DNA from: Parietichytrium sp. I65-24A
Lineage: Eukaryota > Sar > Bigyra > Thraustochytrida > Thraustochytriidae
NCBI GenBank assembly: GCA_012862575.1
Contig: BLSF01000097.1
Span: 1-64,000 of the forward strand
Direction: 5' to 3'
Length of the DNA: 64,000 bases
The position numbers were made by a program, and so were the translations under genes. Shown here piece after piece: positions 1 to 64,000 of this stretch. Positions within the stretch are counted from its first letter, which is position 1. Each line of letters begins with the position of its first letter. The notes beneath the pieces are model-generated. The model made no database searches, had not been told where the DNA came from, and was given only the letters and a program-made list of their open reading frames with translations.

Positions 1-2604
1 GTCCAACGCGAATTCGGCGTAATACACGTGCCCTTGCTCAAGGCGCGGACCCCAAGAGCTATGCCACTTGTTTGCTTGTTGGGCCTGAACCAATTTATGC
101 GGCGGTAGATACAGTAAGCCCCCCAAGTAGTCCGTGGAATATCGAGTTGGAAGCATACTCCTTGGTTCGACTAAATGAGCATCGATTAATTCTAGCGAAG
201 TTCGGCGACCACGAAGCCCGGCAACGAAGGCAAGCTCTTCAGTTGGCACAAGTCCGGGTGGCAACATTCCGCAGAGCTCCCAAGAACCTCGGCTCGAGCA
301 AAGTAAGGTGAGAACTCGGCGAGATTCAAGGTCAACTTCTAGCAGCAACCCAAAGGTGGCATTGGAAAACGTTTGGTTCGGCCCAGAAACAGGAATAGTG
401 AGTTTCCCTCCTGCAAAAATATCGATTTTGTTAGCGTGAATGCAAAACCCGTAACCTCGGCCTGGTGCATCCCCAAGTACCACGTTTTTAGCAGGATCTT
501 CCAAAGGTATTCCTCTTGGTGCTAACCCGACAGAAGCATATCCATTTTGTCCAAGAAAAACCCGGAAGGTGAGAAGAACGGACTCCGTTGGCCGAACGAC
601 CCGCCTGGTCAACACTCTCCCACTTGGGTCTGGTTGTCCATCATCAGTTGCTGCAAAATGGTCGGACACATGAACCTGGCTTGGCCTGTGGTTTGTTTCG
701 AAGTACCGAAGGTCGAGCTCCCAGTTGAGCGTTTTTCTCACTCGATCGGCGAGAAATCCGCTCCTGACTACACAAACAACGTAGCAGAATTTTGACGATG
801 ACGTATCCTCGACGAATCTGAGCCGTTTCATGTGGGAAACCATTCGGTGAAAGACGTGCTCGCGAAGAAGTCGCTTGCTCTCGGAGCGAAACGACTGCAC
901 ACTCTGTGACTTTTGCACTTCAGAAGAGGCTGTCATCCCGGTCTGAGACTGAATGTCGGACACCACACCACACAAATCGTCTGCGTCGAAGGCGACAAGG
1001 GAACCTTGCTGCCTGCCAGCATGGTGAGCTGCATCTTTAAAGTAGCCAAAGATGTTAGATTCTTCCTTGAGGTATTCGTGCCTGTCCGAATCAACCACAA
1101 ATGTGCTTCCCGCATTCAACACGACAGCGATTTCTGCTGCAATCTCTCTCGTGGGTGTCGGTGCTGGCTGCAGAGGGCAAGATATGGTTTGAATCGCACC
1201 CGAAACATGTTCAAGTGTCAGAAGGCCGGCCGAGAGATCGTAGACTATCAAACCTGAAAGGCTTGGTGCGGTAGTCGCCTCTCTGATGGCGGCTGTTGGG
1301 AGCCGGCCACGATTCGCACGTGGCTGATACTCAAGTAAGTCTTGATCCATAGAGCTATTAACAACCATCTTTGCTGACTCTTGAAGAAGAACATAGAATT
1401 CATCCGGGGTGGTCTGATTCATCGCGTGATCTGGAAATTGGCTGTTCAGGTTGGGTGAACGTTGCTCATCTATAACAAATGCTGCCATTTGCTTTAGTGC
1501 TGCGCCGGTAAAGTTCATCAAGCGAACGTCCATGTCGTAGCGAGCCCAACGAACGTCATCATTCAAGTGTGATTGCAAACGGGTATCAAACTGTCGGGCC
1601 AAAATACTTCTTCTTTCCGACATACTTGGTCTGCCGACATAAATTTGCAGGTCGAGCCGACCAGGACGGGTGAGGGCTTCGTCAAGATGCTCACGGCGAT
1701 TGGTAGTTCCAATGACGAGCACATTTGGGGCTTGTGTGTCAAATTGTGCGAGAAGTGTATTCACTCGACTTACACCATGCTCTGTTGAGCTGGACGTCCT
1801 CTTTGCGCCACTGCTGTCAATCTCTTCGAACAGAGCCAGAGAAGGAGTCCGCGGGTATATCGCTGCATCTGCCCAAATTTTGCGAATCTTGCTCTCTGTC
1901 TCACCGTAATATTTGCTGCTCAGGATGTCTCCACCACCATTGAAAACTTTTCGAAACCCAAACTTTACCAACAATTGGCTGAAAGCTGATTTTCCAGTTC
2001 CTGGAGGCCCATAAAAGAGAACACCACGTCTTGAAAGCGTCGCATTGTCGCAAACAAGGTAGTTGAGGATTCTCTTCTCCACTTCATCAAGAACACTCTT
2101 GTTGAGAAAGTCTTTTTGGTCCTGGCCACGAAGAATGCGTAGCTGTTGAGCAACGACAGAAGGCTGCAGCAAACTGAGATTGGCTCCCGAGGTCACTTCT
2201 AGAAAGAAGTGGTACACGGGGTGCGGTATGCCGTCGAGTTGTGCCCACTCACCATCCACGTGCCCGGCAGCTTGGGCATCTTGAATCGTCCGAATTTCAG
2301 CGTCTTGAGCAAAATCGCCCTTGAGAAACTCCGTGAGTTCGCCACTCGATTGGCCATTTTGAACTTGGAGAGAAAATCCGCAACCTTTAAAGGAAAACGA
2401 GAGTATAGATTTGCTGCTGATTTTGAGGATGACAGGGGGATTGTCCACTTCGGCTTCGTCAACTGGTACTTTCGCTACTCCTCCCTGACGCAGTACTTTT
2501 AGGATCCACTCGTGCACTTGTTCACCTTTCACGTGCTTGCATATTTCAGTTACTCGCCCCACGAGCGATTCGGCTGCCACAAAGCAAGTGATTTCAATTG
2601 CCAT
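1..2604 (-). CDS. NSF-like AAA ATPase with degenerate second AAA domain, partial (3' end off window)
   Basis: The frame is open from the ATG at 2604 to the window edge (868 codons seen), with an in-frame stop upstream at about 2757. Residues 199-206 are the Walker A GPPGTGKS. Walker B is LALFEEID at 256-263, with Glu in place of the usual first Asp. Sensor-1 Asn is N302 (VLVIGTTNR), and RPGR at 313-316 carries the arginine fingers. This core most resembles the D1 domain of NSF/Sec18, the ATPase that disassembles SNARE complexes. Residues 489-548 align with the NSF D2 domain after its Walker A and contain a Walker-B-like SLVAFDADD, but I find no P-loop, so D2 is probably inactive. The first 190 residues do not look like the NSF N domain. 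Residues 669-760 look like a SPRY/B30.2 fold (YASVGLAP, LGDAPGRGYGF, LLLEVDL); this is tentative. It is divergent from the lipase gene. The AAA call is secure; the cellular role is inferred. Confidence 0.85.
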   Translation of the reverse strand, partial: MAIEITCFVAAESLVGRVTEICKHVKGEQVHEWILKVLRQGGVAKVPVDEAEVDNPPVILKISSKSILSFSFKGCGFSLQVQNGQSSGELTEFLKGDFAQDAEIRTIQDAQAAGHVDGEWAQLDGIPHPVYHFFLEVTSGANLSLLQPSVVAQQLRILRGQDQKDFLNKSVLDEVEKRILNYLVCDNATLSRRGVLFYGPPGTGKSAFSQLLVKFGFRKVFNGGGDILSSKYYGETESKIRKIWADAAIYPRTPSLALFEEIDSSGAKRTSSSTEHGVSRVNTLLAQFDTQAPNVLVIGTTNRREHLDEALTRPGRLDLQIYVGRPSMSERRSILARQFDTRLQSHLNDDVRWARYDMDVRLMNFTGAALKQMAAFVIDEQRSPNLNSQFPDHAMNQTTPDEFYVLLQESAKMVVNSSMDQDLLEYQPRANRGRLPTAAIREATTAPSLSGLIVYDLSAGLLTLEHVSGAIQTISCPLQPAPTPTREIAAEIAVVLNAGSTFVVDSDRHEYLKEESNIFGYFKDAAHHAGRQQGSLVAFDADDLCGVVSDIQSQTGMTASSEVQKSQSVQSFRSESKRLLREHVFHRMVSHMKRLRFVEDTSSSKFCYVVCVVRSGFLADRVRKTLNWELDLRYFETNHRPSQVHVSDHFAATDDGQPDPSGRVLTRRVVRPTESVLLTFRVFLGQNGYASVGLAPRGIPLEDPAKNVVLGDAPGRGYGFCIHANKIDIFAGGKLTIPVSGPNQTFSNATFGLLLEVDLESRRVLTLLCSSRGSWELCGMLPPGLVPTEELAFVAGLRGRRTSLELIDAHLVEPRSMLPTRYSTDYLGGLLYLPPHKLVQAQQANKWHSSWGPRLEQGHVYYAEFALD

Positions 2605-4888
2605 TTTCCTTTCCGTCCCGAAGATATCTCTTCCGCTCCCTGCTCCGCTGTTGACGTTTTCACTCTCGCACTTTCGCTTGGCGTCACGTCTGGCTTGTTC
2701 TGTCGAGTTTGGGGTTTGCCTTTCCTTCTTTTCGCGAAAGGTCCATGCGGACAATCAATTTTGACGAATTCGGGTAACGCTCATTGAAATTGTGATGAAG
2801 GGCAAAGCAAAAGTCACCGAGACTGTTTCGTCCAAGTAGAAGCTCTGTAAAAGACTAGCTAGCTAGAGAGTAGTAGAGCCTAGCGTTCCCGTGAAATTTG
2901 AATCGTATTGGTACCCGCATAAAGACGAAGAGAGTCCGAAGGAGATCAAAATTCGCAGTCAAAGCGACGATGGGGTAGGCATGTCCTGTCCTACCACTCT
3001 GGCGAGATTAGAACAGCGGCGGTAGACGTTCTTGCGAGACGAAAAAACGTACGTTGCGTTGGGTGCAGCGCGCAGCATGCGCCGCGGACAGTGCGGACCC
3101 ACATAAAATCTGTGCTTGCTAGGACAAATGATAGTGAGCAAAGAGCTCAAAGAGATTCAAAGAGCGCGGAAAGCTGGATCGCTTTGCAGTTTTGAAATCC
3201 ATGCTGAACATCACCATCGCCTGGCACGTGTCGTTTGTCGTTTTCTAGCAGCCTGCACTTGCTGGACTTGCTGGTCGTAAACATAAACTCTTTGTGTGCG
3301 TACCACGATCACCTAAATTCTACTTTGTAAGGCGAAAGGTACTTCGAAACCTTCTGCTTCGCACGTTCTATGTACCGGTAGAGGAACTTACTCTGCCACG
3401 CGCAAGTCGCCAATCAAGCATTCCAGCATCTTCCAACAGCCCACCTCTGAGATCTTGCGCGCGCTTCTGGCCGCGTTGGTTGGAGTGGACTAGTCAAGAG
3501 CCGGCGTCTTATCTCCATCTAAAGCTATGGCAGAGGTTGCCGTTCGCTTCCGCTGGATCATCATGATGATGACGGATGATGATCATGACAATCATTATCT
3601 CCGATGGAAGTGCGAGCGAAAACACAGACGCGAGTCTGGCGTTGAACTAGTACTCAAGTACGCATCGACCAATAGAATGTCTGCGCTTTCAAGCACTTGC
3701 ATCCGGTCGCTTTATTTGCAAGTTGGGCAGTTTCGATTTTCACAGTTAACACACTCAACACAAAATTCTTCGTCCTTGAAGACAGCGAGCAGTGGTATGT
3801 GATAGTGTATGCTGCCTTGCTGCCTTAGGCAAATGATCCGCTTTGGGTTGGGTGTCGTGCGGGTCTCCGAAAAGCAGACCCGGAATTTTGTTCCAGAAGT
3901 CCGAGGTTGATCATGTCTAGTGGCTTCGAAAGCTGCTAATGTGTACAGTAAGGCATGGGCACGTATAGAACTGGGTCGTGTACTGTGCAATCTCCGTTCT
4001 GAGAGTGAACACAAATTCACAAACTGAATGAAGTTCAGCTCAGTCTGCACAGTGCAGACTGCTATCCTTCCTTACATCCTCAAGAGGTATACAATAGTAG
4101 TGTTAAGCATGCACACAATCTCGTCGAGTTTTGGACCGGGAGATGGATAGATATGTTCACAAGTAGCAACTCAAAAGTTGAAGATCGTTGAGCAGCCTGC
4201 GACTTGCTTCTCCCACGCCCACCACAATCTCATTTTCTTTGCGAGAAGGGTCAGTAGAAACTCACTGGGAGATTCTCCGACACGCACCACCTCCATGAAA
4301 TTCGAAAGACAATCTGCACTGTTCCAGCAGCGTTCCTGCGTGGCAAAGAAAGTGCATCGGGTACAGCGCCGCTGGCAGTGTGGACCCAAATATCATTTGT
4401 GCAAGCATAGTAAACTAAGGCGGAGTAGGGGAGTGTCACTTTTTGTTTTGCCTTGTCTTGCTGTCTTCTCGTTGCCATCCCACATGACAGGCATCCAAAC
4501 TTGAAAGAAGAAGCCTACGTTGGCAATCTTCTCAGCTATTCTAAAAAGACCGCCACTGGCTGGCTTTGATTGACGTTTTCTTCAATAAACATGGTCATTC
4601 ATTTGAACAAAAGTAAGAATAGATCACGAGATCAAGTTAAAAAAATATGTGGGATTGCAGCCGAGCTCGCAAAGTCACGGTATGCATTTCAGGATCAGCT
4701 CGTAGTTGGAGGCAGGCGTTTCAAGTGCGTTGCTCCAAATTTGGTTCGCTTCGAGCAATCAACCTTTGCTCCCATTCTTTGTCTCACCAAAGTCTTGCTT
4801 TTTATCGAAGGTAGCAACAGCAGCAACAACGCGCGGCCGACAGCGAGGATCACGCAGGGTAAAGGAGCGGAGAACAAGTAGCGGCGCG
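2605..4888. other. Divergent intergenic region between the AAA and lipase genes
   Basis: The region is 2.28 kb with no convincing gene; the short open frames on both strands look random. It holds the 12-base run CTAGCTAGCTAG at 2855-2866 and a pair of diverged copies of one segment (see the repeat entry). Both promoters must lie here. I recognise no TATA-like or other core motif. Confidence 0.6.
3010..4430. repeat. Diverged duplicate segment pair (about 3010-3150 and 4318-4430)
   Basis: The two segments share an ordered series of words, for example cgccgcggacagtgcggacc near 3079 and cgccgctggcagtgtggacc near 4368, followed by similar ATAAATCTGTGC-like and ATCATTTGTGC-like stretches. Their translations also match loosely in one minus frame (GPHCPRR versus GPHCQRR). 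Identity is moderate with small gaps. This could be an old local duplication or two copies of a dispersed element. Nothing shows it is coding. Confidence 0.4.
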
Positions 4889-6316
4889 ATGGGAGGAAAA
4901 GTCTTCAAGGCCGTTGCAAGGGTCGTGAGCACTGCGATCAAAGTGTCAGTGTGTTTCGCTCCGGGAGCTGGGCCGACGCTTTTGCTTAGAACCATGGGGT
5001 TGCAAGCGATCTCCTTGGTAGCGCCCAAGCTTGGCAGATACAGTGGGATTTTGCTACAAGTCACAGCAGCAGATGCGACACCAGAGACGCTCTTCAGGAC
5101 CATTGCGCAGAGCGTGGGCAACAGGGAGATTTGCGCAGTTCTGGAGTTCACAGACCCTCTAGCCCCCGCCCACCTTGGAGCCACCAAAGCTTTCCTCATT
5201 CTGACCAAACAAGATACCGCACTGGAGGTGTTCGCGCTACTGCAGCCACATCTCACAACAGGTGGAAGCTCTGGATATTCTGATCATGGATTTACAGAGC
5301 ACGAAACAAATCAACTTTTAAAACGGCTGGAAGAGGCGTCGTCAGCCGAAGATGCGCAACGCATCACGCGAGAGTTCATCGAAGAGAGAGAAACTCAATA
5401 CGCAGCCAATCAACCTAATTTTCCACGACCCGAGACGTATGGGCGGGACCCAAACCACGCACCTCCGTCCCCCCTTCCAAATAAAGTCACAAGAGCGCGT
5501 ACTTTGGCAAACATGTTGTTTCAAACAGAGGTTGACGTTCGCCGCGTCACGGAGAGGCAAAAAACTCACGCTATTTTCGCTCATGGGGTCTATTTTTGCA
5601 AAGAAGGACCGAGTTTGGACCCCATGACGAATATGAGAATGTATCTTGCCTCCAAAGAAGTTCAGCAAGTGATAGGAGAACGCTGGGTGTGTCGCAAGGC
5701 AACGCAGGATTATGCAATATTTCAAAACGAAACCACGAGGGAGTCTGTCGTTGCGTACAGGGGGACCTCTACATGGCTCGGAGAGGACATGGTGGAGAAC
5801 GTGCTGTCGTGCTTTGGAGTGAGCCTTCGAGCTTTAAGTACATCTCACGAAGTTGCAACCGAGGTTCTTGCAATGCAAAGCGAAGGGTACAACGTTCAGA
5901 TGACTGGGCACTCGTATGGCGGGAGTCTTGCCCGGTTTTCTGCCTCAATTCTTGATCTTGAGGCGACAACGTTTTCAGCGCAAGGACTTGCGCATGTGCA
6001 TGACCCCGACTTTACCTTACTTCAGCGGCACAACTCTTCTCGTGGGCGAGTGACAGAGTACATGGACCCGAGGGACCCCAGTGCATGGGTTGGAAACAAC
6101 CCACGCTCCTATCGTTTCATCAAATCCAGTGCAGGCTCTCACTCCATGATTGGTCTGTTAAGGACATTAACAGGTGGAAACTTTCCCGAAAGTTTTGAGC
6201 TCCCTGGCCAAGGCAGTACCTGTACAGACGAGGAACGCGTTCAACAGGAAAAGACGGGCACAATCGAGTTTCGTGCAGATGGTTTTGTCATCCATCAAGC
6301 ACCTAGCGAACCGTGA
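4889..6316 (+). CDS. Class 3 (alpha/beta-hydrolase) lipase-like protein
   Basis: The 475-residue protein starts at ATG 4889, the first ATG in this frame; the open frame reaches back to 4706 only through non-ATG codons. The C-terminal half has the class 3 lipase layout: an oxyanion-hole motif VAYRGT followed by TW, then the nucleophile elbow GHSYGG with Ser342, an Asp in YMDPRDPSAW (D393 or D396) and a His in GSHSMIG (H418). Together they make a plausible Ser-Asp-His triad. The family hydrolyses acyl esters of glycerolipids; the substrate here is unknown. The first 260 residues are not recognisable apart from a hydrophobic stretch near residues 10-50, which could be a signal or membrane anchor but is not a clean signal peptide. 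It is single exon and divergent from the AAA gene. Confidence 0.8.
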   Translation: MGGKVFKAVARVVSTAIKVSVCFAPGAGPTLLLRTMGLQAISLVAPKLGRYSGILLQVTAADATPETLFRTIAQSVGNREICAVLEFTDPLAPAHLGATKAFLILTKQDTALEVFALLQPHLTTGGSSGYSDHGFTEHETNQLLKRLEEASSAEDAQRITREFIEERETQYAANQPNFPRPETYGRDPNHAPPSPLPNKVTRARTLANMLFQTEVDVRRVTERQKTHAIFAHGVYFCKEGPSLDPMTNMRMYLASKEVQQVIGERWVCRKATQDYAIFQNETTRESVVAYRGTSTWLGEDMVENVLSCFGVSLRALSTSHEVATEVLAMQSEGYNVQMTGHSYGGSLARFSASILDLEATTFSAQGLAHVHDPDFTLLQRHNSSRGRVTEYMDPRDPSAWVGNNPRSYRFIKSSAGSHSMIGLLRTLTGGNFPESFELPGQGSTCTDEERVQQEKTGTIEFRADGFVIHQAPSEP

Positions 6317-7366
6317 TTACGTGAAGCGTCCGAGTTGTTGTTGTTGTTGCCGACAGTGGACTTTAAAGAAACGTTCACTCCTTCGAGACCGACAGCTTCT
6401 GGGAGATGCTAACCCTAGAGTGCGCGATACAAAGGAAAGAGTTTTTTTATTTCTTGATACAAAGTGCTCGCAGGATCCTCAAGTTCCATCGTGTTTCCAT
6501 CTCCTCGATTCGCTCAACCATCTGCTAGTAGAGGAGTTATCTAAATAAACTATTCTGATCTAAACAACTAATCTGCCCTTTTATCCAGCCCGCACAGCCC
6601 GCTGTGGGATAATTTTTTCTGCACTCTCGAATAAGTTTTGTGCGAAACAACAAATCGTTTCTGACTTACACAAACGAACATTCCACCTATTCCACCTCCA
6701 AGATCTACTAGGCTATCTCCAAGCCGATCTGGTTAAGGTCAACATTAGTAGTATGAATCACCACCGTTTTGCAGGTTTATCTATCAGCATAAAAGAGAAT
6801 ACCTTCCGCCGCTTACTGCATCTATTATGCCCAAGAAAGGTGTACACCCAACGCTAAACGAAACATTAAAGGTGTGTGCTACTCCGGAGCTATGTCAAAC
6901 CGATAAGCTGAGAGTGGTCTTACTATTTGGATAACTAAATCGTATACATACGACAGGAGCCTCTCAGGAGGACTCGCCATGGAAAAGCCTAAGACGAGGA
7001 ATCCTTCCCGTAAGATACGCCTATAGTATCCGATAGCCCTCCTCACAGCAGCAATGAAAACTTTCTGATAGAGAGAGAGAGATAGTAGAGAGAGAGCAAA
7101 AGAGGAAAGAAGAAAAGAAAAAAGAGAGGTTTTTGAGTACCAGGTACTCACAGTCAGCACTGAGGACACTCTCACTCTCACTCTCTCGCCCTCACAACGT
7201 CCGGGAAGAGGAAGGATCCAGGTGCGGGAAACTGCCAACTGCTGTGGGAGAATCGGGATACAGGGGGACAGAGGGACAGGGGGCACAGAGAGAGAGAAGG
7301 AGCCAAGGTGAAGATCAAGGGAGGCGGGTTTCGCGCTGTGAACGAAACGCAGCAAAGGGGAACGAA
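6317..7366. other. Intergenic region with a hairpin and a GA-rich tract
   Basis: The gap between two co-directional genes is 1.05 kb. A dyad at 6580-6613 pairs TTATCC with GGATAA and CACAG with CTGTG; it lies 265 bases past the lipase stop and could mark a 3' end. From 7068 to 7130 the strand is almost pure purine. A GGTACTC-type palindromic motif (tgagtaccaggtactcaca) follows at 7133-7152. No gene is seen. Confidence 0.5.
7068..7128. repeat. GA-rich microsatellite upstream of the MIT-domain gene
   Basis: Runs of GA dinucleotides are broken by tag and aaag. The tract ends about 240 bases before the ATG of the MIT-domain gene. It is one of several short tandem tracts that sit just upstream of start codons in this window. 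Confidence 0.7.
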
Positions 7367-8343
7367 ATGAGGGGCCAGGAGGAGGAAGACGATGTGGCAG
7401 CGCAGCTCAATGCGCTCACGGCTGGATTTAAAGTGAGTTTCGTGCATGTGATTTTGAGCTCAACTCGCAAGTTGTTTAGTTGTTGTTTTGAGAATACATT
7501 GTTGTTTTGAGTATACATTGGACTTGCGGGTTTGTCCCATTTACCTGGACTGGTTGGCAATTTGAACTATTTGAACTCTTTGTTCAATGAATGTGGAATG
7601 ATGGTGCACTGACTCTTGCGTTGTTATTGTTCGCGCCCGAACAGATGGAGATGGGCGAGGAGGAGGAGATTGATCAGGCCGAGGTGAACAAGGTGGTTCG
7701 GGAGGCCATGGCTGCAGCCAATGCCGAGAGGGCCAAGGGCAGGAAAGGAAGCGTAGCGGGAGGAGGCGAGGATGATAGCGCGCCGGACTACGTGTCCGGA
7801 AACGAGTCGCTGCAGCAGGGAATGAAGGCTATTCGTCTGGCTGTGGGCCAGGACTCGCACGGCAAGTTCGGCGCTGCAGCACTGAGTTACAATATGGCAC
7901 TGGAAAAATTTGCCGAGGCTCTTGACTGCCACGTGCCCCCATCGGACGACGCTAAAAAGTCTCTTCTAGAGTCCATGGAGGGGTACCTAAACCGCTTGCT
8001 TGATATTTTACAATCATTCGAAGCCCAATCCGATGTGGGCGCTGTTCATGTTTCAGACACTTGCATTCCTTACACCAAAGTCAGCAATAAGCGGGTGGTG
8101 GTATTTCAGTCCATGTGCAAAGCCGGGTACGGGTGTCTCTCCAGAGGTGTGGAGCTACGGAAGAGGGCCAAAGTCCAAGAGGAAGCCAACGATAAGTGGG
8201 GCGCTTTCCTCCTGTATTCAGAAGCCATCGACTGCCTCGTCGCCTACATGAAGTCCGATGAGAAGGGTGCCACAAACAAGGTGGTAGAAAAAACAATTAT
8301 AGACATGTTAGATAGGGCTGAGGCTCTGAAGAAGGCGTTGTGA
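7367..8343 (+). CDS. Protein with two MIT-like domains
   Basis: There are two exons, 7367-7432 and 7645-8343, with a 212-base GT-AG intron (gtgagttt...gaacag) in phase 0, giving 254 residues. Residues about 65-125 and 170-250 each form a three-helix MIT-like hairpin with the usual small-residue pattern (GKFGAAALSYNMALEKFAEAL; DKWGAFLLYSEAIDCLVAYM). MIT domains bind ESCRT-III tails in endosomal sorting, cytokinesis and autophagy; VPS4 and many kinases use them. No catalytic domain follows, so this may be an adaptor. The acidic, charged N-terminus spans the intron. The joined frame starts at the only ATG close to the donor. The domain call is fairly sure; ESCRT binding is inferred. Confidence 0.75.
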
Positions 8344-8761
8344 GCAAAAGTACCAATGTTATATGAATGAAGAAGACATGCCAATGTGTTTGCTCGTTTT
8401 TGCTATATTTCCTATATATATATATATCCTCAAGTCCGCAATTGCCGGCTTCTCCCTGGCTGGAAAGAGGCCAAGACCTGGAAAAAAATAAGGGAGTTAC
8501 TGAGCGTCATTTTTGTCTAAAGTATTGTGGCAACGACTAGTTTCGTGTATTCTTTCTGTGTGACTTGAATTTCGTAAATTTGTTATCTTTTCATTAGAAC
8601 AAAAAATTTAAAAAGCTGCAACGACATGCTCACCATACACACATGGATTTCCCAAAGAGTTCTCTAGCCCAGTTTTGAGACATGCTTTGTTCCGCGTTTC
8701 ATTAATAGTTGCAATCAGAAAAAGCCAACTGCTCGAGGGATCTGATTGAAAAAAGGACAGA
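8344..8761. other. Short convergent spacer
   Basis: This 418-base spacer lies between the 3' ends of the MIT-domain and coiled-coil genes. It holds an AT run (tatatatatatat) at about 8411-8427. I see nothing else. Confidence 0.5.
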
Positions 8762-10927
8762 TTAGTGTGCCGCGGAATATCCTCCTGTTGGGTTCTGCCG
8801 CGCTCTGTTGCCGTTGAACAGCGCCCTCTTGGTCGCCAAACTGCTGGTCGCTTCCTCGGAAGGCTTATGGTCCTCGTCTCTGTTTGGCTCAATGCTTTTC
8901 CTCCAGCCACGCTCCGGACGAGGGTACAACAGCGAATTGATGTCACCTTCCACATCATTTTCAGTGCTGTCGATGCTAGTTTGTGGCGCAATATCGAATA
9001 GATTGACCCCAATCTCAAGTTTCGAAGGCTGTTCCCCTTCTTCCGGCAACGGCAAAGGGGCGCGCTGTTGGCTTCTCTCGACAGACTTTGAGCGAGCTCG
9101 CCGGATCTTTTCCTGATTTTGTTGCTGTTGCAAAGCCTTTTGTTGCTGATATTGTTTTTGGAGCTTGTCCCGCTCGTCCTTCCGCTGTTGCCGGAGCTTC
9201 ATTTCCTTCTCCACTCTCTTGACCGCCGTTGCGCCGGTCGTTGCAGCCGTTCTAGCGCTTGCGCTGCTGTCCATGCTGTGCATGCTACTCTGACTCACAG
9301 GGCGTTTATGCGGAGCAACTGACGGGCCGCCGGAGCTAGATTTGGCGTCTTTGCTCCCGTCTTCTGGCTTGCGGGCTTCTTTTGAGGGCTTTGAAGGTTT
9401 CGGAGACTTTGATCTGCCAGACCGAAGTGATTCTTCGCGTTGCGGAGATGCTTCGTCTGCTGGGCTCGACTCCTCTTTAGCACAAGCGGCGTCGCTGCAC
9501 TCATCCGAGGCTGCTGGAGCTGCTTCCGCGCTCCTTGCCGGTTCCTTAGGCTCCGGCTTGGTCTCTGAGGCGTTTCCGTTGTCCGTGTCGCTAGATGGAT
9601 GGATTCTGCGATTGTTGCGCTTGCCTTTGATTGCAGCCCCAATTCCATTGCTTGCCTGCTTCACGCCCGGAGAGTCTTTTGGCTTGGCTGCTGAGGCAGC
9701 GGCCGTCGGTTCGTTCTGTACAGTTTGACCAACCTCAGGCTTGATCTCAGCTTTGGAAGAAGCCTTTGATGTTGGAGCAAGCTTTGGCGTCCTCGAAGCT
9801 GGCGACTTTTGCACTGGCTGCTGGGTCTGAGCCTGCGCACGAGGGCCCTTCATTCCCTTGGTTGCCTTTGGGTACGATGCTTTTGCTGGTGAAGGGGTCG
9901 GCTGAGAGGTTTGGTCCCCGCTACTCTTGAGAAGAAAGTCGAGACTAATATTGCGGGCTTGTAGTGCCACTTTAACGCGCTCAAGAGTCCTGATGGCATC
10001 TTCTTGTTCCGACTCTCTTCCGTTTTCATCTTCCTCCTCTACGTCAAGTTCTGCAGGGTGAACTACTTTCTCCTCGGCATTGTTGTTTGCTTGCTGAGCA
10101 ATTTGTAGACTGCTTTCCACGTTCTCAAGCTTTGCTTGGAGCGCTTGGATCTCCGCCTCCAGTTCGCTTATTCTGGACTTTGTCTCCCTTTCAACGGCAG
10201 CCCGCGCTTTTTGCACATCGATTTTGAGTGACGCCTCTCGAGCCTTTCCAGCTTGGACTTCCTCGTTGAGTGTTTCTTTCTCCGTCTTCGTCTTGGCGAG
10301 CTCGGCGTTAATTTTGGAGGTTTCATTCTCTGCAGCAAGGAGCTTCTTCTTCGACTCTTCGAGTGCAGAATTATGACTTTGTACAGACTCGTCCAGTCTC
10401 TCCTGAAGAGCCGCAGCGGCAGCTTCGTGCTCGTCTTTCTCTGCTCTGAGTGTATCTAACTCGCCTTGTAGACGTTCCATGGACTGGCGTGCTTCGCGAG
10501 AGACCTTTTCAATCTCTTTTTTCGCGCGCTGAGCATTGGACCCACCTTGCTCGAATTTTTCCACTTTGCGTCTCTCCTCTTGCAGAGACTGTTCGGCGGA
10601 CTCTCTGAGTGACTTCTCCTTCTTGGCACTCTTGACAGCGTTACGCTTCTTCTCCTCTGCTTCGTGTTTTGCTTTGAGCATTGAGTCCGCTTTCTCATTT
10701 GCTTCAGCAAGCAGAGACTCCAGCTTACTTTTTTCAGATCCCCAGGCTTCCTTCTGGCTATCCAGCTCCCCAGCTAGCTGCTCTTTGTGCTCTTCAGCCT
10801 CTTGGATCTTTTGCTTGAGCTCATCGCGCAACCGCTTGACTTCCTTTCCCCGCTTTTCGGAAGTCTGATTGGCCTGCCGCAACTGGCTCTCCAGAAGCTT
10901 CACTCTTTCGTCCGAAACGCCTCTCAT
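8762..10927 (-). CDS. Large coiled-coil protein with a disordered C-terminal half
   Basis: The 721-residue protein comes from one exon and starts at ATG 10927. Residues 1-300 are a nearly unbroken heptad coiled coil rich in E, K, Q, A and L, with almost no proline. Residues 300-330 are acidic. Residues 340-600 are low-complexity S/P/K/A. A second charged Q/K/R helix spans about 565-625 (KEMKLRQQRKDERDKLQKQYQQQ). A short conserved-looking tail has KLEIGVNLFDIA and SLLYPRPERGWRKS. It has no transmembrane segment and no enzyme motif. I do not recognise the family. The architecture resembles golgins, centrosomal scaffolds or cytoskeletal linkers, but that is only by analogy. The base composition and length make a chance frame very unlikely. 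Confidence 0.8.
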   Translation of the reverse strand: MRGVSDERVKLLESQLRQANQTSEKRGKEVKRLRDELKQKIQEAEEHKEQLAGELDSQKEAWGSEKSKLESLLAEANEKADSMLKAKHEAEEKKRNAVKSAKKEKSLRESAEQSLQEERRKVEKFEQGGSNAQRAKKEIEKVSREARQSMERLQGELDTLRAEKDEHEAAAAALQERLDESVQSHNSALEESKKKLLAAENETSKINAELAKTKTEKETLNEEVQAGKAREASLKIDVQKARAAVERETKSRISELEAEIQALQAKLENVESSLQIAQQANNNAEEKVVHPAELDVEEEDENGRESEQEDAIRTLERVKVALQARNISLDFLLKSSGDQTSQPTPSPAKASYPKATKGMKGPRAQAQTQQPVQKSPASRTPKLAPTSKASSKAEIKPEVGQTVQNEPTAAASAAKPKDSPGVKQASNGIGAAIKGKRNNRRIHPSSDTDNGNASETKPEPKEPARSAEAAPAASDECSDAACAKEESSPADEASPQREESLRSGRSKSPKPSKPSKEARKPEDGSKDAKSSSGGPSVAPHKRPVSQSSMHSMDSSASARTAATTGATAVKRVEKEMKLRQQRKDERDKLQKQYQQQKALQQQQNQEKIRRARSKSVERSQQRAPLPLPEEGEQPSKLEIGVNLFDIAPQTSIDSTENDVEGDINSLLYPRPERGWRKSIEPNRDEDHKPSEEATSSLATKRALFNGNRARQNPTGGYSAAH

Positions 10928-12409
10928 TTCTCCAAGCGTCCTGCGCTAGACGCCGTGCTCTGGCCCAAAAGTCTTTTCTTCCACGAAGCACTCTTTACAC
11001 AAATTCACAAACACACACGACCAGAACCTCCACAAAGAGAGCACCGATCTGTCTTCGAAGAATACTCCCAAAAACTTCTGAACTCCGCGCAAGGAAAGCG
11101 CGGTCAGTACATATACAGCCGAGCTGAAACGAGCTGTGATGTATGCGCTCCTCTGCCTTATTAACCAAGTTTCGCACAAACTATCTCAAAGTAGTTCCAT
11201 CAACAATCGCAGCGCTCTCCTTGCTCCTCGCACCTGTCTCTTCTGTCTCTTTCTTGTCTCGTTTGCTTGTCTTGTGCAAATGTACAATGTGTACAATGTA
11301 TATTTCATATAATTCATTTCCATCGATCGATCCAGAGAGACGTTGTGTCCGTTTGCGACCTAACCTGTGTAGGGTTAGATGGTCAAAGGGTTGTGCTAAT
11401 GAGGAGAACCGGCCGAGGCTAGGAGAACCGGGCGAGTTTGTGGGATTAGGTTGGCAAGGGAAGAGGACTGCGCTCGGTCCTTGTGCTGTGCTGGCGTAGC
11501 GTGCGCTCATCGGTGTCCTTGTAGCGGCTATTTGGGAATTTTAATTGTGGTGAGCGAGTTCCACAAGAGATGTGTGGGTTGATGGATCGGTGGTATGCCC
11601 TCGCTTCTGCCTCATTTATGGTTCTGATACTGATTACTTTCTGCCGACACGCCGCTGCGTTTTGGATGATCTGTTTGGGCTTTTGCGTTCTTCTTGGACT
11701 CTCGAGATGTATTCGTTACTTTGTGTTCTCATGTTCTTGAAAAATGGAAATAATTGTACTATACGGGACTACTTTGTCAACTAGCTAGCTAGGTCGCCTT
11801 CCATTAGTGAAGGACTATGGAACTCTCTATCTTTCAAGATCGAATGGTCTTACCGCTGTACACAACCACTTCATTCCTATCTGTTGGCATATTGGAGCGA
11901 TAAAATAGGACTTCGTTATAGGGCAATCTAATCGCGTGGCAAGTCTTGCAAGCATCAGAGTTCTTCCTATCCATATCCCACATTTCCTCCTAGTGCTCAG
12001 TTCTCTGTTAGCGCACCATTAAGATCTCATACTAAATTTCCGAAGCACCTTACCGCCTCCTACCAACCCAGTCGACTCCTACCACACTATCCGTACTGAA
12101 GGATGCAGGTAGACACTCCTCTACCACTTCCCCTATCCCCAGCTACCATCCACTCATACACTCTCCTACACACCTTCTACCGCTACCGTGGCCCATAGGA
12201 ACACCTACCCCAATAACACCTCATAAGCAAAGTATACCAGGCGCTACAGTTTTCGCTGGAGCAGCTAGGCCGACCTGGAATGAGTCGGTGTGGGCAGGAA
12301 GAGAGAGAGAGAGAGACACTGTCGCACGCAACGAAAGAGAGAGAGAGAGAGAAAGACAAAGAGAAAGAGAGAGAAAGAGAGAGAAAGAGAAAGAGGCGAA
12401 GACATAGAC

Positions 12410-12447
<38 letters not shown>

Positions 12448-12594
12448 GAGCGTGCTCGTGCTGACCCAGCAACTCGCGGGTAGGCAAGGTTGACTTTGAA
12501 GCGCCACTGTTGTGGCCGGCTCAGAAGTTTAGAAGTTTAGAAGGTGAGAAGGTGGAATTATCGAGCGCTCAAGCGCAGGAAGGAAGCTGGAGAG
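10928..12594. other. Divergent intergenic region between the coiled-coil gene and ARL1
   Basis: The region is 1.67 kb and has no supported gene. CTAGCTAGCTAG lies at 11781-11792, a pyrimidine-rich stretch at about 12060-12200, and a long GA tract just before ARL1 (see the repeat entry). Confidence 0.55.
12300..12447. repeat. Long GA/GAAA microsatellite upstream of ARL1
   Basis: About 150 bases of (GA)n mixed with gaaa units stand on the + strand, ending about 150 bases before the ARL1 ATG. Its minus strand reads as poly Ser-Leu and its plus strand as poly Arg-Glu in several frames; these are artefacts of the repeat. Confidence 0.9.
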
Positions 12595-13397
12595 ATGGGG
12601 ATTTTGATGTCAAAGCTGTTCTCAGCGCTGTTTGGCAGCAAGGAGGTGCGCATCCTAATTTTGGGCTTGGATAATGCTGGGAAAACGACTATTCTGTATA
12701 GGCTGCAGGTGGACGAGCCGATTGGGCAAACGGTGCCAACGATTGGATTCAACATGGAGACACTGCAGTACAAGAACATTCGCTTTCAGGTGTGGGATCT
12801 CGGCGGTCAGACAAGCATCCGTCCTTATTGGCGCTGCTACTAGTAAGTTCGCTTTGGTGTTGCCGGCGTTGGAAGGCTTTCCTAGGTGCTCGGCTCGCCA
12901 GGCTGTTGGTTTCTGTTTTTTGTTTCTTTATGGGGTGCTGACATGGAAGCTGTTGTTGTTGTTGTTGTTGTTGCTCTCTTTCTTACCACTTCCTGTAGCC
13001 CCAACACAGACGCAATTATCTTCGTAGTCGATAGTGCAGACACAGACCGTCTCAGCATAGCTCGGCAAGAGCTCATGGCGATGCTGGAAGAGGAGGAGCT
13101 GAAGGACGCTATATTGCTCGTGTTTGCGAACAAGCAGGACATGAAGGGCGCATTGTCTGCTCCGCAAGTGTCAGAGCACCTCGGCCTATCCTCGATTAAG
13201 AACAGACAATGGTCCATCCAGGAGACTTCCGCAACGAAAGGAAGAGGGCTTTTCGAAGGCTTTGACTGGCTTGGTAAGTGTTTTTTACGGAAGGGCCGCC
13301 TGAACTGTCGTTGTGGGCCCTTGATCCTGACACCTCATTTTCAATCTCTTGTTTGACGACTGCAGTAACTTGTATCAAGGGCGGGGAGAGCGCTTAG
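12595..13397 (+). CDS. ARL1: ARF-like small GTPase ARL1
   Basis: There are three exons, 12595-12842, 12999-13273 and 13366-13397, joined by GT-AG introns of 156 and 92 bases, giving 184 residues (ARL1 is usually about 181). Gly2 is available for N-myristoylation. Nucleotide-binding motifs are GLDNAGKT (24-31), PTIGFN, WDLGGQ and ANKQDM. Positions that mark ARL1 rather than ARF1 include [17 protein letters not shown] across the first splice and [24 protein letters not shown]1 acts at the trans-Golgi, recruiting GRIP-domain golgins and other tethers. The last exon adds only [10 protein letters not shown] after a split Val codon; this ending is shorter in homology than the core but matches the family length. 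Both splice junctions restore the conserved sequence exactly. Confidence 0.95.
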
Positions 13398-14147
13398 AGC
13401 TTGTGAAAATAACGTCCAGCATGGCTTGACGAAGAGGAGTGCCAGGCCACTGCTTTCAGCTTGCAGCTTTCCATTATGTCATTCCAACTGAATTCTGTTT
13501 ATCGCTTTCGCCTCGTGAGCGCTTTTGATCTACCAACCTTCTTCTTGTATTGTTCTCTTTCGAGGTGTCCTCGCGTCTATACAATCTGGGAATCGTCACG
13601 GTTTGCTCTGATTATTCCTGTTGTTTTGTTCTTTGCTTTTGGCTACGCAGCTGAGACGATGGGACAAATTGATGCACACGTCGCCTGGGTGGAAACAGCT
13701 TTGGTTAATGGCGAACAAGAAGAAAATTTACGGGTGGGAGGGGAGAAGGGCTGAATGGCGCTCGTTGTTGCTGTTTCTCATCCAAATTTTATCCACTTTC
13801 GAATCTCACAACTACTCATAATTACCACGAAATTGGCTCTTGCCCTTCCCCTCTTCCAGAACCTGCTTTTGAACTCTGACATTAGGATTTTGGGATTTCA
13901 AATTTTACTTTACCTTACCTTGGACTGGTAAGATGCTGCCGCCTTTCCAATTGAAAAGTTTCTGAATAGCCTTTCTTGCTGGGAGGGAGGCTAAAAAGAC
14001 CGACTTTGCTGCAATCCAGCCAGTCGGATTCAAATGCAGGTGACAAGCGCAACTTATTTATGCCAGTCTAGAGTTGAATGAAAGTCATTCGATTGACACT
14101 AACAGTAAAGAGCTACTATGTGTTGCAGCATAAACTCGGGAAGCACT
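13398..14147. other. Convergent spacer between ARL1 and the SANT-MINDY gene
   Basis: The spacer is 750 bases and includes the 3' UTRs. A frame at 13461-13754 is open on the + strand but resembles nothing and starts just after the ARL1 stop, so I read it as noncoding. No other feature is seen. Confidence 0.5.
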
Positions 14148-15707
14148 TCACAGGAGCTGCTCGGAACCGTTCCAGTCGATGGTTGCTCCATTCCATCTTG
14201 TCCTAATGCATTCCTCGATTGGAGAGATGAGCTTTTGGTCGTGCGTGTCGTGCTCGACAGGATACATTGGATTCGGGTCAACGGTGAGTCGGTAGAGTTC
14301 GTCTTGGTTTCCTAACTCATCGTAATAAAAAATGTCAAATGGATCCCTGGCGTTAGCTTTAAGACACTCTCGGTCTTCGGCAAAAAGGACCGAGTAATGA
14401 GACTCGCTGCAAACAACAAACACAGGAACCTTGGGGCGCTTCAAATGACTTCCGACGGACATGTAGCCGTAATGCTCAAACAGGGTAAGAAATCCAACCT
14501 GTGACTGGCTCTGAACACCTCGAAGGGTGATCGAATCTTGAGAAGACTTTGGTCCGTCGTCGTCAAGACGGCGAGACCCATCAAATACGTTCGAACAAGC
14601 ATATCCAACAAGCAGCAGGTTTACTAATTCCTGGGACGCGTAATTGTGATGCCCGATCAGAGGCACCTCTGTCCCAAGGGCACTGTCCATATCCCCTTTC
14701 ACACAATCGAGGCCGCGGCTAAGTAGAACGCTGCACAACAGCAGCGTCACACCAGGGCCCTGTCTTGCAGTGAACTGGCCTACATTCGCTTCTATCTTCT
14801 CCCTCAGCCTGGCTTTGGAATGAATTTCGTGCACAAATAATTTCTCTAGTACCCCTCCCTCGCTGCCGCTGTCTGGCTGCAAACAAAGCCGGGATCGCTT
14901 TTGCTCACCAGAGGACTGCCAAATAATGTCTGTGAGCGCGTTGACTAGCGCTTGCTTCTGCTCTTGCTGAGACGGGTTCTTCCAATACTTACTGCCCTCC
15001 TCGAACGCAAGATAGCGAAGTACGAACGCTTGTACTGCAGCCATGACTCCGCATGGGCCACCGTTCAGTTGGATTAACCCGAACCCTAAATCTGACACTT
15101 TGGAGAAAAAAAAGCCTTGCTTCTTCCAAGACGCGTCCAGCGCCGCCGGCTTTCTGTTTGCGAAGAGGAGCTGTTTGATGCCGTTCACAGTTTCGAGTGA
15201 TATTCTATAGACACTCTCGCCAACGTCGACTTTGTGTTCCGTTTCGTTGGCTGCGCGGTCGTCTCTTCTGAAATCGACTCGGAGAGCACGATTGGAATTA
15301 GTGATAGGGACGTCAAAGTCATCGACATCTAGATCTTCGCACAAATCCTCCATCTCCATCTTTGGAGACTTGACATGCTGCCCTTCAAACACCTGCAAAT
15401 GCTCCATCTTCTCTTCAACCTCCTCTAAATCTGTGATCTCGCGCTGCTGCGATTCGAGCTCCTCGCCGTCTTCCTCATCCTCGTCATCCTGGTCCTCGTC
15501 CTCCTCTGTCCCGTCCCCGAACTTTCGCGTCTTCTGATCCTGCTTCAGCTGCTTGTACTTTTCATAGCAGTCCTTCTTCCCTCGCTGGAGCTCTTTCCCA
15601 ATCCTGCGCCATCGCTCATTCTTGTCCAGACCCCGCGGGTGCTTCACCGCTGCTTTCTTTAGCGCACGAATTTCGCTTTCGCTCCATGAGCTGGCGAACG
15701 TGGCCAT
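14148..15707 (-). CDS. SANT/Myb domain fused to a MINDY-type deubiquitinase domain
   Basis: The 519-residue protein is single exon. I start it at ATG 15707; the nine-codon upstream extension begins only at GTG. Residues 6-55 are a SANT/Myb repeat (SSWSESEIRALKKA, ERWRRIGKEL, CYEKYKQLK), like those of ZUO1/DNAJC2. A very acidic linker follows. Residues about 165-515 match the MINDY-3/4 (FAM188/DUF4205) cysteine protease fold: the catalytic-Cys motif NGGPCGVMAAVQAFVL has Cys219, YACSNVFDGSR is typical of the family, and SESHYSVLF has the likely catalytic His437. MINDY enzymes trim Lys48-linked ubiquitin chains. The SANT domain suggests a chromatin, RNA or ribosome partner, but that is inferred. 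It is convergent with ARL1. Confidence 0.85.
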   Translation of the reverse strand: MATFASSWSESEIRALKKAAVKHPRGLDKNERWRRIGKELQRGKKDCYEKYKQLKQDQKTRKFGDGTEEDEDQDDEDEEDGEELESQQREITDLEEVEEKMEHLQVFEGQHVKSPKMEMEDLCEDLDVDDFDVPITNSNRALRVDFRRDDRAANETEHKVDVGESVYRISLETVNGIKQLLFANRKPAALDASWKKQGFFFSKVSDLGFGLIQLNGGPCGVMAAVQAFVLRYLAFEEGSKYWKNPSQQEQKQALVNALTDIIWQSSGEQKRSRLCLQPDSGSEGGVLEKLFVHEIHSKARLREKIEANVGQFTARQGPGVTLLLCSVLLSRGLDCVKGDMDSALGTEVPLIGHHNYASQELVNLLLVGYACSNVFDGSRRLDDDGPKSSQDSITLRGVQSQSQVGFLTLFEHYGYMSVGSHLKRPKVPVFVVCSESHYSVLFAEDRECLKANARDPFDIFYYDELGNQDELYRLTVDPNPMYPVEHDTHDQKLISPIEECIRTRWNGATIDWNGSEQLL

Positions 15708-16084
15708 TGCAGACAAAACCTTCCTACCGGTCACCTCTTCCCTTCTGCGATTCCACCTTCAAATTTCGACCTTCGACCTTCGAACTTCGACCGCGCACCT
15801 CACACCCCACACTAACGCTTCTTGAGCCGGTTTCACCTTCTCTCTGGCTTATACTCTTCTCTTCTTCTCTTCTCTTCTTCTCTTCCTTCCACCGTTGGTA
15901 GGACGCTGCTTGCGACGGCAGTAGAGAGATGAGCAGACGCTCAGTCTGAGTCGGCCGTAACACTTTAGTCGAATGAGCGAATAGGAGGCAACAGGAGTGC
16001 AGAGACTCTCGTCAGGAGGACCGATGACCACGGCATGCGTAATTCTTCACTGCCAAATGCCAAATGCAACAACAAACCATGGGC

Positions 16085-16370
16085 ATCAAAACATCAGAGC
16101 ATCACAACATGAGAACATGAGAACATGAAAACATTGATGCAACGACCGCACTGCCGACTCCACTCCCACCGCAACACGCAACACGCAACACGCAACACGC
16201 AACACGCAACAAGCAATAATGAAATAATGAAATAATACAATAATACAATAATACAATAATACAATAATACAATAAGACGCAATGCCTTCTTCAGTCTTCG
16301 CATTGGTCGAGATCATTGTCGAGATGCAAGTTGGTCGAATTGTGCGAATTGTGCGAATTGTGCGAATTGG
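16085..16370. repeat. Cluster of four unrelated minisatellites
   Basis: In order: aacatgag-type 8-mers (about 16105-16134), gcaacac 7-mers (about 16171-16213, six copies), aataatac 8-mers (about 16233-16275, five copies) and cgaattgtg 9-mers (about 16336-16370, four copies). The units are unrelated in sequence yet sit almost end to end. Confidence 0.85.
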
Positions 16371-16654
16371 CCAAATTACCCAAAAACAAATGTGTCCGTT
16401 CGCCAACTTGCTTACTTACTAGTAGTAATTAAACTACCATCATCGTAATTGCTCTCAGTGGTACGGTAGGGTATTGTTATGTGTGATATTAGAACATAGA
16501 CTGCCACGCTGAAGCCGACGAAATTCGCAGGGGACGTCTCGCTGTTTTCGCAGTGAAAGCCTAACGGATCTTGTGCGACAGGAGAGAAAATTGAAAGATG
16601 AGACGGGTGAGAATGTGAGTTTTGGAAACTATATCTATTATTGCACTCGCTCTC

Positions 16655-16712
16655 GATTATCGATTATCGATTTGTCGATTGTCAATTGTCGATTGTCGAT
16701 TGTATACTGTCG
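16655..16712. repeat. Imperfect ATCGATT/GTCGATT array
   Basis: About eight units of tcgatt with at or gt between them. It lies some 600 bases upstream of the EF-hand gene's ATG. Confidence 0.7.
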
Positions 16713-17310
16713 ACTCGGAGATGGAATAGTTGCAGGGGAAGGGAAAAGAGACAGCAGGTGTAACAGTGCACAGTGCGCGGGAGAGCGTGGCTGGCCAATG
16801 TGCTGGTACGCTGTTTCATCACGGCTGCCATCGCATTCATTCTCAGGTTCGTATCTGCCTTGCTGGGCGAACCGATTAGCAGAGGAGCCCACGAGGCTAG
16901 ATGTCGTTTGCTAGTTGACTGTGAGTGAGGCCTTGGACTTGGAACTGGAAGCTACTGCGAAGGCGGATTCGTTGGAGGAGACTAGCAGGGCAGTGTAATT
17001 TTATTGTTAACAGAGTTTGGAAGGCACTTGAGCTCGAGTCTTCCACTGGGACTTCAAGTGCTTTTAAGGGCAAGGCTGCCGACTGAATATTGAGACACTG
17101 CCCGTGAAAGAGGCAGCAGGACTTGCGAAGACCCAGAGCAGGGGCAGCTCCAGCTAGGAGCACTTGGAGCAGCAGCAGAGCGCCGGAGGATTCGGGTGGC
17201 GTTTATGAGTTCGTAGGTCGTGCGCTGCGTGGGAAATCAAACAAAGCTCTCGAAGCAACGGTGCTTGGTGGCTGGCCATCGGCCACGCGGCGTAGACCGC
17301 TTCTGCCAAG

Positions 17311-18497
17311 ATGGGAAACAAAATCCCGGTCCCAGATGATCGCCTTCAGCGCATGATTGACATGCTAAAGCTGACGAAGAAGGAGCTGGGCGTGCTATGG
17401 AAAGTCTTTCAGGTAAGTCGTGCGAAAGGGCTGCTGGGATCGAACAAGCTGTTCTAACTTGTGGATGTGTGCAGCGTTATGACAAAGATCACGGCGGCAC
17501 GATCGATGTGCAGGAGTTTTATCGGCTGATAGAGGAGGACCGGACAGTTTTCGGGGACAGCTTGTTTGAGCTGGTTGGTAAGTGTCCTCACGAACTTGGA
17601 GTGTGACGAGCGGCATTCTGACGGTAGTGGTTCTCTGCAATAGATATTGATTGTTCTGGGGCTCTGGACTTTTCGGAATTCGTGCAGACAATAGGTACAT
17701 ATTGTTTGTTCGCGAGGTTAGACATATTGAAATTTTGTTTCTTCGTGTTTGATAAGGACAAAAATGGGTACATCGACTCGGATGAGCTTCATGCTCTCGT
17801 AGAAATGCTTCACGGCAACAATCCCACCTCAAATTGCAGGCAAGCGCTTGCCTCCTTTGACTCTAACGGAGATGGCAAGATTTCGTTTGAGGAGTTTCAG
17901 GATCTCAACGTCCGATTCCCGATGCTTTTGTTCCCGGCGTTCCGAATGCAAGAGAATATGATGATTAATACGATGGGGAAGGACTGGTGGGAGAAGCGCA
18001 AGCTGACGCTGCAGAGTGAGCGCGACCAGCAAAACGCAGCTGAAGAGAAGTTAAAGATGAAGGAGATTCAGCGCCAACATCGCAACCAGCAAAGGCAGGT
18101 TCGACATAAGATGGGATTCATAAAATATTACCTCTTCTTCTTCCGGCGGGGCAAGGTGCTTGCGCAAATCGCCGCGGAGGAGGCCATTCGCGCCGAAAAG
18201 CGTGAAAAGAAGCGCCAGTTAAAGGAGAAGCAAGCGCAACAGCAGAAGAACCGTAAGGATCTCGAAAACCTTTTTAACGAGGATATATTGGCGGAAGGCG
18301 CGAAGGGTGGCAAGGACGGAGCCGCAGGGAAGAAGAAAGGCGGCGGTAAGAAAAAGCACAAACACAAGAACGAGTACACTGTCAAGGAGAAGGCAGAAGA
18401 ATTGAAGCGTAAGCGCCAGGAGCGTAAAGAGCGCCAAGACCGCGAGCAGCACTCGAAGGCAGACCGAAACGCTCGGAGTAATGCACGCAGGTCATGA
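17311..18497 (+). CDS. Four-EF-hand calcium-binding protein with a basic helical tail
   Basis: There are three exons, 17311-17412, 17475-17577 and 17644-18497, with GT-AG introns of 62 and 66 bases, giving 352 residues. Canonical EF loops start at D37 (DKDHGGTIDVQE, completed by the first splice), D69 (DIDCSGALDFSE, completed by the second), D105 (DKDKNGYIDSDE) and D141 (DSNGDGKISFEE). A GT at 17693 could be mistaken for a donor, but reading through gives TIGTYCLFARLDILKFCFFV, which fits the EF3 entering helix. After residue 190 the chain is a very basic, Lys/Arg/Glu/Gln-rich helix ending in an NLS-like tail. MGNK at the N-terminus could be myristoylated. It is probably a calcium sensor; the target is unknown. 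I recall similar proteins in oomycetes. Confidence 0.88.
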
Positions 18498-19246
18498 CCT
18501 AGCCTTCCTTCTGTCACTTCAACCGCCTATTTGAAATCGTCGTCAGACCATTTCCCTTCAAAACCATGAAAACTAAATCTTCCATGCACATTCCTTCTTC
18601 ATCACGCGTCCCGCCGTCTAGCCGCCCACCAACCAAGGCAAACCTCGCCTGCGCTCCAGAAGCTCAGTCGCTTTCACTTGACACAAAATATCTCCCCAAG
18701 CCTTTCGACCACCAGGCTCCCGATCTCTTCAGACAACCTTTCTCGAAGCGGTACTCCCAGCTTCCAGGGCGAATAACGACAGCATCTCGACCACGCCTAC
18801 TCCGATGGCCAGTCCCTCCTTGCAGCGCTCAACCCAGTCGCCCATGACTATCCATGACTCACCTGACTCCATCGATTATACAGATTTGTCATGACAGAAT
18901 GCAATCATGCAATCATTGTAGCTGTGCATACTGAACATACTATGCATACTTTGCAGGGCGATGTATGGAAATGTATGGAATGCATGACAATGCATGGCGT
19001 CCAGGATGTGTTTCGGAGGCCGAGAGAGAGGCAAAGAAGCGCGGGCCAGAGAAGGAACGCAAGGAAAGGAACGCAAGGAAAGGAACGCAAGGAACCTCAA
19101 ACACACTTGGCACTTGTTATTTGGCACTTGTTATTTGGCACTTGTTATTTGGCACGTATACGCTTCCGCGTATCAGCAGCCGCAGCCGCCGCCAAGCGCA
19201 CGACGACTCAGAGTAGTCCACGGGCCTCCACCGGAACTGCTGTATC
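18498..19246. other. Intergenic region before the U1-type zinc-finger gene
   Basis: The spacer is 749 bases between co-directional genes. Its right half is repeat-rich (see the next entry), and at 18890-19005 there is a run of ATGCA/CATG words. No gene is seen. Confidence 0.5.
19052..19157. repeat. Two adjacent minisatellites
   Basis: The first is a 15-base unit (aaggaacgcaaggaa) repeated about three times at 19052-19096. The second is a 14-base unit (cacttgttatttgg) repeated three times at about 19109-19153. They end about 90 bases before the next ATG. Confidence 0.85.
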
Positions 19247-20389
19247 ATGCGTCGCGCGAGAGGCGGTCCCGCGCGGCACTTCTGCGCGGTGTGCCAGACT
19301 TGGACGCAGGGCGACGCGGGGAGCGTGCGGCACCATGAGGCCGGGGGCAGACACCGCGGTAACGTTCGGCGCCGCGACAATGACCGCGCCAGGGCGCGAA
19401 AGGACTTGCAAGCGCGCGACCGCGAGCTGCAGCGTCTCTCGCAAGTGGCCGCCAATGCCGTAAAGGCCGGCGGCTTCGACAACCACATGCAAGTCCCGAG
19501 GGAGAGCGGGAGTCAGAGCGAAAGTGAAGAGATGCAAAATGAGCGGGCGACTGGCTTTCAGAATGCTCAAAGTCAGAAGCAGAACTGGAGCCACTTCGGA
19601 ACCGTACTGCCGGACGGGGCGGAAGCGGACGTGGACGTGGATGCGGATGCGGAACAGGAGGAGGAGGAGGAGCTGGGCATGCACGTGAGTGAGACGCAGG
19701 TTCTGGGTCAGTATGTGGTGAACGGCGAAGGGGTCTATCTAGAAGCAACTATGCACGAAGATCTCGTTGCAACCGGACTCGCCTGTCAAGCAGCGAGGGT
19801 CATCTCGCAACCAGCGAAAGGTGATGTGAATGATGTAGATGTTGACGATGACGACGATGGTGAGGAAGAGGAATGGCAAGATGCCGTGGTCACCGAGGTT
19901 GTGTACGAGACAGTCAAAGGAAAGAGGCAGACGCAGCTATACATCAAATACCATTCCGATGGTGAGGTTGTGAAAGTGTTGCTCAGAGATGTGAGAATCA
20001 AGATTCCTGTATCGGCGCCGCCGGTGCTTGGAACTGCGGAACCAGGGGGGTGGAGTACTGTTAGGGTCGAGCAGAGGTCCTCAGATGAAGTCACCTCCCA
20101 ATCCATGCTGCATGGCGCAGCTGATGCAAAGTCCCAAAATATCTTCAAGCAAGTAGTTGGCGAACTGAACAATGACGAAGGGGACGATGCATACGCCACG
20201 TTTAACCCTTTCGGAGGCTCATACAAGGGGTTTGACATCTCCGACACATCTGCAGAAGTTCCGAAAAGACTAGCTTCTGAGCAAGCGCAAGCTGACACTG
20301 TCGGCGAAGACATCTTGGATACGAGTGCGAGCGAAACTAGAAAGCCCGCCAAGTTCAAGAAACGGAGGCGGCCGACTGGAACAAGTTAG
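19247..20389 (+). CDS. U1-type zinc-finger protein, WBP4/FBP21-like
   Basis: The 380-residue protein is single exon with ATG at 19247. Residues 10-42 form a U1/matrin-type C2H2 finger (C13, C16, H29 or H30, H36) followed by a charged helix (RARKDLQARDRELQRL). This is the N-terminal pattern of WBP4/FBP21, a spliceosomal A/B-complex protein. An acidic stretch (residues 126-143) and poly-Asp (198-209) precede a small beta-rich block at 210-253 (WQDAVVTEVV, TQLYIKYHSDGEVVKVLLRDVRI) that reads like a Tudor-type barrel. The end, PAKFKKRRR, resembles the basic C-terminus of WBP4. I find no WW domains. A role in pre-mRNA splicing is likely; the WBP4 orthology is less certain. Confidence 0.75.
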   Translation: MRRARGGPARHFCAVCQTWTQGDAGSVRHHEAGGRHRGNVRRRDNDRARARKDLQARDRELQRLSQVAANAVKAGGFDNHMQVPRESGSQSESEEMQNERATGFQNAQSQKQNWSHFGTVLPDGAEADVDVDADAEQEEEEELGMHVSETQVLGQYVVNGEGVYLEATMHEDLVATGLACQAARVISQPAKGDVNDVDVDDDDDGEEEEWQDAVVTEVVYETVKGKRQTQLYIKYHSDGEVVKVLLRDVRIKIPVSAPPVLGTAEPGGWSTVRVEQRSSDEVTSQSMLHGAADAKSQNIFKQVVGELNNDEGDDAYATFNPFGGSYKGFDISDTSAEVPKRLASEQAQADTVGEDILDTSASETRKPAKFKKRRRPTGTS

Positions 20390-20678
20390 GAACAAGTTGG
20401 CGACAATACCGATCTCGCCAGTCTGTGGCATTCGCGTCCAGCAAGCGCAGGCGTCGTACGCCAATCGGAGTATTTATGGATGCGTTTACAGTTGCGACTT
20501 TCGAAAATGCAGGTCCCGCTCTCTGGCTAAGGAAAAAAGCTGTAGAGCACTGCTGTGGAGCGACACGAGAATTACTGCGCCAGAGCCAGATGAGTTTTTG
20601 AAAAATCAATGACAGACAAGAAAGAAGCTGTAAATTACAAGGTGCTAGAACATTACATACACATACATCAAAACAGGT

Positions 20679-21494
20679 CTATGCAGGCTGAGCCAAGGAA
20701 GGATTAACCTGCATCGGGCGCTTCGGCACTGGTGGTGGAGGTGGGGGCGGAGGAACTCTATGTGCCTCAGATTGAGTCTTTTCGATCTTCTTCTTGGTCC
20801 GCCTTCCATGAGATTCGATTGTGACGTGTGAGTCCACAAAGAAGTCCATTGGAATCTCCTTCCACGAGTAGAACCTGCGCATTAGCTCGAGTCGCCCACG
20901 AAAGTTTGCAACACTTGGATCCATATCGCGCTGAGACTTGCCGCTTCCGTCAAGGCTAAAACTGGAGATGGATGAAGGTGAAGCTGCGGGGTTGTCTGGA
21001 GACTCTGGGATAGCTGCACCAAACGCGTGGCGCTTGACGTCTCGTCGTTTCCTATTATCCTCTTCCACTTCGACAGCACTCAGTTCTTCCGATGAATCGG
21101 CTCGCAAATTGCTTTTTCCTGCGCCACTGGCCCTGGAATTATTTGACGAAGCTCGCCTCCTGATATTCCCGCGCTTGCTGTCACTTCGTTTCGTCGCGAC
21201 TGAGTTCCTGGCTTCACTGTTACTTTCAGACGCAGAGTTCAACTCAACATGCTTCAGCACGTCCTCCTCCTCTTGACGCTGGGAGCAAGAGTGATTCGAT
21301 TCCGACCCGACGCTAAAGGCTGTTCCCGAACTCCTCTTTGACTCCTCCCTGCTCGCGCGTTTCTGTGTTTTGCAGCTCGGGGTCTCCTGCTTGTTTTTCT
21401 CCCTCCTCGAGGATTTTCGGGGGTCTGACGCTTTCATCACACTGCATCTTGCGCCGTGCACCTCTGCGGCTGGAACTGCCATGCAGCTGCCCAT
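20679..21494 (-). CDS. Disordered Ser/Lys-rich protein with a polyproline tail
   Basis: The 271-residue protein is single exon with ATG at 21494. MGSC at the start could be myristoylated and palmitoylated. Residues 20-200 are low-complexity Ser, Arg, Glu and Lys. A more ordered block at about 195-225 (NFRGRLELMRRFYSWKEIPMDFF) is the only part that looks folded. It is followed by a basic patch and eight consecutive prolines (PPPPPPPPVPKRP), a likely SH3, WW or profilin ligand. I do not recognise the family. It is convergent with the U1-finger gene, 289 bases away. Confidence 0.6.
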   Translation of the reverse strand: MGSCMAVPAAEVHGARCSVMKASDPRKSSRREKNKQETPSCKTQKRASREESKRSSGTAFSVGSESNHSCSQRQEEEDVLKHVELNSASESNSEARNSVATKRSDSKRGNIRRRASSNNSRASGAGKSNLRADSSEELSAVEVEEDNRKRRDVKRHAFGAAIPESPDNPAASPSSISSFSLDGSGKSQRDMDPSVANFRGRLELMRRFYSWKEIPMDFFVDSHVTIESHGRRTKKKIEKTQSEAHRVPPPPPPPPVPKRPMQVNPSLAQPA

Positions 21495-24400
21495 TTTGTG
21501 AATGAACTCTCTGTTCTCTGCGTTTCGTCAAGGCTGATTTCGCGCCCGCTCTGGACAGGCTGCTCTGCTCTGTTGGAGCTACAATAAAGGTGTCTGATGA
21601 CCTCCCGGAGTCGTTCGACTAGAGCACGTGATTGGTGCGGATTTTCGCTCCCGAGTCCGGGCGCTGCGCTTCAAGCGTGTTCCTCACGCGGGTCCACTCT
21701 TCCGAATCGGAGTTTGCAACCAGGCAAAGATGTATTCCTGAGCTACCTCCTTCCCCTGACCACCAAGGGAATAGTTGACAAATAAGAGAGACCTTGCCTG
21801 GGCACCTTCGCTGTTGAGGAAGTTGAGGAACTGATCACCTCGTGCTGATTCCCTTCGTTACCAATTTTCTGTCCCGAGGATCTTTCTAGAGACTGTGATG
21901 TGTCAGGTGCCGTCAGGAATGTGCCATTCATTCAAACTAAAAAACTTAAAATTTTCAGACCCGTTTATTTCTTACGATATGACTTATCCAGGTCTCTACA
22001 GGACGCTTCCTGTACACGAGAACGAAGAAGACAGAGAGATAGCTTTTGGCTGGAAGGCCACCCAACTCCACAATAATTCTCCATCCTACAGCCGCCCCCG
22101 GTCCGGTCCGTCCATCCGCCCTCTCACTAACTCTCTCACTCGCCAATCGCCATTTCTTCCATCCATAAGTCCCTCTCCAAGTTTGCCGTTCGCCCTGAAA
22201 AACGAAGGGCGAGGCAGACTTTCAGAGTGAGATGCGGAGAGTCGGTCCCTATCGTTTGAAATTTAGAATTTAGAATTTAGAAATAAGAATTTAAAATGCA
22301 GATCTCGAGGGAAGTTGTGTTGTCGTCGTGATGTTATGGATTAGTTTTACAATGATTGGACTCCAAGTTTGACAAAGCTTGTGTGCTGGCTGTAAGACGC
22401 TTACTCAGAGTGTGATTTCTTTCTTGCATCATCGAAGGAAAATTTCACCCCTCCTTGCTCACCCGTCTGTCCTCGACTAGAGGAGCGGAAGAGAAGAGAT
22501 GAGTCGGGAGGAACGTTAGACCAAATGAGATCGTGACCCACGACACCCGTGACACCCGTGACACTGACTGCACGTGTGACTCTGACTGATTTGCTTTGAT
22601 TTGAAGGAAGTCAAAGGTGTTAATTTTGCTCAAGCCTGGCGGTTGTATATTTTAGTGTGCGTGTCGTCGTGATCTTCATTCGCTTGGCTCACTAGAGCAA
22701 GGGCATCGTGGCACAGCGGCCGAATACGACCGTATACGCTAAAGGCGAGTTGGAATCAACCCACGTTGCACTGCGATTCTCTCCTCCAACAGAATATCGT
22801 GCACTTACTTTGGCCGACGCTTTAATTGAGTTGGTCAATCAATCTAAACTGCGATACACAACCTTTCCTCACCATTCGTGGAAATTCAAAAGCTTGCAAG
22901 CTCCTCGCTTTTAGCATCAGAGACTCTTCCTCTATCTTTGAATTTGTTGAGCTTGTGCCTCTGCTCAGATCAGAAGAGAGCGTTCGCCGCGCTCGAAGCA
23001 ATAGCAACAACCTCGCGTATAACGTTCATCTGGCTTCTGTGAAGAACTTGCGCACACTGCTCGCGCTTACCCTCCTAAATTGCTTTTCAGTCTCATTGAG
23101 GTGCGTTGTTTGATGAGGAGGGAACCAATGTGGTCCCGGCCTCGGTTGGAGGGTCAATTGCAGTCAATTCGTCATCTCTCATGCGCCTGCCAGGCGGTTA
23201 ATTCGAACGAAGGGGCCCCCGTTACACCCACGACAAATTAATTAACGCCTATAATTAAACCCAGCCAAATAGTAATAGAGAAGCTAATACCTCCACGTTC
23301 AAGTTGACTCACATTATCACACATTCACAACATTCTCCGTCAGGTCTGCCAGGTCATGCCAGGTCGCTGGTTCTCGTCTTTATGAATTGAACGTTCTTGG
23401 CGAACAACAACAAGGAATTCCAGAGACGAGGCTTCCGGGTATTTCCTTTCTCTTTCTTGCCTTGCCGAAGTTGTCTCTCCTCAGTTCGGGCATGCTGGTC
23501 TGTTGAGCCTGACTCTTTGATTTTGATCCACGCAATGGGCATCATAAATTTCTCTCAGTTCACAATGGTTTTGGCGAAATAGAGTCGCCATTGCACGGGA
23601 GCTTCTCCAGAGCTCCACGTCCATTGCCACTCAAGGACCTTCTTCAGCTGCCATCCATTTCTTCCTCTGTGATGCGGGGTCGTACAGGTCGTCGTATATT
23701 CTCCCGTCCCCGTTTCCGTCGCCACGGTGAAAAAGTTCTCGATTGAATGCAACAGTGAATTGGCTTCACGAGTTGCGCTCTGGATCTCAACAGAGAAGGG
23801 AGCGTTCCAGAAGGGCGTTAGCTTACGGAGGATCCCAACGCGGGAAAACCTTAGTCGCTGAATCTTTCGCTTTGACGTTCGTGCTCAGATGAAAGCATCC
23901 TTCTGCACAGCCAATCTCTTGGCTCCTGCTGACGCGCCCTGGTTTTGTTTGGTGTCGATCAATGTGGCTGCAGGCAAGTCGCTTCTTGCCCGTTGTCGAC
24001 TCGCGCGCGCTCGATATTCACTGTTAGAATCCATACTTTTCTTGGGTCGTTTCGCACAAATCTCGCAGCTCTGGAGCTCGAAACCTCAGCTCTGGTTCTC
24101 GTGAACACTGTTTCATCGCTTTCGATTCTTTCGATGAAAGTGGGAACCGGAGGCGATTTCATGTCGCTTCCACCTTCATCGGAAGCGATGTACGTCGCAG
24201 AACAAATGTGTGCACCTTAGGTTTCAACAGTAGCGAGGAGTAGCTTTGGGGTTCTAGGCTAGCTTTGAAGACGAAGAGGACCCACCCGCTTGACTTGACT
24301 TGAACCAGAGCAAGTAAACCAGAGTCCCAATTACTCCGAATGTGTGTTCCGCGAACCCAACGTGGGGATGATTAGCTTCTTCGTTCTGTTTTTCTTCGAG

Positions 24401-25072
24401 TGAATTAATTAACCATTTTATTCGCAAAAACATCAATAAATGTCGTATAGCTCGCAGTAGAAACAACATAGTACGAGGTGAAACACAAAAACTGGGCCAA
24501 AAGTAACCCGTACTCAGCACCGGTACTGACAGTACTGAGAGCGAGTACAGCGCTATTAGAGATCTCTGGTAATGGAAACGCGCTAATTTGGCTGCAGGGT
24601 CCTACATGCGAATAGGAGCACCTGTAGCACTGCCAATTTCGTGTTTGTGCACTACCTATAATCCACTTGCTATCCAGGGGGGTAAGAATCCTTTTTTTTA
24701 CGAGCGGTTCACAACCCACGCCTATAGCACTACCACTATCCTTATCATCTGCGCTAGCACTCTTCGGGTTGCGCGGGACTGACTGAGGGCAAGTAAGCAA
24801 GAGGCAAGTTGGACTCTTACCCCAATCCCTATCAACCAGTAGCTCGATTGCTGTTCCGTGAAGCTCGTGCATTTCAAGCATTTCAAGAGTGACACATAAG
24901 TTAGTGACATCCACAGCCAAACTGTTGCGCACAGGTACTCGAGGACAGTGCCGCAGCACACCTGTATGTAACTCCGTACGCAGCAGGTCCTCGGAGCTGA
25001 CAGACAGGAACCACAGAACCTGACGGAAGCTGACGGAAGCTGACGGAAGCTGACAGAGGCTGACGGAAAAGG
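21495..25072. other. Longest gene-free stretch, divergent intergenic region
   Basis: The region is 3.58 kb between two head-to-head genes for disordered proteins. Scattered open frames of 60-110 codons on both strands show no recognisable protein; a multi-exon gene cannot be excluded. There are AATTTAG repeats at about 22258-22295, ACACCCGTG repeats at 22540-22565, and several GTACTGAGTAC-like palindromic words at 24510-24555. The right end carries a decamer array next to the ATG. Confidence 0.5.
25015..25069. repeat. TGACGGAAGC decamer array abutting a start codon
   Basis: Five units of a 10-base repeat, one of them variant (tgacagaggc), end only four bases before the ATG at 25073. It therefore almost certainly lies in the 5' UTR. 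Confidence 0.85.
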
Positions 25073-26311
25073 ATGTACAGAGCGGCGAGTGTGGCAAGGC
25101 CGTCTCGGCGACCACCCCTGCCGCAGGACGATGATCGCGCTGGCGTGGTGGTGTCTCAGGTGAGCCTTGACATTCAGGGGTGGAGGAGCTGGCAGCGCCA
25201 AACGCCGCCCGGCGCGCCGCTTGGGGCGCGGACGAGGGAGTTCGAGCAAAGTATCGAGAACGTCTTGGCAAGCAGAAGGGTGTTAAGAGAAGCGAGATGC
25301 CACGGTGCGCCGCACGCAGATAGCGCGGGCGGGGCGAACAGAGGCAGCGCCAACGAGTATGCGGACGAAGAAGCTCCTCGGCCTCCTCGACCCCGCAAAA
25401 GTACCAAAAACCCAACCCAGGCGTCGCAGGACCTGCTTCGTCGAGTGTCGAAACTCCTTCAGAGCCAAAAACCGCATGCCGAGCCGAGCGCCTACAAGGA
25501 TATGGAAAAGGAAGCGGCAGTTGCAATTGCCTTTGCTCAGCACCATCGCAGAGCCCCGGCCGCTGAAGAACAGGTCCAAGATGATGATGATGATGACGAG
25601 CGACTGGGGCGCGCAATTGACGCAGTCCTTGAGCTCACGGCACAGAGCCGACAAGACGAAGACTATTCCCTCGAAGACTTTTTGCCAAACTCGGAAGACG
25701 AGGATGGAGGCCTATCCGACAAGTTTCCGAATTTGGAACCTATTGAAAATCTAGTGGAGAATCTGAATGATAGTTTGTGCTCGGACTTCTCTACCAGTGA
25801 GATAGGATCTGGCGTGCCCTGTGCATTCGATACTGACTCCGGCAGCTCGTCCGCTTCTGCGGCCTACTCTTCGCTAGGTAGTGTTCATGACGACGACGAA
25901 GATGAGAAACCAAGGCCTATGTTAACAAGTTCCGCCGAAAGCGTCGACAGTGGCTCGGCCTCCTCCATTCACGAAGCAATTAAACGTATTGACCAACTGT
26001 TGTTCCGGTCGAAAAGCCCAGTGAAGAGGTCAAATTCGTCTCCGAAGAGCTCACAGCATACGAGAGACACTTTGTCACGCACCACAAGCTCCGCGAGCTC
26101 TCAAGGCTCTGCCAGGAGCTCAAAATTACGCGAGAGAGACACTATGGTGAAAAACCTTGCATATTCATTCGAAATGGGGCTCAATAAGCCTCTTTCCGCC
26201 GAAGAACACGAAGAAATGCATTCACGCATGCAATCAGTACGGGAAGTTCGAATGGAGCTGGATGCTGAGCTCGAAGAGATCAAGTCTCTCGAACGTTGGC
26301 TCCATTCGTAG
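25073..26311 (+). CDS. Acidic, largely disordered protein with a C-terminal helix
   Basis: The 412-residue protein is single exon with ATG at 25073. Residues 1-130 are Arg/Pro-rich. Residues 160-180 and 285-292 hold Asp/Glu runs, and Ser-rich linkers make up most of the rest. Short helical blocks are DLLRRVSKLLQSQK near residue 120, IHEAIKRIDQLLF near 305, and a C-terminal amphipathic helix over 375-412 (EEHEEMHSRMQSVREVRMEL ... EEIKSLERWL). It has no known domain or membrane segment. The protein could be a scaffold; I cannot assign a function. A 403-codon frame on the opposite strand is rejected because its product has no ordered blocks and starts at no sensible site. Confidence 0.6.
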   Translation: MYRAASVARPSRRPPLPQDDDRAGVVVSQVSLDIQGWRSWQRQTPPGAPLGARTREFEQSIENVLASRRVLREARCHGAPHADSAGGANRGSANEYADEEAPRPPRPRKSTKNPTQASQDLLRRVSKLLQSQKPHAEPSAYKDMEKEAAVAIAFAQHHRRAPAAEEQVQDDDDDDERLGRAIDAVLELTAQSRQDEDYSLEDFLPNSEDEDGGLSDKFPNLEPIENLVENLNDSLCSDFSTSEIGSGVPCAFDTDSGSSSASAAYSSLGSVHDDDEDEKPRPMLTSSAESVDSGSASSIHEAIKRIDQLLFRSKSPVKRSNSSPKSSQHTRDTLSRTTSSASSQGSARSSKLRERDTMVKNLAYSFEMGLNKPLSAEEHEEMHSRMQSVREVRMELDAELEEIKSLERWLHS

Positions 26312-26744
26312 AATACATGTGTGTTAGTGCAAATTCTCTTCGCGAGCCAAATTTTGGTATCTCGGATTCGCCAACAAATTTTGAGGCCAGAAATGGTGAG
26401 TTGTCTATTTATGAGTGAGGCTGTCGAAGTAACAGAGACATTTCTGCGGTTGCTACTGTATACATAATAATAGATTTGGTTTGGATTTTTTTTTTTTTTA
26501 CATTTTTAAATTGGCGAATTTGAATGTGTCAAATTTATCTTCAAAAGGTTAAATTAACCGCGTCGAATGTTTATACTGAGAAACAAAGATTCAGTCCAAA
26601 CCCGAAAATTATAGGATTTGGTCGATATGAAACAATAACGAAATCTTCAATACACATAGCTGGCTGCATAAATGTCAACTGTGCGCCACATCGGCCAATC
26701 GGTTACACTTTCACAAGCAGCGCACAGCCATGCGATTCTAAAGT
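26312..26744. other. Convergent spacer
   Basis: The spacer is 433 AT-rich bases, including a T12 run at about 26488-26499. It presumably holds both 3' UTRs. Nothing else is seen. Confidence 0.5.
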
Positions 26745-29700
26745 TCAGAGCCATGAGTCGGTCCACGAGTCATTTTGGAAAGGAAAAAGTGGAGATGGAG
26801 GGGTGGAAGGCACAGACGACGCCTTAGAAGGGCGCCTCATTGATTTCCGAGCCGATGCTTTGCGGGAGAGCCTGCGAATGTGAGTCGTGCTCTTTCTTCG
26901 AGCATCGATTTCTTCCTGCGTCAGGGTCGCTTGGTCATCCTTTTTCTTGTTGCTGGCGCCTGGGTCCAGCATAGGCAGCGGGGGCAATGCTGGAAGATAT
27001 TGCGTTGGGGGAATTGGAGGGCTTCCCACAAGGGTCATCTCCAGCGCGGAAGGCATTTCTTCCTCTAAAATTTGCTCAGAAGTCTTTTTGCGGGGCATTG
27101 TGGTTTTCTTTGGGGAGGACGGAGATGGAGACGGAGCGGCACCCCGCGTGAGGGACAAGCGCATGGAGACCCTCTGCGAGAGACGCTTCATGGCAGATTT
27201 CGGCTGCGGAGCGCGATCTTCTTCTGGCCCGACCGCCAGTCCTCCCTTGTCTTGCTCGACTACCTGGTCGAGCTGCTCCTCTTGATCGTCTTCCAAGCTT
27301 GAGCCGCTGTCCGAGCTCCATGCCCGGCGGCGAAGGCTTCTCTGTTGAATGCGGCCGAGGGCTTGCATCGCCGTCGCTGTTCTTGGATGCGCAGCACCAA
27401 AGATCTTGGTGCGAATGGCAACCGCGTCATCCTGCAGCTGAGATGCCTGATCCCACTGTTTCTTGAGTTGATGCACAATGACAAGCCTTTCGAGGGTCTC
27501 CGCTACTTTGGTGCTTTCGTCTCCAAACACCTTGGTGAACACATCAAGGGCGTCGTTGAGATGTGCTTCTGCGAGATCAAGTTTCTGCTGGCTTGTGAGA
27601 ACTGTGCCGAGGTGCAGCAACATTTCAGCGACAATCGGGTTCTGCATGTCGCTTCGCTGCTCAAAGACGGCCTTGGCCTTGTAATACCATCCGATGGCAT
27701 CTTCCAGGCGCGACATTGCCGTGAGTACAACGCCGATGCTGTCGTAAGTCTGGGCGACGCGAATGTCACTTTCGCTGTGAGCAACTCTGTAGATAACTAG
27801 AGCGTCGGTGTACGCTTTGAGAGCTCCGTCAAATTTACCCTGTGCGAAATAAACCTGCGCAAGTTTGCACTGCAGGTCCGCCACGTCTGAGTGTTCCTGG
27901 CCCAGCGCAGCTCGCTTAATCTCAATAGCAGCTTCAAGGGCGGTCTGGGCAGCCAAGAGGTTGCCAGAGTTGTGCTCGGTGGTTGCAATGCATATCAAGA
28001 TGCTGGCCAGCCGCAGGTCGTATCCGCCATACTTTTCCTGGTAGATATCAAGTACCTGGTTATAGAGGTCGAGGGCCTTGGCAAACTTTTCCATAGCTTC
28101 CTCCCACCGGCCCATGCCGGCAAGAACCTCGCCAAGGTGGTTGAGTGAGTTGGCCATGCTCTCGTGGCGCTCTCCGAGATTCTCCTTGAGGACCTGGACA
28201 GCTTCTTCGTGGGAGCGCTTTGCCTCTTGCCACTTGCCTTGGCCGTGCAGCGCGGCTCCGAGCTGTTTGAGCGTGAATGCAAACTCGTCCGAGCGACGAG
28301 TTCCTTGTTGCTTTTCGAGGATGTCCATGGCCTCTTTGTGGCTGGCGCTGGCCAGATCGAAGTTGCCGAGAAGGGCGTGCACGGCGCCAGATTGGTTGAG
28401 CGCGCTAGCGAGCAGAGCACTGTGCGAGCGGTTCACTTTGACCAATTTACGCGCGCCATCGGTGGCTTGCTCGGAGACCGAGAGGGCTTTTTGCAGGTTA
28501 CCTTCCTGAGCCAGCCGGGCGGAGGCAGCCACCATCAGTTCGCAGCACGCGGCGATGTCGACGCCGCTCTTGAGATTCTTGTTGAGCTTGCTGAGAAACT
28601 TTGGCAGCGAGGATGCGAACCAGGCTTCCAGCTTGGACCTGACGCGGCGGTTGATTTCTTCGTAGCCGCCCTCAACGTTGGCGGTGATCTCGGCGTCGAT
28701 GAGGTCGAAGTCCTGGTCGCGCGAGCAGGAAGAGGACCGGATGTCCACCAGCGGGAATGATGCCTGCGTGGTACGGAGAAAGTTGGCGGTAGACAGGTTG
28801 GCCTCGCGGAGTCCAATGGCCGACACGTCCAGCTCGCGCGACGCGTTGGCGATTTCCCAGAGGCACCACCTCCTGTGCAGTGGCTCGGGCATGGCCGACT
28901 CGTGCGATGGCTGCAGGAAGACCACCGTGCGCTCAAACCGCGCGAGGGCGTCCGCGGTGGCGTGCCCGATGAGCTCCTTGAGAGCGTCCGTGGGCGCGCT
29001 GCCCTCTTCCAGCGCCTCGATCCACGCCTGGTTGACGCCGAAAACGTCCAGCCAGAAGAAGCACTTGGCCGGGTCTCTGTTCCCGCAGCGCCGCAGCAGC
29101 GCCGCGCACATCTGCGCAAAGTTGGTGCTCCTGGCCGCCACCACGTACGTCCCTTCGAACTCCTCCCCCACCGCGCCGGGCTCCGACTTGCGCAGCACGT
29201 CCACGAAGCACTTCTTCTTGTCCGCCGCGCCAGGCCGCACCACATGGGTGCACACCTCCTGCAGCGTCCAGTCGGCGCCGGCCTTGTCGCGCTGCGAGGA
29301 CAGCCACGCGCCGCTCACGCCCCTGAACGCCCAGTGCCGCCGCTTCTTGCGCTGCAGCAGCATCCTCTGCGCGCCCTTCCGCCTCCCGCGCTCCTGCGCC
29401 CCCTGCCCCCCCTGCGGCTGCCCCTGCTGCTGCCTCTGCTGGGGTCCGGAACCGGAACCGGAACCGGAGCTGGAACTGGAACCGGAGCTGGAACCGGCCG
29501 AGGCGCCCGAGGAGGTGGAACCGGCCGCTGCGGCGCCACCGGTCCTCGCCGCGGGACCCGGGTTCCGGGTTCTGGCGCTGCCCACCGCGGCGAGCGCGCC
29601 AGTGGTGACCCCACCGGCGGCACTGCTAGTGGGTGCCGCGGGTGCCTTAAGCCGGGAACCCGACGCGGAACCCGACGCGGAACCCGAGGTGCGCAGAGGG

Positions 29701-31565
29701 TGGCTGCGAGTGGCGGCGGTGGCGAGGGGGTTGAGCGCGAGCGGCGCCTCCAAGTCCGCGGGCGAGAGCGCAGCGGGAGGCGCGTGGCGGGTCTGCGGCG
29801 CAGGGGTGTGCGCGCCGTGGCAGGGCTGGTGCCGACTCTCCGGCGCGAGCGCAAGAGGCGACGGGCGCGTGAACACCGCGAAGACATGGGTGCGCGGCAG
29901 GGTGCGCGACGTGCGCAAGAGACTGAGCAGTGGCGACTTGAGCCCCTTGGACACCTTGCCGCTGGAGGCCTTCGCGCCGTTGGAGGCGGTGGAGGCAGGA
30001 GTGGAGAGGAGCAACGGCTGGTGCTGCGAGGCCTGCAGAACGCCGTCGAGGGCGGAAATGGACAAGCGTTTCTCGCGAGGAATTAGCGAGGACCGGAACG
30101 CTGGCTCAGGGTCAGGCGTCTCGTGGAGCATGAGACTCAGCTCGTGCAGAGGTTTGACGTAGACCGATGCCAAGCTTGGACGCGAGGAGACTCGATTGGA
30201 TTCCATCCACGCCGGAAGCTTGTGCACCTGAGCCTCACGAAGCACAGCGCAGCCGTGCAAGTACTTGCTGAAATTTGGGATGTACTCCAAGAGACCGCTT
30301 TCGGTCAAGGTGTAGAGCCACAGTGGGAACAGAGGAGACTGGTCCTTGTCCGTGTAGAACGCGTTGTCAATACTCAAGATGCCATAATCCATGTCCACAC
30401 TGGTGACAGGCGAATCTTCATCGAGTGGTGTGAACCACGAACTGCCCACGGGTCCATCAACTGCTGGCGCTGGGTCCTCCGGGACGATCGTCACCAAAGA
30501 GTCCAGACATATACTGGTGTTTGGGAGCCTTGAAGTGTCGAACTTGAGCCGTCTGTAGATCGTGCGCAGGACCGGGCGGAGCCGCTTGGACTCAATTTGC
30601 TCCTGAACCTCGATAAAAAGCTTCTCAACGCGGTTTAGCTCGTCACGAGACTGCCCGGCCGTGCGCATTTCCTGCAGTCTGTCGAGCACCGTATACTCGC
30701 CTCTTAGGAAGGGGAGAACGAACTGCTCTCGCAATGTAAACGACTCCTTCACAACTGTTCCCGCTGATGCAGAATAAAATGCTCGCTCCACGTACACGAG
30801 CTCTGGCTTTGGGGTTGCAAACCATCGAAAGCGAATTCCCTCCGAAAAGGGGTTCGTGAGCACGCGATTGTGGTACGCCTCCAGTTGCACATTGTCAAAG
30901 TAAACCACGGAGCAAATTTGCGACTCCCCTTGCATAGCTGGCACTACAGCCTGGTCCTGCCGGCGTCTGGGAAGATGCTCGAGTAGCAACGCCTGCACCT
31001 CCTGTAGGTTTTCTCGCGGAACCAGGAATGACTTTCTGCTTTTCGCAAGGTTTATGGAAACATGCGGCGAAATGTATCCCAGAGCAGAGTCTGCGAGAAC
31101 CGCGTGCTGGAGCCGTTTCAGAAGCGGAAGTAAGTTCTCGCATCCTTTCTGAACCCAAAATTGCTGTGATATTGAATGGTACACGAACTCCCGAAGCTCT
31201 TCCAGCGTCTCGCCCTCCAGGTTCCGCAGAAACAACTCTAGACTATACATATTTGTGTTGAAGAACCTCTCAAGGCGAATAAACTCAGACACCAGCTCAG
31301 CGATCTTGTCCTCGACTTTCGTGTCCTGGCGTTTTTCGAGCCTTGTCTCGACCTCGCCCAGCAAGGATTCCGTCTGGGCCTGCAGGTCGAGCCACATTTT
31401 GCTTGTCCAATCGTCGAGCTTGGACATGGACCGCTCCATGGCTTTGCGGACGCCATCCGCCGAAGCGCCGTCGGCCACCATCTTCGCCCAGCTCTCCACA
31501 GCGAGGTAGTGACCTTTCCATTTCAGGTCGGTGTTGGCACCAAGAAACTCCACCGCGGGATGCAT
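26745..31565 (-). CDS. SPX/VTC-like domain, TIR/HET-like domain and kinesin-light-chain TPRs in one protein
   Basis: The 1606-residue protein is one uninterrupted exon with ATG at 31565. Residues 1-150 are helical and weakly SPX-like (LKWKGHYLAVESW; EFIRLERFFNTN). Residues 215-455 match the VTC polyphosphate-polymerase tunnel domain: SVVYFDNVQLEAYHNRV, EGIRFRWFA (R245, R247), VVKESF, LRTIYRRLKF and PNFSKYLHGCAVL. Several residues I recall as catalytic in yeast Vtc4 appear replaced (A262, S351, S398). Residues 500-745 are low-complexity. Residues about 760-945 carry CFFWLDVFGVNQ and RRWCLWEIANASRE, a protist domain I associate with TIR/HET-like proteins that precede TPRs. Residues 1004-1410 are about nine kinesin-light-chain-type TPRs. 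The tail is basic and disordered. The VTC and TPR calls are firm, the SPX and TIR-like calls tentative. It has no transmembrane segment, so it is probably a cytosolic sensor or scaffold. Confidence 0.85.
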   Translation of the reverse strand: MHPAVEFLGANTDLKWKGHYLAVESWAKMVADGASADGVRKAMERSMSKLDDWTSKMWLDLQAQTESLLGEVETRLEKRQDTKVEDKIAELVSEFIRLERFFNTNMYSLELFLRNLEGETLEELREFVYHSISQQFWVQKGCENLLPLLKRLQHAVLADSALGYISPHVSINLAKSRKSFLVPRENLQEVQALLLEHLPRRRQDQAVVPAMQGESQICSVVYFDNVQLEAYHNRVLTNPFSEGIRFRWFATPKPELVYVERAFYSASAGTVVKESFTLREQFVLPFLRGEYTVLDRLQEMRTAGQSRDELNRVEKLFIEVQEQIESKRLRPVLRTIYRRLKFDTSRLPNTSICLDSLVTIVPEDPAPAVDGPVGSSWFTPLDEDSPVTSVDMDYGILSIDNAFYTDKDQSPLFPLWLYTLTESGLLEYIPNFSKYLHGCAVLREAQVHKLPAWMESNRVSSRPSLASVYVKPLHELSLMLHETPDPEPAFRSSLIPREKRLSISALDGVLQASQHQPLLLSTPASTASNGAKASSGKVSKGLKSPLLSLLRTSRTLPRTHVFAVFTRPSPLALAPESRHQPCHGAHTPAPQTRHAPPAALSPADLEAPLALNPLATAATRSHPLRTSGSASGSASGSRLKAPAAPTSSAAGGVTTGALAAVGSARTRNPGPAARTGGAAAAGSTSSGASAGSSSGSSSSSGSGSGSGPQQRQQQGQPQGGQGAQERGRRKGAQRMLLQRKKRRHWAFRGVSGAWLSSQRDKAGADWTLQEVCTHVVRPGAADKKKCFVDVLRKSEPGAVGEEFEGTYVVAARSTNFAQMCAALLRRCGNRDPAKCFFWLDVFGVNQAWIEALEEGSAPTDALKELIGHATADALARFERTVVFLQPSHESAMPEPLHRRWCLWEIANASRELDVSAIGLREANLSTANFLRTTQASFPLVDIRSSSCSRDQDFDLIDAEITANVEGGYEEINRRVRSKLEAWFASSLPKFLSKLNKNLKSGVDIAACCELMVAASARLAQEGNLQKALSVSEQATDGARKLVKVNRSHSALLASALNQSGAVHALLGNFDLASASHKEAMDILEKQQGTRRSDEFAFTLKQLGAALHGQGKWQEAKRSHEEAVQVLKENLGERHESMANSLNHLGEVLAGMGRWEEAMEKFAKALDLYNQVLDIYQEKYGGYDLRLASILICIATTEHNSGNLLAAQTALEAAIEIKRAALGQEHSDVADLQCKLAQVYFAQGKFDGALKAYTDALVIYRVAHSESDIRVAQTYDSIGVVLTAMSRLEDAIGWYYKAKAVFEQRSDMQNPIVAEMLLHLGTVLTSQQKLDLAEAHLNDALDVFTKVFGDESTKVAETLERLVIVHQLKKQWDQASQLQDDAVAIRTKIFGAAHPRTATAMQALGRIQQRSLRRRAWSSDSGSSLEDDQEEQLDQVVEQDKGGLAVGPEEDRAPQPKSAMKRLSQRVSMRLSLTRGAAPSPSPSSPKKTTMPRKKTSEQILEEEMPSALEMTLVGSPPIPPTQYLPALPPLPMLDPGASNKKKDDQATLTQEEIDARRKSTTHIRRLSRKASARKSMRRPSKASSVPSTPPSPLFPFQNDSWTDSWL

Positions 31566-33840
31566 TCTCTAAACCTCAACGCCTCCTGCTCGCCCGTGCA
31601 CAAGAACCCCGCTTTGCCAACGGGATGCCTTTTGAGCTATGCGCTTCTTCGTTTGCCGCGTCTCGGTAGCGCCGCGATGATATGCAAGGACTCTGCGACA
31701 CTTGCCTCGAGTTGACGCAAATTGAAACCTGACTGTGAGGTCGTGTGCCCATTAGTGCTCACAATCGCCACTACTACACAAGGCACTAATAGTGTTCGCA
31801 CTTCTCTTAAGCTGGCATACCTCACATTACTGCACAGCTTGTTAGCGCACATACTAACACCCAACCTGACTCTTACTCGCGTGTAAGAGGGAGCGTCTAG
31901 GCCTACGATAACGAAATTAGTAGGCAAGGTAATGCACGTGAACCTGCCCACCCACCTTCGCAAGCACTCTCTCTCTCTCTCCCTGGAGCCTGAGCCGCCC
32001 AGGTTTCTCTCAGTGTGACAAAGCTGGGAAGGCGCGCGTTTAAATGGTTAGTGTCAGGCGAGCGAGCCAGATCTTGTTTTGTCGAGAATGTGTATGGTGC
32101 AGTGCATCGTATGTCTCATGTAGATTTGACAAGCCCGGCTGTAATTCTCAGGACTGGCACCACCACCCCCCACCTCCATCGGGATGGAAGACGGAAAGAA
32201 TTGAAAGGCAGGCAGCTACTCTAGCTAGTACCAAGAAGCAGAAGATGACAGAAGCATCGGAGGGACAATAGGAAGAATGTGCGGGGATTGCGGGGGCATG
32301 GCTATGACATTTGCGTTAGAAGGAGGGGAGTCGAAGAGCACGTGCACTGCTTAAATTTGCCGTAATTAAGACATGAAATGGCTTCTTCTGCCTTGGCATG
32401 TCCGGGCTTACCCCTGTCCATAAGTTTACACAGAGTGTGGGCCCGCTGTCCGCCAAGCCGAACACTAACGATATGACCCCGAGAAAAAGCTCGTGCTTCT
32501 TTATGAGAGTTCAATCAAAATGTCGAATGAATTATCTCGATTCCTGTCGTCCACAATGATGTCTCAAGGTGCCACAAGCCCAAAAAGCTCTGTAATTTGG
32601 AAGCTTACCGTCGTGGTCATGGCTTGGGCTACCAAATTCAAGTCTACCAGCGCTACCATTTCTTACCATAAACCCTTAACGCTTTCGCCCTGACAATTGC
32701 TTCGATTCCATCTATCTCAACTTTTGTCCGTGGAAAGAAACCCATGCAGTGCATGATGTTTACGAAATGCCGGACTTGCCGAATCGGAGATGTGGAGGAC
32801 GAACGAGGTGTTGAATGGAAACCGCATCATGTGCGAATGCGAACAAGAACCGGTACTCAGTATTTCCATAGTTCATCATCCGGGTTCTGCCCGTGAGCCC
32901 TAGAGGACTAATGCCACGTAAATGCATTCGTAGAAGTAGGGTGGCGCGTGAAGTGTCCCTCGAGTCTGCAATTGTCCTTCGAAGTCTTCGACGGCCCATG
33001 TAGGACTGAACAGTAGCCAGTAGGGTACGCGTGCCATATGTCCAAATCTCAGGACACTCAGGATCACTCAGGCCAGCGTCACGGTGCCTTTTTTGAATTA
33101 ATTATTTTTAAACGTCAAGGCCTCGTGGTCAAGGGGCCAGGCAAAACTCGCCGTGACTCCCTCGATTGCCACGTTCAAAGATGTTCAAAGATGTTCAAAG
33201 TCAACCAACCGTAAGCTTATGGTTTGTTACAGAAGTCAACCAAACGTTATGGCAGACAAAAAGTACTGGTATGGTACTGAGTACCCTACCGGTACTGAGT
33301 ACTGATACGGTTTGTAAAAAGAATGCAAACAATTCTTAAACACAATAATTCGTTGTTCATGAATAAAAAAGAACATAGAACAGCGCCTGTACTCAACTAC
33401 CAGACCTGCATAGCTCGGCTTAGGGCGATGTGCGGCACCGGGTCTGTCTCCGATTTTGTACTTACTCGACGAGTTATCCAAAGGAGTAGTAGTTGAAACT
33501 CTCTATTTCCAAATTCCAAACTTTTCCGCTAGCCAGGACATTGCCAACCTACTAGTACTAGTACCACAGTCATGAGATGTCTGTCACCAGAATGAGTTGC
33601 TTAGTAGCTCACTGACAGTGAGTACTGAGTACTTGGTAAGGGGCGAGAGATCTTAGTTTGGTGTGTCTGGTGATGTCTGGTGATGTCTGGTGATGTCTGG
33701 TGATGTCTGGTGCGTCAGGCAGCCACTGGCAAGACTGACTGGAGGAAGTGGACTGCATCCAACCACCTGGAACATCTCGCAATTCTAAAGGCGTGTAACT
33801 CGGTGCAGAAGGTGGAGCACGGCTTCAAAGACTCGCGTCA
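31566..33840. other. Divergent intergenic region before PurM
   Basis: The region is 2.27 kb with no supported gene. It holds a CT run at 31968-31982, an 11-base repeat (gttcaaagat) at 33173-33203, dense GTACTGAGTAC-like words at 33262-33310 and 33609-33637, and a decamer array (see next entry). Confidence 0.5.
33661..33716. repeat. TGATGTCTGG decamer array upstream of PurM
   Basis: Five units of a 10-base repeat, the first being gtgtgtctgg, end about 125 bases before the PurM ATG. Confidence 0.9.
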
Positions 33841-35214
33841 ATGGACCGTTACGGGCAGCGCGGTGTGTCTGCGGACAAGGAGGATGTGCACAACGCCATC
33901 AAAGACGTTGACAAAGGACTTGTGCCGGGAGCCTTTTGCAAGATTGTAGCAGACTTCGAGTCGCCTGAACACGGTATGTCGTGATGCGTTGCTCTTTGGT
34001 GGCAAATGGAGCCGCGTGTGGTCTTGCTTGACGCTCACTCACATCTCCCATCTTTTGTTGCTTGCACAGGTCTGATTATGCATGCTGATGGTGCCGGAAC
34101 GAAAAGCAGTCTTGCGTACATGTATTGGCGTGAGACTGGCGATTTGTCAGTTTGTAAGTGAGGTTGTTATTAGGAAGGCTGCCCCAAAAGAAAGGATGCA
34201 CAGTTTCTCACAATTGGTCCGGTTGTGATATTCTGCACAGGGAAAGGGATTGCGCAAGACGCCATCGTCATGAACATCGATGATCTTTTGTGCGCTGGCG
34301 CTGTAGGGAAGATTTTCGTCTCCAGCACAATCGGGCGGAACAAGCACCTCATCCCTGGTGAGGTCATCTCGGCTCTGATCAAAGGAACCGAGGAGGTTCT
34401 GGAAGATCTCCGACAGCACGGAATCGAGGCAATTTTAACTGGTGGGGAGACTGCTGATGTAGGCGACCTCGTGCGAACAGTCATTGTCGACTCCACGGTG
34501 ATTTCTCGAATCAAGCTTACGGATGTGATCGACAACGCCCGCATCAAGCAAGGGAACGTGATTGTTGCACTTGCTTCCTTTGGGCAAGCTTCTTACGAAA
34601 CTGAGTACAATGGTGGCATGGGATCAAATGGTCTTACCAGCGCTAGGCACGACGTCTTTAAAAAGGAGCTTGCCGAGCGCTACCCTGAGAGTTTTGATCC
34701 GTCCGTATCGAACGACTTGGTGTACTCCGGAACCATGGGCCTGCGGGACCCAGTGAAAATTGATGAGAACGGCACGACCATGGAGGCAGGAAAGCTGGTG
34801 CTATCACCTACTCGCACGTATGCGCCCATTGTGAAGAAAATCTTTGAGCAAATTTCTCGCTCCAAAATATGCGGTATGATTCACGTGAGCGGAGGCGCCT
34901 TGACAAAAGTCCTTCACTTTTCGGCGCCTGGCCTTCATATCATCAAGGACGACTTGTTTGACATCCCGCCTTTGTTCCAGCTCATTCAGGAGCAGTCGCA
35001 GACGCCTTGGGCTGAAATGTACAAAACGTTCAACTGCGGTCAGCGCATGGAATTCTACGTCGAAGATATGGAGGCCGCGGAGCAAATCATCAGTATCTCA
35101 AAGAGCTTTGGTGTGGGAGCTAAAGTGATCGGACGGGTCGACGCTAATGCAGACGCTGACAAGAAGAGACTGACGATCAAAAGCAAGTATGGGGAATTTG
35201 AATACGAAAAGTGA
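33841..35214 (+). CDS. purM: Phosphoribosylformylglycinamidine cyclo-ligase (AIR synthase), Bacteroidetes type
   Basis: There are three exons, 33841-33973, 34070-34153 and 34241-35214, with GT-AG introns of 96 and 87 bases, giving 396 residues. The enzyme uses ATP to close FGAM to AIR in purine synthesis. Seen motifs are RYGQRGVSADKEDVHNAIK at the start, MHADGAGTKSS (phosphate-binding region, exon 2), QDAIVMNIDDLLCAGA, LTGGETADVGDLVRT, YNGGMGSNGLTSARH and HVSGGALTKVLHF. The wording follows the roughly 390-residue PurM form I know from Bacteroidetes, not the AIRS domain of eukaryotic trifunctional GART. The splices restore Gly and Trp codons exactly. It is stand-alone, with no GARS or GART frame beside it. 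I see no plastid transit peptide. Transfer from bacteria followed by intron gain is likely but needs a tree. Confidence 0.93.
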
Positions 35215-35450
35215 GCCTATTCTAAATACACATTGATCACAAGTAACGAATCGCCCTATAGCTAGCTAGACTGCTAGCTTGGCCAGGCGCGTGTCGCCAG
35301 AGAAGGCAATCTTCACAGATCACATTTGTTCCATTCATCTTCTTTGGCTTTTACAGCAGATTCCCCAGGCCCTGTCTTCAGGATATACCAGGCGCGGCTT
35401 GGGCATCAAGATGAAAATAGCACAGTTGAGCTTGAGCTTGGATCGGCTTC

Positions 35451-36125
35451 TCAAGAGAGAAGCTCTGCCGCTCCAGAAATCAACTTTGCACAGTCTTCCT
35501 TGATTCGGGCTGCCTTCTTCCGCTCTTTGTCCAGCTCTAAGGCATGCTGCTGAGTCGCGTTCATCAATCGCATTTCCAGAGTGGAGATCTCCTGCTCGAG
35601 CCGTTTAATCTTTTCACGCGCTCTCACAAGCTCTGCTTGCTCAACCTCTTCGTGCGTGCTTTTCGTGTGGACATGGCCAAGGCTCGCATTTTGTTTTCGA
35701 GCAGCGCTTGCGCCGGCTGGCGCTGCATAGTGATGACGCAGCAAATAATTCCGCGAAGTTTCAGGGATCTGCGTCCTGTCACTCGCAGCGAGAGGAGATA
35801 GATCTTGGTGTCGCGGCTTCAGGCTCTCTACATAAGCCCAGTCCTGCTCGCTCAAGTGCGATGCGATGTTCTGCCCCGTTTGTCCGCCATTCCTTGAGTT
35901 TGCGTCGAGCGGGTTAGTGTAGCTATGCGCGAAATTGACAGATTTCGTTTCGGTGAAGAGGTGCGCCGGGAAAGCGCGATTCTTTGGCGAATCGCTCCAA
36001 GGTTTCCCAGCAAGTGGGACGTCCCTCTCGCTGTCAACGTGAGGACTATCCAGCGCTAGCGACGCGAAGGCATCGAGCCCGCCTTTGTCACGATATCGCA
36101 GCAGTGAGGGCGAGTCTGCGTTCAT
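35451..36125 (-). CDS. Small protein with a C-terminal coiled coil
   Basis: The 224-residue protein is single exon with ATG at 36125. Residues 1-145 are low-complexity and polar. Residues 155-215 form a strong heptad coiled coil (EEVEQAELVRAREKIKRLEQ, EISTLEMRL). I do not recognise it. It is convergent with PurM at 236 bases. The amino-acid pattern and clean ATG favour a real gene over a chance frame. Confidence 0.55.
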   Translation of the reverse strand: MNADSPSLLRYRDKGGLDAFASLALDSPHVDSERDVPLAGKPWSDSPKNRAFPAHLFTETKSVNFAHSYTNPLDANSRNGGQTGQNIASHLSEQDWAYVESLKPRHQDLSPLAASDRTQIPETSRNYLLRHHYAAPAGASAARKQNASLGHVHTKSTHEEVEQAELVRAREKIKRLEQEISTLEMRLMNATQQHALELDKERKKAARIKEDCAKLISGAAELLS

Positions 36126-38317
36126 GTCACATAGAAATGAAGAGGTGTGCAGCTTGCGTATTCGGGCGTGGTTGCGGCGCCGCGCAGCGGTCCGCAGACT
36201 CTTCCTAACCTAATGGGGGGTCAAAGTTTGTGAAGCAATTGGACCCCTTACGTCCATTGAGAGGGACAACGCGTACTTGGTCTTGATGAGTCGTGGTCTG
36301 TATATAACTAATACCGGCACTGTCCGAGTCTCTAAAGTCCTGTACGTACAGCTCTGGGTAAAATTTTGCGAGTTCCGGACAACTTTCACCGTTCAATTAT
36401 GTGCAACTGATTGTTGGCCAAAGTTTCATTCCGACGGCAGAAGCCGGACTTCGCGCAGTAATTTTTAGGAGCCTCAGGGTATGTTGTCGATGTGCTTATG
36501 ATCTCGATCAATGTCAAACAAGATATGGGCTCACAGCCTTCGCGGCCCCTTCGCACTCGAAAAATCATCAGATTCTGACACCCCTCGAACGACTGGGCTA
36601 AAAAAAAAAGCTCGTTTCGATATATATTTAGAAACCAAGCTGAGGATGAAAACTCGAGCTCGAGCTTCTGGTAGTGAACCTGATGTTCCGCTCCAAATTA
36701 CGGCCTGCACTACAATGACTAGATTTTTCTCTCCTGACAGGGAGTCAGAATTATTTGCTAGAAGTTTAGAATTGAACTTCATGCCTCCCTTGGTTGATGA
36801 GCACCCCACTCGCGTTTTCGCTGGTACTCGCAGTCAGCTGGGGTGCGTCGGATGGATTCCGATTGAAGTAATTAGTTCACAGACAATTCAAATGCTATTC
36901 AAATGTTACCGTTAAAGAACAAAAGATGATCATCATCATGATGATCATGATCATATGATAACAGTTTAGTAAGGCTTAGTAGTTTCAAGATCTTGCGACT
37001 AGTGGATACTACTATTGAACCGGATTAGAACCGATGATCTGATTATCAAGCGTCATGTAGCATGAGTGTGGGAAACTGGGTGAATCTGGGTGGAATGAAA
37101 GAACATCCCCGAAACCTCCGAACTCACGGTAAGGCTCTGCTTAATCGAGCCGACAACAACATTGATGGCTAAACATGCAGTTCGGTTCGACGGGCGTGGC
37201 TAACTAATAAATGTGAAATACGGTTTGGTTCTGAATGTGATTCTCGTTGGTGCCAAGCCTGATGATGAAAACAGCTTCCATACGCAGCATCGGCGTTTCA
37301 CGTTTTCTTCGCCAGAACTTTTGAGGCAAGGTCAGAACACCTCGCAGCTACAGGCTTCCCCGTACTCCTTCTACTAGCTAGCTAGTAGTGTACCGTTGAG
37401 ACAAGTAGTGCCGCCCTTGCCGCCCTCCTGTAATCGGAGCACTCTAGTAGTCTGGTTACCCACCAAACAAAGGATCTATTGAATAAACCCTAGTAGCGTT
37501 CGTCGTGGAAATTGTCGTCCACGGTGCTGATTACTGCTCTGATTAGGTTACTGCCGATAATTCTGAAGTAAGTCTAAATTCTACACTCTTCCTGAATTCT
37601 GACCGTCTCTGACGCTTGCTTGGACGGATTTTTAGTAAAACTTCAACATTCACAAAAATGAATTATTTTAAAACGAAAGAAAACTCGTGCTCTCATCTCA
37701 TCACGTTCGCCCAACCAGCCCGGCTTTGAGAGGTTGGATGCGCACGTAGTAACACAGGCCGGGAGCCTCTGTGTGGAAAACGCACACACAGCGAGTGATA
37801 CACACTTCCTAGCGGAGAGAACCATCTCTGAACGGCACGCACTGCTCCGTGCTCCACACTCCGTACTCACAGTCTCAAGTCAGAGTAGCAACAAATGCGA
37901 CCACCTTCACACTCCTAGAGTGTTTCGCATAGAAGCGAGGACTGGGAGTACTGTTCTACGGCTTTGCTTTTGGCGCAACAAGCCCACCTCTGGGCCACAG
38001 GAGGCAGAATAGCGTAGGAGTCCAGAGACCCGTTGTCCCACCACGTCCCTGGCCATAAGACGCCCGTGGCGAGGTTCACATGCCCGTATCCTGAGACGGC
38101 AGCTTGAGCAGATCTGCGAGGCACCGACTTGGGAGCTGCGTTCGTGCGAGAGGGGTAGTCCCAAAACTTGTGCGCCGAACTTTGGTTTAACAGGGCAAGG
38201 CTCGAGGTCGAGGTCAAGGTCGAGGTCGACGGCAGCTGGGCACGCACAGGTCACGCACGCGCACGACTCATTTGATTGCCGCACAAAGCAGGACACCAAA
38301 AATCAACTTGCGAAGAG
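36126..38317. other. Divergent intergenic region before the KCC transporter
   Basis: The region is 2.19 kb. One ATG-started frame at 36511-36915 (134 codons) is longer than its neighbours but matches nothing I know, so I do not call it. An 18-base perfect palindrome, CTACTAGCTAGCTAGTAG, lies at 37371-37388, and ATGATCAT-rich dyads lie at 36925-36959. GAGGTC hexamers stand at 38201-38230. Confidence 0.5.
38201..38230. repeat. GAGGTC hexamer array upstream of KCC
   Basis: About five units of cgaggt with one variant (caaggt) end about 90 bases before the ATG. Confidence 0.8.
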
Positions 38318-41300
38318 ATGAGGCCGCAGGAGAGCCCTCAGCCCGATGACATCGAGGCTGGCCACGCGCCAAGCGCTGGCGCAGAGGAAGTGAGCGTGGC
38401 TATGGAAGGTACAGTTTCTGAGCCACAGTGGAAGAGCAGCTTTTACGAAAACTTTGAGGAGAGTATCAAGATTGACCAGACACTGAGACTTCGAGGAAAG
38501 GCGATGAGCATGGACAACACTTATGCATCCGGCACATCAGCTGCCATTGGCGAAAAGTCGATGAGCGAGCCCAAAAAATTCGGTACTCTCTTTGGGGTGT
38601 ATTTGCCTTGCTTGCAGAACATCTTGGGAGTCATCCTATTTCTTCGTTTGCCCTGGATTGTTGGGCAAGCAGGGATAGCTTTGTCGATTGCCGTTGTGAT
38701 CCTCTGCGTCTCGTCGACAACGCTGACCACTCTCAGTCTCAGTGCTCTGGCAACGAACGGCGAAATTCGCGCCGGCGGCCCATACGCCATCTTGTTGGAC
38801 TCGATGGGGGCGGAGATTGGAGGCTCAATTGGTGTCTTGTTCTACCTTGGCACTACCGTCGCAGCTTCAATGTACAGCTTGGGAGGAATCGAGGCAATCT
38901 ACACAAGTTTCATGCCCGACACCGTCGAGCTGTTTGGGTTTGACAGACAAATTCTGGCCATTTGCTGGACCATCTCTCAAGGGCTGATTGTGTTCGCTGG
39001 AATGAAGTATGTCGCAAGAGTCGCCTCGTTCTTCTTAGCAGCTGTTTTGCTGGCCATCTTCTTCATGTTTCTCGGTGCACTTTTGTTCGCTTCAGGGGTT
39101 TGGGAGCCGGCGGGCGTTGATCATGCTGCTTCAGCGTCTGAGAACCTCAACTCCAATTTTGAGAAGGATCCAGCGACCGGGATCCTTCCGGATCTTGTAT
39201 TCATGATCGCCCTCTTCTACCCTTCTGTTACCGGTATTTTGGCGGGCACAAACCGCAGTGCAGTGCTTGCCACACCAGGGCGCTCAATTCCAAAGGGAAC
39301 ACTTGGCGCAATTGGGACCACCTCAACGCTTTACATTTCTACCATTGTGCTTTTCGGTTGCACGGTCGCCAATGAGACACTCAAAACCAATAAACTGATT
39401 GGTGCATACATCGCGTGGCCGACCCAGTACGTTGTCGCGATTGGCATCGTTCTGAGCACCTACGGGGCAGGGTTGCAATCTTTAACCGGAGCTCCGCAGC
39501 TTCTTCGCTCTATCGCTAATGACGGCCACATCCCATTTTTGCGCGTCTTTGGGACCAAAACTGCCTCCGAAGAGCCTCGCCGAGCTGTGCTGTTCACGAC
39601 AGTGGTCTCAGCACTTGCATGTCTGCCAGGAAACTTGGACTACATCACCCCAATTATCACCATGTTCTTCCTCACCATGTATGGAGGCATTAACGCCGCT
39701 TGCTTTCTGTCTGCAGCGCTGCGCTCTCCGAGCTTCCGGCCAACATGGCGTTACTTCCATTGGTCAACTGCACTCGCCGGTGTGCTTATTTGCGCATGTC
39801 TCATGTTTGTGATTTCCGTGCTGTACGCTTTCATCGCGCTTCTCTTGATAAGCGGCATTTACCTCTACATCAGGCACAACAGAGACAAGAAGGAGTGGGG
39901 CGATGCACTCTTCGGCCTTCGTCTGGACCAAGCAAAGAATGCTTTGCTAGACCTCTCCGCGATCCATACACAACGCAGGTACAAGGAACTTCGTAAGCGC
40001 AACAGACGCAAGCGCATGAAAATGCTGGCCAACGGCATGCCCAGTACTGCCGATCGACTCTGGGCTGCGATCTGCTGCTGTTGCCCTCGCCGTAAACATG
40101 CGTCGGGCGAATCGATGAAGAGCGACTACGAAGGGAGCGGGGTCAGCGTTGCTCTTGGCAAGCAGGCATACAATGATCTCGATGAGGACGTTGAGGACGT
40201 TCATGCATTTGACGAGCAATCGGGTGGTGCGATGAAGGAGACAAATTGGAGGCCGCAAATCCTTGTTCTCTGCAAACTTCAGGTTCGCCCGGACAAGCGC
40301 GGTGGATTTCGATCATCGCAGCCAGCACTTCTGGAACTCGCTTCGCAGTTAAAGAAAGGTCGCGGGCTTACGATTGTGAACACCGTATTGTCCGGCGACG
40401 TGCTTGACTCTGAGTCCAAGAAGGAATGCGCCAAAGCGAGACGTTTTCTTTCACATCTTTTGGAGCTATATGATGTCAAAGGTTTCACTGATGTGATCCT
40501 CGGCCAAGGCCAAGATCTGCTTGAGCCGTTTCGCGTTCTGTTTCAAAGCAAAGGCCTTGGTATGCTGAGTCCCAACACAATCATGTGCGGCTGGCCACTC
40601 AGTTGGCGTCGTGAGTCTGAGGCAGGGAACCCGGGAACAATTACCAAGCACCAAGAAGCTTATTGTGCCATGCTCAAGTCGGCGATTGGCTGTCAAAAGG
40701 CGCTGATCGTTGTAAAGACGAAGGATCATTTTCCGAGGGACACGAACATTACCAAGTACATCGACGTGTGGTGGCTCTTGCACGATGGAGATATGCTCGT
40801 GCTCTTGCCATACCTGCTCCAGCGCCACAAGGTTTGGTCGTCTGCAAAGCTACGAATTTTCGCGATTGCAGACGACTTGGTAGACTTCCAGGCTTCTCAT
40901 GCAGTGCTCTCCAAACATTTAGAAGAGTTGCGCATTACTGCAAAGATTGAAATGATTCACGTCGGTGCCACCCATGCCAGAGATGTCGACCAGAACAGAA
41001 CAGTAATGATTCGCAACGGGCCAAGCGCTACACCCGACGCACAGCACTCGATATTGTCCGCGGACCTATTTCAGCCTTTGTCGGACACCGGCGCAGAAAG
41101 TGAAGCTGATGGTGGTGATCAGGCAGATGGATCATTCAAGAGCTCATCCGGCTCAGGAAAGATGTTTGGTATGAAGAAGGCGCGGCGGCGCTCCGCAGGA
41201 GAGAAGCCTGCGGACGCCAACTCGAGTAACCAGAACGAGACTGATGTAAAGCGGGTCCAGGAAATTGCAGATTTTATCAGGCAGAGCAGTGGCCGCGATA

Positions 41301-41905
41301 CACAAAAGTGGATTTCTGAGAAGTACTCCAACAAGTCTGGTGCTCAGAACCTGACGTCCTTGTTTGCAGGCGCCGAGATGGAGGGCATCACGGAAGGGGA
41401 GGAAGGAGAAGAAGGCTTTGCTGAGCCCGATTCCGCGGGCGAGCAGAAGGTCAGCACGGAGCCTTCCAAAGAAGAAGAGACGGCAACCTCAGCTATCCCA
41501 GTTCACAATGCCACCAAGGTGGTGTCAACCGGACTTGCTGCCCTTAGTTCTGGCGCAGTATCAGCCAAAGTCAATGAGACCAAGGTCAATGCGTCTGTGC
41601 TGCAGCATGACCTGGAAAAGTCGTTTCTCCCGGAATCCTCTGCTGGTTTTAAGATGCGCCAAAAGATTCTCTTGCAAAAGGAGATGGACAAGTTGCGGCT
41701 GAAAAAGCGTCTGGCAACGGCCACATACTTGAACGAGAAAATCCGCGAGAGATCCAGCAAAGCTGATCTAGTAGTGCTAAATCTTCCGCTGTCGCGAGTG
41801 ACCCCGACTCAAGAATTTGTTTCCTACACCGAAAAGCTGACTGAAGGTCTTGATCGTGTCATTATGATGCGCGGCCATGGTGATGAAAATGTTGCTTCCC
41901 TATAA
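38318..41905 (+). CDS. Cation-chloride cotransporter, KCC (SLC12A4-7) type
   Basis: The 1195-residue protein is single exon. ATG 38318 is the first in frame after an in-frame TGA at 38273. The family moves K+ (or Na+ and K+) with Cl- across membranes for volume control. Residues 1-85 are cytosolic. Twelve transmembrane segments start with FGTLFGVYLPCLQNILGVIL, a KCC rather than NKCC wording. FYPSVTGILAGTNRSAVLA and QLLRSIANDGHIPFL are further family marks. The loop between TM5 and TM6 is only about 40 residues; animal KCCs have a long glycosylated loop there. The C-terminal 600 residues are the SLC12 regulatory domain with a charged, Ser-rich insertion at about 905-1090. It ends in LTEGLDRVIMMRGHGDENV, the usual SLC12 C-terminal strand. 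Ion selectivity cannot be set from sequence alone. Confidence 0.95.
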   Translation: MRPQESPQPDDIEAGHAPSAGAEEVSVAMEGTVSEPQWKSSFYENFEESIKIDQTLRLRGKAMSMDNTYASGTSAAIGEKSMSEPKKFGTLFGVYLPCLQNILGVILFLRLPWIVGQAGIALSIAVVILCVSSTTLTTLSLSALATNGEIRAGGPYAILLDSMGAEIGGSIGVLFYLGTTVAASMYSLGGIEAIYTSFMPDTVELFGFDRQILAICWTISQGLIVFAGMKYVARVASFFLAAVLLAIFFMFLGALLFASGVWEPAGVDHAASASENLNSNFEKDPATGILPDLVFMIALFYPSVTGILAGTNRSAVLATPGRSIPKGTLGAIGTTSTLYISTIVLFGCTVANETLKTNKLIGAYIAWPTQYVVAIGIVLSTYGAGLQSLTGAPQLLRSIANDGHIPFLRVFGTKTASEEPRRAVLFTTVVSALACLPGNLDYITPIITMFFLTMYGGINAACFLSAALRSPSFRPTWRYFHWSTALAGVLICACLMFVISVLYAFIALLLISGIYLYIRHNRDKKEWGDALFGLRLDQAKNALLDLSAIHTQRRYKELRKRNRRKRMKMLANGMPSTADRLWAAICCCCPRRKHASGESMKSDYEGSGVSVALGKQAYNDLDEDVEDVHAFDEQSGGAMKETNWRPQILVLCKLQVRPDKRGGFRSSQPALLELASQLKKGRGLTIVNTVLSGDVLDSESKKECAKARRFLSHLLELYDVKGFTDVILGQGQDLLEPFRVLFQSKGLGMLSPNTIMCGWPLSWRRESEAGNPGTITKHQEAYCAMLKSAIGCQKALIVVKTKDHFPRDTNITKYIDVWWLLHDGDMLVLLPYLLQRHKVWSSAKLRIFAIADDLVDFQASHAVLSKHLEELRITAKIEMIHVGATHARDVDQNRTVMIRNGPSATPDAQHSILSADLFQPLSDTGAESEADGGDQADGSFKSSSGSGKMFGMKKARRRSAGEKPADANSSNQNETDVKRVQEIADFIRQSSGRDTQKWISEKYSNKSGAQNLTSLFAGAEMEGITEGEEGEEGFAEPDSAGEQKVSTEPSKEEETATSAIPVHNATKVVSTGLAALSSGAVSAKVNETKVNASVLQHDLEKSFLPESSAGFKMRQKILLQKEMDKLRLKKRLATATYLNEKIRERSSKADLVVLNLPLSRVTPTQEFVSYTEKLTEGLDRVIMMRGHGDENVASL

Positions 41906-42223
41906 ATAAATACAACGTTCAGTTTCTTACATTTCGGATTCTTTTTTAAAATCAAATAGAAGAACACAACCTGCCTCTCTCAGCTTGCAGGAGATCTTCT
42001 TTAGACAAATATGCGAGAGTGACAAGATGCAAGAGCGTCGGCCCACTTCCGAAGTCAAAGGGCATCTCTCTATTTCTCTCTTCCGAAGTTATCAAGCCAC
42101 CTCTTTACTTGTCGGATGCTGCAGCTCACCTTTACCAACGTTGACAGTGCAATTATGTGCAATTCTGAAGAATAACCTGTTCCGGGATTTTGGGATGACT
42201 GCTGACGAAAAGTAAATGTGAGG

Positions 42224-42260
<37 letters not shown>

Positions 42261-42574
42261 GTTACCATGGTGACTCCTGAGTGGGCAGTCTGTCCCATTA
42301 CCAGTACTCTAATGGCACCGTACGGTATGTTATTCCATAGGAACCTGGAAAACTGTTGTCGCTGCTCAGCCCTCGATGGTGTGCGAAGGAGGACAACGGA
42401 CAGAGCCACACGCGCGCATATCCCCAGCAGCTTAGATGCTCCAGAAATTGCGGCGTTGTTCGCGCTTGGGCAATCAGATATTACACTCCTTTCAATCGAC
42501 GCTCCTTTGATTTAATAGGAAGCAAGGAAGTATAGTTGCACGCAGAGCGAGTGTAAGAAGCCGTTGGATCTCCA
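41906..42574. other. Intergenic region with an ATC array
   Basis: The gap between co-directional genes is 669 bases. The only clear structure is the trinucleotide array at 42225-42260. No gene is seen. Confidence 0.5.
42225..42260. repeat. (ATC)12 microsatellite
   Basis: Twelve perfect ATC units lie about 315 bases before the next ATG. Confidence 0.95.
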
Positions 42575-43246
42575 ATGTCCGAGTCACTCGCGGGGGAGAG
42601 CGAGAGTGAGCTCAGCTTGAGCGACTATGCAGATGAGGGCTTTGAGACGGATGAAAGATCTCCGGATCCGAATTCACCTCTATCGCGTCGAGGCAGACAT
42701 CTACAGCTCGAATCGCCAGAAACGAGCAGGAGCTGGGGTAGCCCATTTAGTTCAGCACAAGCGAGTGCGCAGAGGTCTCTAGACAAGAAATCGCAGTTGC
42801 CTGCATTAAAAGGCGATGCTAGTACAGTGAAGGAGCCAAACTTGGAATCTCACAATCGCGAGTACTCGGCGGGAAACATCGGTATCTATCCACCATCTGA
42901 GTCAGTGGACTCATACAACTTTAAAGCACGTCATCAAGACACGTTCGCACAAGAAGACACAGCATCCAGCCTTCGGCTTGTGCTTGATCTAGCAAGAACG
43001 AATAAAACGCTCGTCCAAAAACCACTCCAAAGAGACAGTGCCAGGCAGCGCGCCGAGCTTTCCGACGAATTCGAGTTGGTGTACCTTGCATTTATGAAGC
43101 ATTTAGTCGGTTTCACAGCGTCAAAGGACACTGAGGCCGCGTTGAGCACCCGCTCGAAAGAAAAGATAATGAGCACTATGCAGGAGATGTTTCTGGATGA
43201 AAGAATTGTGTTTTGCATACGAGAGCGATATCTTGCGCTCAAGTGA
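42575..43246 (+). CDS. Orphan protein, disordered N-terminus and helical C-terminus
   Basis: The 223-residue protein is single exon with ATG at 42575. Residues 1-125 are acidic and Ser-rich (GESESELSLSDYADEGFETDE). Residues 130-223 look folded and helical (SSLRLVLDLARTNKTLV; DEFELVYLAFMKHLVGF; EKIMSTMQEMFLDERIVFCI). It has no known motif and no membrane segment. Its 3' end is 156 bases from the SFT2 3' end. I cannot name a family. Confidence 0.55.
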   Translation: MSESLAGESESELSLSDYADEGFETDERSPDPNSPLSRRGRHLQLESPETSRSWGSPFSSAQASAQRSLDKKSQLPALKGDASTVKEPNLESHNREYSAGNIGIYPPSESVDSYNFKARHQDTFAQEDTASSLRLVLDLARTNKTLVQKPLQRDSARQRAELSDEFELVYLAFMKHLVGFTASKDTEAALSTRSKEKIMSTMQEMFLDERIVFCIRERYLALK

Positions 43247-43402
43247 GCAGTTGGGGGAGATGTCACCCTTGCCTAATATATGCAGTAAATTATTATTACT
43301 GCCAGCATACAATTTGCTTGAAGAATAGAAAATGAAGAGCAGGAATTACAATAGTAGGAGTAACTGCAAACGGCACGCTTACCGCGAACTCACAGAAGAT
43401 GA

Positions 43403-44041
43403 TCAGGAGGTAAAATAGGACCAGGCACGGGAAGACCCTCTGCTGAGGATGTGTCGGCCATACGGAATGTACGATGCCATCAACCACAGGTAGCTTGCAA
43501 ACTGTATGAAGATGAACAAAAAGGTGAGGATGTTCGAGTGCAGATAGAGGGCGCAGAACAGCGTCATGAACAAGGAGACAAGGTAAATCAGTGTGGCTAT
43601 GCGCCGCTCCTCCCCGAACATAGTTTTACAAAAGCGCCTAGGCCCCACGAAGAACCAGCTCGACCCCAAGCTCAGGATATTTCCAAGGCACCAAGGTATC
43701 GCAAATTTAGAAGGCTTAATGACGATGAATCCCACGAAAAAACTGCTGGATATGGACATAAAAGTGCCAAGAGCAAAGCAGAATAGAAAACCGTATAGGC
43801 GTGTTTGGTAGCTCATGCCTTCGCAAATTCCGCACAGATCAAGCCCTTCTTCGCTTGGCTCCTCCACTGGTGCGCCTTCATTGCTCCCACCTACGGACGA
43901 GAACGAAAACGAACCCGACAACCGCTGAAAGTATCCCCGAGAGGTTTCTGCAGTGCCCTCTGCTTGCGCAATTTCAGGATCGTCCACAAGTGTATCTGCC
44001 TCTGCGGCACTCGAGACGCCTCTGGAGCTGAACGGCCACAT
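43403..44041 (-). CDS. SFT2: SFT2-like Golgi membrane protein
   Basis: The 212-residue protein is single exon with ATG at 44041. Residues 1-75 are polar and cytosolic. Four transmembrane helices follow with SFT2 wording: MSYQTRLYGFLFCFALGTFM, then FAIPWCLGNILSLGSSWFFV with GP just after, RRIATLIYLVSLFMTLFCAL, and FIFIQFASYLWLMASYIPYG. SFT2 (with GOT1) works in endosome-to-Golgi retrograde traffic and in vesicle fusion at the Golgi. It shares that compartment with ARL1, although the two genes lie 30 kb apart. The C-terminus RGSSRAWSYFTS is slightly longer than usual. Confidence 0.92.
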   Translation of the reverse strand: MWPFSSRGVSSAAEADTLVDDPEIAQAEGTAETSRGYFQRLSGSFSFSSVGGSNEGAPVEEPSEEGLDLCGICEGMSYQTRLYGFLFCFALGTFMSISSSFFVGFIVIKPSKFAIPWCLGNILSLGSSWFFVGPRRFCKTMFGEERRIATLIYLVSLFMTLFCALYLHSNILTFLFIFIQFASYLWLMASYIPYGRHILSRGSSRAWSYFTS

Positions 44042-44209
44042 CTCGCTCGCTCACCTTGACCCCGTCGCAAACGTGGCAAGCGCTGCCTCAAGACTCTAAG
44101 GACTCACTCACCAACCAGCTTGGTGCCTCGCCCTTCCTTTCTTTCACTTTTTACTGAATCTGGTACTCCCTTGTTCCCCCACCTCTCGCGAAAGGCTCTC
44201 AAATTCAGA

Positions 44210-44323
44210 TTTCAGACTATTCAGATATTCAGACTATTCAGACTATTCAGACGGACCAGTCGCCGGTCTCAGATGGTCTCAGATGGTCTCAGATGGTCTC
44301 AGATGGTCTCAGATGGTCTCAGT
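44210..44323. repeat. Two minisatellites upstream of SFT2
   Basis: A 9-base unit (cagactatt) is repeated about four times at 44212-44252. A 10-base unit (tctcagatgg) is repeated five to six times at 44267-44323. Both lie 170-280 bases upstream of the SFT2 ATG. Confidence 0.9.
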
Positions 44324-45185
44324 CTCTCTCACAGCAGACGGGGCAGAAGACACTTTCCAAATCCCAAAGCTCACGTAAGCACATCTTACGTAAGCCCATC
44401 TACTCACGTCATAGGTTGTATTCTTACGCCACCCGTGTACGTACTAGTACGGGTATGATGAACTAAGCCATTTATCTAATAGCAGTAAGAGCGTTAAATT
44501 ACGTAGCATCTATCCCTTCTTATACGACTTCCCTCTACGAACCCTCAATCGAAAGTACCTTGATTACCTTGATCTAGATTCTACAATTTACACTGTTATA
44601 GGCCTATGCCACTACACATTCATTATTAATGTTAAGCTTACTGGCCATGTTGGCCTAGGCGAACGTATAATTGCCCGCTATCGTTGGAGGGCAGAGCTAC
44701 CAGTACGCATGGTAGGCGAATTCGACTAGTCTACGGATGTCTACGGTAAGAATCAAATTAATGCAGTAAGTATCAGTAAGTCCAATAAGTGCCACAGTCA
44801 CTGTGCAATACCTCGGCAACGGTCACTTGGGCCGATAGAGCGAGCAAATCAGAAAATCAGAGCGCTAGCTCTAGAAATAGAGGAGTGAGGAGTGGGAGCT
44901 ACAGAAGCGAGGGATTGGAGCACTTGAGCACTTCCAAGTTCAACTCGGAGCCTCTCCGAACGCATCTCTAAGCCTTCAGCGGCTGGGCCCAGAAGCTAGC
45001 TGGCTCGGCGTAGCGGGAGTTGAGGTCGTCAACTCTTTTCTTTGCAAAGCCTGTGCGAGCTGGAGAGGCGCGAGTGGGAACGCTCAGCTGGGAACCAGCA
45101 AGGCACTTGAGTGCGAGGGACGCAGCTGAGACACGGGCTATCATTCCGCAGGCGGTCTTCACCAGTCGCCAGAGCTTTCGGGAGT

Positions 45186-45262
45186 GGCAAGTGGAAAGTG
45201 GAAAGTGGAAAGTGGAAAGTGGAAAGTGGAAAGTGGCCAGGGCAAGTGGCAAGTGGCAGAGC
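45186..45262. repeat. GTGGAAA heptamer array upstream of dynein
   Basis: Six or more units of gtggaaa, then variant gtggcaa units, end about 180 bases before the dynein ATG. Confidence 0.9.
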
Positions 45263-45441
45263 AAGGAGGCAGACACTGTTGCATGATCTGGGCCTGGTGT
45301 AAGCATATTTCACACGGCCCGGAGCTCTCTGGAATTTGTTTGGAGTTGTAAGAGTATTTCTTTTCAGCTCTGGCATAAAGCGGGGATCGTGAGAGGCGGT
45401 AGCTCAGAGTTGTTCTTGTGGGACCGGGTTTGTCAAGAGAG

Positions 45442-48400
45442 ATGGAGCAGGGCGGCGGCAGGAAGATGGAGTCGAACAGTGTCAACTTGGCGTTTCAATA
45501 TCCAAAGAAAGAAGAGGAGGAGTCCAAGGCAAAGGAGTTGGCACGCACCGCGAGCGACGGTAAAATTGGAAAGCTGAAGCGCAAATTCCCAAAGAAGCTT
45601 CCTAGCATTGCCGGGCAAACTGCATCGACAGCCAATCTTTTGCCAGAGTTCACCTTTCCGAAGGAAGACGGCGACACCAACCACGGTAGACGGGGAAAGA
45701 ATGGAGCTTCACAGGACAATACACAACATGGCGCTGCGAGAGCTAGCCGCAAATCCATAATGGAGCGATTCTCCGACGAGAGGGCCGAACAAGAAGGGAC
45801 GGCTGCAAGCTCCGCGTTCAAAGTGAAGCCAGTGCGCCAAATCGACTTTGGACTGCTGAACAAGCACCGAAGCAATAAAGTGCAAGTGGTCGAGGCGTTG
45901 CCATTCTCCGAGAGCGTGGAGCACCTTCCCAAGCTGCACACCGCCGAAGACGTGATCGCCTTTTTCGCCCGAAACCGAGAGGAGCCAGATGCAGCATTGT
46001 TTGCAGGGGAAGCAAATTTTGCCCCGCTCAAGTTTGTCGCCTTGAATCGTGTCGACAGCCGTTTGCGGTATCTCCCCTATGACTTGCTTGTCGCAGAGCC
46101 TCAACAGATCAACCCAAACGAATACTATATCATGACTTCCACGTCCGTAATGCGATTTGGAGGGCCGATGTCTGAGCAGGGGCCGTCACACAGCAGCAGC
46201 CTACGTGAGGATCAGCTTGAAACAATTCAGCGCTCCATGCCGACAAGGCTCGGAAAGGCTGCTCCAACTGAAATAATGGAAATGTCACGATGGATACACG
46301 AGTCCACATGCTTCCGCGTCATAGCCAATTTGGGGACGTTTAAATACTATTTGGAGCGCAAGTCGATGCAGAAGTGGCGGGCCGCGGTGAGGTACATCAA
46401 GTTTTGCCGAGTGAAGAAGAAGGTGGAGGACCAGTTGCTATTTTTGAAACCGCACTACAGCACAGCATTTGAACATGCTAATCGCGAGCTGCAGTCGCTG
46501 CTCGACAAAAGTGCATTTTGTTTGGAGACAAGGCGATCAACGAATCTTGCTAGCTTTGCACAAAAGCAGATTGAAAACCTAGAGGGTAGGATACTGGCGC
46601 AAATTGCCCAGACTGGACAAAATATCGGACACGGAGTCGTTCGAGCAATTCAGCTTTTGAAGAAGGACTTGAGAGCTTTGAACGAGCAGCTGGTAAGAAA
46701 TAAGAGCACCATTAACAATGCAACAAAGAGCATGGTGGAGGCTAGAGAGGAGAGGGAGATGATAGTCAAGAAGATTCAGAATATCGAACACGATCTTGGG
46801 CGTCTTCGAGAGCTTTGCCGCTTGATCAACTACATGCTCCTTGGCAAGCTACTCCAATACATTATTGACTCCTACGCGATTCTGGTCGACTTTGTGGCGA
46901 ATCCGGGCGCTACTCAAGGCGGGGGCGTCTTTCGCGTCATGCTAGAGTTGGCTTTGGGAGCAAGCAAGCAGCTCGCTGACCAGCCCCCGCCAACGTCCCC
47001 GAAGAGCCCAAAAGCAGGAAGCGCATCTCCGAAACGATCCCCTAAGAAGAAGAAAACTGCCGAGGATAGGTCGGAGGCTCCTTTGGACGAGGGTGAGGCG
47101 AATGCACAAGCAGTGATATATGTGTTGGACCCGTCTGAAAACGAAATGTTCAACACTTTTACAGATGTATGCACGAAATTGCTGGAGACCGTAGAGTCTT
47201 TCCCATTGCTGATGGTCCCAGATAAGGTGTTGTCGGTCAAAGACATGCCAATATACGACCCGGATTGCTCGCGTGCCCTTCGGGACAATCGTATGAGCGA
47301 TATGACCAGCTTGACTGCAACTTGTGCAGATTTTGAGTCACTCAACTACACCTTTGGCAAACTTTACCAGTCCATCGAACGGTCTTACAAAGACGCAAAT
47401 ACGTTTGGAGAATCATTTGCACAGAAATTCGAGGAGATCTTTCTTGGGCTGACGTCTTTTGATAGTGAAAACTATGCAGCTGACGACCCCGACTACCTGA
47501 CGATCAAGAAATCCCTCAACATGTATTCGGATTGGGGTAAGGAGGTGTCCAACATGAAGCTGGAGACAAAGTGCGGCCCTTTGATGATACTTGAGACAAG
47601 GAGCTTCAAAGATAAACTGCTTGGCCTGTTGCTCACCCCCATGAACACTTGCAAAGACTGTTTGGAACAGCTCGGTCGACAGAAAGTTCAGGAGCTGATA
47701 GAGAGCTATCGCACAGCCTGTAACGAGCTAGAAATCGATGCGAACGCTCAACTTGGCGCACACTCGGCCTACGTTGAAAAGTACAACAGTCTGCACTTGG
47801 AGCAAAAGTTCCTCGATCGCAATTTCGAACTGACTCAAGACATTTACGACCTCATGAAGACATTCCAGATCAAGCCAGCCATTGAAGACGCTGCGAGGCT
47901 AGAGGAAGTAGCCGAGGAAAAGATCCGATTCGAGGAAAGCCTTGCTTTGGCCCGGAATCACATCAGTGCACAAAACAATGCTTACGTTGACAAATTGAAG
48001 AACGGGATCAAATCCATGGAAGAGTTCTGCGACCAGATTACTTTGCAGCTCTCTCGCGAACCGTTCAATGATCCGTCTCAAAAAGCGGAGGATATGGTGG
48101 AGCAAATAACACGTCTGCAGTCTCGGTGGGAGTCATACTTCGAGAAGGCGAAACAATTCGCTCATTGGATGGAGTTACTTGTAGGCGGGAAGAAACGCCC
48201 AGAAGACAAGCCAACTGTGACGTACAATTACGAAGTCGGCTCGGTTGAAAACTGTCGTATGATTCTTGAAAAGCGGCTCAGTGTGTGGGGCTGCTGGGAT
48301 AGGTGGAATAACGACTTTTCTAGGTGGTGGGATTCAGATATATCCGTTCTGCTCAACCCAGAGAAAAATGAGGATGGCTTGACCGGCCCACAGCTAGAGC

Positions 48401-51400
48401 GCGTTGTGGATGAATATTTTCAAGAGTGCGTGAACTACAATCGCCGGTATAAAGGCGACGAGGTTGTTGAATGTCTCCTGAAAACTATCAGGGAGACTCG
48501 AACAAAGACGTCGTTCATGGTCATGTTTGGCCATCCAAGCTTAATGCCTCGCCACTACCAGGCGATGTATGTTGACATATTCAAGCAGCCTTTCGTTGAT
48601 GCACAAGGAACAAAGCACCTGCCTACGCTTGAGGAGGACCCTGCAGTAGCTCCCAGCGAGGAGCCTGACGGAAGTACAGAGCCCTCGCAAGACCCTGCCG
48701 CCGATGACAACCCCCAGAGAGACGCGGAAGGAGATGAGGAACCAGATCCCACCATTCCCACAATTTCTGAAATGGAGTCGTTTGGATTGTTCAACCCTGA
48801 GAATACCGAAGCCCTGGAAGAGATTTGCGGAGCAGCTGCAAAAGAGTATTCGCTAATGAAGGCGCTTGACAAAATGGAGGAGGACTGGGTACCGCTCAAG
48901 TTTCCAACTTTGGAATACAAGGACACTGGCACTTCAATCTTCAGGTCAATGGATGAGATCGAACAGACGTTGGATGATCAGCTCGTTCGCACTCAGGCTA
49001 TGCGTAGTTCACGATATATCAAAACTATGGAGGCGAGGTGCATCAAGTGGGAGAATATGTTGAAACAGCTTGAACAAATTATCTCCAATAGGCTGACCAT
49101 GCAGGGAACCTGGTTGTACCTGGAGCCTATTTTTTCGAGCGCTGATATTTGCAAACAGATGCCTTCCGAAGCAAAGATGTTTAAAAGCGTGGACAAGCTA
49201 TGGCGGGACTCTATGGAGAGGACGGTGGAAAACCCTGCCGTTTTAGCAGTGCTGGAGCAGGAGGGGCTGTTGCCGAAGTTGGAGCGTGCGAATGAGATGT
49301 TGGACGAAATTCAGAAAGGACTCGCAGACTACTTGAACGCCAAGCGGATCTTCTTCCCGAGATTTTTCTTTCTCTCTAACGAAGAGCTTCTGGAGATCTT
49401 GAGCGAGACGAAGGACCCAAAGAGGGTGCAGCCTCATTTGATCAAATGCTTTGAAGGGATCAACTCCCTCGAGTTCTCTAACACGATGGACATAAAGGCC
49501 ATGATCTCCTCCGAGGGCGAGGTGGTGCCCTTCGCCTATGACGATGTGAAGGAAAAAGTAATCAACCCCAACGAAGCTGGAGGATGCGTCGAAATCTGGC
49601 TCGACCAGATTCAGACGGTGATGAGAAAAACCGTAGCGCATGAATTCGACCTTGCGATGGTAGACTACCCAAAGCGGAAGCGAACAGAGTGGCTTCAGGA
49701 CTGGCCAGGCCAGGTCGTCCTCGGCGTGACGCAAACGTTCTGGACCCAAGAGTGCACTACTGCTATCTCCACTGGACCAGAGGCTACCTCTAAATACGCT
49801 GAGTACCTTACGGAGTGTATTAATGACATCATCAAAATGGTCCGAGGCAAAATCCCAAAGCTGGTGCGAAAGACCGTAAGTCCTTTGGTTGTCCTCGATG
49901 TGCACGCCAGGGATGTGACAGCCGAGCTCGCCAGGATCGGCACCTCAGACCCAAATGATTTTGACTGGCTGAGCCAACTTCGCTATTACTGGACCGAGGG
50001 CCGTTTCAGCGCTCTTTCGGGGGAGCCAGGGTCCGTTATTTGTCGCATGATCAATGCTGAACGACTGTACGGATTCGAGTACCTCGGAAACTCCATGAGG
50101 CTTGTTATCACTCCACTTACCGACAGATGCTACCGAACCTTGATGGGTGCCATTCACCTCGATTATGGTGGCGCTCCAGCCGGTCCGGCCGGAACCGGTA
50201 AGACAGAGACGACGAAGGACCTTGGCAAAGCTATCGCGATCCAGTGCGTTGTCTACAACTGCAGTGACTCTCTTGACTACAAGGCAATGGGCAAGTTCTT
50301 CAAGGGTTTGGCAGGTACTGGGGCGTGGGCTTGCTTTGACGAATTCAACCGCATTAATCTGGAGGTGCTCTCCGTCGTGGCGCAACAAATCCTGACTATT
50401 TCGCGTGCCAAAATTGCTCGAGTAGAGACCTTCGACTTTGAAGGTGAGATCATCAAGCTGAGAGTTACATGCAATGTGTTTATCACCATGAATCCAGGAT
50501 ATGCAGGGCGACAAGAGCTTCCCGACAATCTCAAAGCCTTGTTTCGCGATGTGGCTATGATGGTCCCGGACTATGCAATGATTGGCCAGATCATCTTGTA
50601 CAGTATGGGGTACCTGGAAGGTTTCAAGCTGGCCAAGAAGATTGTTATGACGTACAAGTTGTGCTCGGAGCAGCTCTCCAGCCAGTCGCACTATGATTAC
50701 GGGATGAGGGCCGTAATGGCTGTACTTCGCGCCGCGGGAAACCTCAAGCAACAGCAGCCAGAGGAAGATGAGAACATCTTGTGTTTGCGCTCAATTATTG
50801 ATGTCAACTTGCCCAAATTTCTTGCGCCAGATGTTCCTCTCTTTAATGGCATCGTTTCTGATTTATTTCCTGGTGTCAAACTACCCGAGACAGATTACAC
50901 AGTCATGGACGACTGCATCCGCGAAGTGTGCAAAGAATGGAGGCTCGACCCGACGGACTACTTCCTCACCAAGGTGCATGAGGTGTACGAGATGATGATT
51001 GTGCGGCATGGCTTCATGGTCGTAGGCCTTCCCTTCGCCGGCAAGACCACCTCCTTGAAAATGCTTCAAGAAGTTCTCACGAGGCTTCATTTGCGCGACT
51101 TGGAAAACCCAAAGTGGACCAAGGTGCACACTTGCATTCTCAATCCCAAATCCGTTACCATGGGCCAGCTTTACGGAGAGTTTGATCCCGTCTCCCATGA
51201 ATGGACGGACGGAGTGCTTGCGATCGGATATCGCAACTTCTCGGGCAACCCGCCAAAAATCGGAGACGTGGACGATCGTAAATGGGTGTGGTTTGACGGC
51301 CCTGTCGATGCTATCTGGATTGAAAATATGAACACCGTGCTCGATGACAACAAGAAGCTTTGTCTTATGAACGGCGAAATGATAGTCATGAGCCCAACAA

Positions 51401-54400
51401 TGAGCATGATTTTTGAGCCGATGGACCTTGAGGTCGCTTCACCGGCTACTGTATCGCGTGTCGGTGTCATCTACATGGAGCCGTTCAGGGTTGGTTGGTT
51501 GCCCCTTCTTAAGAGCTGGCTGATGAAATATGGCACTTTTAGGATGGAGGAGAGAACGAAGGCTGCGGAGGAAGCGGCGACAGGGGAAGAAGAAGAAGAA
51601 GAAGACGCCGACGCGACCGAGGAGACGGATGCTGCTCCTCCAATCGACGACGAAGGGGAAGCCAAAACATTTAAACTCTCTAGCTTTCACACGGAACTGG
51701 TGATGTCGCTGTTTCTGTGGCTCGTGGATCCCGCAGTGTGTTTCATGCGCAAAAATTGTCTGGCATTTGTTCCCACCCTCGATCAGACACTTGTTGTTGG
51801 ACAGCTTCGCCTCATGGAAGGGATGTTTTTAGAAGCTGCTCAAAATGACCTTGAGATTGACGACATGATGGTCGAGAACACCTTCCTATTTTCACTAGTC
51901 TGGTCGGTAGCAGGTGTGATCGATACGGCTAGCCAGATTCTCTTCGATGGGTTCGTGCAGAGGTTCATGAAAGACTGGAAGGTGATTGACGAGCCAGAGC
52001 TCAAACCTGTGCATACTATGTTGATGCTCCGAAACTGGGCTCTGCCAACTTTTCCCAAAGGTGACTGTTCCTCCGCTGGATTTGTGTTCGAAGACCCCAT
52101 TCCAGAAGGTGGGTCGCTTTTCGACTATTGCTTTGTAGGAGGTGGGCACAAGAACATTGGAAGTGCACAAAAGGAGAAGACTCCAAAGACTTGGATGCAG
52201 TGGACGGACACGTTCGCACTTCCAGAGCTCAGCACGTCTGCGGAGTTCAGCGCGTTGGTTATCCCCACCAAGATCACGGCTCAAATGGAGCGCATTCTGA
52301 TGCTTTACTTGATTAATGAATTTCCTGCTCTTGTAGTTGGACCCACCGGCACGGGAAAATCTATGTTTGTGAGCCGTATCCTAAGTCAAATGCTGGATCA
52401 GAACGTATTCAAAACCGTGGACGTGGCTTTCACGGCGAAAACAACAGCCAATCAAACTCAGCTCATCGTAGACTCTAAACTGGAGAAACGCCGAAGGGGA
52501 ATCTACGGACCCCCGATAGGATGTAAGAGCGTCGTCTTTGTCGACGATTTCAACATGCCTGAGATTGAAGAGTATGGCGCTCAACCACCAATTGAAATCT
52601 TGAGACAGCTTGTCGACAACGGTGGATGGTATGATCTTGCTGAGAAGGACTTTCATCGAATCGTCGACACCCAGCTCGTTGCAGCAATGTGCCCTCCTGG
52701 TGGAAGCCGAAATCATATTACACCTCGCATGGTGAGGCACTTTGGGATCTTTTGCGTTTCCAGCTTTGACGGTGACACTATGAAGGCAATCTTCAACACA
52801 ATTTTAGGTTGGCACATGACCTCACAAAAGATGCCCCAGGACGTCGCCAATCTTGCTGACTCTTTGGTCGAAGCAACCCTGGCCATCTACAAGAGGGCGA
52901 TATCTAGCTTGTTGCCCACGCCGCTCAAGTCACACTACACCTTTAATCTTCGTGACTTTTCCCGGATTGTTCAAGGGGTCATGCTGGTCTCAAACCACGA
53001 AGGCTTTCAGGCATCTTCGTGCAAGCGTCTCTGGATTCACGAAACAACGCGGGTAATGATGGATCGACTTATAGATCAAGATGATCGCGAGTGGTTTATA
53101 AATGCCATGGATGATGTCCTTAAAACGATATTGGACGAGCCGGGAGGCATAAATTCTCTAATATCGCATCTCCTTCCTGAAGGAAAAGAGGTGCAAAAGG
53201 CCGAGGACGGGCTCGAAGCATTGAGGAACCTATTCTTTGGAAACTACGCGAATCCGGGAAGTTCAACGAGGCCGTACGTGGAGATTCCAGACGTTCCGTC
53301 GCTTGTGCCTCTGATGCAGGACTACCTCGAGATGTACAATTCGGAGAGCAAGAATCCTATGGGCTTGGTTATGTTCCAATTTGCCATAGAGCATGTTTCA
53401 CGAATTGCGCGCATTCTGGCGATGCCGAGGGGGAACATTCTCTTAGTTGGAGTCGGTGGTAGTGGTAGACAGTCTTTGACTCGACTAGCAGCGTTTGCTT
53501 CTGATTATTCCCTCATGCAGGTCGAACTCACGAAGAATTACACGGAGGTAGAGTGGCGTGAAGATCTGCAAGAAGTCCTCAAGGGGGCTGGAACTGGACC
53601 GAAGCCTATGGTCTTCCTCTTCGCCGACACGCAAGTCAAGTACGAAAGTTTCATTGAGGATATCAACTGCATGCTTAATACCGGGGAAGTGCCCAATCTC
53701 TTCCCTCTGGACGCCCGAATGGAGATCTTGGACCGCATGCAGAAGATCGCAAAAGAACAAGGTGTCAGGGACGCCAGCTTGCCAGAACTTTGGCGGATGT
53801 TTGTGGACCGTGTGCGCTCACGGCTCCACGTAGCGCTTGCCTTCAGTCCGATCGGGAGCACCTTTAGAGACCGCTTGCGCAAGTTCCCTTCGCTTGTGAA
53901 TTGCTGCACGATCGATTGGTTTTTCGCCTGGCCTGAGGATGCTCTTGTTGCTGTTGCCAGAACCTTTTTGGCAGACGTCGAATTGGACAGTCAAGTCCGA
54001 GAAGATATTGTGCGTATTTGCCAGTTCATGCACACTTCTGTATCCGACTTGAGTGAAAAGATGCGGGCAGAACTGCGTAGAATCAACTACGTCACCCCCA
54101 CTTCATACCTTGAAATCATTCGCACCTTCAAGGACTCTCTCGGTAAATGTCGTGAAGATATCAACCAGCAAAGACGCAGATACGAGATAGGTTTGGAAAA
54201 GCTTGCATTTGCAGCCGACCAGGTCGGCACAATGCAAACGGAGTTGACAGACCTCATTCCCGTTCTCGAAACATCAAAGAAGGAGACGAACGTCTTGATG
54301 GCTGAGATCGAGAAGAAGCTCCCCGGAGTCGAAGCCATGAAGAAAACGGTCAGTAGCGAAGCCGCAATTGTCCAGGTGCAAGCCGATGAATGTGCTGTCA

Positions 54401-57400
54401 TGAAAAGTGAGTGCGAGAATGACCTCGCGGAAGCCATCCCACTGCTGGAGGACGCCATGAAGGCATTAGACACGCTAAAAGCATCCGACATTGGAGAAGT
54501 GAAAGCGATGAAGAATCCGCCTTCTGGAGTGGTGCTTGTTATGACTGCCGTTTGCCAGATGATGGGAGTAAAGGCCGAGAAAATCAAAGATCCGGCTGAT
54601 GCCACCAAGAAAATTGAGGATTACTGGGGTCCGTCCAAAAAACACTTGCTCGGCGATCCGAAATTCCTGCAGAGGCTCAAGGAGTACGACAAAGACAATA
54701 TTGCGGAGAAAGTCATTCAGATTTTGGAGACTAAATTTATGAATAATGAGGACTTTGAGCCAGCCAAGATTAAACAAGCGTCCGTAGCAGCCTTTGGGCT
54801 CTGCAAGTGGGTCCGAGCAATGTTTGCGTACGACAAAGTCGCCAAAGTAGTGGCGCCAAAGAAAGCTAAATTGGCTGAAACGGAATCAAAACTTGCGGAG
54901 ACGATGGCCACATTGAACAGCAAGAAAGCAGAGCTCCAGCAGGTCGTAGATGAGCTCGGAGCCCTGGAGGCCAACCTCGATGCTGCCAAGTCAAAGAAGG
55001 CTAAGCTGGAAAACGACGTAGATCTTTGTGAGAAGAAGTTGGTAAGGGCCAAGCAGCTTATCGATGGTCTTGGCGGGGAAAAGTCTCGGTGGACTAGCAA
55101 CGTGGAGTCCTTGAAAGGTGAATACGTTGAGCTCACCGGTAATGTACTCATCTCAGCTGGTGTGATCGCTTATCTCGGCGCGTTTACAGCTGATTATCGA
55201 GAAGAGGTTTGTGCGAAATGGACCAATTTGTGCAAGCAGAAAAAGATTCCTTCCAAGGAGAATCCAACGTTGTTTGAGACGCTGGGGGACCCTGTGAAGG
55301 TCCGCAACTGGAATGTGAATGGCCTTCCAACAGACAATTTCTCTGTGGACAACGCCATTATCCTCTTCAACTCGCGGCGTTGGCCACTCATGATTGATCC
55401 GCAAGGTCAGGCAAACAAATGGATCCGCAACTTGGAGCAAGAGAACGACTTGAAGGTGATCAAGCTCTCTGACCCCACCTATATGCGAACGCTAGAGAAT
55501 GCCATCCAGTTCGGTAATCCGGTCATGCTTGAAAATGTTCTCGAGGAGATAGATCCTTCGCTAGAGCCCGTTCTCCAGCAGGCAACATTTAAGCAGGGCG
55601 GTGTGCTCTGCATCAGGCTTGGTGACAGCGTTGTCGAATATTCAGATTCGTTTCGATTCTACATCACCACGAAGCTTCGAAATCCGCACTATCTGCCAGA
55701 GATCAGCGTTAAAGTGTCACTCCTGAACTTTATGATTACCCCGCAAGGTCTTCAGGACCAGATGCTTGCCAAAGTAGTGAAAGCAGAAAAACCCGACTTG
55801 GCCGCAGAGAAGGAAAGACTCATTATTGAGGGCGCAGAGAACGCTTCCAAGCTGAAAGAGTGCGAGGATAAAATACTGTACATTTTGTCCTCGTCGTCTG
55901 GCAATATTCTGGAGGATGAATCTGCCATCGATACTCTGAAATCTTCGAAGAGTATTTCTGACGAAATCAAGGAGAAGCAAGCGGTGGCTGTCGTGACCGA
56001 GCAGAAGATCGACAAGGTGCGCGCAGGTTACGTCCCAGTTGCATTCCATGCCCAGATCCTGTACTTTTGTATTGCCGACCTTGCAAATATCGAGCCTACG
56101 TACCAATACGCTTTAGAGTGGTTTGGCAGCTTGTTCCTCAAGTCAATCGACGAGAGTGAACAGTCTGATGACCTAGAAACGCGCTTGGGAATATTGTGCG
56201 ACTACTTCACATATGCACTGTACCAAAACGTGTGCAGAAGCTTGCTAGAGAAGGACAAGCTACTTTTTTCTTTTCTGCTCTGCGTGCGTCTGCTATTTAG
56301 CCGAAACGAGATCGATCAACAGGACTGGATGTTTCTATTAACAGGAGGAGTAGCACAAGATAATCCTTCGCCCAATCCGGCCCCAGAATGGCTGTCGGAA
56401 AGAGGATGGGGAGAAATCTGCCGTCTCTCCGTCCTGCCTTCTTGTCAGGGGCTGATGGAGGACTTTGCCAAACGAACTGTCGAGTTTCGCGCAATTTATG
56501 ATTCCTCGGACGCGCACCTTGTTCACCTACCGGCGCCTTGGCACGAAAAGCTCAACTCGTTTCAGCGAATGCTGGTGCTTCGTTGCCTGAGGCCGGATAA
56601 GGTGGGACTGAGCGTGCAGAACTTCATTATTGAGAAAATGGGGGAGAGATTTGTGAGCCCACCAACATTTAACTTGCGTGCATGCTACGATGATGCGTCG
56701 TACATGGTCCCCCTCGTGTTCGTCCTTAGTGCAGGGTCAGACCCAATGACACAGTTGATCAAGCTATCTGAGGAGATTGGGGCCCGCATCGACAGCATAT
56801 CTCTTGGTCAAGGTCAAGGCCCTAAGGCGGAAGCGATGATTGCAAAGGCACAAAACGCGGAGAATGAGAAGGTGTGGGTTGTTGTACAGAATTGTCATTT
56901 GGCTGTCAGCTGGATGCCAGCGCTGGAGAGGATCGTTGAGCAGACCGACCCTGCGACCTGCAATCGACAATACAGGCTTTGGTGCACCACATATCCTACG
57001 CCTGACTTTCCGGTTTCCATCCTTCAAAACAGCGTAAAAATGACCCTCGAGCCACCTCGCGGGCTCCGAGCCAGTATCTATGCATCCTATGTCAGCGATC
57101 CTATTTGCGATCCTTCGTTTTTTGGCTCAGTGATAAAGAACGAAGGCAAGGACTGGAGGCGTCTTCTATTTGGGCTGTGCTTTTTCCACGCTCTCGTGCA
57201 GGAGCGGCGAAATTTTGGCGCACTAGGCTGGAACATTCCGTACGAGTTCAGCGCTAGTGACATGATCATTTCTGTCAAGCAGTTGGCCATGTTTTTGGAG
57301 CTGTACCAAGAGCCTTTCAAAGCTTTGTTATACTGCACTGGCGAAGCCAACTATGGTGGAAGAGTCACAGATGACAAGGATCGCCGTCTGCTGTTGACCA

Positions 57401-58614
57401 TTTTGAAGAGATTCTACAACGAGGGTATGTTGGAAGAGTCGCATGAAATCGCCGAAGGGTATCCCCTTCCGCCAGACGGTTCGTACGCAGATTACCTCAA
57501 GTTCATCACCCAGATACCCCTGGTCGACAAGCCTGCGGTTTTCGGGCTACACGACAACGGTAATATTACGAAAGGCCAAAACGAAACACAGCAGCTTTTG
57601 CAGAGCATCTTGCTCACCCAGAAGGTCGCTGCGGGTTCCAGCGGAAATGAGGATGAGGAAGGAGAGGAAGAGGAGAAAGGCGATGCACAAGAAGAAAAGA
57701 GTGAAAAGGAGGAATCGAAGGCAAAGTCAGCGCCTCCGAAGGAAGAAGACGTGATATTTGACGTAGCCTCTGCAGTGCTCAGCAAGCTCGAAAGCCGGTC
57801 GTTTGACATGGCTCTTGCGGAGCTCAAGTACCCTGTCAAATGGGAGGAGTCTATGAACACTGTGCTCACGCAGGAATGTAACAAGTTCAATGGCCTCTGC
57901 AAAGTAATTGTGGACTCTTTACGAGAACTCAAAAAGGCTGTTCGGGGTTTTGTGGTGATGTCTGAGGATTTGGAAAAGGTTGGGCGGTCCCTGTTCTTAG
58001 GAACGGTTCCAAGCAAATGGCTAGGTGCCTCATATCCAAGCTTAAAGCCTTTGGCTTCTTATGTTGCTGACCTTTGCCGGCGTCTTGACTTTTTGCAAAA
58101 CTGGCTTGATAATGGCATGCCGCCAGTGTATTGGCTGAGCGGTTTCTTCTTCACACAAGCATTTTTAACGGGTACTCTGCAGAATTTTGCGCGCAAGTAT
58201 TCAATTCCTATCGATGAAGTGGACTTCGATTTTGCAATGCTTGACAAGCGCGAAGACGGTTACTCAGAACCCCCCGCTGACGGAGCGTACGTCTACGGCT
58301 TATACGTTGAGGGTGCGCGATGGGATTTGGAGAATCACGTTCTCGCGGACTCCCTCCCAAAAATTCTTATATCCGATGCGCCAGTGATGCATCTTCAGCC
58401 AATGCAAAAAGCGAACATCAAACCTGTGCACTTTTATAATTGCCCGGTTTACAAAACTTCCGCGCGTAGGGGTATCCTGTCCACAACTGGCCACAGTACC
58501 AACTTCGTCATGTACATGAGATTTCCGATCCCTAGTGAGGCGAGCGACCCCCGTTCTGAAGCTGACTACTGGGTAATTGCAGGTGTCGCTTGCTTAACTT
58601 CCACAGACGATTGA
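45442..58614 (+). CDS. Axonemal dynein heavy chain, single-headed inner-arm type
   Basis: The 4390-residue protein is one 13.2-kb exon with ATG at 45442; the frame's earlier start is GTG. It is the motor of an inner dynein arm in a motile flagellum. Walker A loops are AAA1 GPAGTGKT (1581-1588), AAA2 GLPFAGKT (1862-1869), AAA3 GPTGTGKS (2300-2307) and AAA4 GVGGSGRQ (2670-2677). CFDEFNRINLEVLSVVAQQ is the AAA1 Walker B. A stalk coiled coil surrounds the microtubule-binding domain (about 3020-3120, GLCKWVRAMFAYDKV). The C-terminal domain ends in a DD, as usual. The wording around AAA2 (NPKSVTMGQLYGEFD) and AAA4 fits the DNAH3/DNAH7/DNAH12 group. Human members are about 4000 residues; the excess is low-complexity, mostly acidic insertions near residues 517-553, 1067-1104, 2042-2075 and 4067-4103. 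All four P-loops look intact. Confidence 0.97.
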   Translation: MEQGGGRKMESNSVNLAFQYPKKEEEESKAKELARTASDGKIGKLKRKFPKKLPSIAGQTASTANLLPEFTFPKEDGDTNHGRRGKNGASQDNTQHGAARASRKSIMERFSDERAEQEGTAASSAFKVKPVRQIDFGLLNKHRSNKVQVVEALPFSESVEHLPKLHTAEDVIAFFARNREEPDAALFAGEANFAPLKFVALNRVDSRLRYLPYDLLVAEPQQINPNEYYIMTSTSVMRFGGPMSEQGPSHSSSLREDQLETIQRSMPTRLGKAAPTEIMEMSRWIHESTCFRVIANLGTFKYYLERKSMQKWRAAVRYIKFCRVKKKVEDQLLFLKPHYSTAFEHANRELQSLLDKSAFCLETRRSTNLASFAQKQIENLEGRILAQIAQTGQNIGHGVVRAIQLLKKDLRALNEQLVRNKSTINNATKSMVEAREEREMIVKKIQNIEHDLGRLRELCRLINYMLLGKLLQYIIDSYAILVDFVANPGATQGGGVFRVMLELALGASKQLADQPPPTSPKSPKAGSASPKRSPKKKKTAEDRSEAPLDEGEANAQAVIYVLDPSENEMFNTFTDVCTKLLETVESFPLLMVPDKVLSVKDMPIYDPDCSRALRDNRMSDMTSLTATCADFESLNYTFGKLYQSIERSYKDANTFGESFAQKFEEIFLGLTSFDSENYAADDPDYLTIKKSLNMYSDWGKEVSNMKLETKCGPLMILETRSFKDKLLGLLLTPMNTCKDCLEQLGRQKVQELIESYRTACNELEIDANAQLGAHSAYVEKYNSLHLEQKFLDRNFELTQDIYDLMKTFQIKPAIEDAARLEEVAEEKIRFEESLALARNHISAQNNAYVDKLKNGIKSMEEFCDQITLQLSREPFNDPSQKAEDMVEQITRLQSRWESYFEKAKQFAHWMELLVGGKKRPEDKPTVTYNYEVGSVENCRMILEKRLSVWGCWDRWNNDFSRWWDSDISVLLNPEKNEDGLTGPQLERVVDEYFQECVNYNRRYKGDEVVECLLKTIRETRTKTSFMVMFGHPSLMPRHYQAMYVDIFKQPFVDAQGTKHLPTLEEDPAVAPSEEPDGSTEPSQDPAADDNPQRDAEGDEEPDPTIPTISEMESFGLFNPENTEALEEICGAAAKEYSLMKALDKMEEDWVPLKFPTLEYKDTGTSIFRSMDEIEQTLDDQLVRTQAMRSSRYIKTMEARCIKWENMLKQLEQIISNRLTMQGTWLYLEPIFSSADICKQMPSEAKMFKSVDKLWRDSMERTVENPAVLAVLEQEGLLPKLERANEMLDEIQKGLADYLNAKRIFFPRFFFLSNEELLEILSETKDPKRVQPHLIKCFEGINSLEFSNTMDIKAMISSEGEVVPFAYDDVKEKVINPNEAGGCVEIWLDQIQTVMRKTVAHEFDLAMVDYPKRKRTEWLQDWPGQVVLGVTQTFWTQECTTAISTGPEATSKYAEYLTECINDIIKMVRGKIPKLVRKTVSPLVVLDVHARDVTAELARIGTSDPNDFDWLSQLRYYWTEGRFSALSGEPGSVICRMINAERLYGFEYLGNSMRLVITPLTDRCYRTLMGAIHLDYGGAPAGPAGTGKTETTKDLGKAIAIQCVVYNCSDSLDYKAMGKFFKGLAGTGAWACFDEFNRINLEVLSVVAQQILTISRAKIARVETFDFEGEIIKLRVTCNVFITMNPGYAGRQELPDNLKALFRDVAMMVPDYAMIGQIILYSMGYLEGFKLAKKIVMTYKLCSEQLSSQSHYDYGMRAVMAVLRAAGNLKQQQPEEDENILCLRSIIDVNLPKFLAPDVPLFNGIVSDLFPGVKLPETDYTVMDDCIREVCKEWRLDPTDYFLTKVHEVYEMMIVRHGFMVVGLPFAGKTTSLKMLQEVLTRLHLRDLENPKWTKVHTCILNPKSVTMGQLYGEFDPVSHEWTDGVLAIGYRNFSGNPPKIGDVDDRKWVWFDGPVDAIWIENMNTVLDDNKKLCLMNGEMIVMSPTMSMIFEPMDLEVASPATVSRVGVIYMEPFRVGWLPLLKSWLMKYGTFRMEERTKAAEEAATGEEEEEEDADATEETDAAPPIDDEGEAKTFKLSSFHTELVMSLFLWLVDPAVCFMRKNCLAFVPTLDQTLVVGQLRLMEGMFLEAAQNDLEIDDMMVENTFLFSLVWSVAGVIDTASQILFDGFVQRFMKDWKVIDEPELKPVHTMLMLRNWALPTFPKGDCSSAGFVFEDPIPEGGSLFDYCFVGGGHKNIGSAQKEKTPKTWMQWTDTFALPELSTSAEFSALVIPTKITAQMERILMLYLINEFPALVVGPTGTGKSMFVSRILSQMLDQNVFKTVDVAFTAKTTANQTQLIVDSKLEKRRRGIYGPPIGCKSVVFVDDFNMPEIEEYGAQPPIEILRQLVDNGGWYDLAEKDFHRIVDTQLVAAMCPPGGSRNHITPRMVRHFGIFCVSSFDGDTMKAIFNTILGWHMTSQKMPQDVANLADSLVEATLAIYKRAISSLLPTPLKSHYTFNLRDFSRIVQGVMLVSNHEGFQASSCKRLWIHETTRVMMDRLIDQDDREWFINAMDDVLKTILDEPGGINSLISHLLPEGKEVQKAEDGLEALRNLFFGNYANPGSSTRPYVEIPDVPSLVPLMQDYLEMYNSESKNPMGLVMFQFAIEHVSRIARILAMPRGNILLVGVGGSGRQSLTRLAAFASDYSLMQVELTKNYTEVEWREDLQEVLKGAGTGPKPMVFLFADTQVKYESFIEDINCMLNTGEVPNLFPLDARMEILDRMQKIAKEQGVRDASLPELWRMFVDRVRSRLHVALAFSPIGSTFRDRLRKFPSLVNCCTIDWFFAWPEDALVAVARTFLADVELDSQVREDIVRICQFMHTSVSDLSEKMRAELRRINYVTPTSYLEIIRTFKDSLGKCREDINQQRRRYEIGLEKLAFAADQVGTMQTELTDLIPVLETSKKETNVLMAEIEKKLPGVEAMKKTVSSEAAIVQVQADECAVMKSECENDLAEAIPLLEDAMKALDTLKASDIGEVKAMKNPPSGVVLVMTAVCQMMGVKAEKIKDPADATKKIEDYWGPSKKHLLGDPKFLQRLKEYDKDNIAEKVIQILETKFMNNEDFEPAKIKQASVAAFGLCKWVRAMFAYDKVAKVVAPKKAKLAETESKLAETMATLNSKKAELQQVVDELGALEANLDAAKSKKAKLENDVDLCEKKLVRAKQLIDGLGGEKSRWTSNVESLKGEYVELTGNVLISAGVIAYLGAFTADYREEVCAKWTNLCKQKKIPSKENPTLFETLGDPVKVRNWNVNGLPTDNFSVDNAIILFNSRRWPLMIDPQGQANKWIRNLEQENDLKVIKLSDPTYMRTLENAIQFGNPVMLENVLEEIDPSLEPVLQQATFKQGGVLCIRLGDSVVEYSDSFRFYITTKLRNPHYLPEISVKVSLLNFMITPQGLQDQMLAKVVKAEKPDLAAEKERLIIEGAENASKLKECEDKILYILSSSSGNILEDESAIDTLKSSKSISDEIKEKQAVAVVTEQKIDKVRAGYVPVAFHAQILYFCIADLANIEPTYQYALEWFGSLFLKSIDESEQSDDLETRLGILCDYFTYALYQNVCRSLLEKDKLLFSFLLCVRLLFSRNEIDQQDWMFLLTGGVAQDNPSPNPAPEWLSERGWGEICRLSVLPSCQGLMEDFAKRTVEFRAIYDSSDAHLVHLPAPWHEKLNSFQRMLVLRCLRPDKVGLSVQNFIIEKMGERFVSPPTFNLRACYDDASYMVPLVFVLSAGSDPMTQLIKLSEEIGARIDSISLGQGQGPKAEAMIAKAQNAENEKVWVVVQNCHLAVSWMPALERIVEQTDPATCNRQYRLWCTTYPTPDFPVSILQNSVKMTLEPPRGLRASIYASYVSDPICDPSFFGSVIKNEGKDWRRLLFGLCFFHALVQERRNFGALGWNIPYEFSASDMIISVKQLAMFLELYQEPFKALLYCTGEANYGGRVTDDKDRRLLLTILKRFYNEGMLEESHEIAEGYPLPPDGSYADYLKFITQIPLVDKPAVFGLHDNGNITKGQNETQQLLQSILLTQKVAAGSSGNEDEEGEEEEKGDAQEEKSEKEESKAKSAPPKEEDVIFDVASAVLSKLESRSFDMALAELKYPVKWEESMNTVLTQECNKFNGLCKVIVDSLRELKKAVRGFVVMSEDLEKVGRSLFLGTVPSKWLGASYPSLKPLASYVADLCRRLDFLQNWLDNGMPPVYWLSGFFFTQAFLTGTLQNFARKYSIPIDEVDFDFAMLDKREDGYSEPPADGAYVYGLYVEGARWDLENHVLADSLPKILISDAPVMHLQPMQKANIKPVHFYNCPVYKTSARRGILSTTGHSTNFVMYMRFPIPSEASDPRSEADYWVIAGVACLTSTDD

Positions 58615-59336
58615 GTTTGTTTTCGAAACTTTAACATCCAAGTTTTTCTCAAAAGTTCACTTACTCCAGTGTTCCCCCCCATTCTCTTGCGTGTTTACAA
58701 TATTTTACAACAGTGTAATGTTGGTATTGCACAAGCTGCTTTATAGAACCCATTTTCCACTACCATGGGATGGATGACTTTTTAGCACTTTCACGAGATT
58801 TGCAGCTGGTCGTCAGACAAGGGCTTGGCAGCATATAAAAAACTCTTCTCCAAGCGCTGGCGATCTTCCCCGAGATTGATTTTTTGATAATTTGTGGTTC
58901 TTCACACAGTCAAACGTGTCAGAACAGATGATTTGACTGATTCATCGCAGAACTGTACTACTTGCTAGCCTTAGCTATAGAATACAACAGTACCGATATC
59001 CGTAATCACTGTCAGTACTAGGATGTTACACGCGATAGAAGTTGCTAGCGTCTTCCTGGAAATCAGAATTCAGGTTACGAGTGAATCGAAGGGAGGAGAT
59101 ACGCGAGGATACTCAGAGCACTCGGCAACGGGCGTTCGGGACACTTCAAGATCCTCCCATATTCTGTTCGTTCTAGGGCGAAAACTGAAGCGCGAAAACC
59201 CCGTGCAAGTGCGCCCTGGGGCTGGCTGCGCGCCATAGCCGAACTCTTCCGTCAAACAATAGTGGTATCACGATTTCTGAAATACTTGCGAAGCAGTACG
59301 CTGGCGGGCTTCAGCCGTGAATCTCGTGCAGACATC
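58615..59336. other. Intergenic region between dynein and CSN5
   Basis: The gap between co-directional genes is 722 bases. A GTACTGT/CAGTAC-type pair lies at 58989-59015. A frame at 59023-59238 starts at ATG but resembles nothing. No gene is called. Confidence 0.5.
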
Positions 59337-60607
59337 ATGGCGACCATGGAAGGCGACAGCTTAATTCACATCGATGAGTCACAACTCGAAACCTTGCGGA
59401 GCGAGAAGCCTTGGATGTCCGAGTAAGTCGAATGTAGTTTGTGACAAAGATAGATTGATCATATTTCACTAATTGTCGTCGCGCAGTCCAAAGCACTTCA
59501 AGTCTGTTCAGCTTTCCGCCAGCGCGGCAATGAAAATGGTAAGTTACTTATTGGAGACGATGAAGGGGCCGTATCCTGCCTGGGCAGCGTACATTCTTTC
59601 GATCAACTTCATATGACGAACTGGCCTAATTTTCAGCACGAAGTTCACACATTCTGATCTCTGTGCTGCGGTCTTCATCCATGTTTCAGGTTTCTCATGC
59701 AGTCGCAGGTGTTGAGAAGGGAATCTCAGCAGGCGGAAAGCCGGTCGAAGTAATGGGTCTTATGCTGGGTCATCTTTCACCGGACTCCTCGGACACTCTT
59801 GTGGTCACGGATTCATTCCCGCTGCCAGTCGAAGGAGCGGAAACGAAGGTATTAGCTGACGACCAGGAGGTCATGAATTTTATGATCGACCTCGGTGAAA
59901 CGTTAGAGCAAACTCGGACCGAGCGCTTTATGGGATGGTACCATAGTCATCCTTTCGATGTGGATGTCAACTCCCACTGCTTTCTCTCCTCAACGGACCT
60001 TACAACACAACTTGCATGGCAGCGCGCCGAGGATAGAAACGGAAATCCGTGGCTCGCAATTGTCATTGACCCGCTTCGGTCGCTGGCAAAAGGCCGTCCA
60101 GAGATTGGCGCATTTCGTGCTTATCCTCCAGAGTACAATGCTCCTGCAAACGAGGTCCCCGATGGGACTATCGTTACAGACGACAAGAGCCGAGTAGAAA
60201 AATGGGGCTCGTGTTGGAACAGATACCACTCGTTGGATGTAAGATACTTCATGACGTCACTGGGAGCCAATGTTTTGAACCTCATTTCCAAGAACTACTT
60301 GTGGATGAGCGCTATCTCTTCCACTCCGCATCTTGAGATGGAGCACCGCGATAGATTCGCAGAGCGCATTAACGGCCTTACAGACAAACTTGTCGAAACT
60401 AAAGGGCTAAGAAGAACCCCACTCATCTCTCAGATGGGATTAGGTTCAGAGGCCCTGCTCTCAAGGTCTACAGGGCAGGGCAAGAGCACGCAATTGGACA
60501 AAGCCGAGCAAATGAGTACCGCGCTCAGCGTAGAGCAGCTCCAAGGCCAGCTCTCTCAACTTGTCAAACACTTTCTCTTTTCTGCAGATTCACTAAATGA
60601 CAAATGA
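59337..60607 (+). CDS. CSN5: COP9 signalosome subunit 5 (JAMM deneddylase)
   Basis: There are three exons, 59337-59422, 59487-59538 and 59690-60607, with GT-AG introns of 64 and 151 bases, giving 351 residues. CSN5 is the zinc metalloprotease that removes Nedd8 from cullins. The JAMM residues are Glu66 (EVMGLMLG), His131 and His133 (WYHSHP), Ser146 and Asp149 (LSSTD). The stretch between the second His and the Ser is five residues longer than in human CSN5. Other family marks are DSFPLPVEG, AIVIDPLRSLAKGR, GAFRAYPPEY and SRVEKWGSCWNRYHSLDVRYF. The first exons give DPKHFKSVQLSASAAMKM, which matches the family start. I recall oomycete CSN5 having a similar long JAMM loop. A second ATG four codons in could also be used. 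Confidence 0.94.
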
Positions 60608-60656
60608 AGTCAACTTAGGTTACACGATTCCATTTTCAACTCATATTCTTCTTACC

Positions 60657-60972
60657 TCTAAAAAAAATGAGACCACAATTGCGAATCCCCCAGCACGTTG
60701 AAACTGTACGGCGAAGGCACGTCCAATCGTACTAATGCTTTGCACGTCGCATTCTACGGAGACGTATAGAGCTGCCTTGAGGCAGTTCTGTCATATCCTC
60801 CCGTTAGGCGATTGAGTACACCTGCTGAAGGCATGGTGCTACTCAAGAGCCTATGCTCCAAATTTTTCTACTCTGGAAGGGGCAACTCGCGTAGTAGATG
60901 AACTGTGAACGCAACGAGTAAACCTGCTGGAGGCAGGGAGCAACTCTCAAGCACGGGCGCACTTTGGCTTGT
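60657..60972. repeat. Hairpin-rich repeat, copy A
   Basis: It begins ctctaaaaaaaatgagacc and ends gcgcactttggcttgt. It shares nearly all of its ordered segments with copy B (for example tttgcacgtcgcattctacg, ctcccgttaggcgattgagt and gaactgtgaacgcaacgagt). It holds small GC stems such as gctgccttgaggcag and cctgctggaggcagg. It is shorter than B and more mismatched in the stems. Confidence 0.9.
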
Positions 60973-61163
60973 CAGTAAAATAAAAAACTAACTAACTCTA
61001 CAGCGTTCAAGATGGAATCTAACATAAAGCGTGGCTGGCTGTTGAAGAAGAACGTCACGGTCGAGTCCTTTGACGAGTCTGGTGTGCTTTCTCTCGTCTT
61101 ATTTTTTTTTCATCTCTCATGACTGACTTGTGTATGCTTAGTTTTCCGTTTTAAAAATTTCTA
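60973..61163. other. Spacer between the hairpin repeats with a possible PH-domain exon fragment
   Basis: From 61012 an ATG frame reads KRGWLLKKNVTVESF, similar to the first strand of a PH domain, and soon meets a T-rich stretch and a stop. It could be a decayed exon or chance. No other part of a gene is certain here. Confidence 0.25.
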
Positions 61164-61568
61164 CATCTAAAAAAATGAGACACCACACGCTAATCCCCCA
61201 GCAAGTGGAAACTGTACGGTGAAGGCAGCGGTAGCTGCCTAATCCCACAGCAAGTGGAAACTGTACGGCGAAAAGGCAGCGGTAGCTGCCTAGCGAATGC
61301 ACGTTTCGTTCTACTGCTTTGCACGTCGCATTCTACGGAGAGGAATAGAGCTGCCGTAAGGCAGTTCTATCCGATCCTCCCGTTAGGCGATTGAGTACGC
61401 CTGCCGAAGGCATGGCGCTACTCAAGAGCCTATGCACCGAGTAAGCCTGGCTCCAGCAGGCGCAACTCGCGAAGATGAACTGTGAACGCAACGAGTAAGC
61501 CTGCCGGAGGCAGGCGCAACTCTCAAGCACGAAGAAGACCGCCGAAGGCGGGCGCACTTTGGCTTGTT
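61164..61568. repeat. Hairpin-rich repeat, copy B, with an internal duplication
   Basis: This is a longer, better-formed copy. A unit of about 52 bases (aatcccncagcaagtggaaa...ggcagcggtagctgcct) is tandemly duplicated at about 61190-61291. Perfect or near-perfect stems include ggcagcggtagctgcc (twice), gctgccgtaaggcag, cgcctgccgaaggcatggcg, gcctgccggaggcaggc and ccgccgaaggcgg. Each has a short loop. Confidence 0.92.
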
Positions 61569-62601
61569 TGAATTCTAAAAATTTGAATTCTAAAAATTTG
61601 AAATTGATCTTGACAGACCTTGGTCATTTATAAGAGAAGTGAGCAAAAAACAAAGAACCTCCTTCGCTCACGCAGGGTTGGCGCACTTGAGTGTGTTTTG
61701 GATCCCCCTTTCCAATTTGCGGAAAGCTAATTATTACTCTGGTCCCCGAAGCGAACGATAGTGAATTGCGGTAACCGCAACCATGCATAGTACATGCCGC
61801 GGTATCCCACTTGTACTATTGTTAGGCATTCGAATATGGAATTATTGGCTACTAGGTAGTAAAACGAGAAGATGAATTATTGGCGACCAGATACGATTGA
61901 GGTTCCAGCGGAAGCGAACGACAGTGAGCAGCTAACCCCTGCCATCGTCGGGTGGAGTTCCGTAAGGGTACTGACTGTGAGTACCAGTACTGCGCTTGGA
62001 ATGTGATGAGCTGAAGTACGGAGCAGCACGAGATCCGCTCCTCATAAGCTTGTATGTATCACGTGAAGACCATGAGTGACCAGAGCCACGTCATTGTTGT
62101 TCTGCTCTCTCTCAGTACATTTATAATTCCGAACAGCGCCACTTTGCAGTCACGGTCAATCTGCGGTTGCTGGAACTGTCCTGAAGAGCACGAGTAAGTA
62201 TAAGTAAAGATCATTTGTAGTTAACTGTAAATTCTATTTTCTGGGTTCTGGTGAACTCCGTTGTCCCTTAGACTTTGCCCGCCAGGGCTTACTTGCCGAG
62301 ACATCCATGGAAAGTAAATTACATGAAGAGCACAGCATTCTCAACGCAGTCAGTCAGCGGAATAATTTGTTTCAGGATTTGGGAGACTTTCGTACTTCCA
62401 TTGATTGCCATTTGCTTTTCCTTTTCTCTTCCAATTAGAAAAGTGAAAATTGAGTGAAATGATACAGGTGCACTACATTTATTTAACATCGCTGCTTCTC
62501 GTCGCGATGATGCAATTAATTTTACATTCACAGGTTCAAACGCGGAGCCTTCTCAGCAGCTCCCGCCTGCAAAATTCAAACCGTTAAAGATTGTCGTTCC
62601 T
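61569..62601. other. Region to the right of the hairpin repeats
   Basis: A 17-base unit (gaattctaaaaatttga) is repeated twice at 61570-61602. A GTACTG/CAGTAC word cluster lies at 61967-61996. No gene is recognisable, and the 3' UTR of the next (minus) gene must lie at the right end. Confidence 0.45.
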
Positions 62602-63976
62602 TTACTCCAGCCGAATCTTGCCGTTTGCAAACTCATCTGGCACTAATGTTGATCCTGCATTCGCTGGCTTCATGGGAACTTGAAACTCATACGCAGCATA
62701 CGGAAACCTCCCTCCACGAAGCATCAACTCGGTCTGGTATGGAGTTAGATCAAGCATATTATGATACGAATGAATTGGGGAGTTGTATTCATGAGAGCGC
62801 AACCTTCCTTCGCCATCAAAACGAGCGGCTTGCTTATCGTACATTTTACTATATGTGTGCCCCTGGTGAACCTGCTCGTAGAATTCTGGACTGTAATGAA
62901 GCCTCGAGTGCAAATGACGAGGTCCCGATGAGTTCCACGGATGAAGTTCCGGCTCATCGTGATCCAGTAGGAGCTCATGCTGGTTTTGAAGTCTTTCCAC
63001 AGCCTTCAGCAGAGCGAAGCGACGGTCCTTTAAAGCCTTGATCTTGTCTCTCATCATTCTCTCTTTCCCTTTACTATACGCCTCCGGAAGTTCGTACTTA
63101 AGTTTCGACTCAGCGTCTACTTCAGACTCGAGCGCAGCGATTCTTCTCTCCAGGCCCTCAATTTTGGCTCCCCTTGCTTTGAGGTCTTCCCAAAGTACGC
63201 TCCCCACATGTCGATCATAATGTCGATCCTGAAGATGTGCGTCCCGTGGGCCATATAACCTTTGAGTGCTTTCTCGGTGATCGTGGTCGTAAGAGTTGTT
63301 GGAAGGGCCACCAAGGTTTCTTACCGGGTCCTTGCTTGCTATTTTGTCATGATCGCGAGTCAGATCCGCGAACAACTCCCGAATTAAAGAGCTTTTGATG
63401 TCGCTGTGTGAAGAAGGTGCAGACGATGATTTGACGAGAATGTCCGGGTTTGATTTGAAGCGGAGAAGCAGCTCAGCTCCAAATGAAGAGTTTCTCGCCA
63501 AGACCTGGAACTCAAGCGCTGATAGGCCCACATTCGGTTTAGTCTTGGCAAACTTTTCAAAAATTCGCCCGCCAATAAAGTGATCGGAAAAGCCGATCAC
63601 TTGAAGGATTTCTAGAAACTGTTCCTGGGGAACTAAACCGGTTTGGCTCTGATGTTCTACACTGTGATATCGTTGGTATAATTGCCCAGACAAGAAGTCC
63701 ACAAAGTTAGGAGTAGACGAATCAACCCTTGCCAGCCAAGGCTCGGATCCAAAGAGGTCGTCGACTAATCGAAAGAAAGCCTCTTCCGAGATGCCAATAC
63801 TTCTATTTCTGCGAATGAAACGACAGCTAAATCTGTTACAACAACCTTTCCTGATCTTCTCAAAATACTACAAGGACTCACTTCTCAAAAGCTTGGCCAA
63901 GGTGAAAAAGCTTGCTCAGTTCCGGCCGACCTCTAAGCGGCTCTGCATTAACTTGTTGCTGCGCTTGAAACTCGAA
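62602..63976 (-). CDS. Partial protein with an EF-hand-like N-terminal part and a central coiled coil (5' end off window)
   Basis: The last two exons seen are 63882-63976 and 62602-63808, with a 73-base GT-AG intron (gtgagtcc...ttcgcag). An in-frame stop would end the read at 63977-63979 unless another acceptor (cacgatag) is used there; no ATG lies in the exon, so at least one more exon is upstream. The protein starts ...ELSKLFHLGQAFEK|NRSIGISEEAFFRL. Helix-loop-helix patterns (GLVPQEQFLEILQVIGFSD; GLSALEFQVLA) recall degenerate EF-hands. A coiled coil (KIEGLERRIAALESEVDAES, KDKIKALKDRRFALLKAVER in part) follows, then a His/Tyr-rich tail. I do not recognise the family. Confidence 0.6.
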
Positions 63977-64000
63977 CTATCGTGCCGAAAAATTAGCCTT

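Follow-up and report, generated by a model that had tools for sequence, protein, structure and literature searches.

We detected an open reading frame (ORF) that joins a VTC tunnel domain to a kinesin-light-chain-type TPR array in the thraustochytrid Parietichytrium sp. I65-24A (NCBI GenBank assembly GCA_012862575.1). It lies on the minus strand of a 64,000-nucleotide stretch of contig BLSF01000097.1 (positions 1 to 64,000, hereafter the window), and five of nine invariant tunnel residues are replaced in its VTC domain. We tentatively propose, at a little under an even chance, that the ORF encodes a single soluble protein. In it, an SPX-VTC module deprived of its polymerase chemistry and of its membrane anchor would serve as a binding module and be joined to a HET/TIR-motif domain and TPRs. 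The ORF is laid out as follows.

26745..31565, minus strand: single open reading frame, 1606 aa
31071..31565, minus strand: residues 1-165, probable degenerate SPX-like helical domain (weak, mixed evidence)
30198..31052, minus strand: residues 172-456, VTC tunnel domain with 5/9 invariant tunnel residues replaced (PF09359, Vtc4 matches, residue mapping)
29331..30080, minus strand: residues 496-745, basic Ala/Ser/Gly/Pro-rich linker, GC ~74% (composition, codon scoring)
28551..29330, minus strand: residues 746-1005, domain with WLDVFGVNQ and RRWCLWEI, HET/TIR-like by motif only
27261..28550, minus strand: residues 1006-1435, kinesin-light-chain-type TPR array (7 units by HMM, ~2 by eye)
26748..27260, minus strand: residues 1436-1606, Ser/Pro-rich basic tail (composition)

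From ATG to stop, the 1606 codons contain zero internal stops, in agreement with the single uninterrupted frame claimed in a preliminary description of this DNA. The absence of a membrane segment, also claimed there, was borne out: the highest 19-residue hydropathy in the 1606-aa protein is 1.34, compared with 2.85 and 2.16 in two membrane proteins encoded elsewhere in the window. The C-terminal membrane domain DUF202 (PF02656) was absent among the best 25 of 28 Pfam families found with the whole protein, down to an E-value of 1.1, and the linker alone had no Pfam match to it. A DUF202 exon hidden in the junction was ruled out, as none of the three minus-strand frames of the junction, linker included, contains a hydrophobic stretch (no hydropathy window above 1.35). 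A pseudogene was ruled out by the 1606 open codons together with the codon signal on either side of the linker. With no membrane anchor, the protein would act in the cytosol.

The gene content of the window is eukaryotic in character. Its other ORFs include those for an SLC12 transporter, a MINDY-3/4 deubiquitinase, a Got1/Sft2 protein and a JAB-domain protein. An ORF of 4398 residues without a stop (45418-58614, plus strand; ~13 kb) presumably encodes a dynein heavy chain. A PurM-like AIR synthase gene at 33841-35214 (plus strand) matches TIGR00878 below the cut-off of that profile (E 1.8e-27), and two short GT-AG introns with donors GTATGT and GTAAGT can be recognised in it by eye.

The VTC tunnel domain is genuine, as had been claimed. 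PF09359 (VTC) matches residues 179-442 with an E-value of 1.8e-30 (Pfam; 106.7 bits against a cut-off of 23), and the best PDB chain is yeast Vtc4 (E 4.4e-33, query residues 172-455), with the solved chains of yeast Vtc3 and Vtc2 matching more weakly (E 7e-16 to 3.4e-14). Residues 215-455, for which the preliminary description had made a structural match to Vtc4 decisive, align with the solved Vtc4 chains by sequence; the structure model obtained is poor (mean pLDDT 38.1). Relatives of this VTC part were found neither in the viral contigs nor in the plasmids searched, and yeast Vtc4 as a query had no match in the viral contigs. On the Pseudobutyrivibrio plasmid pNP95, a bacterial VTC-domain gene is flanked by a CotH kinase-family gene and a DUF4956 gene.

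The tunnel residues were compared in a MAFFT alignment with five references, namely yeast Vtc4, the sequence of which was confirmed against the solved chains, and four VTC proteins of bacteria, taken from named plasmid records. Twelve Vtc4 tunnel positions, picked in part from published residues, were examined. Nine of them are identical in all five references; the protein keeps four (R264, R266, R361, and K458 in Vtc4 numbering) and replaces K200 (S179), K281 (A262), R373 (S351), E426 (S398), and K428 (D400). At the three positions that vary among the references, R253 and K294 are kept and K455 is replaced. Unselected columns identical across the five references number 20, and the protein keeps 11 of them. 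Its tunnel domain carries 33 Lys and Arg versus 38 Asp and Glu (48 versus 44 in yeast Vtc4). The E426/K428 region is gapped: E426 falls on Ser in both a global alignment and MAFFT, K428 falls on A402 (global) or D400 (MAFFT), and the phmmer printout sets an Asp opposite E426 (by eye), so that the loss of E426 is alignment-dependent. A lysine, K178, adjoins the K200 position.

Because the equivalents of K200, K281, R373, E426, and K428 are replaced, polymerase activity is unlikely, and the residue mapping indicates that the domain is probably a pseudo-polymerase. The earlier label “polyphosphate-polymerase-like” is therefore to be read more weakly. The retention of R264, R266, R361, and K458 means that some anion binding by the domain may survive.

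The N-terminus (residues 1-165) probably represents a degenerate SPX domain, on weak and mixed evidence; like the loss of catalytic residues, it does not feature in the preliminary description. They precede the VTC domain, the place that SPX occupies in Vtc4, and residues 1-155 are mostly helical in a single-sequence structure prediction of low confidence (mean pLDDT 38.1). Global alignment to the yeast Vtc4 SPX gave a z of 2.8, with 10 of 1000 shuffles scoring as well. When the low-confidence model was compared with the PDB by Foldseek, 148 matches were obtained at E ≤10 and none at ≤0.001; the SPX of XPR1 ranked 2 and 4 (E 0.27 and 0.51), and its probabilities (0.69 and 0.60) were the highest among the best 50 of the 148. 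Pfam SPX had no match to residues 1-170 at E up to 10, in the same library in which the yeast Vtc4 SPX, as a control, scores E 1.6e-11. No SPX chain was matched in a PDB sequence search with the N-terminal region, and a three-sequence SPX profile comparison was not significant, with scores as high in 47 of 200 shuffles and 28 of 110 control segments.

With residues 1-165 as a probable SPX domain, the module would resemble the usual eukaryotic SPX-VTC pair minus the membrane anchor. The inositol-pyrophosphate binding residues of SPX are given as Y22, K26, K133 and K129, K132, K136 in the excerpted text of PMC9911596. In the global alignment this surface is mostly not conserved (K133N, K129L, K136G, and the conservative K132R), and the places of Y22 and K26 are taken by A36 and R40, where the alignment is poorly fixed. 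As the binding-surface lysines are mostly lost, the domain, if it is SPX, would not be expected to bind inositol pyrophosphate in the yeast manner. The “sensing or scaffolding” that had been suggested for the protein fits a dead enzyme fold, but direct sensing of phosphate finds no support in an SPX-like part from which most of the inositol-pyrophosphate-binding lysines are gone.

The region between the VTC domain and the middle domain, previously called a long Gly/Ser linker, does contain a Gly/Ser tract, but overall it is rich in Ala/Ser/Gly/Pro/Leu. It is basic (31 K+R versus 6 D+E), and residues 496-755 have a GC content of 74%. GC peaks locally in the segment at 29331-30080, with values reaching 0.80 per 100 bp against a window median of 0.50, and third-codon-position GC drops from 0.96 to 0.59 through the remainder of the ORF.

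We consider it quite probable that the VTC and TPR halves form a single protein. The main alternative, which is unlikely but would not greatly surprise us, is that two adjacent genes have been fused by chance or by an assembly error, the first an SPX-VTC gene with a lost or spliced 3′-end and the second a HET/TIR-motif TPR gene starting from near Met735 (MLLQRKKRRHWAF...), which would make a natural start. The regional GC peak at the linker is in keeping with this alternative. Among Markov sequences of linker composition (5000 trials each), the given frame was open in 30% at order 1 and 36% at order 2, and two opposite-strand frames are likewise open across the linker. Codon scoring, with a model trained on eight other ORFs of the window, gave no in-frame advantage at 29295-30044 (four scoring windows) and favoured the frame on both sides. 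Given this chance of openness and the missing codon advantage, the open frame across the linker is no proof of one transcript. Proteins that combine a domain with TPRs and carry no VTC are common in protists, which also counts for two genes. Public algal VTC4 models, moreover, are often truncated (PMC12526157, in excerpt).

Several features of the junction argue against two genes. There is no in-frame stop and, as described above, no membrane segment in the minus-strand frames. The junction also lacks an AT-rich 3′-end: it never falls below a GC of 0.59 per 100 bp, whereas the ORF's own 3′-end reaches 0.25 and 15 of 16 other ORF ends, the exception being that of the PurM-like gene, have a 100-bp block with GC ≤0.43 within 400 bp. 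These ends belong to 17 ORFs hand-picked from 27 (the ten left out were mostly antisense or overlapping), not all of which are proven genes, and some neighbours share one intergenic stretch. As a control, blocks with GC ≤0.43 occur in 63 of 519 windows inside the 16 other ORFs, 0 of 89 inside this ORF, and 456 of 1272 in the whole window. The repeats in the linker have periods that are mostly multiples of three (6, 9, 12, and 18 for those scoring at least 40, with two weaker repeats of periods 7 and 10), an argument for one gene that is only modest because a repeat in the nearby coding part (29085-29105, score 42) has a period of 11. The coding frame of the linker is Ala/Ser/Gly-rich, whereas Arg-rich sequences result from both of the other frames on the minus strand. 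No GTRNGT donor was found from residue 440 to residue 770 (four weaker GTRNG sites are present), which is weak evidence because the window has only 1.22 such donors per kb per strand.

There is no doubt about the TPR array. PF13424 (TPR_12; E 8.3e-54) and PF13374 (TPR_10; E 3.5e-37) each match seven stretches in Pfam, while TPR_NPHP3 matches with an E-value of 2e-27 but under its curated cut-off (96.6 versus 100 bits). The TPRs are in tandem and about 42 residues long, as in KLC-type TPR proteins. A self-built HMM recognised seven units, six of them its own seeds, and about two further units can be seen by eye, which makes the earlier count of about nine a fair one.

The domain between linker and TPRs is HET/TIR-like at the motif level only. 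WLDVF starts at residue 838 and RRWCLWEI at residue 898. We take WLDVFGVNQ (WxDxFxxNQ) and RRWCLWEI (WCxWE) to resemble HET and TIR blocks, with the Glu of WCLWE presumably sitting where TIR NADases carry their catalytic Glu. YVVAARS at residue 807, which we take to be the place of the first TIR strand, shows no TIR-like motif. With E-values up to 10 admitted, residues 755-1012 had no family match in Pfam, NCBIfam, PADLOC, or PHROGs, and the HET and TIR profiles of Pfam, DUF4062 included, were among those without a match. Against the PDB, residues 744-1035 matched only two designed proteins (E 0.3 and 0.39) and no natural chain, and the single-sequence structure model of the domain is poor (mean pLDDT 39.8). 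The “TIR/HET-like domain” of the preliminary description is thus upheld for both of its motifs, but its kinship is not extended beyond them by any profile or natural solved chain.

Searches for relatives of the middle domain found none in viral contigs (by homology and by pattern), in prokaryote genomes, or in plasmids, and these viral, prokaryote and plasmid collections yielded no relative that has the architecture of the whole protein. A BLASTP match of the domain to a 93-residue consensus (E 2e-12) was discarded as evidence because the consensus had been composed with this sequence in view; scanned over the viral contigs, the same consensus found no relative. In the literature, HET homologues are described from stramenopiles, haptophytes, choanoflagellates, green algae, and bryophytes (PMC4986451, in excerpt), and HET has been remotely linked to TIR (PMC4986451; PMC10890737, both in excerpt).

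A second alternative, which we regard as fairly unlikely, is a static scaffold, in which a dead VTC module and the TPRs bind proteins only, the middle domain being neither enzymatic nor involved in death signalling. The TPRs are indeed the strongest matches in the protein, the middle domain is without a profile match, and YVVAARS stands in place of a TIR-like motif. Against this, the WCLWE block is kept, with its Glu at the place of the catalytic Glu in TIR NADases. Of the published work, the failure of human NPHP3, a TIR-like protein with DUF4062, to hydrolyse NAD in one test (PMC13174449, in excerpt) speaks for the scaffold, and the described kinship of HET and TIR (PMC4986451) speaks against it. 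A more active role is decidedly improbable, namely a phosphate-state switch in which the dead SPX-VTC fold would sense polyphosphate or the VTC complex and gate a TPR-oligomerised, HET/TIR-type domain of NAD-consuming or death-signalling function; if true, it would link phosphate stores to an immune-like response within one polypeptide. That the protein is a soluble polyphosphate polymerase, functional despite an unusual active site, was rejected as very improbable indeed, since five of the nine invariant tunnel residues, K200, K281, R373, E426, and K428, are replaced and a published inactivated Vtc4 carries R264A/R266A/E426N (PMC9911596, in excerpt), even though the other four are kept and an Asp perhaps lies near the place of E426 in one alignment.

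In the reading that we prefer, that of a single soluble protein, the flexible basic linker would tether the SPX-VTC module to the HET/TIR-motif domain and the kinesin-light-chain-type TPR array. By analogy with yeast Vtc2 and Vtc3, which are homologous to Vtc4 but inactive (PMC12526157, in excerpt) and accompany it, the SPX/VTC part may dock on polyphosphate or on a VTC subunit that is active. That state could then be relayed, or partners gathered, by the TPRs together with the middle domain. Both the basic linker and the TPRs point to tethering and to the binding of partners.

The protein can be compared with several known systems. As in the SPX-VTC proteins (yeast Vtc4 and the inactive Vtc2 and Vtc3), a VTC tunnel domain follows a probable N-terminal SPX in identical order; unlike in these proteins, five invariant tunnel residues are replaced, the lysine clusters of SPX are mostly lost, the membrane domain is absent, and additional domains follow at the C-terminus. 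With HET/TIR domain proteins it shares blocks similar to WxDxFxxNQ and WCxWE, but residues 755-1012 have no Pfam match, and neither NACHT nor NB-ARC is among the best 25 of 28 Pfam families. Kinesin-light-chain-type TPR proteins and nephrocystin-3 are matched through the TPR_12, TPR_10, and TPR_NPHP3 profiles. The human DUF4062 TIR-like proteins listed in one paper include NPHP3 (PMC13174449, in excerpt), yet the present protein differs from it in a TPR_NPHP3 match below cut-off, an N-terminal SPX-VTC module, and a middle domain without a DUF4062 match. A HET/TIR-type domain that acts together with a metabolite-binding fold has, as an idea, a parallel in het-B of Podospora, which pairs a HET protein with a PII-like metabolite-sensor protein but consists of two genes, with an unrelated sensor fold and a tested role in incompatibility (PMC10890737, in excerpt).

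The named SPX classes in the excerpted sources comprise SPX alone or with EXS, MFS, RING, SLC, VTC, DUF202, or CitMHS (PMC12388464; PMC8233357), and a VTC-TPR or VTC-HET/TIR fusion was not found among the matches listed in the open-licence papers searched. The protein is a noteworthy domain combination and not a new kind of system. Known VTC domains either act as polyphosphate polymerases or accompany such a polymerase, without activity of their own, within a membrane complex. If our reading is true, a soluble, degenerate SPX-VTC module on a HET/TIR-motif TPR protein would represent a regulatory reuse of the fold and would suggest a route from the phosphate store of the cell into protein signalling.
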